NCBI GenBank assembly: GCA_021777755.1
Contig: JAJYDE010000036.1
Span: 1-40,362, forward strand
Length of the DNA: 40,362 nt
Source of the DNA: Deltaproteobacteria bacterium
GTDB taxonomy: Bacteria > Desulfobacterota > Syntrophobacteria > Syntrophobacterales > Syntrophobacteraceae
Reading direction: 5' to 3'
Shown piece after piece: positions 1-40,362 of the stretch. The notes beneath the pieces are model-generated. The model was not told the origin of the DNA. It did not search any database and saw nothing but the letters and a program-made list of their open reading frames with translations. Every line of letters starts with the position of its first letter. The first letter of the stretch is position 1. The position numbers and the translations under genes were made by a program.

Positions 1-228
1 AAATGGTCCCTGCTCTACGAGCCCACAGGGAGCACCGCGACGCTTTCGAGCGCTTCGACCGTAAATCCAACCTTCGTGGTCGATCTGCCGGGGACCTACG
101 TCGCCCAGCTCGTTGTAAACGACGGAAACCGGGACAGCGCCCCCGCGACGGTAAAGGTGGTCACGCAAAACGTGAAACCCGTGGCCAACGCGGGCCTTGG
201 CCAGACGGCCCGGGTGGGAGACTACGTA
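1..228 (+). pseudogene. PKD-domain surface protein, broken fragment
   Basis: Frame 1 is open from the left edge and reads as the end of one PKD-type beta-sandwich repeat (WSLLYEPTGS ... LVVNDG ... PATVKVVTQN) followed by the start of the next (KPVANAG ... ARVGDYV). PKD repeats occur in secreted or surface adhesins and hydrolases. After the GDYV codons at 220-228 the expected T-L-D-G-S continuation is missing. The frame instead runs through antisense transposase sequence to a stop at 400-402, so the last 58 codons are not native. The gene begins outside the window and has lost its 3' end. The domain call is by motif reading; the parent protein is unknown. Confidence 0.6.
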
Positions 229-905
229 ATTCTTTACAAAATTTCGACGGGCGTGGAAAAAGCAGCCCACCATGCTGATGCCGGGATTTGTGGCCTCGAG
301 AGCGTCGTGGCCCGAAAAACCGTCGGTCTGGCAATAACCGCTGTAGCCGGCCAAGACCTCGCGGGGGATCCGGCCCGAGCGCGTTTCGGAATACTTGAAT
401 AAAACTACTGGCTTATCCGGAACTCCGCCACGGAATACCCAGATGTACGATTTTGTGGTGTTCGCTCTTTGCGGTTTGTTTAAAACCTGGAGCGGCGTTT
501 CATCGATATTGATCAGAGGCCCGACGAGAAGTTCTTTGTAGAGAAGATCCATAAGAGCGGTGCAACACCCGGCCGCTTTCACCATCCATTCGGCCATGGT
601 TGCGCGGGATAGCTCAATGCCGTAGCGTGAAAATATCTTTTCCTGCCGGTAGAGCGGCAGAGCATCCGCGTATTTTGATACGGCGATGTGAGCAACAAGG
701 CCGGGGGGTGCCACCCCTTTGGGGATGATCGAGGCGAGAGGCGGGGCCATCTTTACCGTCGGGCCCTCCGTTTCCAATCCTTCGCAGATTCCGCACGCGT
801 ACTTGGGCCAAATGATGCGGATTACCCGGAGCTTGGCAGGAACGTAATCGAGCTTTTCACAACGCTTCCTTTTGAAATCGTCCCATCCCCCGACAAAAAC
901 AGCCC
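229..905 (-). mobile_element. IS66-family transposase fragment, both ends missing
   Basis: The minus strand in the frame of positions 781-783 is open and reads as the central part of an IS66-type (TnpC) transposase. In order it shows EKLDYVPAKLRVIR, the C-x2-C finger YACGIC, APPGLVAHIAVSKYADALPLYR, LSRATMAEW, the first catalytic Asp block INIDETPLQVL, the second-Asp region YCQTDGFSGHDAL, and GCFFHARRNF. Homology begins near position 875-905 and stops near 229-235, before the catalytic Glu region. The amino-terminal part and the 3' third are therefore gone, and no terminal inverted repeats or accessory tnpA/tnpB genes are visible. It cannot be active. It sits between the PKD fragment and the replication gene of the integrated element. 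Confidence 0.8.
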
Positions 906-1002
906 GATTCGCCGTAATTACGAATAGGGCTGTTTGTGCTGTCGGGTTCGCTCAACCGCTGATCAGGGGGAACGAAAAGGTTGTTGGTTTCGTTTGGCTA
1001 CT

Positions 1003-2502
1003 CTATATCGCTTCCTTCCGGGTTGCGGAGATTGCGGCTCCTCTCGCCGGCGGGTTGCAGAGAGAAAAAATCACTTGGTTCCTCACAGTCTCGGGTTTTC
1101 TTCCGATGAGTACGGGATTGGCTTTCATTGCATCCTGCAACATACGTTCTTGTTCTGCCTGGGGCAGATCGAGGAAATAGCGTTCTGCCAGAACGAATTC
1201 CTGTTCCAGGAGCTTTTCTTCGGTTTTTGTTCGATTTTCCTGTGCTTCCATGGCCTTCGAGGAGTTTTCTGCAACCAAAGCATCGTCTTTTGCGAAATCA
1301 TTTGCCATGGTCTTGGCTAAATAACCGGCGTAGCTCGTCTTGGCGTGTGTGTTGGCATGCTCGATATTGCGCCTCGCATAATCAAAGCCATTTGTTTCGT
1401 AGGCATGAGCGATCAAACGGCGGACATCGCCCCGTACACGCTCTTTCTCCGGCGCCAACTCGACCAGGGCGGCGATTTCGGATTTACATGAAGCTGCTAC
1501 CTGCAGGGGATGGAATGGGTTGTGATGCCCGCCGATACACATTTGCATTTCGGGAGGGAGTTCCACGCCCGGAAGTGGAACGGGTAGCAGTTGGTTTTTG
1601 CAGCGTGACTGCAACGTGACATCGCCGTTGCGGGAATTCGTTTCGTTTCCGTCCGCACACTTCGGGACTCCCGGTTGTGACGTATGAGTCGCAGAGTCTT
1701 CTTTGGCGTCGAAATCGGCGCCGCAGGCGGATTCAATCTGATTCGTCTCCGAATCTCCTTCGGTGGGTGAATCGCTGTGGGCGAAAGGGGCGAAGCCCCT
1801 GTCAATGTTTGGTCCGAAAGTCTCCTTTTGCGCCGCAGGCGCTTCCAATGTTCGCTTTTGGGGCGCAGCCCCTACCTTTTCTTCTTTCCGGATAGAGGCA
1901 GCCTCGTTTTCGAGCCGCATTGGGACAGGTTCTGACGGTAAGGTAGTCGTCGTTTCTTCTGGAAATGGAAATGCAAATGCAATAGGGGCGTGACAGTGCG
2001 TGACATCTGCGTGATAACCGCCGCAAACGGCCACGGGGCCTGAGTTTGCTGGGTGCGAGACATCAGCGTGACATGGCGTGACAGTGCGTGACGCATGCGT
2101 GACATCGGCGTGATTTTCAGCGTGACATGTTGCTCGGGCAGCCTCATCCCTTTGCCGTTTGTTTCTTTGTCGCGTCCTGGCCTGTTCCCTCTTTCGCTCG
2201 TCGAGTTGTATTTCGCGCACCATGCGCCGGCAGGTGATAGTAAAGATCTGACCGTCTTGCTCAAGGTCTCCGAACCCGCATGTCCGAAGATCGGAGAGAA
2301 ACTCGTTCATTTGCGCTTCGGTGGCTGCCACCAGGTTGCAAAGTTGGGTTATGTTGCCAGCTATACGTCCATATTCGGGAGCCCCGCACATGAGGTTCAC
2401 GATGGTTGCCCATATGCCCCTGCTTGCCCAGGATGCCATTCTGAGCTGAACGTCGGTGAGGTCGTCCTTATAGTAGTGTAGACGTGCGGGTCTTTTGCTC
2501 AT
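1003..2502 (-). CDS. Replication-initiator-like protein with an internal origin
   Basis: The predicted protein has 499 aa. Residues 1-100 (RLHYYKDDLTDVQLRMASWASRGIWATIVNLM ... LCNLVAAT ... FLSDLRTCGFG) resemble the winged-helix start of phage DUF1376/lambda-O-like replication proteins, which bind the origin and load helicase. Residues 120-350 are low complexity, hydrophilic and rich in His, Thr, Pro and Glu. Residues 350-460 are helical (VRRLIAHAYETNGFDYARRNIEHANTHAK) as in replisome organisers. The middle of the gene holds helically phased iterons and short hairpins at the DNA level, as in lambda O. It starts 3 nt after the small gene at 2506-2724 and is probably co-transcribed from the promoter near 3790. 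The family assignment comes from layout and N-terminal similarity, not from a catalytic motif. Confidence 0.65.
   Translation of the reverse strand: MSKRPARLHYYKDDLTDVQLRMASWASRGIWATIVNLMCGAPEYGRIAGNITQLCNLVAATEAQMNEFLSDLRTCGFGDLEQDGQIFTITCRRMVREIQLDERKREQARTRQRNKRQRDEAARATCHAENHADVTHASRTVTPCHADVSHPANSGPVAVCGGYHADVTHCHAPIAFAFPFPEETTTTLPSEPVPMRLENEAASIRKEEKVGAAPQKRTLEAPAAQKETFGPNIDRGFAPFAHSDSPTEGDSETNQIESACGADFDAKEDSATHTSQPGVPKCADGNETNSRNGDVTLQSRCKNQLLPVPLPGVELPPEMQMCIGGHHNPFHPLQVAASCKSEIAALVELAPEKERVRGDVRRLIAHAYETNGFDYARRNIEHANTHAKTSYAGYLAKTMANDFAKDDALVAENSSKAMEAQENRTKTEEKLLEQEFVLAERYFLDLPQAEQERMLQDAMKANPVLIGRKPETVRNQVIFSLCNPPARGAAISATRKEAI
1719..1872. repeat. Cluster of four short trinucleotide-loop hairpins
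   Basis: Four small perfect palindromes with 3-nt loops lie inside the replication gene. They are CGCC-GCA-GGCG at 1719-1729, GGGGC-GAA-GCCCC at 1787-1799 (extended by a flanking A/T pair), GCGCC-GCA-GGCGC at 1830-1842, and GGGGC-GCA-GCCCC at 1860-1872. Starts are 68, 43 and 30 nt apart. They lie about 115 nt from the iteron block, on the side towards the 3' end of the gene. They could be single-strand initiation or primosome sites, or a mobile mini-palindrome family. Only the palindromes themselves are observed. Confidence 0.6.
1988..2127. repeat. Iteron array, candidate replication origin
   Basis: The 8-mer GCGTGACA (minus strand TGTCACGC) or a one- or two-base variant starts at 1988, 1998, 2009, 2055, 2066, 2076, 2086, 2097, 2108 and 2120. 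Six copies are exact; the variants end in ATA, ATT or ACG, or read GCGAGACA. Within the two groups starts are 10, 11, 11, 10, 10, 11, 11 and 12 nt apart, close to one helical turn and not a multiple of three, so the periodicity is kept at DNA level and not for a peptide repeat. An A-rich tract (about 1968-1986) adjoins one end. The array lies inside the replication gene, as oriLambda lies inside gene O. Function as an origin is inferred. Confidence 0.65.
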
Positions 2503-2505
2503 TGC

Positions 2506-2724
2506 CTAGTCGCTCGCCGCCAGGTATGTTCGACGAGAAGGGCTGAACGTGATCGCTGGCCTGACGAATTTCAACTGTCGGTGCTCCAGTATGAGCCGGC
2601 AGCGGAGGCAAATGACGGAGGTCGAAGGGAACATGTCCAGTCGAAAACCGCCCCTGGCGCGTGCGCCGCAGACGGGACGGAGGTTGTCGATTGTCAGGTG
2701 CCGGATTTTGCGGGTAGAGAGCAT
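2506..2724 (-). CDS. Small Cys-containing protein of the element
   Basis: This 72-aa basic protein has a Cys pair in VICLRC at residues 38-41 and a single earlier Cys in RPVCGARARGG at residue 19. It could be a small metal-binding or nucleic-acid-binding protein, but it matches no family I recognise. An AAAGGA ribosome-binding site lies 7 nt before the ATG. The stop is 3 nt from the start of the replication gene, which suggests translational coupling. It is probably part of the minus-strand early operon of the element. It is supported mainly by its position and ribosome-binding site. Confidence 0.5.
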   Translation of the reverse strand: MLSTRKIRHLTIDNLRPVCGARARGGFRLDMFPSTSVICLRCRLILEHRQLKFVRPAITFSPSRRTYLAASD

Positions 2725-2804
2725 CTCAACATCCTTTCCCCATTGGACTACCTTTAGATATTAAGAAGCAGGATCGCTTATTATTTCTTAATTTGCGTCG
2801 GTCC

Positions 2805-2993
2805 TCATTGGTCGGTAAACTTGTCCCAATGGTCTGCCGTATCTTTTTCGAGCAGGAGCCGCATCCTGATGGCCCCTTCCACCCAGGCGGAGAAGCTCAT
2901 GTCTTTTTTCGCGGCGGAAGATTTGGCCATTTTGGTGATGGACGGTCGGATGTTGACCGAGGTGTTTTCTTTGGATTCGGACATGAAGGGCAT
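2805..2993 (-). CDS. Ribbon-helix-helix (Arc/CopG-like) small protein
   Basis: This 62-aa protein carries TSVNIRPSITKMAKSSAAKKDMSFSAW in two short overlapping stretches followed by VEGAIRMRLLLEKD. That gives a short beta strand and two helices, typical of ribbon-helix-helix DNA-binding proteins of phages, plasmids and antitoxins. The ATG at 2993 is preceded by GAAGGA; the internal ATG at 2984 has no good site. No toxin-like partner lies next to it. It sits in the minus-strand early operon, between the AlpA-like gene and the replication genes, and may be an auxiliary regulator or a replication/partition factor. The fold call is by eye. Confidence 0.6.
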   Translation of the reverse strand: MPFMSESKENTSVNIRPSITKMAKSSAAKKDMSFSAWVEGAIRMRLLLEKDTADHWDKFTDQ

Positions 2994-3267
2994 AGGAGCA
3001 TCCTTCGTTTGGAATGTTCAATGCAAAAGAACCCATTTCCCGGCCAATGCGCCGAGAAGTGCGTCGCTGCTTGGCCAGTTCCGCACACTTCGAATTTATT
3101 CAGATCGGCGACTGTATTGGACCGTCCACCGGCTTCGGTTTCGGGACTCAGAGAAGAGACAGCACCCTCCTGCGGATCGTGGCCATCTTGGCCTCATGCT
3201 TTTCATCCTCTCGATTCCATATCCCTCACGCCAGCACCCGAACTACGCCCCTGGCCAGCTCAAACAA

Positions 3268-3549
3268 TTATCGCTTACGTCCCCGGCGTACCGCCAGGAT
3301 TTCCTGGACCGCCAGGTTAACCTTGCCTCCGCTCGAATCGGCCGCCTGGCCGAGCCGGTACTCATCGATCGATACTCGGTCAAACACCCAATCGTGCCGC
3401 CCGCTGTCCGGGTCCTGGAAACCACGGACGGTTCCGGCATCGGCGAGGGCGACAAGGCGCTTCTCGCCGATGGCCGAATACCGGGCCGCTTCGCGGAGAC
3501 GAAGCCAGCGGGCGCTTGTCTCCTCCGCGCGGCTAGCCATTGTCGGCAT
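3268..3549 (-). CDS. AlpA/Xis-like HTH protein
   Basis: This 93-aa protein holds the pattern ARWLRLREAARYSAIGEKRL followed by VALADAGTVRGFQDPDSGRHDWVFDRVSIDEY. This is the MerR-like winged helix of the HTH_17/excisionase/AlpA group, in which the first helices read like 'lr-E-AA-y-s-i' and a wing carries an R-x-W/F-x-hydrophobic strand. Such proteins bend att DNA for excision or activate satellite operons. Its start overlaps the 3' end of the Cro-like gene by 17 nt in another frame, so the two are co-transcribed and probably coupled. The role in excision or activation is inferred from the fold and from the integrase in the same element. Confidence 0.65.
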   Translation of the reverse strand: MPTMASRAEETSARWLRLREAARYSAIGEKRLVALADAGTVRGFQDPDSGRHDWVFDRVSIDEYRLGQAADSSGGKVNLAVQEILAVRRGRKR

Positions 3550-3742
3550 TCTTTAATGGGTGGAGCATCGGATTCGGGTGCTCATCGGGGTAAAGCCAGG
3601 CAAGGCGGTTGATTCCGGTCTCCTTTTCCAGGCGAGCGGCCAGTCTCCTCGAAGGTGTGCGCCTGCGGTTTATGATATCGCTCAGGGCCGATGTGGAGCA
3701 CCCCGCTTTAATAGCGATTTTTGTTATGTCACCGTGTTTCAT
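3533..3742 (-). CDS. Cro-like XRE-family HTH regulator
   Basis: This 69-aa protein reads ITKIAIKAGCSTSALSDIINRRR then TPSRRLAARLEKETGI, a clear five-helix XRE/Cro domain with recognition helix STSALSDIINRR. It contains little else. An AGGAGG site lies about 10 nt before the ATG. It is the first gene of the minus-strand early operon, transcribed divergently from the repressor at 3861 across a control region with three operators. This is the position of cro in lambdoid phages or str in staphylococcal islands. It probably opposes the repressor; this role is inferred. Confidence 0.8.
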   Translation of the reverse strand: MKHGDITKIAIKAGCSTSALSDIINRRRTPSRRLAARLEKETGINRLAWLYPDEHPNPMLHPLKNADNG

Positions 3743-3775
3743 CTATCTATCGCCTCCTATCCTTGTTGGGAAAGG

Positions 3776-3803
3776 ATCCTACGCGTTACGCGGATAAAGT
3801 CAA
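3776..3803 (-). promoter_or_regulatory. Early promoter of the element, overlapped by an operator
   Basis: On the minus strand there is a -35 box TTGACT (3798-3803), a 16-nt spacer and a -10 box TAGGAT (3776-3781). The +1 would fall near 3769, about 27 nt before the Cro-like start codon. Operator O3 (3780-3794) covers the spacer and the edge of the -10 box, so a bound repressor would block this promoter. Confidence 0.5.
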
Positions 3804-3849
3804 GCAAAAATACGCATAATGAGTATTTACTTTTTACGCATTGCGCGTA
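3780..3849. promoter_or_regulatory. Three operator sites of the divergent genetic switch
   Basis: Three copies of the dyad TACGC-N5-GCGTA lie between the divergent regulators. They are TACGC-GTTAC-GCGGA at 3780-3794, TACGC-ATAAT-GAGTA at 3811-3825 and TACGC-ATTGC-GCGTA at 3835-3849. The third is perfect and extends to TTTACGC/GCGTAAA (3833-3851). The second extends to AAATACGC/GAGTATTT (3808-3828). Centres are 31 and 24 nt apart. This copies the three-operator plan of lambdoid switches with a different sequence. The regulator that binds is inferred. Confidence 0.7.
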
Positions 3850-3860
3850 AAGTTGGAAGT

Positions 3861-4361
3861 ATGAAAACGCCTGTTCACGAGGTTTTCAGCCGAGCGCTTA
3901 ATTTATGGTTACGAGGCAAGGGGCATGGAGCCCAGGCCAGCCTCGCCAAGACTACGGGTTTGTCCCCTTCCCAGATCAATGACATCCTCCATCTTCGGCG
4001 AAAAGGGGATGAGGACCAGCGAAGAGAAATTGCCGCTGCCGCCGGGTATACTTATGAAGATTTTTTGGCCCTCGCCTGTGAATCAAGGCTCGTGCGCGAA
4101 GATCCCCGCGAATCAACCGGCCTTCCGGAGGTGATCGAGCTACTGCGCAAAGCCAAGGCGGTCCTTGCATCTCCCCATGACGACATCAAGGCCGCGCTGG
4201 GGTCCAACATCGAGACATTTTTTAAGGCCGTTCAGGATCGGGAGACAATCCACCGGTTGCAGCTAAGCGTAGAGGCGCAGGACGCTCGATTAGGCGCATT
4301 GGAAGAGAAAATGAGCGAAGATCCGCCCGGGCAAAAACATGGTACAGATCAGGCAATTTAG
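3861..4361 (+). CDS. CI/Stl-like repressor without a protease domain
   Basis: This 166-aa protein has an HTH_3/XRE-type domain in roughly residues 5-65. Its helix-turn-helix reads ASLAKTTGLSPSQINDIL and is followed by the helix AAAAGYTYEDFLALA. The C-terminal third is a probable coiled coil (HRLQLSVEAQDARLGALEEKM) suited to dimerisation. There is no LexA/S24 peptidase domain, so RecA-driven self-cleavage is not expected; induction could need an antirepressor or simple titration. An ATG at 3819 is in frame but lies inside operator 2. I chose 3861, which is just past operator 3 and has GGAA 4 nt upstream. It is divergent from the Cro-like gene and co-directional with the integrase. Confidence 0.7.
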   Translation: MKTPVHEVFSRALNLWLRGKGHGAQASLAKTTGLSPSQINDILHLRRKGDEDQRREIAAAAGYTYEDFLALACESRLVREDPRESTGLPEVIELLRKAKAVLASPHDDIKAALGSNIETFFKAVQDRETIHRLQLSVEAQDARLGALEEKMSEDPPGQKHGTDQAI

Positions 4362-4769
4362 TCTTCGGTTGCTTCTGGCGGAGCAAATGACCAGTTCGGT
4401 TTCGGCCTCCAGCAGTGAAAGTATTTGCTTAGTGGCCTAGCCACTCGGTTTCGAACTGTCTATTCCACAGTATCCGTTTATTACTTGGATCACGTGTTAG
4501 GTGGAAAGCCGTGACCCTCCGCGAACTCTGAAATACTTAAGCCACGTCGCAGCATACCTCAAAGCTGTTTTTTCGTTGAACTCCGGTAGGAGGTCATTTT
4601 ATACTCCTCGTGCCACTTGGGGTGACAAACAACATATTCCAATCGTCATGCCATGTGACATGCTGGTTGCTGAATTGGCACCGGGTGGGGCCGGAAGCGT
4701 ACAATGAGCGTCCACACCTTCAATAATGGCCGAGTAATCTGCAAATGGTACTGCCATGCGAGGGAGGCC
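4362..4769. other. Repressor-integrase intergenic region with inverted repeats
   Basis: No convincing gene lies here. AGTGGC-CTA-GCCACT is a perfect dyad at 4431-4445, nested inside a wider inverted pair CAGTTCG (4392-4398) / CGAACTG (4452-4458). CGGTTTCG occurs twice in direct orientation near 4397 and 4446. These could be integrase arm-type or excisionase sites. A 68-codon frame opening with GTG at 4501 overlaps a possible upstream integrase start at 4704 as ATGA, but it has no recognisable content. Confidence 0.35.
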
Positions 4770-5768
4770 ATGCGTCTCTTTAAGCGCGGTTCAACCTACT
4801 ATGTCGAGTTCGCCCGAGGGGACAAACAGTCCCTCAAGACCTCGGACAAGAAGCTGGCCGAGGGGATCTTCACCAAGCTGCAAAAGGAAGCCCTGATGGG
4901 GCGCTTGGTGCGCCTCGATCTCGATGGAGGCATGACACTGGGGGAATTCGTGGTGCGGTATCTTGAAACCCGCACGGGGATGAGTCCCCCGACACTGAGG
5001 GCCGACCGTCTGGCTCTTTCCCATCTCGAAAACGCACTTGGATCGAAAACGCCTCTGCGTCTCATTACCCCGGAAAAGATCGAAAAATTCAAGAAACTTT
5101 GCCTTTCCGGCGCACTGTCCGCAAGTGAACGCCCGATGAAACCCGTTTCGGTCAACAGCTATCTCCGGCACATAAAAGCGGCTCTCACGGTCGCCGTGCA
5201 ATGGGGCTATCTGCAAACGCGCCCGGCGGTCAAAATGTTGAATGCCGGGAAACCCCTTCCGAGATACCTGCGCAAGGAGGAAATCGAGGCGATCATGGAG
5301 CGGTGCAGGCAATCGAAACCCGGTTTCTATCCGTTGCTACAGTTTTATCTATGGACCGGGGCGCGTCGAAACGAAGCGCTCGGCCTGGAATGGAGGTCGG
5401 TCAATCTGTCGGACAACCGTCCTTGCGCCGTCTTGACGGGCAAGGGCAACAAACAAAGAACCGTCCCGATACTCCCTGCGCTTCTGGATGTGCTCAAGCC
5501 GATGCGAAAAGAGTCCGGGCGTGTTTTCCCTCCACTCAACGAATCGACGGTCACGCATTGGTTCAAGGCCATGGCCAGGGAATGTGGCGTCAATGCCCGG
5601 CTCCACGATCTGCGGCACACCGCCGCAACATACATGGTGGCCAGCGGCATTCCCCTTACGGCCGTTCAGGAAGTCATGGGGCACGCCGAACTTACGACCA
5701 CGGGCCTGTATGCCAGGGTTGTCAAGGAGCGACTATACGATGAGATGTCGAAACTGAAATTTGATTGA
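4770..5768 (+). CDS. int: Tyrosine recombinase (integrase)
   Basis: This is a 332-aa protein if started at the ATG at 4770 (MRLFKRGSTYYVEF, a usual start for this integrase type, with GGGAGG just upstream). An in-frame ATG at 4704 would add 22 residues. It has an arm-type N-terminal domain, a SAM-like core-binding domain (about residues 50-150) and the catalytic domain. The active-site set is complete: R199 (TGARRNE), K225 (TGKGNKQR), H279 and R282 (HDLRH), H305 (MGH) and Y314 (LYARV). It integrates and, with a Xis partner, excises the element by site-specific recombination. It ends 58 nt before a tRNA-Thr 3' fragment, its probable attachment site. No frameshift or missing residue is seen. 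Confidence 0.95.
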   Translation: MRLFKRGSTYYVEFARGDKQSLKTSDKKLAEGIFTKLQKEALMGRLVRLDLDGGMTLGEFVVRYLETRTGMSPPTLRADRLALSHLENALGSKTPLRLITPEKIEKFKKLCLSGALSASERPMKPVSVNSYLRHIKAALTVAVQWGYLQTRPAVKMLNAGKPLPRYLRKEEIEAIMERCRQSKPGFYPLLQFYLWTGARRNEALGLEWRSVNLSDNRPCAVLTGKGNKQRTVPILPALLDVLKPMRKESGRVFPPLNESTVTHWFKAMARECGVNARLHDLRHTAATYMVASGIPLTAVQEVMGHAELTTTGLYARVVKERLYDEMSKLKFD

Positions 5769-5826
5769 AATGCGCCCGGAATGCACCCACGCAACTGCGA
5801 AAGAGCGCCACGCATGGACCTTCTTT

Positions 5827-5871
5827 TGATTCGTAATCAGCAGGCCGCGGGTTCAAATCCCATCGCCGGCT
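5827..5871 (+). other. Attachment site: 3' fragment of tRNA-Thr(CGT)
   Basis: The segment reads as a tRNA from the anticodon stem-loop onward: loop TTCGTAA (anticodon CGT), then a T-arm GGGTTCAAATCCC and an acceptor strand CGCCGGC. There is no D-arm and no 5' acceptor strand upstream, and the 5' side of the anticodon stem pairs for only 3-4 bp. Homology therefore begins inside the anticodon stem. This is the usual footprint of integration into the 3' half of a tRNA gene. The intact copy should lie at the other end of the element and is not in this window. Confidence 0.75.
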
Positions 5872-5885
5872 TATGTAAGATCAAT

Positions 5886-5921
5886 AGGTTGGCCGAATTG
5901 AGGCTGGCCTTTCTGTTTTTT
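5886..5921 (+). terminator. Rho-independent terminator of the disrupted tRNA-Thr unit
   Basis: AGGTTGGCC (5886-5894) pairs with GGCTGGCCT (5902-5910) over 9 bp including three G-T pairs. A T-rich run ending in six T follows to 5921. It lies 15 nt after the tRNA-Thr fragment on the same strand, so the right flank is the original chromosomal context of that tRNA. Confidence 0.6.
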
Positions 5922-6116
5922 CGGAGCGGTTTTCACCGAAATCGTTTCCACCCGCGCTTGCCCTCAGCCAAGCCCTACTCTGGAACATGGCGTCCAGAGC
6001 CGATCCGTCTCCAGTTCCCCTCAAGTCTTCGACATACCTGCCGCAGACCTCGGTCACCCATCTCCGCGTTCAGGCGACCTTTGCGAATCACAAGGGGTTC
6101 TCTCCACAGCTCGGCG

Positions 6117-6420
6117 CTACGGTTGCGACAAGTATGGACGGGTCTGCCCGATCCTCCTTATTTTCACTCCCGCACTTCTGCCGTGCCGCGGCATCCAAAC
6201 TCTCTTTCGCAGATTGCCAAGCTGGCTCCTCACAGCCCTCCGGTGCGCGGCGGAAAATCGCGCCATCCTGGCACGAACAGGATCGAGATGCTCATGGCCG
6301 CTCGGTTCAAGCAGGTGGTTGTCCTTGTCCACAACAATCGCCTTGTACCTGCCCTGGATTGGATGGCCGGTCAGCTTTCTTTGGTCATAACCATGACAGT
6401 GCGGAAACATCACGCCAGCG
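6117..6420 (-). pseudogene. Decayed REP-associated tyrosine transposase (RAYT, Y1_Tnp)
   Basis: Between 6420 and 6249 the minus strand reads YDQRKLTGHPIQGRYKAIV then VDKDNHLLEPSGHEHLDPV and RARMARF. This corresponds to the conserved C-terminal part of RAYT/IS200-like transposases (usually G-H-L-F-Q-G-R-Y-K-A-I, L-L-E-L-S-R-Y-x-H-L-N-P-V-R-A). Several conserved positions are changed, including Tyr to His and Asn to Asp. The HUH motif and catalytic Tyr regions are missing. After residue F the sequence drifts to a stop at 6117, and the upstream extension of the frame runs into the tRNA terminator. It is a relic, not a gene. Confidence 0.65.
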
Positions 6421-6512
6421 GTGTCTATCGCAAAACAGCGCGCCGGAAAGATTTCAGGGGCATCACCGGCTGGCGACCGTTGCGCTTTACTCGGGGAATA
6501 TTTGAACCCGCA

Positions 6513-6554
6513 CAAAAAAGAAAACCCGAAACCGGCGAAAATCCGGTCTCGGGT
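6513..6554 (-). terminator. Terminator of the tRNA-Val/tRNA-Asp operon
   Basis: A 12-bp stem with one mismatch (6524-6535 with 6543-6554; core CCCGA and ACCGG paired with CCGGT and TCGGG) has a 7-nt loop. On the minus strand it is followed by a T-rich tract of about 11 nt (6513-6523). It lies 106 nt downstream of tRNA-Asp. Confidence 0.8.
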
Positions 6555-6659
6555 CTGTTGGTTGCGCGTGTTTTCCTGCCGCTTCATTGCCAGGCGCGAA
6601 CAGAGACGCACGCATTATGATTTGGCAACTTGACGCAGCTCGTCAAGTTGTTCAATTTC

Positions 6660-6736
<77 letters not shown>

Positions 6737-6749
6737 AGTAAATTATTCA

Positions 6750-6822
6750 TAGGCGGAACAGGGCTCGAACCTGTGACCCTCGGCTTGTAAGGCCGATGCT
6801 CTCCCAGCTGAGCTACCCGCCC
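6750..6822 (-). tRNA. tRNA-Val(TAC)
   Basis: Complete cloverleaf on the minus strand: acceptor GGGCGGG paired with TCCGCCT, D-arm GCTCAGCTGGGAGAGC, anticodon loop CTTACAA (anticodon TAC) and T-loop TTCGAGC. The CCA end is not encoded, unlike in the tRNA-Asp 13 nt downstream. Confidence 0.95.
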
Positions 6823-6890
6823 GAAGACTTCTTTCCCCTCCCTCGGGAAGGGAGGACAGGCTCTATGCCCCTCGCGTCCTTAGAAAAACC

Positions 6891-6920
6891 ATTATCTATC
6901 AAATAGACTTTCAATGTCAA
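6891..6920 (-). promoter_or_regulatory. Sigma-70-type promoter of the tRNA operon
   Basis: On the minus strand a consensus -35 TTGACA (6915-6920) stands 18 nt from a -10 GATAAT (6891-6896), followed by a GC-rich leader. The first tRNA base is about 68 nt beyond the -10 box. A perfect 7-bp hairpin (6837-6843 with 6849-6855) lies in the leader just before tRNA-Val. Confidence 0.75.
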
Positions 6921-6978
6921 GCGAGTTTCACCCGCTGTCTGAAAAAAGCCGGGCGGTCCATGGGGCATCGCGCACCGG

Positions 6979-9426
6979 TCAGTGCGGGCGGATTTCATCC
7001 ACCGAAGGCTCCTGGGGCAGAATCACCGGCGCCTCGGCCTCCTCGGGAGCGTGGAAAATCTTGCCGGCTTTATCGGTTGCCAGGGCGAACTTCAGGACAT
7101 CGTCCATGTGCGTCAGAAGTTCGATGTTCACCTCGCGAAGGATCTTTTCGGGAATATCCTTGAGATCCTTGGCGTTATCCTTCGGGATCAAAACGGTTTT
7201 CAGAAGCGCCCTGTGGGCGGCCAGGATTTTTTCCTTGAGCCCGCCGATCGGAAGCACCCGCCCCCGCAAGGTGATTTCGCCGGTCATCGCCACATCGCTT
7301 CGAACGGGAATCCTGCTGAGAGCGGAAACGATCGAAGTGGCCATGGTGATACCCGCGGATGGGCCGTCTTTGGGAATTCCCCCCTCCGGCACATGGACGT
7401 GAATGTCGAGGTTTTGGTGGAATTCGGGGTCGAGCCCCAGTTCCTTTGCCCGCGACCTCACATAACTGAGGGCCGCCTGTGCCGATTCCTGCATCACCTC
7501 GCCAAGTTTTCCGGTAATGGTCACCTTGCCCTTGCCGGGCATGATGGCCGTTTCGATTCCCAAGATGTCGCCCCCGAACTCCGTCCAGGCAAGACCCATG
7601 GCAAGACCCACCTCGTCTTTTTCCTCGGCGCGGCCGTAATGGAATTTGGGAATCCCCAGGAATTCCTGGATATGGTTTTCAGTAAGCTCGACCCTTACCT
7701 CGGAGCCCTTGCGCACCACTTCCTTGGCCACCTTGCGGCACACCGAGCCGATTTCGCGCTCGAGATTTCTTACCCCGGCCTCCTTGGTGTAATGGCGGAT
7801 GATGTAGAGCAAAACTTCGTCGGTGAAATCGATGTTTTCAGCACTGATGCCGTTTGCCAGCGACTGCTTTTTGATCAAAAAATTCCTGGCGATATTGAGC
7901 TTGTCGAATTCGGTGTAGCCGGCAAGCTGGATGATCTCCATTCTGTCGCGAAGAGGGGGCGGAATCGAGTGCAGCGTATTGGCCGTGGTGATGAAGAAGA
8001 CCTCCGAGAGGTCGTAGTCGAGATCCAGGTAGTGGTCGTTAAAGGCGAAATTCTGCTCGGGATCGAGCACTTCGAGAAGCGCGGCCGAAGGATCGCCGCG
8101 AAAATCCATGCTCATCTTGTCGATCTCGTCCAGGCAGAAGACGGGATTGTTGCTCTTGACCTTTTTGAGCGACTGGATGATCTTTCCCGGCAATGCGCCG
8201 ATATAGGTTCGCCTGTGGCCTCGAATCTCCGCCTCATCCCTTACGCCCCCCAGCGAGAGGCGAATGAAGTTGCGGTTCATGGATCTGGCGATGGAGCGGG
8301 CAAGCGAGGTCTTCCCCACACCCGGAGGACCCACCAGGCAGAGGATGGGGCCCTTGATTTTCTTTACCAGCGCCTGCACGGCCAGGTACTCGACAATTCG
8401 CTCCTTGGGCTTTTCCAGGCCGTAGTGGTCTTCGTCTAGAATGCGGGCCGCCTGATCGATGTCGATCTTGTCCTTGGTCTTTTCAAACCAGGGCAGGGAG
8501 AGTATCCAGTCGATGTAGTTGCGCACAACGGTCGCCTCGGCGCTCATGGGCGACATCATCTTGAGCTTTTTGAGCTCGGCTCGCACCTTGGCCGCGGCCT
8601 CCGCGGAAAGCTTCTTTTTCCTGATGCGCCTGTCGAGTTCTTCGAGTTCGGACTTGAAATCGTCCTTTTCGCCCATCTCCTTCTGGATGGCCCGCATCTG
8701 CTCGTTGAGATAGTATTCGCGCTGGGTCTTTTCCATCTGCTTTTTGACCCGGCCCTTGATGCGCTCCTCGGTCTCGATGATTTCGATTTCCGAGCGGATG
8801 TGGCCGAACAGATTTTCGATGCGCTGCAAAACATTGGTGGTCTCGAGCAGTTTCTGCTTGGTTTCGAGCTTGAAGGGCATGTAGGAGGCAACTGTGTCGG
8901 CAAGCCGCGAAGGGCCGTCGATGGTCGCCACCGTGTCGAGGATCTCCTGGGAGATCTTTTTGTTGTGCTTCGAGTAGGTCTCCAGGGAGGATTTGACTCC
9001 CCGCATGAGGGCTTCGAGTTCGACCGATCCCTCCTCGGTTTCCTCGATCGCTTCCAGTTGGACCACGAAGTGCTCGGGATGGGGGACAAAGCTCAGTATT
9101 CTGCCCCGATAGTCGCCCTCGACAAGCACCTTTACCGTGCCGTCCGGGAGGCGAAGAATTTGTAAAATATTTGCCACCGTTCCCATGCGATAGATGTCGC
9201 CTTCGCCGGGAGTGTCGGTTTTGGCCTTGGTCTGAGCGGCCAAAAATATCTTTTTGTCCGCCCCCATGGCTTTTTCCAGGGCATTGACCGACTTGTCGCG
9301 GCCAACGAAAAGCGGCACCACCATGGAGGGAAACACCACGATATCTCTTAGCGGCAGCAAAGGCATGGTAAAAACAGTGTTTTGCTGACCATCTCTAGTA
9401 CGCGTTAGCTTGAACATCTTCGTCAC
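6979..9426 (-). CDS. lon: ATP-dependent protease Lon
   Basis: This 815-aa protein has the normal length for LonA. The N-terminal substrate domain begins [12 protein letters not shown] (about residues 22-215). A coiled-coil linker (220-300) is followed by the AAA+ module with Walker A GPPGVGKT (366-373) and Walker B CLDEID (431-436). The protease domain carries catalytic Ser690 (PKDGPSAG) and Lys733 (GGLKEK). It is a cytosolic hexamer that degrades damaged and regulatory proteins. Start is GTG at 9426, or ATG at 9417, which would remove three residues; neither has a strong ribosome-binding site. It follows clpX by 78 nt on the same strand, as in many proteobacteria. No terminator is evident after it; the next tRNA operon has its own promoter just downstream. 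Confidence 0.98.
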
Positions 9427-9504
9427 TTGCTTTCGTGCGATGCACTCATGTTCCCCGGGCGGCGCCGCGGGGACGAAAAAATCGCGAACCTAAAATTGCG
9501 GCCC

Positions 9505-10758
9505 TCAGGCCGATTCCTGGTCCTGGCCCCGGTAGAGGAGCAAGGGCTGGGCGTCCTTTGTAAGAACGTCTTCGTTTATGATGCACTCCTGAATTTCGGG
9601 GTGAGAGGGCAGATCGTACATGATGTCGAGCATGATGTTTTCCATGATCGACCTCAGGCCGCGAGCCCCGGATTTGCGCCGGATGGCTTCCTTGGAGATT
9701 GCCTTTAGGACCCCGTCGTTGAAGTGCAACCGCACGTTTTCCAGCTCGAAGAGCTTCTTGTACTGCTTTACCAGGGCATTTTTGGGTTCGGTCAAAATGT
9801 TGACCAGTTCGTCTTCGGTCAGTTCGCTAAGAGTGGCGATGACCGGCAACCGGCCCACGAACTCGGGGATCATGCCGAATTTGAGGAGGTCTTCGGGCTG
9901 CACGTGTTTTAGCACCTCTCCGATGCTTTTTTCGTCCTTACTGCGGATTTCGGCCCCGAAACCCATGCCCTTTACACCCACGCGACCGCGAATGATGTTA
10001 TCCAGATAGTTGAAAGCCCCGCCGCAGATGAAAAGAATGTTGGTCGTGTCGATCTTTATGAATTCCTGCTGCGGATGCTTCCTGCCCCCCTTGGGCGGCA
10101 CGTTGGCCACCGTGCCCTCGAGGATCTTCAAAAGCGCCTGCTGCACGCCTTCCCCCGATACATCGCGGGTGATCGAGGGGCTGTCGGATTTTTTGGCGAT
10201 CTTGTCTATTTCGTCGATATAGACGATCCCCCGCGAGGCCTTCTCGATATCATAGTCGGCGGCCTGGATGAGGCTCACCAGGATGTTTTCGACATCCTCG
10301 CCCACGTAGCCCGCTTCGGTCAGCGTGGTGGCATCCGCGATCGTAAAGGGCACGTTCAAAATCCTGGCAAGCGTCTGCGCAAGCAGGGTTTTGCCCGACC
10401 CGGTCGGTCCGATCATCAGAATATTGCTCTTCTGGAGCTCAACGTCGTTTTTGTCGATCTTCAACTCGATACGCTTGTAATGATTGTGAACAGCCACAGA
10501 AAGGACCTTTTTCGCCCTCTCCTGGCCGATGACGTACTGGTCGAGGATCTGCTTTATGCCGGCGGGTTTGGGGATCTGAGTGGCTTTGGCCGCGCCCTCC
10601 CTTTCATATTCCTCGGCAATGATGTCGTTGCAAAGCTCGACGCATTCATCGCAAATATAGACGGTAGGGCCGGCAATCAGCTTCTTGACTTCGTCCTGAC
10701 TTTTCCCGCAAAAAGAACACCTTAGCTCACCACCACGATCGTCACGTTTCCTGGCCAT
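9505..10758 (-). CDS. clpX: ATP-dependent Clp protease ATPase subunit ClpX
   Basis: This is a 417-aa protein from the ATG at 10758, which has AAGGAGG 7 nt upstream (a TTG codon precedes it in frame). It has the N-terminal zinc finger with two C-x2-C pairs (near residues 14-17 and 36-39), Walker A GPTGSGKT (about 117-124), pore loop GYVG (about 150), Walker B YIDEID and the RKH loop. The ClpP-docking loop reads MGF instead of the commoner IGF. ClpX unfolds tagged substrates and feeds them to ClpP. It is followed by lon. Neither clpP nor the trigger factor gene is upstream, where they usually lie; an unrelated sensor-kinase gene is there instead. Confidence 0.98.
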
Positions 10759-11102
10759 CAAGATTCCTCCTTGCCTGCATCTTCCCCGGTGATTTCAACT
10801 CTTAACAAGAATATCGGATCGGTTCTCATTTATTGTAAATCAAATTTTCGCATCGAGAAGACAGGCCTGACTATTATAACAATCCGACCCGCATTAAGCT
10901 ACTTCAAATTGTACTCCATAAGGATTTCCGGCGTTTGACCCACTCCCCCCGCAAGGAAAAGTGCCTGCTCATAAGGCGAAGAGGTAACCCCATCGGGAAA
11001 AAAAATCAATAGGGGGGGCCGGGAGCTTAAGGAAGCGCGTCACGAAATTTTTGGTTGATCGGGCTTTTCCTGGCTGAAATGAAAGACCGGGGTGGATTCG
11101 GG
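10759..11102. promoter_or_regulatory. clpX upstream region
   Basis: This region of about 340 nt has no gene. On the minus strand a perfect -10 TATAAT (10873-10878) lies about 110 nt before clpX, but the base set 17 nt further up (TAGCTT at 10896-10901) is a poor -35, so a weak or activated promoter is possible. Homopolymer runs of G and A near 10998-11018 look like spacer DNA. I see no classical terminator for the kinase gene that ends at 11103. Confidence 0.35.
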
Positions 11103-12506
11103 CTATTTTTCGAACGGCAAGACCACATAGAAGAGGTTGCCGTCTTCCAGGGACTCGCAGCCTACCAGTCCGCCATGGATCTCGACCACGTTTTTCACAA
11201 AATGCAGGCCGTGTCCTTTCCCTTCCACAAGAGCGCCCCCGGCGCGAAACCCTTCGTCGAAGACATGATCGCTTTCTTCCCTGCTAAGAGGGGTTCCGGT
11301 GGTGAAAAAATCGAAGCGCACCCCCGGTTTATCCTGTCCGAAAACGGTTTGAAGGATCTGCCGGTTCAAGGAGAAATGCTTTGCGGGCCGTGGCCCGCCG
11401 CCTTCACCGGCGTATTTCAAGGCGTTTGAAAAGAAGTTGTCGAACACCTGGGATATGAGCCCCTTGTCGACAAACAGTGTGACCTCTTCATCGGGGGCGT
11501 TCTCGACCCGGTAGTCCAGCGCGATGCCCTTTCTTTGAAAATGAGCGCCGTAGCGATCGATCAGGGGCTGGATGACCTCCTTCTGAAAATTGCACGACTG
11601 TTTTCTGAGCACATAGGTTCCCTTTTGGAAATGGTCCCTTCGCATCAGGGTTTCTAAAAAAAGACTCGTATGCTCGTAATGGCTGCGAAACGCGCTCAAC
11701 TCGTCTTGAAGTTCACGATTGGCCGCGCCTAGACCCGAGAGCGCATCGCGAAGGGCTTGCACCTCGCCTCCGCGCTCAGAAAAACCCTCCACCGCCTCTT
11801 TAGCCCGCCCTTCTATTGTCCGGTAATTTTCGACCATCTTGCGAAGCCGAATCAAAAACAATTTATAGTACAAATTGGGCGTGATGACGTTGTGCTCGAT
11901 GTCGGCCACCAGTTGATTTATAAACTTGATGTGGTTGATGTTCTGCTGAACCAGCAGCTTCTGGTGCAGATTGTAGCCGATCCGGTTGGTGAATTTTTCC
12001 AAAAAGAACTGTTTGCGCTCGTCGATCCGGTCTTTGGGAAGAACTTCGAAGACACCCAGAATAGATCTTTGCCCCAGAAAGGGTAATGTTTTGACAAGCG
12101 ACTGGTTGCCCCGAATGGGGAAAAACCAGGACTCCTCCGACTCGAGCGGTGCTTCGATCACCACCGCCCGGTGGCTGTGGCGCTCACCGGGTCCCACCAA
12201 GCCGTCGGTACTGGTGCACACCAGTTCGAGTTGCGAACTCTTGGGGTCTATGACATAGATCCGGCTCTCCAGCTCCAAAAACTCCTTGGCCACACTGGCG
12301 CAGATCTGATAGAGGCTGTCGATCGTCGTATATTCCTGGGCGAGATCGAAAAAAGTTGACAAGGCCTCTTCCCGGGAACGCTCGAATCCGTAGAGTTCGT
12401 AGCTTTTCTTCTTCTCCCGCACCCTTTGAAGGATGCAGTAAGTCATTTCTCCGGGGGATACGCTCATCCCCTGTTTTGCTAGCGCGCAAGATGCCTCTTC
12501 GATCAT
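11103..12506 (-). CDS. Orphan GAF/histidine kinase-like sensor protein
   Basis: This 467-aa soluble protein has no transmembrane segment. Residues 50-190 look like a GAF-type sensory domain (LYQICASVAKEFLELESRIYVIDP ... GVFEVLPKDR). A possible phospho-acceptor His205 sits in ADIEHNVITPN, followed by a long helical linker (210-300). The C-terminal GHKL ATPase domain has N-box DNFFSNALKYA (about 356-366) and G-box GKGHGLHFVKNVVEIHGG (about 429-446), with a short ATP-lid region. GGAG lies just before the ATG. No response regulator is adjacent. The H-box is unusual (HN, not the common HE/D), so it could be a kinase with a remote partner or an ATPase-only regulator. The signal is unknown. Confidence 0.75.
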   Translation of the reverse strand: MIEEASCALAKQGMSVSPGEMTYCILQRVREKKKSYELYGFERSREEALSTFFDLAQEYTTIDSLYQICASVAKEFLELESRIYVIDPKSSQLELVCTSTDGLVGPGERHSHRAVVIEAPLESEESWFFPIRGNQSLVKTLPFLGQRSILGVFEVLPKDRIDERKQFFLEKFTNRIGYNLHQKLLVQQNINHIKFINQLVADIEHNVITPNLYYKLFLIRLRKMVENYRTIEGRAKEAVEGFSERGGEVQALRDALSGLGAANRELQDELSAFRSHYEHTSLFLETLMRRDHFQKGTYVLRKQSCNFQKEVIQPLIDRYGAHFQRKGIALDYRVENAPDEEVTLFVDKGLISQVFDNFFSNALKYAGEGGGPRPAKHFSLNRQILQTVFGQDKPGVRFDFFTTGTPLSREESDHVFDEGFRAGGALVEGKGHGLHFVKNVVEIHGGLVGCESLEDGNLFYVVLPFEK

Positions 12507-12980
12507 AATCGCTCCACGATCCGCTGGTTAGAGGATAAGCATTATAATATAACTCTATCCTCTTTTAATCAGTTTAGGTATTTGCCACCTGAATGTCACC
12601 TTCGATTCTTGAAGACGAATGGCTCAAATTAGCGAAAGAAAATGGAAATGGCCAATTCAAAATGAGATTAAATTTTCGGTCCCTGTTCTAAATCCAGTGG
12701 CTGTGAGCCCTTCGGGCTGAGAAGGACCAAAAACCGGGCGAGAGCCGAGAGCCAATTTGGACGCCCCACCCCGGTCCGGGCCAACCGGACCGGGTCGGGA
12801 AGATTTGCAAGACGCCTTGAATGAGGGTTTTGGCGTTGCATAAAAGAGCAAAACCGGCAATTATGCCGAGTTGAGTCTGCGAGGCATGGGCTATTCCGAG
12901 GGGGGCCGAATCGTATCCGGCTCCATGCGGTTGGCTCATCTGTTAAAATCTGCGCTTTTCACCAAGGAAAGGTCCCGCGG
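12507..12980. other. Intergenic region with hairpins, possible dispersed repeat
   Basis: This region of 474 nt lies between divergent genes. The part next to the kinase gene is AT-rich (TATAAT-like runs at 12541-12550). From about 12690 to 12940 the sequence turns GC-rich and structured: GAGCCC-TTCG-GGGCT-like hairpin at 12707-12719, and GGTCCGG-GCCAA-CCGGACC (a perfect 7-bp stem) at 12773-12791. Short frames here show no protein-like content. It may be a dispersed repeat or an untranslated leader. I recognise no known RNA family. Confidence 0.3.
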
Positions 12981-14279
12981 GTGCAGATAGTCATTCCTCA
13001 CAAAAATGTCGATTTTGACGCGCTCGCTTCACTGGCCGCCGCCTCGATGCTCTACGAGGATGCAAAGGCCGTCCTGCCGACCAGTGTTAATCCCAACGTG
13101 CGTGCTTTTCTTTCGATCCACAAGGATATTTTCTCCTTCGAAGCCTTGAAAAACATCGATCCGGACTCGGTGGAGCGCCTGATCGTGGTGGACGCCAACC
13201 GCTGGGCCCGGCTCGAAGGAACGGGACCTCTCGCAAAGCGCCCGGATCTGGATATACATGTGTGGGACCACCATCCCGAGGCAGGCGACATAAACGCCTC
13301 TGTGCGCCGCCAGGAAGCTTTGGGGGCGGCCGCCACTCTTCTGGTGGAAGCGCTCATGGGAAAGCGCATACAACCCTCTCCCATCCACGCCACACTCTTT
13401 TTGGCGGGAATCTACGAAGACACCGGCCACCTCACTTTTCCTTCCACAACCTCGCGGGATCTAAGGGCGGCGGCCTTTTTGCTCGAAATGCACGCGGATC
13501 TCAAGGTAATCCAGTCTATTTTGCGCCCCACCTATGGCCCGAGGCAAAAGGAGATCCTTTTCCATCTGCTTGCCGATGCCAAGCGCATCAATTTCAAGGG
13601 ATACCGAGTGAGCATAGGCAGGATGGATATCGAAGGTCACGTGCCCGGGCTTGCCGAGGTGGTCAGCATGTACCGCAACATCATCAATGTCGATGTGGCT
13701 TTCGTCATATTCAGGGACATGCAGAAAGACCGGTGCATGGTGATAGGCCGAAGCGGCGCCGACAGTTTCGATGTGGGGGCCGTGATGCGGCTTCTGGGCG
13801 GCGGAGGCCATGCCGGGGCCGGGTCCGCCATGGTCAAGTCCGCACCCCCCGAAGGTGTGGAGGTCTGGCTTATGGAAGCCATGCGCGACTATCGGCAGAT
13901 GCCCGTTCAGATAAGCGATCTAATGTCCTTTCCCGTCAAATCCGTCCCGCCCGATATGCAGATGCGCGAGGTCGAGGCCGTTCTGAACCATTTGGGCTTC
14001 TCCGGAATGCCCGTCATGGATGGTGAAAAACTGGTTGGAATCATCTCGAGGCGCGATCTGGGCAAGCTCACCAGCCACGGTCAGTGGAGTTCGCCGGTCA
14101 AGGCCTTCATGTCGAGAAATGTCATCACGGTGACCCCCGGCCACAGTGTGGCCGAGGCCATGAGGGTCCTTGTCAAACACGACATAGGGCGCCTTCCCGT
14201 AATCCAGAACGAGCGGGTCATCGGGATCATTTCCCGTTCCGACGCCATGATCTACTATTATGACCTTATCCCCGAATGA
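12981..14279 (+). CDS. DHH-family phosphoesterase with two CBS domains
   Basis: This 432-aa protein starts at GTG 12981, with AAGGAAAGG about 9 nt upstream. Residues 1-290 form a DHH/DHHA1 module: HKNVDFDALAS (7-17), DANR (71-74), the DHH signature (96-98), GIYEDTGH (143-150) and GGGGHAGA (273-280). Residues 310-430 are a CBS pair (ISDLMSFPVKSV; VKAFMSRNVITVTP), which normally binds adenine nucleotides. In several bacterial groups this DHH-CBS unit is fused to a poly(A)-polymerase/CCA-adding domain in a protein about twice as long. Here it stops after the second CBS. The likely activity is hydrolysis of nano-RNA or a cyclic dinucleotide product under adenylate control, but the substrate cannot be read from sequence. 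The gene ends 2 nt from the convergent mscS stop. Confidence 0.85.
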   Translation: MQIVIPHKNVDFDALASLAAASMLYEDAKAVLPTSVNPNVRAFLSIHKDIFSFEALKNIDPDSVERLIVVDANRWARLEGTGPLAKRPDLDIHVWDHHPEAGDINASVRRQEALGAAATLLVEALMGKRIQPSPIHATLFLAGIYEDTGHLTFPSTTSRDLRAAAFLLEMHADLKVIQSILRPTYGPRQKEILFHLLADAKRINFKGYRVSIGRMDIEGHVPGLAEVVSMYRNIINVDVAFVIFRDMQKDRCMVIGRSGADSFDVGAVMRLLGGGGHAGAGSAMVKSAPPEGVEVWLMEAMRDYRQMPVQISDLMSFPVKSVPPDMQMREVEAVLNHLGFSGMPVMDGEKLVGIISRRDLGKLTSHGQWSSPVKAFMSRNVITVTPGHSVAEAMRVLVKHDIGRLPVIQNERVIGIISRSDAMIYYYDLIPE

Positions 14280-14281
14280 GC

Positions 14282-15088
14282 TCAGGGAGCGGCAAGCACC
14301 GGTGGGGCCGCGAGTGGGGGCAACAAGTCTTTGCTGTCGAAAAGTTCCTTGATTTTTCTAAGGATATGGCCTGTAAGAGCCGCTTGATCCTCCGTTTTGA
14401 CCCAGGCCCGCACCGCAATTGTGACGCTTGTTTCGGAAAATTTGACCACGTCGATTGCCGGAGCCGGAGTTTTCAGTATCCGTTCATCTCCTTCCATGAT
14501 CTGCCGAAGGAGCCTCTCTATTTTTTCGATCTCATCCCTGTAATTGAATGCGACTTGAATATCGACAAGGCGGGTCGTTTCGGCGGTAAAGTTGACGATG
14601 TTGCCTCCCCCGACCTTGGAATTCGGAATTATGATGATCTTGTTGTCGGGACTTTTCAGTATCGTGTTGAAAATCTCGATTTTTTGTACGGTCCCGCTTG
14701 CCCCGCCGGCTTCGACAACATCTCCGACTTTAAAGGGTTTGAAGACAATCATCAGCACGCCGGCGGCAAAATTTGAAAGTGAGCCTTGAAGAGCCAGACC
14801 AACGGCCAGTCCCGCCGCACCCAGAACGGCTATGAAAGAGGTCGTCTGAATACCCAGTTTTCCAAGAGCGGCGAGTATGACGAAGGCCAGCATCGCCACA
14901 TAGGCAAGGCTCGTAACAAAGGCAATCAGGGTCGTATCCACCTTCGTTCTTGCCATGACATTCTCGATGAGCTTGCGAACGATCTTCGCGGCCCAGCGTC
15001 CGATCAGCAGAATCAGTACGGCTGCAACCACATTCAGTCCATAAAGGGCCACCAGTTCTTGAGACCGTGCGAGAATTTGTCCAAACAT
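14282..15088 (-). CDS. mscS: Small-conductance mechanosensitive channel (MscS family)
   Basis: This 268-aa protein is of the compact E. coli MscS size. Three hydrophobic segments are present, near residues 17-37, 56-76 and 85-110. The last is the pore helix with small-residue packing (AVLGAAGLAVGLALQGSLSNFAAGVL). The beta domain FKPFKVGDVVEAGG and the following cytoplasmic cage (IIIIPNSKV) match the family. It is an inner-membrane heptamer that opens on hypo-osmotic shock. AGAGGA lies before the ATG. It converges on the DHH-CBS gene with only 2 nt between stops, so transcripts from both strands must overlap or stop early. Confidence 0.95.
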   Translation of the reverse strand: MFGQILARSQELVALYGLNVVAAVLILLIGRWAAKIVRKLIENVMARTKVDTTLIAFVTSLAYVAMLAFVILAALGKLGIQTTSFIAVLGAAGLAVGLALQGSLSNFAAGVLMIVFKPFKVGDVVEAGGASGTVQKIEIFNTILKSPDNKIIIIPNSKVGGGNIVNFTAETTRLVDIQVAFNYRDEIEKIERLLRQIMEGDERILKTPAPAIDVVKFSETSVTIAVRAWVKTEDQAALTGHILRKIKELFDSKDLLPPLAAPPVLAAP

Positions 15089-15196
15089 GGGTTTTTCCTC
15101 TTAGGGTTTACTGAAAGGTGTCTGTCCCAGCGCCAAGTCTACCGAAAAAATTTATCGAAAACCATACCTTTAAAAATTTTACGGGCGGCAAGTCGA

Positions 15197-16966
15197 TTAC
15201 TCCCCGCCGGTCGCCTTGGTCCTCGGTCCGCAAACGCCGCACTTGCCGCAATGGCTCGGCAGGCATTCGGAGGTCTGTTTTTCCTCCAGCGCACGTTCAT
15301 ATTCCCCCCGCAGATAATTACGGTCGATCCCGTGGTCGAGGATTTCCCAAGGGAATATTTCGTCGCGATCGCGCTCCCTCATCACCCAGAAATCGGGATT
15401 GAGTGAACAACTGCGCATCGCCTGCGTCCAGCTCGAATTTTCCAGCGCCACCTTGTCGATAAAAAAGGAAACCCTGCGATCTCCTCTCGACAGCATCGCC
15501 TGCACGTAGGCCCACTTGGGCAGATCGAAATGGACGCGGACGTTGGGAACCCTCGAAAGGGCCTTGCGAATCCATTTGGCTTTCTCTTTGAGTTCGGCCA
15601 CTCCGGCAAAGGGCGTCCATTGGAAGGGGGTAAAGGGCTTGGGGACGAAAGAATTTATGCTTAGCGTAACGGTAGCGAGGCGTGTCTTTCCCCGGCTCGA
15701 ACTCAGCACGTGATGGCATATCCCTTTGGCTGTTTCAACGATCGCTTCGAGGTCTTCGGCGGTTTCGGTCGGAAGGCCGATCATGAAGTAGAGTTTGATG
15801 TTGACAATCCCTTTTTCGGCCAGCACCTCGGCAGCCCTGTAAATCTGGTCCCGGGACAGATTTTTGTTTATGACCCGCCGCAGCCTCTCGGAGCCGGCTT
15901 CGGGGGCTATGGCGACCGCGTGGTGCTCACTTGCCTCCAGGGCCGAAAGGATTTGCGAATCAAGACTGTCGGCCCGCAGAGAAGAAAAGGAGAGCGAGCT
16001 TCCCCGATCGAGCAGCGAGGAGCAAAGATCGACTATTTCCGGATGATCCGATACGGCGGCGCTTACAAGGCCTATCCGGCTGGTTGCCGAGTTGGATTCG
16101 GCGGCTTTAAGAAGAGCTTGCGACCGGTGATGGCGGACCGGCCGGTAGATGAAGCCCGCCGCACAAAAGCGGCAGCCGCGCCCGCAGCCTCTTCCGATTT
16201 CAAGTAGCATGATGTTACTGAATTCGGTATTGGCGGTCAGAACGGAGGTCCGGCAGGGATCGCTCCGCAAGAGGTCCGCGCGCCTTACCGTGATCTTTTC
16301 CGGAAGCTCGGGCGACAAGGGGTGAAAGGATTCGAGAAAGCCATTTTCCTTGAAAACAGGTTCATAAAGGGAGGGTACATAGATTCCGGCAATCGATTTC
16401 GCCAAATCCTTCAAAAGGTCCGCACGTTCGAAGGAGCCCCCTTCGTGCTGTTTGAGAAAGTCTACGAACTCGGGCAGGAACTCTTCGGCTTCTCCGGCGA
16501 AGATGAAGTCGAAATAATCGGCCAGCGGTTCGGGATTTATGAAGAGCGCCACGCCGCCTCCGACCACAAGAGGGCGACTGTTGCCCCTGCGACTTGAGCG
16601 GTGGGCGATCCCGGCAAATCCCAGCATTTCGACAAGGTTTGTGCAGTCGTTTTCATAGGGAACGGAGAAGGCCACCAAGTCGAAATCGAGAAGCGGCCTT
16701 TGAGATTCGACGGACAGCAGTCTTCCCGGCGATTGCCTGATAAGGGGCATATCTTCGGGTTCGGGATAGAACACCCGCTCGCAGACAATGGCCTCAAATC
16801 GGTTCAGGGCCGAATAGACATACTGAAATCCGAGATTGGACATGCCAACCGAATAGCGGTTTGGAAAGGCCAGGGCAATAGTGGTTTTACCGCCCCAGTC
16901 CTTCACGACGGTTCCCTTTTCGCCCGCCATCCACTTTTGCTGACGCTCTATGAGTTTCCAGACCAT
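15197..16966 (-). CDS. Radical SAM protein with N-terminal B12-binding-like domain
   Basis: This is a 589-aa protein from the ATG at 16966 (MVWKLIERQQKW), which has GGAG 9 nt upstream; the frame is open 81 nt further to a TTG. The N-terminal 230 residues have a Rossmann-like region similar to that of B12-binding radical SAM proteins (YPEPEDMPLIR ... VVGGGVALFINPEPLADYFD). The [4Fe-4S] motif is C-x3-C-x2-C at about residues 261-268 (GCGRGCRFCAAGF), with the GGE-like strand replaced. A Cys-rich tail CGKCGVCG (about 573-580) could hold another cluster. It resembles the family of uncharacterised radical SAM proteins often paired with a TIGR03936-like partner; none is present here. It lies 126 nt after aat on the same strand. 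Substrate unknown. Confidence 0.85.
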   Translation of the reverse strand: MVWKLIERQQKWMAGEKGTVVKDWGGKTTIALAFPNRYSVGMSNLGFQYVYSALNRFEAIVCERVFYPEPEDMPLIRQSPGRLLSVESQRPLLDFDLVAFSVPYENDCTNLVEMLGFAGIAHRSSRRGNSRPLVVGGGVALFINPEPLADYFDFIFAGEAEEFLPEFVDFLKQHEGGSFERADLLKDLAKSIAGIYVPSLYEPVFKENGFLESFHPLSPELPEKITVRRADLLRSDPCRTSVLTANTEFSNIMLLEIGRGCGRGCRFCAAGFIYRPVRHHRSQALLKAAESNSATSRIGLVSAAVSDHPEIVDLCSSLLDRGSSLSFSSLRADSLDSQILSALEASEHHAVAIAPEAGSERLRRVINKNLSRDQIYRAAEVLAEKGIVNIKLYFMIGLPTETAEDLEAIVETAKGICHHVLSSSRGKTRLATVTLSINSFVPKPFTPFQWTPFAGVAELKEKAKWIRKALSRVPNVRVHFDLPKWAYVQAMLSRGDRRVSFFIDKVALENSSWTQAMRSCSLNPDFWVMRERDRDEIFPWEILDHGIDRNYLRGEYERALEEKQTSECLPSHCGKCGVCGPRTKATGGE

Positions 16967-17092
16967 TTTTGAGATACTCCGCGGAAAAGCATATCGAAAA
17001 TCCGGACGAGCGTCGCCAATTGAGCGATCAAGTCCCAGCCCGACCAAATGAGAGTGAGAAGGAGGGGATTTTTCCTGCCTTGAACAGGGAGC

Positions 17093-17785
17093 CTAGCGGG
17101 CATCCCGGGCTTTCCAATCAGCACGGCCGAGCCCGATTTTCCACTCCTCGCCAAGAGCGGCGGCAAGCAGTCGGAGAAAGTCTTTGCGGGGGATTTCTCT
17201 TGCCCCCAGGCTCTTCAGGTGATCGGTGGGCACCTGGCAATCGATCAATTCGAATCCCCGTTCTCCAAGGTATCGGGCAAGATGGACCAGAGCCACTTTC
17301 GAGGCGTCGCTCATGGTCGAAAACATCGATTCGCCGCAAAACGCCCTGCCCAGCGCAAGGCCGTACAACCCGCCAACCAGCCCGCCCTCGCAATAGGTTT
17401 CAACCGAATGGGCAACCCCCAGCTCATGAAGCCTTTCATAGGCATCGATCATTTCCCCGGTGATCCAGGTTTCATCTCGGGTGGTTGCGCATTTGCGAAT
17501 CACCTCGCCAAAAGCCCCGTCGACCGTCACGCTGAAGGTCTGTTTTTTTATCGTGCGCGCAAGGCTGCGGGAAATCTTGAGTTCATGCGGGAAAAGTACC
17601 AGCCGGGGATCGGGCGACCACCACAAGATGGGCTCTGTTTCGGAATACCAGGGGAATATGCCGTGGGCGTAGGCGAGAAGCAACCTTCGGGGCGACAGGT
17701 CCCCTCCCACGGCAAGCAGCCCCCCGGGGTCCGCAAGCGTGGGATGTGGAAACACGAGTTCGTCTGAAAGCCTATATACAGGCAT
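17093..17785 (-). CDS. aat: Leucyl/phenylalanyl-tRNA--protein transferase
   Basis: This 230-aa protein has the family length. Characteristic blocks are [20 protein letters not shown] (split by the usual spacing), [20 protein letters not shown] and the C-terminal [18 protein letters not shown]. Aat transfers Leu or Phe from charged tRNA to proteins that begin with Arg or Lys, which creates N-degrons for ClpS-ClpAP. It lies 9 nt after clpA on the same strand, with clpS upstream of clpA. The pathway is thus assembled in one probable operon, clpS-clpA-aat. Confidence 0.97.
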
Positions 17786-17794
17786 CGGTACCTG

Positions 17795-20113
17795 CTAAGT
17801 CACCGCTTCCGGCTCCGCATTTTGCACAGCGGCCCTGTCGGGAAACTGGAAAAGCAGATTCAGCGTCAAAAGGTCCTGCGGGCCCGCCGGAGCTTCGTCA
17901 GGCCTCGAAATCCTCACTCTTCCGCCCTTCACCAATTTTCCGAAAAGGATTTCATCGGCCAGGATGTCCTTTACCTCTGACTGGATGAACCTTGCAAGGG
18001 GCCTTGCCCCGAAATTCGAATCGTAGCCCGATTCGGCGAGCCATCTTCTGGCCGCGGGCGTGAGTTCGAACCGTATGTTTTTCTCCGCGAGCTGTTCTTC
18101 GATTTCAGCCAGGAACTTCTCGACGATGCGCTCCATAATGCCGATGCTCAAACCGTTGAAGGGAATGATCCCGTCGAGGCGGTTTCGAAATTCGGGGCTG
18201 AAGAGGTTTTCAACCGCCTTCATGCCTTTGGCCACCCGGCTGTCGATGGGTTCGCCGCCGGCAAAGCCGATGAGGGGCGCGTTCATCTCCCTGGCCCCCG
18301 CATTGGAGGTCATGAGCAGGATCACGTTTCGAAAATCGGCCTTCTTGCCGTTATTGTCGGTGAGGGTGGCATGGTCCATCACCTGGAGAAGGATGCTGAA
18401 AAGGTCCGGATGCGCCTTTTCGATTTCATCGAGCAGCAGGACCGTATAGGGCTGCTTGCGGATGGCATCGGTGAGAAGCCCTCCCTGATCGAAACCGATG
18501 TAGCCCGGAGGGGCGCCAACGAGACGGGAGACCGTGTGCTTTTCCATGTATTCGCTCATGTCGAAGCGCAGGAAATTATTGCCCAAAACGGCGGCAAGCC
18601 GCTTTGCGACCTCGGTTTTCCCTACCCCCGTGGGACCTATGAGCAGAAAGGAGCCCACCGGTTTTTCTGGAATCCGAAGGCCTGCGCGCGACCGTTTGAT
18701 GGCCTTGGCCAGCATTTCGATCGCCTGGTCCTGGCCGAAAACGGTTCTTTTGAGTTCGTCTTCGAGCCCGTGGAGCTTCAACTGATCGGCGGAGGTGACG
18801 CTTCGGGCGGGGATCTTGGCGATCCTTGCCACAACGGTCTCGATGTCCCTCACCCCGACCGTTCGCCGCAGCCTCTTGTCTTTTTTCAGTCGCAGACTCG
18901 CCCCGGTTTCGTCGATGACGTCTATCGCCTTGTCGGGCAGGTATCTGTCGTTAATGTATCTGCCGGCCAAATCGGCGGCGGCCCTGAGAGAGGCGTCCGT
19001 ATACTTTACGCCGTGGTGCTCCTCGTAGTAGGGGCGCAGTCCGAGGAGGATCCTGTAGGTTTCCTCGACCGAGGGTTCTCGAATTTCGACCTTTTGAAAT
19101 CGGCGGCTGAGTGCCCGGTCTTTTTCAAAGTGGTTTTTGTATTCCTCGTAGGTGGTCGAGCCGATACAGCGCAGGCCGCCGGCAACCAACACGGGTTTCA
19201 AGATGTTGGAAGCATCCATGGTGCCCCCGCTGGTCGCCCCGGCGCCGACCACGGTATGGATTTCGTCTATAAAAAGGATCGCCCCCCGTTTTTTCTTCAG
19301 TTCCTGGATAACGCCTTTGAGGCGCGCTTCGAAGTCCCCCCGAAACTTGGTCCCGGCAAGAAGCGCTCCCATGTCGAGCGCAAAAATTTCGACATCGAAG
19401 AAGGCCGCCGGGACATGTCTATTGAAGATATTGAGTGCGAGCCCTTCGGCTATGGCCGTTTTGCCCACGCCCGGATCGCCAACGAAAATCGGGTTGTTTT
19501 TGGAGCGTCTGCCCAGTATCTGGAGGGTTCTAAGGATCTCTTCTTCCCGTCCGATGAGAGGATCGATCAGCCCGCGTCGGGCCTTGTCGATGAGGTTGAC
19601 CGTGTAGCTTTCGAGCGCCCCGGCTTTTTTGCCCGGCTGCTCGGCGGAAGGGGGCTGATAGTCGCCCTCCTCGGGGTCGGAAATCTTCGATATGCCGTGG
19701 GAAACATAGTTTAGCACATCGAGCCTGGAGACGCCCTGCGATTTGAGAAAATAGACCGCATAGGAGTTTTCCTCGAAAAACATGGCCGCAAGGACGTCTC
19801 CGGCGTCAACTTCCTTTTTCTCAGCCGACTGGCCGTGCATCAGCGCGCGCTGCAAGACCCGCTGCACACCCAGGGTCTGGACAGGGTCCTGCTCCACCCC
19901 CTCCGGCAGCTTTTCGGAGCGTTCCTCGAAATATTTTTCCAGCCGCTCTTTGAGTTTGTCGATGTCCGCGCCGCACTGGTAGAGGATGTGCCTGCCGGTA
20001 TCGTCATGAAGAATGGCGTAGAGGATATGCTCCAGGGTGAAGAATTCGTGCCTGCGCTGTTTTGCTTCCTTGATGGCCGCCGCAAACGTGAGTTCGAGTT
20101 CTCTATTGATCAT
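17795..20113 (-). CDS. clpA: ATP-dependent Clp protease ATPase subunit ClpA
   Basis: This 772-aa protein has the full length of ClpA. The N-domain (residues 1-140, with two Clp_N repeats) docks ClpS. AAA+ ring 1 has Walker A GDPGVGKT (212-219) and Walker B LFIDEIH; ring 2 has Walker A GPTGVGKT (493-500) and Walker B LLLDEIEKAHPD. There is no long middle coiled coil, which separates it from ClpB. The ClpP-docking loop IGF lies at about 615-617 (APLIGFAGG). It unfolds N-degron substrates and passes them to ClpP, which must be encoded elsewhere. Its start is 1 nt past the clpS stop, a sign of translational coupling. Confidence 0.97.
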   Translation of the reverse strand: MINRELELTFAAAIKEAKQRRHEFFTLEHILYAILHDDTGRHILYQCGADIDKLKERLEKYFEERSEKLPEGVEQDPVQTLGVQRVLQRALMHGQSAEKKEVDAGDVLAAMFFEENSYAVYFLKSQGVSRLDVLNYVSHGISKISDPEEGDYQPPSAEQPGKKAGALESYTVNLIDKARRGLIDPLIGREEEILRTLQILGRRSKNNPIFVGDPGVGKTAIAEGLALNIFNRHVPAAFFDVEIFALDMGALLAGTKFRGDFEARLKGVIQELKKKRGAILFIDEIHTVVGAGATSGGTMDASNILKPVLVAGGLRCIGSTTYEEYKNHFEKDRALSRRFQKVEIREPSVEETYRILLGLRPYYEEHHGVKYTDASLRAAADLAGRYINDRYLPDKAIDVIDETGASLRLKKDKRLRRTVGVRDIETVVARIAKIPARSVTSADQLKLHGLEDELKRTVFGQDQAIEMLAKAIKRSRAGLRIPEKPVGSFLLIGPTGVGKTEVAKRLAAVLGNNFLRFDMSEYMEKHTVSRLVGAPPGYIGFDQGGLLTDAIRKQPYTVLLLDEIEKAHPDLFSILLQVMDHATLTDNNGKKADFRNVILLMTSNAGAREMNAPLIGFAGGEPIDSRVAKGMKAVENLFSPEFRNRLDGIIPFNGLSIGIMERIVEKFLAEIEEQLAEKNIRFELTPAARRWLAESGYDSNFGARPLARFIQSEVKDILADEILFGKLVKGGRVRISRPDEAPAGPQDLLTLNLLFQFPDRAAVQNAEPEAVT

Positions 20114-20114
20114 G

Positions 20115-20429
20115 TTAGGCTTCTTCCATGGTGCACATGAGCGGAAAGCCGCTCTTTTTCGCTAAATGACGCACAATTTCCACTTTGGTCTCAGCCACTT
20201 CTTCGCCAAAAACTCCGCAGACGCCAAATCCGGTCTTGTGCACCAGAAGCATTATCCGGGTAGCTTCCGCGGCGCTCTTTCGAAAAACCTTCTGGAGGAT
20301 CTCAACGACGAACTCCATGGTTGTATAATCGTCGTTGTGAAGCAGGACCTTGAACATGGGAGGCAGTTCGAGTTCCTCTTCGACATTTTGTTCCAGATCC
20401 TCGCGGTAATTGGGTTGATGATCGTTCAT
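20115..20429 (-). CDS. clpS: ClpS adaptor, N-degron recognition
   Basis: This is a 104-aa protein. The N-terminal 20 residues are acidic and flexible, as usual for the tail that inserts into ClpA. The core PPMFKVLLHNDDYTTMEFV, then VFRKSAAEATRIMLLVH and KTGFGVCGVF, carries the Asn-Asp of the N-terminal amino-group pocket (HNDDYT) and the conserved His before KTG. ClpS binds Leu, Phe, Trp or Tyr N-termini and hands the protein to ClpA. It is the first gene of the minus-strand clpS-clpA-aat set, divergent from aroC. Confidence 0.97.
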   Translation of the reverse strand: MNDHQPNYREDLEQNVEEELELPPMFKVLLHNDDYTTMEFVVEILQKVFRKSAAEATRIMLLVHKTGFGVCGVFGEEVAETKVEIVRHLAKKSGFPLMCTMEEA

Positions 20430-20557
20430 CCACGCCTCTCCGAATAGAAATCAAAGGAAAGTCTCCTGCGCAATTATTTCAATTATAATATAATGTATCA
20501 CTTTTCCATCGCACAGGGGCGAAAAGTGAAAGTTCACCTCAAAAACGGAGAATCGAT
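20430..20557. promoter_or_regulatory. Divergent clpS/aroC promoter region
   Basis: This is a 128-nt spacer between clpS (minus) and aroC (plus). Its centre holds overlapping -10-like boxes, TATAAT at 20484-20489 and 20489-20494 on the plus strand and at 20482-20487 on the minus strand. Good -35 boxes at 17 nt are absent on both strands, so the exact promoters are uncertain. Confidence 0.4.
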
Positions 20558-21649
20558 TTGGCAGGAAACAGTTTCGGACGGCTATTCAGAGTAACGACCT
20601 GGGGAGAATCGCACGGCCCGGCCCTGGGGGCGGTAGTTGAGGGGTGCCCGCCGGCCATCCCTATCGAGGCGGCCGAGCTTCAAAAAGACCTGGACCGCAG
20701 AAAGCCCGGCAAGGCGCTCACTTCCCCCAGGGCGGAAAGCGACACCGTCGAAATCCTCTCGGGTGTCTTTCAGGGCCTTACGACCGGGACCCCCATAAGT
20801 TTACTCATACGCAACCGGGACGTGCGAAGCGGCGATTACTCCGAAATTTCCCGACTCTACCGCCCGGGGCATGCCGACAGGACATACGTGCAGAAATACG
20901 GCTTTCGAGACTGGCGGGGCGGGGGCAGGAGTTCGGCCAGGGAGACCGCAGCCCGGGTGGCTGCCGGGGCGATCGCAAGGAAGTTTTTGGCCGGATGCGG
21001 AATTTTCGTGCGGGCCTTTACTCTGGCCCTGGCGGGAATTGAATGCTCCTGCCGCGATTTGGACCGGATAGATTCAAATCCGCTCTACTGCCCGGATTCG
21101 GAGGCGGCCGAAAAGATGGAGGCCCGTCTTAAAGAAATCCGGGAAAAGGGAGATTCGGCGGGCGGGATTGTGGAGATCCGGGTCGCGGGGTGTCCCGCCG
21201 GTCTTGGCGAGCCGGTCTTCGATAAGCTCGACGCCCGCCTTGCGGCGGCCATAATGTCGGTAGGGGCCGTAAAGGGGGTGGAAATAGGCGAGGGGTTCAA
21301 AGCCGCGGCCATGCTCGGCAGCCAGAATAACGACCCCGTAACCGCCCGAGGATACAGCTCCAATCACGCGGGCGGCATTCTTGGCGGCATCTCCACGGGC
21401 ATGGACATCGTAGTCAGGGCGGCCGTAAAACCCATCCCCTCCATATCCTTGCCTCAGAACACCGTGGACTCGCAGGGCGAACCGGCCGTAATCACGGTGA
21501 AGGGCAGACACGACGTCTCGGCCATACCAAGAATCGTCCCGGTGCTCGAAGCAATGACCCTGCTCGTGCTCGCCGACTTCATGCTCCATCCTTTCCCGGG
21601 GCGGCCGGGGGCCGGGGTGCCCCAATCGGGGAGCTGTCCGGAACAATGA
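20558..21649 (+). CDS. aroC: Chorismate synthase
   Basis: This 363-aa protein makes chorismate from EPSP in the last shared step of aromatic synthesis, with reduced FMN. The motifs are the N-terminal [17 protein letters not shown], the central [20 protein letters not shown] and the C-terminal [17 protein letters not shown]. The start is a TTG (20558) with GGAGA about 6 nt upstream; the first residue context AGNSFGR is right for the family, so an upstream start is unlikely. It is a single gene here with no other aro genes nearby. The last 20 residues, rich in Pro and Gly, run a little past the usual end. Confidence 0.97.
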
Positions 21650-22125
21650 AGGGCCGAGATGAATGATCGGGGATGCCCCTGAGGCTTCCCGCAGACCCGG
21701 GCAACAAAAAGACGCTGCCCGGGTCGCCCGCGAGGCCAGCAACGAAAAGGTTCGAAGAGCCCGATGAACCACCACGAGGCAAACTTCAGTCCGAGAGCAG
21801 GTGGTTTTTTCACGGCAATAACATCTCCTTAATGTACTGCTACTCAAAGCTTCCGCTATTATTTCCCCGGAAATATCCTAAGACGGCAATCCGATTCACG
21901 GACAACGGCCACGGGGAAAATGACAGACTGTTTTTTCTCAAATCAGAATCTCTCAGACTCTACTCCAAGTCCGAACAACCCTTGGCGGCCTGAAGGAATA
22001 GGCCGGAGAGCCGGCCACGACTTTTCCCCTCCCGGATATCACTATTTCTTCCGTTTGCGCTCTCATATCGCCCCGCATCCGGATCAAATCTCAACACACC
22101 TTTTCCCAAGTCGCAAAAAGGCGTT
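21650..22125. other. Gap between aroC and comEC, one strong hairpin
   Basis: No convincing gene in 476 nt. A perfect 10-bp inverted repeat GACCCGGGCA/TGCCCGGGTC (21694-21703 and 21716-21725, 12-nt loop) lies 45 nt after aroC. Neither strand has a T-run after it, so it is not a standard terminator, though it may protect or stop the aroC transcript with Rho. The rest (21840-22125) is featureless. Confidence 0.4.
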
Positions 22126-24744
22126 GTGAAAGATATGTGGATGGAACATAATCCCGTCCATTCCGGCCACCCATCGGGGAGCACGATGCCCTCACGTCCG
22201 CTTGCCTGGCTTACGGTTTTTTTTATGCTCGGGATATCTGCCGAGCACCTCTCGGGGAATGCCTTCCCGATCCCGGCCTGGTGCATGGGGCTTGCGGCCA
22301 CGGTTCTTCTTGCCCTCATGGCCGTGCGCTTGGCGAGGGCAAGAGCAAAATTGAAATCCGCCGATTCACCGGCCCTTTTTCCCCCCCTTCACAGCCGATT
22401 CACCAACCTTTTTGTCATGGTGTTGCTGTTTTTCAATTTTGGCATGTGGGCCTCCAAACTCTCGGCTCCGCAGATTCCCCTGGGGCTTCAACCCTTTTTG
22501 GACGGGCGCCCGGCGGGATTTTTGGCCGAAGTCGCGAGCGCCCCCGACTACTACCCGGGCAAAATCAGGGTCCAGCTCCATCTTCTGCGGACAATCGGCG
22601 GCACGGAGCAAACGGCCCCGGGTGGAGGGATTGTTTTGAGCATGCCGGCAACCGATCCGGCAACTCCGGGGGGCTTTCTGCTACCGGGCGACCGGATCAT
22701 TTTTCGTGCCCGCCTCAAGCGTTTCCACAATTTCAATAATCCGGGCGGCTTCGATTACGCGAGCTACCAGGCCGGGAAAGGTCTCTACGGCCACTGCTTT
22801 CTTAAAAAGCCACAGCGGCTCGTAAAGATTGCCCCGGAGGCGGGGATATCTCCAGGGGCCATATTCAAAAGGATCAGGGGGCGGATAGAACTTTTCCGGC
22901 AGGAAACGCTCCTCTGGTCTCAAAAGTCTCTTGCCCCCGGCCCGGCGGCCTTTTACGCGGCGATGATACTGGGCTACAAACACCTGCTCGACGGCAAATG
23001 GGAGTACCGGATCCACCAGACCGGCCTCTATCACCTCCTCTCGGTCTCGGGCCTTCACATCGGCATGGTCTGCATTTTCATCTTTTGGCTGGTGCGCATG
23101 GCGGTTCGCCTGTTCATGCCCTCGGTTTTACACCACGTGGCCGATCAGCGGATCGCGCTCCTTCCCGCCTCCGCCGCCGGTATCTTTTATGCGCTCCTGG
23201 CGGGTTTTGGAACACCCACCATATGGAGATCCATTGTCACTTTGGCAGTGATCATCGCAGCGGCCCTCGGGCGCCGCATGGTAGACCCACTGACCGTGCT
23301 GGCCCTGGCCGCTCTTTTCATCCTCATCCCCGACCCGGCCTGTCTGACCCAAATCCCCTTCCAGTTTACCTTCATCTGCGTTTTGGCCATCATCGTGGTC
23401 TTTCCGAAGTTTCACAAAATCAGGCTCTCGACACTCTTTCCCTCCACTGGCAAATTCATCCCGGCCGCCAAGATACTGGCGCAGTTCGAAGATGCGTTCC
23501 TGGTTTCGATTGCTATAAACATCCTGCTGCTTCCACTGATTATTTACTATTTCAACGGATTTTCCCCGGCCGGAATGGTGGCCAATATTTTCCTGCTGCC
23601 CTATATCGGGTTCGTGGTCCTTCCGGCAGGTCTTTTGAGCGTGGTGCTGTTCGCGATAAGCGAGCCTCTCGCCACGCCGGTCGTTCACGTTGTAAATTAC
23701 CTGCTTTGGGTCTGCTTGCGGGTAATCAAGCTGTTTGCCGGCTTTTCCTGGAGTTTCTTTTGGACCGGCAGCTTTTCACCCGCATGGCTCGTATTGGTTT
23801 ACGCCTCCCTGGGCCTTTTAATCTTTCCTGTTCCCCGAAAGATCAAAACCGCCGGTCTTGCCGCAGCCGCCCTGGCAGTCTGTTTGGCCCTGGCCATCAA
23901 CAGCGGCGCGGCGCGCGCCATGTTGCAAAAAGAGCCCGAGAGGCTGCGAGTCTATGTCATCGATGTGGGGCAGGGCTCCTCAGCCCTCATAAGGTTTCCC
24001 GGGGGCCGGACGATGCTGGTCGATGGCGGAGGCTTCCCCGGCACATCCTACGATGTCGGCAGCGAAGTTCTGGCCCCTTTTTTGTGGCACAAGTCCATTG
24101 GAAAGCTCGACTACCTGGTGTTGTCCCACTATCACCCGGATCACGCGCTGGGGTTTTTTTTCATACTTCGACATTTTAGGGTCGGCCAGTTCTGGACGAG
24201 CGATATTTCCGGCAACGACCATGAAGCTACGCTCATTCGACGCGGTCTAAACCAAATAGCCTCGAAGCGAAAGGTGGAGCTTCGCACCTTCCCGGATTTG
24301 CAAAAAGAGGTACAAATCGGCCGGGCACGGGTGCGGCTTCTTCATCCGAGCGGGGATTTTCTCGATCATGCGTCCCGAAAGGACCTTAATGAACTCTCGC
24401 TCGTCTTCGAGATCCGCTTTGGCAAAACGCGGGTCATCCTGCCCGGAGACATCGATGCGAAAGTGGAAAAATCCCTTGTCCCGCACCTCGATGCAGGGCT
24501 GTCGACCCTTCTTGTCGCCGCGCACCACGGCAGCCGAAATTCGAGCTGCGCGGAATTTCTCGATGCGTTGCATCCGAGGGCCGTGGTTTTCAGCTGCGGT
24601 TTCGATAATATTTTCCATTTCCCGGCCCCGATTGTACTCAAACGCTGCGCAAAACGGAATATCCCCGTGTATCGAACCGATATGAACGGAGCTGTGCATG
24701 CGGTATCCGACGGGAGCCAGTGGACGGTGAGCTGTGAGCGCTGA
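22126..24744 (+). CDS. comEC: DNA internalisation channel ComEC/Rec2
   Basis: This 872-aa protein has the full three-part architecture. An N-terminal membrane/DUF4131 region (about 25-230) is followed by the Competence domain with many membrane segments (about 260-590; signature GLYHLLSVSGLHIGMV). The C-terminal metallo-beta-lactamase-like domain runs from about 610 to 870, with VIDVGQGSSALI, LVDGGG, SHYHPDH (about 667) and AAHHGSRNS. It forms the inner-membrane pore for single-stranded DNA uptake, and the C-terminal domain may degrade the other strand. Start is GTG 22126, with ATG choices at 22138 and 22144; the ribosome-binding site is weak for all. No other com genes are here. Confidence 0.93.
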   Translation: MKDMWMEHNPVHSGHPSGSTMPSRPLAWLTVFFMLGISAEHLSGNAFPIPAWCMGLAATVLLALMAVRLARARAKLKSADSPALFPPLHSRFTNLFVMVLLFFNFGMWASKLSAPQIPLGLQPFLDGRPAGFLAEVASAPDYYPGKIRVQLHLLRTIGGTEQTAPGGGIVLSMPATDPATPGGFLLPGDRIIFRARLKRFHNFNNPGGFDYASYQAGKGLYGHCFLKKPQRLVKIAPEAGISPGAIFKRIRGRIELFRQETLLWSQKSLAPGPAAFYAAMILGYKHLLDGKWEYRIHQTGLYHLLSVSGLHIGMVCIFIFWLVRMAVRLFMPSVLHHVADQRIALLPASAAGIFYALLAGFGTPTIWRSIVTLAVIIAAALGRRMVDPLTVLALAALFILIPDPACLTQIPFQFTFICVLAIIVVFPKFHKIRLSTLFPSTGKFIPAAKILAQFEDAFLVSIAINILLLPLIIYYFNGFSPAGMVANIFLLPYIGFVVLPAGLLSVVLFAISEPLATPVVHVVNYLLWVCLRVIKLFAGFSWSFFWTGSFSPAWLVLVYASLGLLIFPVPRKIKTAGLAAAALAVCLALAINSGAARAMLQKEPERLRVYVIDVGQGSSALIRFPGGRTMLVDGGGFPGTSYDVGSEVLAPFLWHKSIGKLDYLVLSHYHPDHALGFFFILRHFRVGQFWTSDISGNDHEATLIRRGLNQIASKRKVELRTFPDLQKEVQIGRARVRLLHPSGDFLDHASRKDLNELSLVFEIRFGKTRVILPGDIDAKVEKSLVPHLDAGLSTLLVAAHHGSRNSSCAEFLDALHPRAVVFSCGFDNIFHFPAPIVLKRCAKRNIPVYRTDMNGAVHAVSDGSQWTVSCER

Positions 24745-24915
24745 AAAAGTGAAGAGCCGGCCAAACCGCCAAGAAAGCGATTGACGCGGGGGGCATTACG
24801 TGTATATACATTCTTTTGCCCGCCGCATCGGGAGCGGATTACCGCCGGGGCGGGCAATTATCGCAACATGGACACTTATTCGGGTCGTTTAGACGCATGA
24901 AGGGGTGCAGAGAAG

Positions 24916-26016
24916 ATGAGCGAAATTTATGAAAAACTCAGAAGACACTTGGACCAACTCCCGGCAGGATTTCCTGCAACCGAAAGCGGAGTTGAACTGC
25001 GGATCCTGAAGCGGCTCTTCACCCCCGAAGAGGCGCAGATGGCTCTCCACCTGGGCATGCGGTTGGAAACGGTGGACACGATAGCCCGAAGGGCGGCAAT
25101 GGAGGAGGAAAGGGCCAAAGCGCTGCTGGAGCAGATGGTCAAAAGGGGTTTGATCTTCAACATGGAAGTGCCGGGGCGCCCCTCGCTATTCATGGCCGCG
25201 CAGTTTGTCATAGGGATATGGGAATATCATGTAAACGACCTGGATGAAGAGTTCATAAAGGATGTGGAGGAGTACTTTCCGATTCTGGCCGGGGAGGCGA
25301 TGGACCATCTGCCTCAACTAAGGACCATACCCGTGGGAAGGAGTCTTCAGGCCGAGACGAAGGTGCTTGCCTACGAGAAGGCCGAAGAGTTGGTGAGAAA
25401 GCAGAAAAAATTCCTTGTGGCTCCGTGTATCTGCAGGCGGGAACACGAACTGCGGGGAGGCGGCTGCGGAAAGCTGATGGAGGCGTGCCTGGTGTTCGGA
25501 TGGGGGGCGGACTATTACGAGCGCAACGGTCTTGGCCGGGTTATCAGCCTGGAGGAGACCTTGGAGATCCTGCGCAAGGCGGACGAACAGGGTTTAGTCT
25601 TGCAGCCCGGCAACGCGGAAGAGATTGTGAATATCTGCTGTTGCTGCGGGGATTGCTGCGGGGTGCTACAGCATTTGAAGCACCACCCGGCGCCCGCGTT
25701 GATGGCGGCCTCCGCCTTCCGCGCGGAGCTTGACGGGCAAACATGCATCGGGTGCGAGACATGCCTTGAGCGCTGTCAAATGGATGCGTTCGAAATGGAT
25801 GGAGAAAGTGTTCGGCTCAAACCGGAAAGATGCATAGGGTGCGGTCTTTGCGTTTCAACCTGCCCGGTCGCAGCGCTGAGCCTGGTTCGAAAGCCCGAAG
25901 AGCAACAACCGAAGGTGCCCAGAAACCAGGTGGAGGCCAATATTCTGCGGTTGAAACTGCGGGCGCGGGCAAAGGAGGAGTTGGCCGAAAAACTCGAGCG
26001 GCACAAACGGAGCTGA
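24916..26016 (+). CDS. Winged-helix and 4Fe-4S ferredoxin-like protein
   Basis: This is a 366-aa soluble protein. Residues 20-80 look like a winged helix (LFTPEEAQMALHLGMRLETV ... AKALLEQMVKRGLI). The middle has conserved Cys groups: APCICRREHELRGGGCGKLMEACL (about 169-194) and a run CCCCGDCC (about 241-248). The C-terminal part is a 2[4Fe-4S] ferredoxin domain, with C277-x2-C280-x2-C283-x3-C287 and C306-x2-C309-x2-C312-x3-C316. Such proteins are common in sulfate reducers and other anaerobes, and their function is unknown. It may pass electrons or sense redox. It precedes a methyltransferase by 48 nt (48 nt to the preferred start), so they may form a transcription unit. Confidence 0.75.
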   Translation: MSEIYEKLRRHLDQLPAGFPATESGVELRILKRLFTPEEAQMALHLGMRLETVDTIARRAAMEEERAKALLEQMVKRGLIFNMEVPGRPSLFMAAQFVIGIWEYHVNDLDEEFIKDVEEYFPILAGEAMDHLPQLRTIPVGRSLQAETKVLAYEKAEELVRKQKKFLVAPCICRREHELRGGGCGKLMEACLVFGWGADYYERNGLGRVISLEETLEILRKADEQGLVLQPGNAEEIVNICCCCGDCCGVLQHLKHHPAPALMAASAFRAELDGQTCIGCETCLERCQMDAFEMDGESVRLKPERCIGCGLCVSTCPVAALSLVRKPEEQQPKVPRNQVEANILRLKLRARAKEELAEKLERHKRS

Positions 26017-26064
26017 GAGCCCGTGAGCCCAAGGGGAGTAAATCGCAAATCGGGAGGCACGGCC

Positions 26065-26931
26065 GTGAGTGAGATAAGCGTGGAGGATTGGGTGCGATGT
26101 GTTGCCGAGGCCGGCCGGCCGCTCCTGCGGGAGAACAGCCCTCATGCCTGGCTGATCGAGCAGAGCATGCATACCCATTTCCAGCGGCTTGTGCCGATAT
26201 TGTCGTTATCCTGCTTCCAGACCTTGACGGGATCGATTCTCGACGTTGGCGCGGGCACCGGGGCGATGGCCCTCGATCTTGCCTGGCGGGCGGGCCGCAA
26301 AGGGTTTGTTACCGCACTGGACAGTGACGGGCAAGCGCTTAAGATCACGCAAAAAATTGCGCAACAAGTCGGAGTCGAAATTGCGGCGTTGGCTGGCGAG
26401 GCTGCCGCGCTGCCGTTAAAAGACGCCTCCCAGGATATGACCGTGGCGCGTTTTATGTTCCAACACCTTCGGGCCCCTTCGGCCGTGATTGCCGAGATGC
26501 GCCGAGTCACCCGGCCGGGGGGGCGTGTAGTCATCATCGATATCGATGATGAAGTTGTTTTGAGCGAGCCGGCTGAAGAAGGCCCCATGAGGGAGTTTCG
26601 CAAGGCGATCGGGATTTTACAGTCAAATCGGGGTGGAAACCGGCTGATCGGTCGAAAGCTCTACCGATTGATGCGGGAAGCAGGACTCGAAGCCATACAG
26701 GTGATGGTGATACCGTTTGTTCGCCAGGGTCTTCAAAACGGGCGAAGCCCGGAGCTTGAGGCATTCAAGATCAAGCGCATGTTGCGGGAGCGCCGGGAGC
26801 TGATCGATTCGGGAATCATGAGCGCGCAGGCCTTCGAGGCTGCGCTAGCCGAACTGAAGCATGGATTTGCCGAGGATCGTTTTGAAATGCATGCCGACTT
26901 CGTGGCCGCCGGCCTGGTGCCGGCCCTTTGA
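26065..26931 (+). CDS. SAM-dependent methyltransferase, class I
   Basis: This is a 288-aa protein from the GTG at 26065, which has GGGAGG 8 nt upstream; the frame is open to a GTG at 26023. Motif I is ILDVGAGTGAMALDLA (about residues 58-73). The acidic residue binding the ribose follows in VTALDSD, and motif IV-like VARFMFQHLRAP precedes the post-motif strand GGRVVIIDIDD. This is the Methyltransf_11/25 type seen in small-molecule methylases. An N-terminal 45-residue helical extension and a C-terminal helical part could bind the substrate, which is unknown. It follows the ferredoxin-like gene and converges on the small unknown gene at 26964. Confidence 0.85.
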   Translation: MSEISVEDWVRCVAEAGRPLLRENSPHAWLIEQSMHTHFQRLVPILSLSCFQTLTGSILDVGAGTGAMALDLAWRAGRKGFVTALDSDGQALKITQKIAQQVGVEIAALAGEAAALPLKDASQDMTVARFMFQHLRAPSAVIAEMRRVTRPGGRVVIIDIDDEVVLSEPAEEGPMREFRKAIGILQSNRGGNRLIGRKLYRLMREAGLEAIQVMVIPFVRQGLQNGRSPELEAFKIKRMLRERRELIDSGIMSAQAFEAALAELKHGFAEDRFEMHADFVAAGLVPAL

Positions 26932-26963
26932 TTGCGGGGCCCGGCGATTTTCGCGCAGGCGAG

Positions 26964-27311
26964 CTAGGCGGTTACATCGATATTGTTGCCAAGGGCCGGG
27001 TTTTTGCCCGCGATGGCCGAGGCATTGCCGGTGTCGAGTTTGATACCCGCATCGGATGCCTCCTGCAAAACGCCGGTTACTGACATTCCCAACCGCTGTG
27101 CGATTTGGGTGGCCGTCATATGCTCATTTGCGTACATTCGGATCTTCGCCGGGAGATTGTCGCTAGCTGTTTGGGGTCCTTGGGAAGAAGAGGCCGTATT
27201 GCCGCCGTTTTGCCGTTCGAATCCGGCAGTTGTGGCGCCAACCGCGGTGCTCTCTGCGTCGGAGCCTGGCATGTAAGGGTTTGTGGCCGAACTTGTTGCC
27301 AAAATGCTCAC
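26964..27311 (-). CDS. Small protein of unknown function with HTH-like segment
   Basis: This 115-aa protein has a GTG start at 27311 with AGGAGG about 7 nt upstream. The first 50 residues are Ser/Thr/Gly/Asn-rich and probably disordered. The rest holds NLPAKIRMYANEHMTATQIA and QRLGMSVTGVLQEASDAGI, which read like a helix-turn-helix (T-A-T-Q-I-A-Q-R-L-G-M-S-V-T-G-V-L). It has no signal peptide and no Cys. I do not recognise the family; secretion-associated or flagellar small proteins sometimes have such Ser/Asn-rich starts. It lies between a convergent methyltransferase and the acetolactate decarboxylase gene. Confidence 0.55.
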   Translation of the reverse strand: MSILATSSATNPYMPGSDAESTAVGATTAGFERQNGGNTASSSQGPQTASDNLPAKIRMYANEHMTATQIAQRLGMSVTGVLQEASDAGIKLDTGNASAIAGKNPALGNNIDVTA

Positions 27312-27395
27312 GATGCGTCCTCCTTGATCGAGAGGGGCGTAATAAAATTAGACACCTTGCAGGATATTAAAAATTCCTTCAGAAGTCAAAAACTT

Positions 27396-28124
27396 TTATT
27401 TTTCAGCCTGCTCCAGATCCTGATCGGTGTTTCTTTTAAAATCCCGGGTCAGATAATCCAGGCTCAAGGGAAGCGCCAGTTCCAGGGTCGATATCATTTG
27501 CACTCCAACCTTCACACGACTGGGGACGCATTCCAGCAAATGGCCCCCGTGGCGCATGTCGGCAGAAAGAAAGTGCAGATGGAAGCCCGGCACATTGAGC
27601 GAACTCAAAAAAGAAGGGGTGAAAAATCCGGCGAGACTCCCCTCGATATCGGTAAATGAGAAAACGGATTGCTCTTTGGCCACTTCCACGAGTGGCCGGT
27701 AATTTTCCTGTCTTGGAACGGAGCGCAGGCGCATTGAGGCAAACCGCCCCTCGATGCGCAAGGCGTAGAAGATATTGGGTGAGGGTAGTAGTCTTTGGAG
27801 CCATTGCCGGAAATCGACGTAGGAAAGTTCACCTTCCAATTCGTCATGGCTGGAGGGAGAATAATAGGTGACGCAGGCAAACGGGGTCGATGCGTGTTCG
27901 TCGGCCTGGTGGACACGCCCTTGGGCCGTGATCTGATAAACACGACCGTCCAGGATCACCATCTCGCCGTCCAGGTCGTCGAAGGTGCCCAGTCCGAAAT
28001 CTCCATGCTCCCTGATTTGTGAAAGCGGGATCTTTTCCTGGTAGATCCCCTCGACCAGGGCGATGACCGGAGCGCACAGATATATCCGATTACGGTTTGG
28101 AAGATCTGGTTGGCCGGATGTCAT
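27396..28124 (-). CDS. budA: Alpha-acetolactate decarboxylase
   Basis: This 242-aa protein has the family length. The blocks are IYQEKIPLSQIREHGDFGLGTF, then DDLDGEMVILDGRVYQI, TPFACVTYY, and the zinc-binding FHLHFLSADMRHGGHLLEC. The His residues of H-L-H and R-H-G-G-H coordinate the metal. It converts 2-acetolactate to acetoin and can relieve excess acetolactate from branched-chain synthesis. GGAGG lies before the ATG. No acetolactate synthase or butanediol dehydrogenase gene is near, so it may act in metabolic overflow or depend on ilvBN elsewhere. It follows serC by about 180 nt on the same strand, with a long hairpin between them. Confidence 0.9.
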   Translation of the reverse strand: MTSGQPDLPNRNRIYLCAPVIALVEGIYQEKIPLSQIREHGDFGLGTFDDLDGEMVILDGRVYQITAQGRVHQADEHASTPFACVTYYSPSSHDELEGELSYVDFRQWLQRLLPSPNIFYALRIEGRFASMRLRSVPRQENYRPLVEVAKEQSVFSFTDIEGSLAGFFTPSFLSSLNVPGFHLHFLSADMRHGGHLLECVPSRVKVGVQMISTLELALPLSLDYLTRDFKRNTDQDLEQAEK

Positions 28125-28187
28125 AGAGTCCTCCGCAGTGAAGGTTTTGCTAAGGCTATGGGGCGGAAGAGCGGGTAGTGGGAGGAC

Positions 28188-28225
28188 GGGCGCCAGCCGA
28201 AAAAGATTTATTTCGGTTGGCGCCC
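28188..28225. repeat. 15-bp hairpin between serC and budA
   Basis: Bases 28188-28202 pair with 28211-28225 over 15 bp (one G-T pair) around an 8-nt A/T-rich loop. The stem starts with GGGCGCC. It lies on the leader of budA, about 64 nt before its start, and 80 nt after the serC stop. No T-run follows on either strand. It may be a transcript-end or processing structure, or a leader element. Confidence 0.55.
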
Positions 28226-28306
28226 GGAAAACACAAAAGAGGCTGGAGAGGCACCGGAGGACGGGAGCGCCCCGTTGGCCGTTTCCGCCATAATCGGTTG
28301 AAGGGC

Positions 28307-29383
28307 TTAACGTTTTGCGAAATGCTTCATGAAATCCACCAGGGTTTTCACCGACTCGGTGGTTGTCGCATTATAGATCGACGCCCTCAGGCCTCCCACC
28401 GAACGGTGGCCTTTGAGGCCGATAAGACCGGCTTGGGCCGCGCCGGCCAGGAATTCCTTCTCCAGTTCAGCTTCGGGCAGAAGGAAGGTGACATTCATGG
28501 GGGAGCGTGAATCGGGCCTTGCCGTTCCGCGGTAAAAGTCCTGGGAGTCGATATAATTGTAGAGAATGGCGGCCTTTTCCTCGTTTATCTTCTCCATGCG
28601 ATCAAGGCCCCCGATCGTTTCCTCGATCCATTTGAGCACCAGTTCGCAAACATAGATGGAAAAACAGGGCGGTGTGTTGTAGAGCGACCGGTTTTCGGCG
28701 TAAGTCGAGTACTTGAACATGGTCGGAAGATCTTGGGGAACCCTTTTCAACATATCTTCCCGAATAATTACCAGGGTCACTCCTGCCGGCCCAAGGTTTT
28801 TCTGAGCCCCGGCGTAAATGAGGCCGAAGGGACGGGGATCGAACCTGCGGCTGAAGATATCCGAGGACATGTCGCTTACCAGCGGGACCGCGCCCGCATC
28901 CGGAAAGCTCTTCCACTGGGTGCCCCGGATCGTGTTGTTTGAAGTGATGTGCAGATAAGCCGCATCGGGGTTGATCGTGATCTTTTCGGGGATATGGGTA
29001 AACTTTGCGTCTTCGGAACTTCCCACCACCCGGGTTTGTTTGCCGCAGATGCGGGCTTCCTTGATCGCCTTGGTGGCCCAAATGCCGGTGTTTACGTAAT
29101 CGACGGGTTTTCCGGCCGCCAGGTTCATCGGGACCATGGCAAACTGCATGCTCGCGCCCCCCTGGAGGAACAAGACCTGATAGCTGTCATCGAGCCCGAG
29201 CAATCGCTTGATTCTTTGGATGGCGCTATCCAGAACCGCTTCGAAGTTCTTCGCGCGGTGGCTTGTTTCGAGCACGGACATGCCGGAGCCTTGAAAATCG
29301 AGCATCTCGCTTTTCGCCTGCTCCAGCACCGAAAGAGGCAGGGCGGAGGGCCCCGGGTTGAAATTAATTACTCTTTGTGCCAT
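28307..29383 (-). CDS. serC: Phosphoserine aminotransferase
   Basis: This is a 358-aa fold-type V PLP enzyme of standard length. It begins RVINFNPGPSALPLSVLEQA. It has HRAKNFEAV, LFLQGGASMQFAMVPMNL, and the PLP lysine in YAGAQKNLGPAGVTL, and ends with the helix SVKTLVDFMKHF. It makes O-phosphoserine from 3-phosphohydroxypyruvate in serine synthesis and also serves pyridoxal phosphate synthesis in some bacteria. AGGAG lies before the ATG. It is divergent from pepA across a 182-nt spacer. Confidence 0.97.
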   Translation of the reverse strand: MAQRVINFNPGPSALPLSVLEQAKSEMLDFQGSGMSVLETSHRAKNFEAVLDSAIQRIKRLLGLDDSYQVLFLQGGASMQFAMVPMNLAAGKPVDYVNTGIWATKAIKEARICGKQTRVVGSSEDAKFTHIPEKITINPDAAYLHITSNNTIRGTQWKSFPDAGAVPLVSDMSSDIFSRRFDPRPFGLIYAGAQKNLGPAGVTLVIIREDMLKRVPQDLPTMFKYSTYAENRSLYNTPPCFSIYVCELVLKWIEETIGGLDRMEKINEEKAAILYNYIDSQDFYRGTARPDSRSPMNVTFLLPEAELEKEFLAGAAQAGLIGLKGHRSVGGLRASIYNATTTESVKTLVDFMKHFAKR

Positions 29384-29565
29384 TTATTCTTCTCCTGTAA
29401 AGCAAAGTCGTCTATCCTTAAGGTTTACCCACTATCCGGGGTTTCCAGCTTGAGACTACCCATTCACATTTCCTTTTGTCAATCGGTTTCTGGAAGATTA
29501 GTTTAAAAAAGAGTCATTAATATAGTAAAATAGGCCAGTTTTAGCCAATCTGAAGGATTCACCCC

Positions 29566-31086
29566 ATGCGGATCGAATGGAAAATCGCACCTCCCGGCCA
29601 ATGGCAAGCCGATGGTCTCATATTCTTCGTTTTGGAACAGTCGCGCGAGCATCCTCGGGGGCTCAAGCTTTTTTTGGAAGGTGAGGGAAAATGGCTCGCC
29701 GATTCGGCGGCCCTGGCCGACTTTCGGGGCAAGCCCTCCGAGGTGGCCGTAATGTATGCTCCTGGCGGCGGGCCGGCCTGTCGGATTGTTTTAGCTGGCC
29801 TTGGCCCGGCGGAAAGCTTTGCGGCCGAAAGGCTCAGAAACGCTTCGGCATTTGCGCTTCGAAAGTGCCGCGAGCTGGGGATTATCCGACCGGCGCTCCC
29901 TCTGGCCGCGCTGGAAGGCTTCCCCGGTGTGGCGGGCGCTCCCCCGACCCTGGCCGGGCTTTTGCGCGAAAGCCTTACGGGTGCCTTGGGGGGGCTCCAC
30001 CAGTTCAGGGAACTCAAGACCAAAAACTGCCCGGTTTCGGCCGCACCCGAGTCGCTCACCATTTTTTGCGCCACCGCCCCCGAGATAGGCATGGACGAAA
30101 TTATCGATCTTTCCCGCAGTGAAGCGGCCGGGATCGAGCTGGCCAGGGACCTCACGATCTCTCCGGCAAACCGGGTGACACCGGAGTTTATGGCTCAAAC
30201 GGCCTCCGAAATGGCCCGCAGGCTGGGCTTAACGATTGAAATAATCGATCTGGAGGGGGCGCGCTCGATGGGCATGGGCGGTTTCGCCGCGGTTGCCGCC
30301 GGAAGTGCCGAACCGGCCCGTTTTATCGTTCTCGAATATGCCCCGGCCGGGTGCGAAAACGATCCTCCGATCGTGCTGATTGGCAAGGGCATTACCTTCG
30401 ATTCCGGGGGCATTTCGCTAAAACCCAGGGATAAACTGGACGAGATGAAACAGGACATGGCTGGGGCGGCAGCCGTGCTGGGCGCCTTTGAAGCCATCGG
30501 GGCCGCGGGTGTGTCGAAAAGGGTTGTCGGTATTCTGCCCTGCAGCGAAAATATGCCCGGAGCAAAAGCCTATAAGCCGGGGGATGTTTTACGATCCTAT
30601 GGGGGGCTTACGATCGAAATCATAAGCACCGACGCAGAGGGAAGGCTCGTGCTCTGCGATGCCCTGGCCTATGCGGTCAAGCGATTCAAACCCGCGCTCA
30701 TGGTCGATATCGCCACCCTCACAGGAACCTGTATCGCGGCCCTGGGCAGGGAGGTGGCCGGGGTCATGAGCAACCGTGAGGATCTGGCGGGCGCCATTCT
30801 AAAAATGGGCGCCTCGGTGGGTGAAAGATTTTGGCCTCTTCCCCTTTGGGACTTTTTCTTCGAGGGGCTGAAAAGCGAGGTGGCCGATATGAAAAACAGC
30901 TCGGATCGGGGCGCCGGGACAATTCACGCGGGGATATTTCTAAAGCAATTCGTTCCCGACCAGACGCCATGGGCCCACCTGGACATCGCCGGAACCGCCT
31001 GGACGGACAAAGACTCGGGGTTTTGCCGGAAAGGGGCAACCGGTTTCGGGGTGAGAACCCTTTTTGAATTGGTCAGATCCTCTTAA
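29566..31086 (+). CDS. pepA: Leucyl aminopeptidase (M17, PepA)
   Basis: This is a 506-aa protein. The N-terminal macro-like domain (1-170) is followed by the M17 catalytic domain. Metal ligands lie in GKGITFDSGGISLKP (Lys, Asp), the Asp of EMKQDMAGAAAV and STDAEGRLVLCDAL (Asp, Glu); the bicarbonate-binding Arg is in EGRL. The usual NTDAEG is STDAEG here. It forms a hexamer that removes N-terminal amino acids; in some bacteria it also binds DNA. AAGGA lies before the ATG. Its stop codon overlaps that of the convergent gspD in the tetranucleotide TTAA (31083-31086). Confidence 0.95.
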   Translation: MRIEWKIAPPGQWQADGLIFFVLEQSREHPRGLKLFLEGEGKWLADSAALADFRGKPSEVAVMYAPGGGPACRIVLAGLGPAESFAAERLRNASAFALRKCRELGIIRPALPLAALEGFPGVAGAPPTLAGLLRESLTGALGGLHQFRELKTKNCPVSAAPESLTIFCATAPEIGMDEIIDLSRSEAAGIELARDLTISPANRVTPEFMAQTASEMARRLGLTIEIIDLEGARSMGMGGFAAVAAGSAEPARFIVLEYAPAGCENDPPIVLIGKGITFDSGGISLKPRDKLDEMKQDMAGAAAVLGAFEAIGAAGVSKRVVGILPCSENMPGAKAYKPGDVLRSYGGLTIEIISTDAEGRLVLCDALAYAVKRFKPALMVDIATLTGTCIAALGREVAGVMSNREDLAGAILKMGASVGERFWPLPLWDFFFEGLKSEVADMKNSSDRGAGTIHAGIFLKQFVPDQTPWAHLDIAGTAWTDKDSGFCRKGATGFGVRTLFELVRSS

Positions 31087-33416
31087 TAACCGACCTCCCT
31101 GCGCAGGTTTCTAAGCCTTTCGAGAAGTTCGGCCGGGGCCTGCGAGCCCGCCCTTTCGACCACGTGCGGGGTGATGGCGATCAGAAGTTCCACCCGATCC
31201 AAACTGGTATTGGTTGCCGCAAAAAGCGGCGAGAGCAGCGGAATGTTCTCAAGCCAGGGGATGCCGCTTTTGCCCTGGGTGCCCTGGGAATCGATTATGC
31301 CTCCGATAATGACCGTGCGGCTGTTCTGAGCAAGTATGGAAGTCTTTATGTGTCTTTCGGTGAAATTGGGGGCGTAGGTGCCCTGACTGCCCACCTGCAC
31401 ATTTTGCTGATTGAGGCGCCTGACCATCGCATCCAGATCGATCTTTATGAGACCTCCGGCATTTATGTGGGGAGTTAGATCCAAAATCACCCCGGTTTCC
31501 GCATAGTCGAGGGTGCTTATGACCGAAGAGCCGGTTGCATAGCCCGTAACCGAACCGGTCGGGATGGGCTGCTCGCCGCCAACCGTAAGGGTCGCCTCCT
31601 GGTTGTCGGTGGCAAGCAGGGTGGGGGTGGAAAGAACCGAAACCTTGGTCTTGTTGGCTATGGCGCTCAAAAGCACGGCCAGGTTCTGCGCCTCCGAGAC
31701 CCAGTCTAGGGCCACGCCGGATTGGGCCACCGTTCCCAGATTGATCGGGAAGGCCCCCGATTGGGTGGTGGTGGTCGTGGTGCTCGAAGAGTTTTGCTGA
31801 TTGGATAGCCCCCCGAAAGAGACCCCGAAGCCGGTGTTGGTTGAAGGATGGGTCTGGAAGTAATACTGCAGACCGAACTGAAAGTCCTTGGTCAACTCCA
31901 CCTCGGCGATCATCACCTCGATCAGCACCGCGCGCGGGATGATATCCAACTGTTTGACCGTTTTCATCAGTTTGGCGTAATCGACCGGATTCGCCCTGAT
32001 GACTATGGCGTTATTGACATCGTCGGCAATGATCGAGACCTCACCGGTAAAGCCGGGCGGCTTTCCTTTCATGGCTCCGCTGATCTGGGGGCCGGTGGAG
32101 GCGTTCGAGGAGCTCGGGGCCGTGCCGGTGGTTGTCCCTGTTGACCCCAAGCCGCCCATTCCGCCGGAGGTGCCGCCAAAGGGGCTGCCTCCCATGCCTC
32201 CCCCGATGCCTCCACCCATGCCTCCGCCCATGGCGCTTGAGCCGAAGGAGCTTTGCGCCGCGGTCCCCGAGGGAACGACCTTTTGCGACTTGCCCACCTG
32301 CGTGGTTTTGATGCCCAGCACTTCGGCAACGATCTGGGCTATGTCGCTGGCCATGCCGTTTTGAATGAAATAGACGTAGATCTGCGCCTGGTTTCCCAGC
32401 CCTTGTGCATCCATGGCTTTTAGCCACTGCTGTGCGGTCCTCAGCAGTTCGGGGCTTCGGGCCATTATCAGCACGCCTCCGAAATTCTCAAGAGGCAGAA
32501 GGGCGAGGCTGCTCGCAATGGCGGTCTGCTTGAATTTGCCAAGCTGGCCCATAAGGGTTTTCATCCCCTCCACCGCATCCTTGGGAGATATCGAATGAAG
32601 CGGCAGGACCGCCATGCTCACTTCCTTCAAAACGTTTATGTCGATTGTCTTGAGAAGGCCGATGAGCGTGCGGGCGTTGGAGCCCTGTTCGGTGAATATG
32701 ACGCTGTTGGTGACAGGATCGGTTGTGATCTTCTCGCCGGCGGCGAGAAAAGGGCCGATCAACTGACTGGCTTGCCTCGCGTCCATGTAGCGGAGCCGGT
32801 AGATGATGATGAGCGGCCCGGCGCCGGCTTGCCCCAGAAGATGGCCGTTGGCCACCGGAATGCCGGCCTTTCCGGCGTCCCTGGAAAGCTGTATGAAATA
32901 ATATCCCCTCTTGGGGACGATGCTTATGCCGTTGGCCGCGTAGGCTCGCATGATCATATGGAGGAGTTCTTCATTGTTGAAGTCGCCCTCGATATACATA
33001 CTGATGCGCCCCTGGAGGGTCTGGTCGAGCACGTAGCTCAGTTTCAACTGATCGCTGAAAATCTGGCTGCTCACCTCGGCGATATCGGCCTTGTCGAAGT
33101 TGAGGACGATATGTTGCCTGCCGCCGGTCGAAACAGCGGGCGCCCCGGTCGGGCCCCTTTGTCCGCTCGGGCTCAAAAGGCCGGTGTGAACGGGTCTGAG
33201 TATCGTGGTGGCGCTGGATGGCTTTTGAGAAGCCGGCTGTGTGTTTGCGGCCGATTGCTTTGCGGCGCCGGGCGTGGACGCTTCCCCCGGAGAAGCGGCG
33301 ACCTCGGCCGTGGGGGGAGCGGGCGGGCCGATCCCTACCGGACATCGTTCCGCAGGCTGGCATGAAACACACATCATTGCCAGTATGATGACAAAAATAG
33401 ACCGGCGCGTTCTCAT
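31083..33416 (-). CDS. gspD: Type II secretion outer-membrane secretin GspD
   Basis: This is a 777-aa protein from the ATG at 33416, with AAGGAGG upstream; the frame runs 42 nt further. The N-terminal signal RRSIFVIILAMMCVSCQ ends in a Cys that could be lipidated, although the -3 residue is atypical. Then come a Pro/Ala-rich linker, N-domains (about 110-330), a Gly-rich insertion (about 400-450: SSAMGGGMGGGIGGG), the N3 region and the secretin core ending GIPWLENIPLLSPLFAATN. The core multimerises in the outer membrane and forms the exit gate. It is the last gene in the visible secretion operon, not its usual second position after gspC. Confidence 0.95.
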   Translation of the reverse strand: MRTRRSIFVIILAMMCVSCQPAERCPVGIGPPAPPTAEVAASPGEASTPGAAKQSAANTQPASQKPSSATTILRPVHTGLLSPSGQRGPTGAPAVSTGGRQHIVLNFDKADIAEVSSQIFSDQLKLSYVLDQTLQGRISMYIEGDFNNEELLHMIMRAYAANGISIVPKRGYYFIQLSRDAGKAGIPVANGHLLGQAGAGPLIIIYRLRYMDARQASQLIGPFLAAGEKITTDPVTNSVIFTEQGSNARTLIGLLKTIDINVLKEVSMAVLPLHSISPKDAVEGMKTLMGQLGKFKQTAIASSLALLPLENFGGVLIMARSPELLRTAQQWLKAMDAQGLGNQAQIYVYFIQNGMASDIAQIVAEVLGIKTTQVGKSQKVVPSGTAAQSSFGSSAMGGGMGGGIGGGMGGSPFGGTSGGMGGLGSTGTTTGTAPSSSNASTGPQISGAMKGKPPGFTGEVSIIADDVNNAIVIRANPVDYAKLMKTVKQLDIIPRAVLIEVMIAEVELTKDFQFGLQYYFQTHPSTNTGFGVSFGGLSNQQNSSSTTTTTTQSGAFPINLGTVAQSGVALDWVSEAQNLAVLLSAIANKTKVSVLSTPTLLATDNQEATLTVGGEQPIPTGSVTGYATGSSVISTLDYAETGVILDLTPHINAGGLIKIDLDAMVRRLNQQNVQVGSQGTYAPNFTERHIKTSILAQNSRTVIIGGIIDSQGTQGKSGIPWLENIPLLSPLFAATNTSLDRVELLIAITPHVVERAGSQAPAELLERLRNLRREVGY

Positions 33417-33564
33417 GAAACTCCCCCTCCTTGGACGAGAACTGCAGACAAATATCAAAAATTGGCCGGGAATATATCACAAATGAATAAAAATGACGCA
33501 ATAAAGATCGTGAGACCTTCCTCAAAAAAAGGAATCGAAAAAATGGAAATCGAATGTCTAAGGA

Positions 33565-34161
33565 TCAGGATTTTTTTCCTTTTTCCATCAGTGCGGCAAG
33601 AATAACGTTAACGATAAGGTCTGGTCCATTTACTCTTTGTATTTTTTGTATGTTTATTTCCTTGACCTGTATTGCGAAATGAGAATTTTTCACTCGGGTG
33701 AGAAAATAATGCAGTCCGTAAATATCGGTCATGAGGTTGAATCTCATGTGGACTTCTTCGTAGAGACCATGTTCTTTGCTAGTAAGAACCTGGTAGGTCT
33801 TAATATCGAGTTTGGGTGCATCTGCCTTGCCCTTTGATGCCAGAAGGTCTCCGAGGGAGGCCGCCAGTTGGTATGGATCGGTTCCCCAAAACAGCTTTTT
33901 TTGCATTTGCCTCAGCGCTCCCTCGTGTTTTGCTAGATTTTCCCTGATGATCTTGCTTTGGCCAAGCTTTCGGCCATATTCGGAGATGAGTTTTTTCTGA
34001 TGGTCGATTTTTGCAACCAGTATCTGCTTGCGATCGGCTATGGGAGCTATGAGGCTCAGATAGACCATCCCCAAGATCAAGACGACGGTTATGCAAGCCG
34101 CTATCGACCATTGGTGTCTCTTAATGTCTTCCAAGGTTATGTCAAAGTGAAAGGATTTCAT
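33565..34161 (-). CDS. gspM: Type II secretion assembly protein GspM-like
   Basis: This is a 198-aa bitopic inner-membrane protein. A short cytoplasmic segment is followed by one membrane helix (about residues 19-40, SIAACITVVLILGMVYLSLI), a coiled-coil stretch (about 42-90, DRKQILVAKIDHQKKLISEYGRK in part) and a ferredoxin-like periplasmic domain. It resembles PilO/GspM. Its ATG overlaps the gspL stop as ATGA (34158-34161), which supports coupled translation. The family is assigned from topology and position, because GspM diverges fast. Confidence 0.75.
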   Translation of the reverse strand: MKSFHFDITLEDIKRHQWSIAACITVVLILGMVYLSLIAPIADRKQILVAKIDHQKKLISEYGRKLGQSKIIRENLAKHEGALRQMQKKLFWGTDPYQLAASLGDLLASKGKADAPKLDIKTYQVLTSKEHGLYEEVHMRFNLMTDIYGLHYFLTRVKNSHFAIQVKEINIQKIQRVNGPDLIVNVILAALMEKGKKS

Positions 34162-35669
34162 CGTCGGCTCTCCCCTGACGGCTGGTGGTGAACTATGCCG
34201 CCCCCGTGCATCCTGACTTTTTTCTCAACGGGCAGCTGTGCCCCTTTAGGCCCGGGCGGCGAACCGCCTGCTTTGTCCTCGGCCAGGGCTTCGCCCGGCA
34301 GGGTCTTGAAGCTCTTTTGGAGTTTTTCCCTGTCCAACTGCAACTCTATGTTGAACCGCTCCATATCGTTTCCGGGGTCGCGGGTCACCGGGGAGGCAAA
34401 CTTTACTTCCGTAAGCCCTTCGACTTTGGAAAGAACGGTCAGATACTTGAGGGCCGACTTGCTTTCGCCGCGCAAGATGAGGTTGCCCTGGCTGAGGGAA
34501 AGATAGTCGAGCCAGGTGTCTTCAGGGGTGCGCTCGCTAAGCAGGTCCAACAATTCGCGCAGCCTGTAGTCTCCGAGGTTGAATTCAGACAGGGTTTTTT
34601 TGTCCTGTTCGAAATTGGAGATGCGTGTCTGGAGTTCTTCAATCGGTTTCCACCGGGCTTGGAGATGGTCTATGCGGGTTTTGAGGAGACTGCTGGCTTG
34701 AGTCAGGCGTCGGGCCGAATAGGACTGGTAGAAGCCGAAGAGGGCAAAAATCAGCACGAGAGCGGCAAGCGGCCACACCACGCGCGGGAGTTCCCAGGGT
34801 TTTAGAAGAATTCGGGAATCGAAGGTGTGGATTGTTTCCTGCTCAAGCAGGCTGTCGAGCCAGTTGGAGATCAAAGTATCCCGGACTTCGAGCAGTTCGA
34901 CCCGGGCGCCGATACGGGCGAGGAGTCGGGCGAAATTCCCGGAGTCGCGGGGCTCGCCGGGCAGGCAGGCCAGTTGAATGCGCGGTTGGCCCTCCCCGCC
35001 GCAAACGCCCCTCAGGTTTTCGCCAAACAGGTCGAGGCTCCTGGAGAACTTTCCAACCGTCGCGGAATCCAAAAAAACGCCGCAGTGGAAGCGGTGAGCT
35101 TCAAAGATATCCTCACCCAGCATGCGGGCAAGGATTTGCCCCTCATCATTTTCGCCTTCGCCAGCGGGCAGCAGGGCCGAAAAGAGCAGCGCGCTCGGGG
35201 CGACGGCGAAGGTGTGAAAAAGCGCGCCGTTAAGCGCCTGGCCGAGCTTTTCGTAGACCTCGCTCTGGATGGTGAAGATGGGCACCGATAAGCGTTGTTC
35301 GAGCCCGACGGGCGGACCGAAAAAATGTAGCGTTCTGTCCTGTTCCTGGAATATGTTTTCGTTCCAATCAAAATCCAGGGTGTTGTTCAATTGGTCCTTG
35401 AGCGAGAGCGGATAGTGCTCGCTGTGAACCGTATAGAAAAGGCTCGAAACGATGGCGAGCAAGGCGCTTCCCTTCCTTGCTCCGGGTTTGAGGTTCAGAT
35501 GCTGCAAATGATCGAAAACCGATTCGTCCTCGGGCACCTGAATCTGTTCGACCTTTCCCCTCTCCCATGTCCTCCAGACCCTTGCGGCCCTGCAAACCTC
35601 GATCCTGCGAGGTTCGATGTAGACCACATGCAGTTCGGTGGGACGGTATTTGATTATGCTTTCCAGCAT
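34158..35669 (-). CDS. gspL: Type II secretion assembly protein GspL-like (PilM/PilN-type)
   Basis: This 503-aa protein has an actin-like cytoplasmic part (residues 1-280, LFYTVHSEHYPLSLKDQLNNTL ... SALL). One membrane helix follows at about 288-312 (VVWPLAALVLIFALFGFYQSY), then a coiled coil and a small periplasmic ferredoxin-like domain (about 400-465). It ends in a Pro/Gly/Ala-rich tail. It anchors the GspE ATPase and pairs with GspM. It follows gspK by 24 nt and overlaps gspM. The family is assigned from architecture and gene order. Confidence 0.8.
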   Translation of the reverse strand: MLESIIKYRPTELHVVYIEPRRIEVCRAARVWRTWERGKVEQIQVPEDESVFDHLQHLNLKPGARKGSALLAIVSSLFYTVHSEHYPLSLKDQLNNTLDFDWNENIFQEQDRTLHFFGPPVGLEQRLSVPIFTIQSEVYEKLGQALNGALFHTFAVAPSALLFSALLPAGEGENDEGQILARMLGEDIFEAHRFHCGVFLDSATVGKFSRSLDLFGENLRGVCGGEGQPRIQLACLPGEPRDSGNFARLLARIGARVELLEVRDTLISNWLDSLLEQETIHTFDSRILLKPWELPRVVWPLAALVLIFALFGFYQSYSARRLTQASSLLKTRIDHLQARWKPIEELQTRISNFEQDKKTLSEFNLGDYRLRELLDLLSERTPEDTWLDYLSLSQGNLILRGESKSALKYLTVLSKVEGLTEVKFASPVTRDPGNDMERFNIELQLDREKLQKSFKTLPGEALAEDKAGGSPPGPKGAQLPVEKKVRMHGGGIVHHQPSGESRR

Positions 35670-35693
35670 TCATTCACCTCGTCAAATGAGTAC

Positions 35694-36701
35694 TTACAAA
35701 ACCTTCCTGCTCAATATCTGATAAGGGAGTTGGCCTCCCCCCTGAAGGCGTACCGTGATCCGCACGCCCACTCCCGGAAGCCCCATGGCGCTCTTTCCGA
35801 AGGAAAGAATGCGATAGGTTCCCCCGGTGGTCCATGAATTCTGTGTCAAGGAATTTTGAGTCAAGGGATTTTGAGTCAAGGGATTTTGAGTCAAGGGATT
35901 CTGAGTAAGAGACGACCCTTGCATGTTCGCATCGCCCTGCGGATTTTGGATTCCAGGCTGCAGGGTGCCGTTGCCGGTCTGTATGGTCAATTGGCTGAAA
36001 AGGGAATTGGCGCCGGGCAGGACTACCTGCCCCGGAACGCCGGAGTCGCCCTTCGATGCCTGTTGATAGCCATAGTAGAGTTGCTGGGTGACACCCGGGA
36101 CCAGCAGCAACTGGTCCAGGCTGGTCAACGGACCACCGAAGCCGGCATCGTTGTTCGGATGTACGCCGGGCGTACTGAGCCCTTGAATTGAAGTGTTTTG
36201 TGAGCGGACGAAATCGGCAATCCGGCCCGCGATTATCTGAGAGGTGCCCTCGTCGGCGCCAGCCTTTTCGAGCACCTTGACAAGTTGGTCCGCATTGGCC
36301 GTGTTGACGTTTATCTTCTGGTCGTCGGACTCCATGATCACCACGGCGACGCCCGTGTCATACTTCACCACCCGGGGTTGCCCGTCGGGCTGCCAGTTCT
36401 GGTCGGGCGGCATGTTCGATTGCAAAGGGCCGGCCTGGACCATGCGGGCCAGTGCCTCGTAGCACCCGCCAACCGCCAGATAAAGAGCATGGGTTTCAAT
36501 GATCGAGTGCAACTGGTCTTCCCCGATCAAACGGGTCCGGGTGCTTATCTGCAATCCGGCCCACATGAGGATTGCGCAAAACCACAGGACCGCTATGAGC
36601 ACCACCCCTTTTCGGCCGGCGGCCGCGCGAAGGCAGCTCAGAGGCGTTTTGCGCCCCCTCCGTCTCGGGCCACCTTTGGGGTCACTCAACATCGTGTTCA
36701 T
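35694..36701 (-). CDS. gspK: Type II secretion minor pseudopilin GspK
   Basis: This is a 335-aa protein from the ATG at 36701, which overlaps the gspJ stop as ATGA; the open frame further upstream is not the gene start. The N-terminus has a basic stretch and then the pilin helix GVVLIAVLWFCAILMWAGL without Glu at position 5, a hallmark of GspK. The alpha-domain carries the metal-site region and a helix-hairpin-helix-like stretch (INVNTANADQLVKVLEKAG; LDQLLLVPGVT). The C-terminal part contains a five-unit LTQNP repeat (35836-35910). GspK caps the pseudopilus tip with GspI and GspJ. Confidence 0.9.
   Translation of the reverse strand: MNTMLSDPKGGPRRRGRKTPLSCLRAAAGRKGVVLIAVLWFCAILMWAGLQISTRTRLIGEDQLHSIIETHALYLAVGGCYEALARMVQAGPLQSNMPPDQNWQPDGQPRVVKYDTGVAVVIMESDDQKINVNTANADQLVKVLEKAGADEGTSQIIAGRIADFVRSQNTSIQGLSTPGVHPNNDAGFGGPLTSLDQLLLVPGVTQQLYYGYQQASKGDSGVPGQVVLPGANSLFSQLTIQTGNGTLQPGIQNPQGDANMQGSSLTQNPLTQNPLTQNPLTQNSLTQNSWTTGGTYRILSFGKSAMGLPGVGVRITVRLQGGGQLPYQILSRKVL
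35836..35910 (-). repeat. Five tandem 15-bp repeats in gspK
   Basis: Units start at 35836, 35851, 35866, 35881 and 35896. The plus-strand consensus is GGATTTTGAGTCAAG, with the third and fourth units identical and the outer ones altered by one to three bases. Each unit encodes five residues (LTQNP or LTQNS), so gain or loss of a unit keeps the frame. Confidence 0.9.
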
Positions 36702-37408
36702 GGATTGAGCCCCCCCGGCGTTGCAGGGTTTAGCAGGTTTACCTGAATCGGGAAGGGAGAATTGACCATGCAGACCATGGAGCGGGCAACCCTGTCCTTC
36801 GCCGTCCAGCCAAGCAGGATTTCCACCGGCAACTCCGAGGTGGAATTCCATGATTGTAAAAACTCCGAACCATTTTTCCCGGCGTAACTCAGAGTGAACT
36901 TGGGAAAATGGATCCGATAGACTCGCACCCGGCTATTTTGTCCCGACGGGGTCGTCCCGGCGGCGAAATTTTCCAGGGCCGCGGGTTGGTAAGGGTTCAT
37001 AACCATCTCCGAGTAGGATAGCACCCCCGAAGCGGAATCGAAGGAATAGCGAACCACCACCGGGACCCCCTTGGAGATCGCTTTTACCGAATGGGCCGTA
37101 ACGAAGCACAGGGAAGTCGAATTGCCGGTAAACAGCGGAGCTGCGCCGCGTTCGAAGTTGATGGGCGTTGGATCGCTTTCGGCCAGTTGGCGCTGGAGCA
37201 GTTCGACCATCCGCAAGCTCAGATCGGGCCGGCTTCGGGTGGTCTTTTCCAAGACGCGCAGCGTAAAGGAAAAACAAACCGAAACGATGCCGATCACCAG
37301 CGCCGAGACGGCGGTAGCCACAACCAGTTCGATGAGCGTAAAGCCGCCGCGTCCCGAGTCGAATCTACCAGATTTGATATTATATATTTTCATTCCGATA
37401 TAGGCCAA
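36698..37408 (-). CDS. gspJ: Type II secretion minor pseudopilin GspJ
   Basis: This 236-aa protein has a prepilin leader ending in Gly before FTLIELVVATAVSALVIGIVSVCF. That is the class III cleavage site G/F with Glu at +5, for the GspO peptidase. A pilin helix and a beta-rich C-terminal domain follow. The first ATG gives a 22-residue leader; an internal ATG (MKIYNIKSG) gives a more typical short one. It forms the tip complex with GspI and GspK, and the gene overlaps gspK. Confidence 0.9.
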   Translation of the reverse strand: MAYIGMKIYNIKSGRFDSGRGGFTLIELVVATAVSALVIGIVSVCFSFTLRVLEKTTRSRPDLSLRMVELLQRQLAESDPTPINFERGAAPLFTGNSTSLCFVTAHSVKAISKGVPVVVRYSFDSASGVLSYSEMVMNPYQPAALENFAAGTTPSGQNSRVRVYRIHFPKFTLSYAGKNGSEFLQSWNSTSELPVEILLGWTAKDRVARSMVCMVNSPFPIQVNLLNPATPGGLNP

Positions 37409-37437
37409 TTCCCTGAATTCCGACCGCCCGCGCCCGG

Positions 37438-37881
37438 TTACGATCCGTTTGCGGGGGGCGGCACGATCACACTGAATTCGAGTTCGGAGGACTTGTAGCT
37501 GAGCATAACCCGATAGAGCGTGCCGGCCCCGGCCTTGGCAAAAGAGCCGGCTACGGGCACGGGCGTGAGGCTCACCGCCACTGCCGGCGCCCCCTCCAGT
37601 TCGGTTAGACGCACAACCCCCCCGGCCGCCTTTCGGGGATCGGCCAGAATGACTTCGGCGGCCGATTGCAAAATTGGCTGGATGCTCGCTTTTTGCTTCA
37701 AGGCCGTCCTGTAGCGGAGGGCCTCGGAGATGAGCCCGTTTACCGAACCGATGAGCAGGGCGGCAATGGCCAGGCTGACCAGCACTTCGAGCAGGGTGAA
37801 TCCCCGGGCGCGGGACCAGGAGGCCGCGGACCCGTATGGCCCCAATTCGCCGTTGCGGTCTTGAGTGGTTTGCCTTCTCAC
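37438..37881 (-). CDS. gspI: Type II secretion minor pseudopilin GspI
   Basis: This is a 147-aa protein. The prepilin signature is RGFTLLEVLVSLAIAALLIGSVNGL, with Glu at +5 after the cleavage Gly. The leader is about 28 residues from the first ATG, longer than typical and basic in its first part. The C-terminal domain is a small beta sheet. It nucleates the tip complex with GspJ and GspK. It sits in order between gspH and gspJ. Confidence 0.88.
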   Translation of the reverse strand: MRRQTTQDRNGELGPYGSAASWSRARGFTLLEVLVSLAIAALLIGSVNGLISEALRYRTALKQKASIQPILQSAAEVILADPRKAAGGVVRLTELEGAPAVAVSLTPVPVAGSFAKAGAGTLYRVMLSYKSSELEFSVIVPPPANGS

Positions 37882-37917
37882 CGTTTGCGTCCTCTCTTAC
37901 ATTCCAATTCCAAGGCT

Positions 37918-38445
37918 TCAGCCTCGTTTGATACTCACCGATCCAAAGAGCGGATTGATGTGAACCTCGTAGGTGCGCGTGTTATCGAAGATCACGTCGA
38001 CATCGTCGCCCACCAGGCTTCCGTCGGGATAAAAGGTCATGATGAAGTCGCCCGTGCCGGGTTCCTGCTCCAGGTGATTGGCGCGTATTTCGACGTTTAA
38101 GGGGATGGGGTGGGCGGGCGGATTTTCAGAACCGTAGACCCGGTTTACCCCGTTTAGCCTGAAGCAGACCGGCAGGCCGGAGTTCATGGCGAAAAGCCGG
38201 CTCGCCCGGATCGCTTGGCTGAATTGCTGCAGAAAATCGCCATCCTGGATCTGGTGCCAATTGGAGCCTATCCTTGGGATGGTTATCGCCATGACGATCG
38301 TCATGATGATCATGACGACGAGCAATTCGATTAGGGTGAAGCCGCGAGCCGGGGCAGGGGCGGCAACCTCCCCAAACGGCCCGGAGCGGTAAATCACCCC
38401 CTGCGGCCTCAGCCCCTTATCTCTTTTCTCCCTGGTTGGCATCAT
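37918..38445 (-). CDS. gspH: Type II secretion pseudopilin GspH
   Basis: This is a 175-aa protein. The leader of about 35 residues ends in RG, then FTLIELLVVMIIMTIVMAITIP with Glu at +5. The following RASRLFAMNSGLPVCFRLNG is the GspH-type helix and strand, in which a run of small and Arg residues precedes a beta sheet. It lacks the L-x-LPP loop and calcium-site residues of the major pseudopilin GspG, so it is not GspG. It lies directly after gspF, where gspG normally lies. Confidence 0.82.
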   Translation of the reverse strand: MMPTREKRDKGLRPQGVIYRSGPFGEVAAPAPARGFTLIELLVVMIIMTIVMAITIPRIGSNWHQIQDGDFLQQFSQAIRASRLFAMNSGLPVCFRLNGVNRVYGSENPPAHPIPLNVEIRANHLEQEPGTGDFIMTFYPDGSLVGDDVDVIFDNTRTYEVHINPLFGSVSIKRG

Positions 38446-38482
38446 GATGGATCCGGACTTTTCTTTTTTGCGATTTGCGGCT

Positions 38483-39670
38483 CTAAAATTTTATGTTGTT
38501 GATCCCGAAGATGGCCGAAAACATGCTCAGGACGATAACGCCTATAAAACCTCCGGTGAGAAGAATCACCATCGGCTCGGCCAGGGTCATGATTCTTTGC
38601 AGCCTCCTTTGGAGTTCTTGTTCGAAGTAGTCCGAAAGAGAGAGCAGACCGGCGCCCAGGTTACCCTGTTCTTCGGAGATGCGCAGAATGGTTCCCATCC
38701 TGGCCGGGAAGGCGGCCTGGGAGCGAAAGAAGTTGCTGATCGAGCGCCCGGCTTTTATTTCCTGGTGCAGGGGGTTCAGCGATTCGCGCAGCCGCGCGTT
38801 CAGTATCAGGCCCTGGCCGAGATTGAGCGCCCTTAGCAGCGGCACCCCCGCCTCGATCATGGTCCCCAGGGTGCGGCAAAATCGGGTCATTTCACTGTAA
38901 AGGATCAAATAGCGGGAAAAAGGAAGGCTCAGAAGAAACTTATCCAAAGACCTCCGTGCCGAGGGCTTTCGAAGGATGTACTTGGCCCCGAGCAGGGCCG
39001 CGGCCACCATCACGGGGAGCATCAGGCCGTATTGTTTCAGCCACAGGCCAAGATAGATCATAATGTTCAAAAGAAAGGGCACGGGCTGGTTCAATTCGTG
39101 GAAAATCTCGGCGAACTTCGGGATGACGTAAACCAGCAGGGCCACAACCGAAATGCCCGCAACCGTAACAATGATAATGGGATAGACCATCGCCGACTGC
39201 ATGGCCTGGCGAAATACGCGCCGTTGTTCCAGGTACTGGGCAAGGCGCTTCAGGATGGGGCCAAGAGTGCCGCTCGCCTCACCGGCCCTGATCATATGGT
39301 CGGAAAGGGCGCCGAATACGTCCCGGTATTGACTGAGTGCGCCGGAAAGATCATTTCCGGCCTGAACGGATTCAAAGAGCTCCTGCACCACCCGTTGAAA
39401 CCGCGTGTGTGTCTGGTTGGAGCTTATGAGGCTGAGGGCGCGGTCCAGGGGCAGACCGGCGGCAACAAGGTCCGAGAGGTCGAAAAAGAACCGGATGACG
39501 TGTTCTTCCGGAATTCGCCGCTTTCCCCGGCTTGTTGCCGCCTTGATGCTCACGGGGAAAAGCTTGCTCGATTTGAGCTTCCTGGCGGCGTCGGATTCGG
39601 AAAGCGCCTCCATTACTCCACGGTGAGTGGCCCCGCTTGCATCGCGAGCCTGATATTGGAATGAAGCCAT
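38483..39670 (-). CDS. gspF: Type II secretion inner-membrane platform protein GspF
   Basis: This is a 395-aa protein. Two T2SF cytoplasmic helical domains (about 60-180 and 260-385) are each followed by membrane segments (about 165-190, 215-235 and 370-390). Typical blocks are FQYQARDASGATHRGVMEA, LAAGLPLDRALSLI and RTLGTMIEAGVPLLRALNL. It is the platform that couples GspE to pseudopilus growth. GAGGGA precedes the ATG. It lies 31 nt after gspE on the same strand. Confidence 0.95.
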   Translation of the reverse strand: MASFQYQARDASGATHRGVMEALSESDAARKLKSSKLFPVSIKAATSRGKRRIPEEHVIRFFFDLSDLVAAGLPLDRALSLISSNQTHTRFQRVVQELFESVQAGNDLSGALSQYRDVFGALSDHMIRAGEASGTLGPILKRLAQYLEQRRVFRQAMQSAMVYPIIIVTVAGISVVALLVYVIPKFAEIFHELNQPVPFLLNIMIYLGLWLKQYGLMLPVMVAAALLGAKYILRKPSARRSLDKFLLSLPFSRYLILYSEMTRFCRTLGTMIEAGVPLLRALNLGQGLILNARLRESLNPLHQEIKAGRSISNFFRSQAAFPARMGTILRISEEQGNLGAGLLSLSDYFEQELQRRLQRIMTLAEPMVILLTGGFIGVIVLSMFSAIFGINNIKF

Positions 39671-39701
39671 GAGAAAATCCCTCGGGATTCGTGCCGTCCC
39701 G

Positions 39702-40362
39702 TTAGACCGAAAGACTTGTCACTCTTAGCACCTCGGAGAGGCTGGTAATCCCGTCGACCACCTTTCGAAACCCGTTGTGGGCCAGGGGACGGTAGTCGAA
39801 TTCGGATGCCGCGCGCGCAATGGCGCCAGCGTCTTTACCGGCCACAATGGCCGATTTGACCACCTCATTTACCGGAAGGAGCTCGAAGATGCCCTGCCTG
39901 CCTCTATAACCAGTATAACCGCACCTTTCGCAACCCTTGTTGCGATAAAGACCGACGTTTGGCGGCAGATCGGGCAATATGCCGCCGATCTTGTCCATAT
40001 CCTCTTGCCGCGCCGCATACTCTTCCTTGCAGTGAGGGCACAGCACGCGGATGAGGCGCTGGGCCATGACGATGAGAAGAGAGTCGGCCATGAGGAAAGA
40101 CTCGATCCCGATGTCTCGAAGGCGCGTTATGGCCCCCGGGGCATCGTTGGTGTGGAGCGTTGAGAGCACCAGGTGGCCGGTCAGGGCCGACTCGATGGCT
40201 ATATCGGCGGTTTCCTTGTCGCGGATTTCGCCGATTAGCAAAACGTCGGGGTCCTGCCGGACCAGGGATCGAAGCGTATTGCCAAAGGTCAAGCCGATCT
40301 GCGGCTTGACCTGCACCTGGTTTATTCCGTTTATCTGGTATTCGACCGGGTCTTCGACCGTG
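39702..40362 (-). CDS. gspE: Type II secretion ATPase GspE, C-terminal part
   Basis: The frame is open at the right edge, and at least 220 C-terminal residues are inside. They include [18 protein letters not shown], the Walker B and His boxes [14 protein letters not shown] and [17 protein letters not shown], and the tetracysteine zinc finger CPHC ... CERC typical of GspE/PilB. The Walker A part lies outside. It powers pseudopilus assembly from the cytoplasm. The tail includes the conserved [13 protein letters not shown]. Confidence 0.95.

Follow-up and report, generated by a model that had tools for sequence, protein, structure and literature searches.

The minus-strand gene at positions 1003–2502 of the window (the whole stretch of 40,362 nucleotides analyzed here) contains, in the middle of its coding region, a dense array of short, regularly spaced repeats. 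This raises the question of whether the repeats serve the encoded protein or the DNA itself and, if the latter, which factor binds them and to what end.

An iteron array kept as DNA within a coding region

The array consists of ten TGTCACGC-like units spaced 10–12 bp apart, in one group of seven and one of three, and extends on the minus strand from position 2127 down to 1988 (Table 1). Six units are exact, three have one mismatch, and one has two. The steps from unit to unit are 12, 11, 11, 10, 10, and 11 bp, then 46 bp, then 11 and 10 bp; across the 46-bp gap between the groups, helical phase is not obvious. Two outlying units (TGTCACGT and AGTCACGC) are located ∼370 bp downstream of the array, still within the gene.

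Over the whole window, TGTCACGC with one mismatch occurs at chance level (26 versus 24.6 expected), that is, there is no overall enrichment. It is the clustering that exceeds chance: nine units (one mismatch allowed) are found inside 150 nt, compared with a maximum of 4 when the ORF was dinucleotide-shuffled 1,000 times. When the ORF was resampled synonymously 20,000 times with the peptide fixed (codon usage taken from five ORFs of the window), the core TCACGC occurred 1.3 times on average and at most 7 times. As the actual ORF contains nine, synonymous codon choice does not account for the units. A search of the host assembly (4.2 Mb) returned two occurrences of the exact paired unit, both in the window array, and none of its reversed control.

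Table 1. Features in and around the array-containing gene (positions are those of the window).
Feature	Positions	Strand	Basis
Exact TGTCACGC units	2120–2127, 2097–2104, 2076–2083, 2066–2073, 1998–2005, 1988–1995	minus	
One-mismatch TGTCACGC units	2086–2093, 2055–2062, 2009–2016	minus	
Two-mismatch unit AATCACGC	2108–2115	minus	
Iteron group 1, seven units	2055–2127	minus	Unit positions, synonymous resampling
Iteron group 2, three units	1988–2016	minus	Unit positions, synonymous resampling
Two outlying units, TGTCACGT and AGTCACGC, 11 bp apart	1603–1621	minus	Unit scan
Period-6 tract TTGCATTTGCATTTCCATTTCC, proposed melting region	1961–1982	minus	Self-match and A+T content; similar tracts after relatives' arrays
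Putative replication initiator gene, 499 aa, array inside	1003–2502	minus	Open frame; weak phrog_9474 match; no Pfam family
Predicted winged-helix DNA-binding domain, aa 11–90	2233–2472	minus	AlphaFold model, structural comparison
Arg-rich single helix, aa 92–125, proposed site-choosing part	2128–2229	minus	Predicted one continuous helix; covariation in other genes of two domain families
C-terminal module, aa about 269–474	1081–1698	minus	Matches L327 (E 4.1e-12), L332, L333
Excisionase-like HTH protein (context)	3268–3549	minus	HTH_17 E 3e-4, under curated cut-off
Tyrosine integrase of the element (context)	4704–5768	plus	PF00589 E 9.7e-27

The tract TTGCATTTGCATTTCCATTTCC (1982–1961) comes directly after the array on the coding strand. 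A 36-nt segment placed there scores among the highest 1% of the ORF for period-3/6 self-match, and the 34 nt counted from the start of the tract have an A+T content of 62%, compared with 46% across the ORF. With a purine content of 42%, the tract leans toward pyrimidines, unlike the purine tracts of another domain family but like the TTC tracts of the gene's own domain family (both described below).

A referee might object that the repeat serves the protein, that is, that a His/Thr/Val-rich flexible linker was selected as a peptide repeat. In favor of this, the protein does contain a partial 7-residue repeat (HADVTHA/SRTVTPC/HADVSHP), encoded by pairs of units (about 21 nt, or 7 codons), and in relatives carrying GG[AT]TAA[CG]C repeats (see below), the units are in a single frame and 12 bp apart. 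Against it stands, besides the synonymous resampling, the fact that the coding frames at the TCACGC starts are 2,2,1,0,1,2,1 in group 1 and 2,1,2 in group 2. All three frames are in use, as they are in 16 of 18 non-redundant relatives retrieved by their DNA-binding domain. Furthermore, in one related locus (L619; genome G325, about position 1860), the frame is interrupted by a stop codon after the Arg-rich helix and before the array, yet five GTCAC units and the tract are intact beyond it. Because one 6-mer is read in all three frames, the heptad is a by-product of the array, and the peptide explanation is all but excluded. The sites are repeated within a coding region and kept as DNA.

An earlier note, made from the sequence alone, had claimed about ten minus-strand units 10–12 nt apart inside the coding region, in two groups of three and seven, and both claims held. 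Its statement that no peptide repeat is built held in part, a partial heptad being present, if only as a by-product. What it had called an A-rich flanking tract is to be corrected to the period-6 tract TTGCATTTGCATTTCCATTTCC at 1961–1982.

The encoded protein and its genetic neighborhood

The gene product matched the profile of phrog_9474 (“replication initiation protein”) only weakly (E 3.3e-4, aa 45–156) and no Pfam family, even with E allowed up to 1, so neither lambda O nor RepA_N was matched. An AlphaFold model of aa 1–126 (built from 19 sequences; mean pLDDT 90.2) predicts a winged helix followed by one helix comprising residues 92–125, inside which lies the Arg-rich stretch of the protein (TRQRNKR, by-eye reading). 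Structural comparison ranked 4pql first (Z 9.8), followed by 4pt7 (9.5), 5trd (8.8), 5kbj (8.8), and CRP (8.0). The entries 4pql, 4pt7, and 5kbj, which we take to be RepA_N proteins, are titled as initiator or Rep–DNA complex, the latter applying to 5kbj; 5trd is a riboflavin kinase regulator, an unrelated winged helix, and scores near the initiator entries, as does CRP. The model thus predicts a domain whose fold ranks nearest to plasmid initiator entries, with 5trd and CRP close to them. In the model of a viral gene with a domain of another type (DPKW, the type of Pseudomonas phage phi1), the Arg-rich stretch is likewise predicted to lie in one helix (residues 104–129; mean pLDDT 88.0). A PDB sequence search with the DPKW-type domain gave no match.

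The C-terminal module of the protein is also found behind other replication N-terminal domains, namely, Phage_rep_org_N in L332 and an RPA-like domain (below the Pfam cut-off) in L333. An integrase gene, together with weakly matched excisionase-like and repressor-like genes, adjoins the gene, which is the last of its group. Next to the integrase gene, the 3′ part of a tRNA-Thr is present at 5827–5884 of the window, which is a likely attachment site; an intact tRNA-Thr(CGT), 93% identical, resides on another contig (G000:C69:40637–40694) and a tRNA-Thr(TGT) on C101.

This neighborhood bears on two rival explanations. One is that the array is an operator, bound by the initiator or by a repressor of the element, which controls transcription of the operon and has no role in the start of replication. 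Short phased sites can indeed be operators, and repressor-like genes are nearby. However, the array is situated midway in the last gene of the group rather than at a promoter; its placement after the DNA-binding module and before the repeat tract recurs in initiator genes; and arrays are found in the initiators of several families but not in their promoters. An operator function without a replication role is therefore considered unlikely. The other is that the array is a true origin by descent but that the copy in the window is a decaying remnant. Few recognizable phage genes surround the gene, the contig starts 1 kb past its end (the other end of the element being outside the contig), one unit has two mismatches, and the 46-bp gap splits the array. 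On the other hand, the reading frame runs uninterrupted for 499 aa, and 6 of 10 units are exact. That the copy is a remnant remains possible.

Recurrence of the layout in phage genes

Three spaced copies of TGTCACGC were found at no fewer than 120 viral loci, whereas the reversed 8-mer, searched with identical gaps, gave 22. The same pattern was found at 83 loci in bacterial and archaeal genomes, many of which look, by eye, like ordinary in-frame tandem repeats. A filter then picked 45 non-redundant ORFs with an Arg-rich linker out of the pattern loci; any inference on the linker from this set would be circular, and it served solely to assess family identity, frames, and spacing, the adjacent spacing being biased by the search pattern. 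At least two codon frames are used in 44 of these ORFs and all three in 17. For the family scan, one filtered ORF was dropped and the window gene added; among the resulting 45 rows, the PHROG matches are to replication-initiation, DnaD-like, and primosomal families, the top family accounting for 13 rows. A minority matches Pfam, namely, DUF1376 (4), Phage_rep_org_N (3), DnaB_2 (2), and DnaT, DnaA_N, and HTH_5 (1 each). Genes adjoining the relatives include those for helicases or helicase loaders. The stretch of 36 nt behind the last unit has a purine content of 75% or more in 44 of 74 genes, compared with 1.5% of control stretches. The whole protein found no relative in a protein search of viral contigs and, by tblastn, a single one in named phages (E 0.03), and the DNA of 1003–5800 found no match in the phage collection.

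Independent of the array pattern, relatives of the phi1 (DPKW) type were retrieved with an alignment of the DNA-binding domain and linker only (A2); 80 loci of 581 reported were read, corresponding to 52 distinct genes. GTCACG is present at least three times in 48 of these and GTCAC at least twice in 51, the remaining gene being cut by a contig end. After exclusion of 7 of the 80 loci as too short or cut, synonymous resampling of 18 non-redundant genes gave 18.3 expected GTCAC occurrences, compared with 67 observed; taken singly, 10 of the 18 genes reached a p of 0.012. The occurrences are distributed over the three frames (21/19/27), and their spacing, here not biased by the search pattern, is 10 bp in 42 of 49 cases, 11 bp in 6, and 12 bp in 1. 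In 16 of the 18 genes, the last unit leads directly into AGATAAAGATACAG-type repeats. A generic search for repeated 6-mers proved too noisy and was rejected, as a control region within the DNA-binding domain scored high as well (30/30 of the A2 set with ≥4 units); motif-specific synonymous resampling was used in its place.

The array goes with the N-terminal half of the protein. Evi, Tritos, and pAEv1818, which are 63–68% identical to the query only there, have 9–11 GTCAC/GTGAC (9–12 per gene when phi1 is included), versus 0–4 in seven genes matched via the C-terminal half. At 42–49% domain identity, the units are GTAACGC (ctGfd272) and CGAACGCAA (ct2G2228). In the database record of Pseudomonas phage phi1 (KT887557.1; L351, 1501–2430), both the initiator gene and its iteron array are unannotated. 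The replication protein O gene of Cronobacter phage phiES15 (L350, JQ780327.1) contains a different in-gene repeat, with several copies of TTAGCC and GGCTAA arms.

Among genes with the domain type of the window itself, six found by the pattern (L280, L115, L298, L053, L034, and L089) have both this domain (phmmer E 1.6e-10 to 6.7e-5) and TGTCACGC arrays. A domain search (A4) with L280, L089, L053, L034, and L337 as queries, of which 80 loci of 546 reported were read, yielded 56 distinct genes, 4 of them with at least three GTCAC/GTGAC. Because only 2 of 40 non-redundant genes have three or more GTCAC, this core is a minority type in the domain family of the window. Instead, GG[AT]TAA[CG]C occurs 39 times in the 40 genes versus 8.1 expected (5 of 80 loci, too short or cut, were left out of the resampling); they share a single frame throughout, at distances of 12, 24, or 36 bp, and a TTC-type tract is present in 31 of the 40. 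As these units are single-frame and 12 bp apart, a peptide repeat is not excluded and remains a possibility for these relatives. Two of them, L476 and L499, illustrate this in-gene iteron class, with units at 12 bp followed by TTCATC-type repeats.

The nearest N-terminal homologues in bacterial genomes, L335 (39% identity) and L338 (33%), are without TGTCACGC; at the position of the array, L335 has two AGTAAC-type units and L338 four TGTCCG units, in both cases 11 bp apart. Judged by eye, the helix of GTCAC-containing members of the window-type family reads Arg-Gln or Arg-Lys and that of L335, with its AGTAAC units, Arg-Val; in GG[AT]TAA[CG]C members, a KLGGNP-like linker takes the place of the Arg-rich helix. 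In L439, L444, and L471, the window-type domain runs, by eye, into GIY-YIG- or HNH-like sequence, and neither iterons nor tract are present; these genes are possible natural negative controls.

Covariation of helix and iteron, and the proposed origin

Whether the initiator itself is the factor that binds the array was approached through covariation in relatives. In the DPKW-type set (A2 and A5; 83 non-redundant genes), linker and iteron classes were set up post hoc, after the A5 listing had been read. Linkers of class RKRxQR go with GTCAC in 42 of 44 genes, those of class RxRA[YFH]R with GNAAC in 21 of 23 and with GTGAC in the other 2, and those of class xxWR with (C/G)GAAC in 8 of 9; seven genes belong to no linker class. 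More specifically, in two domain families, base 3 in G-N-N-AC varies with p1, the residue that follows the anchor Arg, the count being usable in 92 of 100 genes, with 8 dropped. In DPKW genes, Lys goes with C (36/40), Gln with C (5/7), Val with A (20/20), Ser with A (4/4), and Thr with G (2/2). In the second family, of whose loci up to five came from the pattern search, Lys goes with C (9/9), Val with A (6/6), and Ala once each with A and C.

Mutual information between p1 and base 3 is 0.94 bits in the 75 usable DPKW genes, a value reached by none of the permutations within domain clusters (45, 50, or 60% identity; 2,000 each). When Lys/Gln is set against other residues and C against other bases, the counts are 41/6 and 0/28; the exceptions among the 47 Lys/Gln genes are L527, L532, L576, L587, L591, and L593. 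On the domain tree, the Lys/Gln label changes 14 times, with 7 changes forced by well-supported branches. Base 3 was predicted correctly by p1 from genes with <40% domain identity in 65 of 71 cases, compared with 52 of 75 by the nearest domain. L570 and L538, whose domains are 86% identical, combine RKQRQR with GTCAC and RVKAFR with GNAAC, respectively.

Two rules were also fixed beforehand. The first, applied to the second domain family, was correct for 15 of 17 loci, or for 10 of 12 (3 positive, 7 negative) when query loci and their copies were excluded; both misses are RK-type helices outside the expression of the rule. The second was applied to Phage_rep_org_N and DUF1376 genes of the window's phylum and contained a clause for an aromatic p4, owing to L612, a locus seen before the rule was fixed, in which Gln goes with GTAAC, against the simple p1 rule. 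It was correct for the 3 of 3 loci that could be evaluated; 9 of 12 were without an anchor or a chain of three units. In L540, a GAAAC-type unit-like sequence has apparently been inserted within the DNA-binding domain (MKRNETHET).

The covariation also speaks to the possibility that GTCAC is bound by a host factor or another phage factor rather than by the initiator. The presence of the same GTCAC core with different domain families would fit this notion. However, the iteron type changes with the linker of the initiator itself, even between near-identical domains, which a shared factor does not explain; this alternative is very unlikely.

A bolder reading, toward which the evidence tips without settling it, is that the Arg-rich helix, not the winged-helix domain, chooses the iteron by a short code. 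After the anchor Arg, Lys or Gln would specify GTCAC, Val or Ser G-N-A-A-C, and Thr GTGAC, and Trp three places further would specify (C/G)GAAC. As each gene holds both reader and site, the class would then be a natural archive, very large in size, of the evolution of DNA-binding specificity, in which origin specificity has switched repeatedly between domains that are nearly identical, as in L570 and L538. The half-sites of bZIP proteins are GTCA, GTAA, and GCAA, and a comparison with them was considered; the conserved Asn of bZIP is absent, so it is no more than an analogy.

Taken by itself, the gene in the window fits the layout of GTCAC-iteron initiators, with a predicted winged helix, an Arg-rich helix with Arg-Lys/Gln, GTCAC units ∼10 bp apart, and a simple-repeat tract. 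What is shown is that the array exists, that it is under selection at the DNA level, that it sits between the DNA-binding module and a repeat tract, and that many phage initiator genes have the same layout. The gene is likely the replication initiator of an integrated mobile element, with the origin within its own coding sequence; binding, melting, and the start of replication are inferred. This reading is best supported because selection acts on the DNA in all frames, array-bearing genes match replication-initiator families, a repeat tract follows the array directly, and the predicted fold ranks nearest to initiator entries. The N-terminal winged helix and the Arg-rich helix of the gene's own product would bind at the TGTCACGC iterons, roughly one protein to each turn of the DNA, with the Arg-rich helix reading GTCAC. 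Binding by the own product is inferred from covariation in relatives, there being no binding data, and the role of the helix in site choice and continued activity of this copy are inferences as well. The nucleoprotein array may then melt the adjoining period-6 tract and the C-terminal module may recruit the helicase machinery, both by analogy to lambda O and RepA_N.

Several findings count against an origin, namely, the rarity of GTCAC among window-type relatives, the other repeats in the nearest bacterial homologues, the pyrimidine-leaning tract, the phase-breaking 46-bp gap, and the weak match to a named family. The comparison of homologues that the earlier note had proposed gave a mixed result: L335 and L338 lack TGTCACGC but have other phased repeats in the same place, and six viral genes share both domain and TGTCACGC arrays. 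We read the sites in the nearest homologues as re-specified rather than scrambled. The note's claim of a self-contained origin in a replication gene is supported as the best reading; “lambda-O-style” held for the mode of action but failed for family membership, with no Pfam match and different repeats.

The principle of an origin inside the initiator gene is already known from lambda O and from RepA_N plasmids. In lambda and Stx phages, iterons and an AT-rich tract are located in the middle of the O gene, and extra iterons lengthen the protein; sites in the lambdoid origin were tested via synonymous changes (PMC7466680). Both lambda O and the window gene contain iterons and an adjoining tract, but these phages have four to six iterons of other sequence, and the window protein does not match the O family. 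Lambda iterons are interrupted palindromes of about 18 bp. RepA_N initiators such as pSK41 Rep have the origin within the rep coding region and a DnaD-like structure (PMC5703833). The location of the origin and a winged-helix N-terminal domain (nearest structural rows 4pql, 4pt7, and 5kbj) are what they would share with the window gene, but there is no sequence match, and the relevant sections of PMC5703833 describe neither an Arg-rich helix nor GTCAC units of 10 bp. The entries into which array-bearing genes fall (phrog_9474, phrog_3926, DUF1376, and Phage_rep_org_N) are protein families and mention no array. The iteron class, its frame-independent 10-bp phasing, and the link between helix and iteron were not found in the open-access full text searched, which excluded a likely relevant review (Weigel and Seitz, 2006).

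To our knowledge, the origins of most phages are unmapped. With the layout described here, the initiator gene itself indicates where the origin is and, in part, what its sequence is, and purified domains and oligonucleotides make it possible to test origin specificity directly. If the code between residue and base is true, these genes would provide paired data on reader and site for learning DNA recognition, hint at how related phages evade control of their replication by one another, and offer small self-contained replicons.
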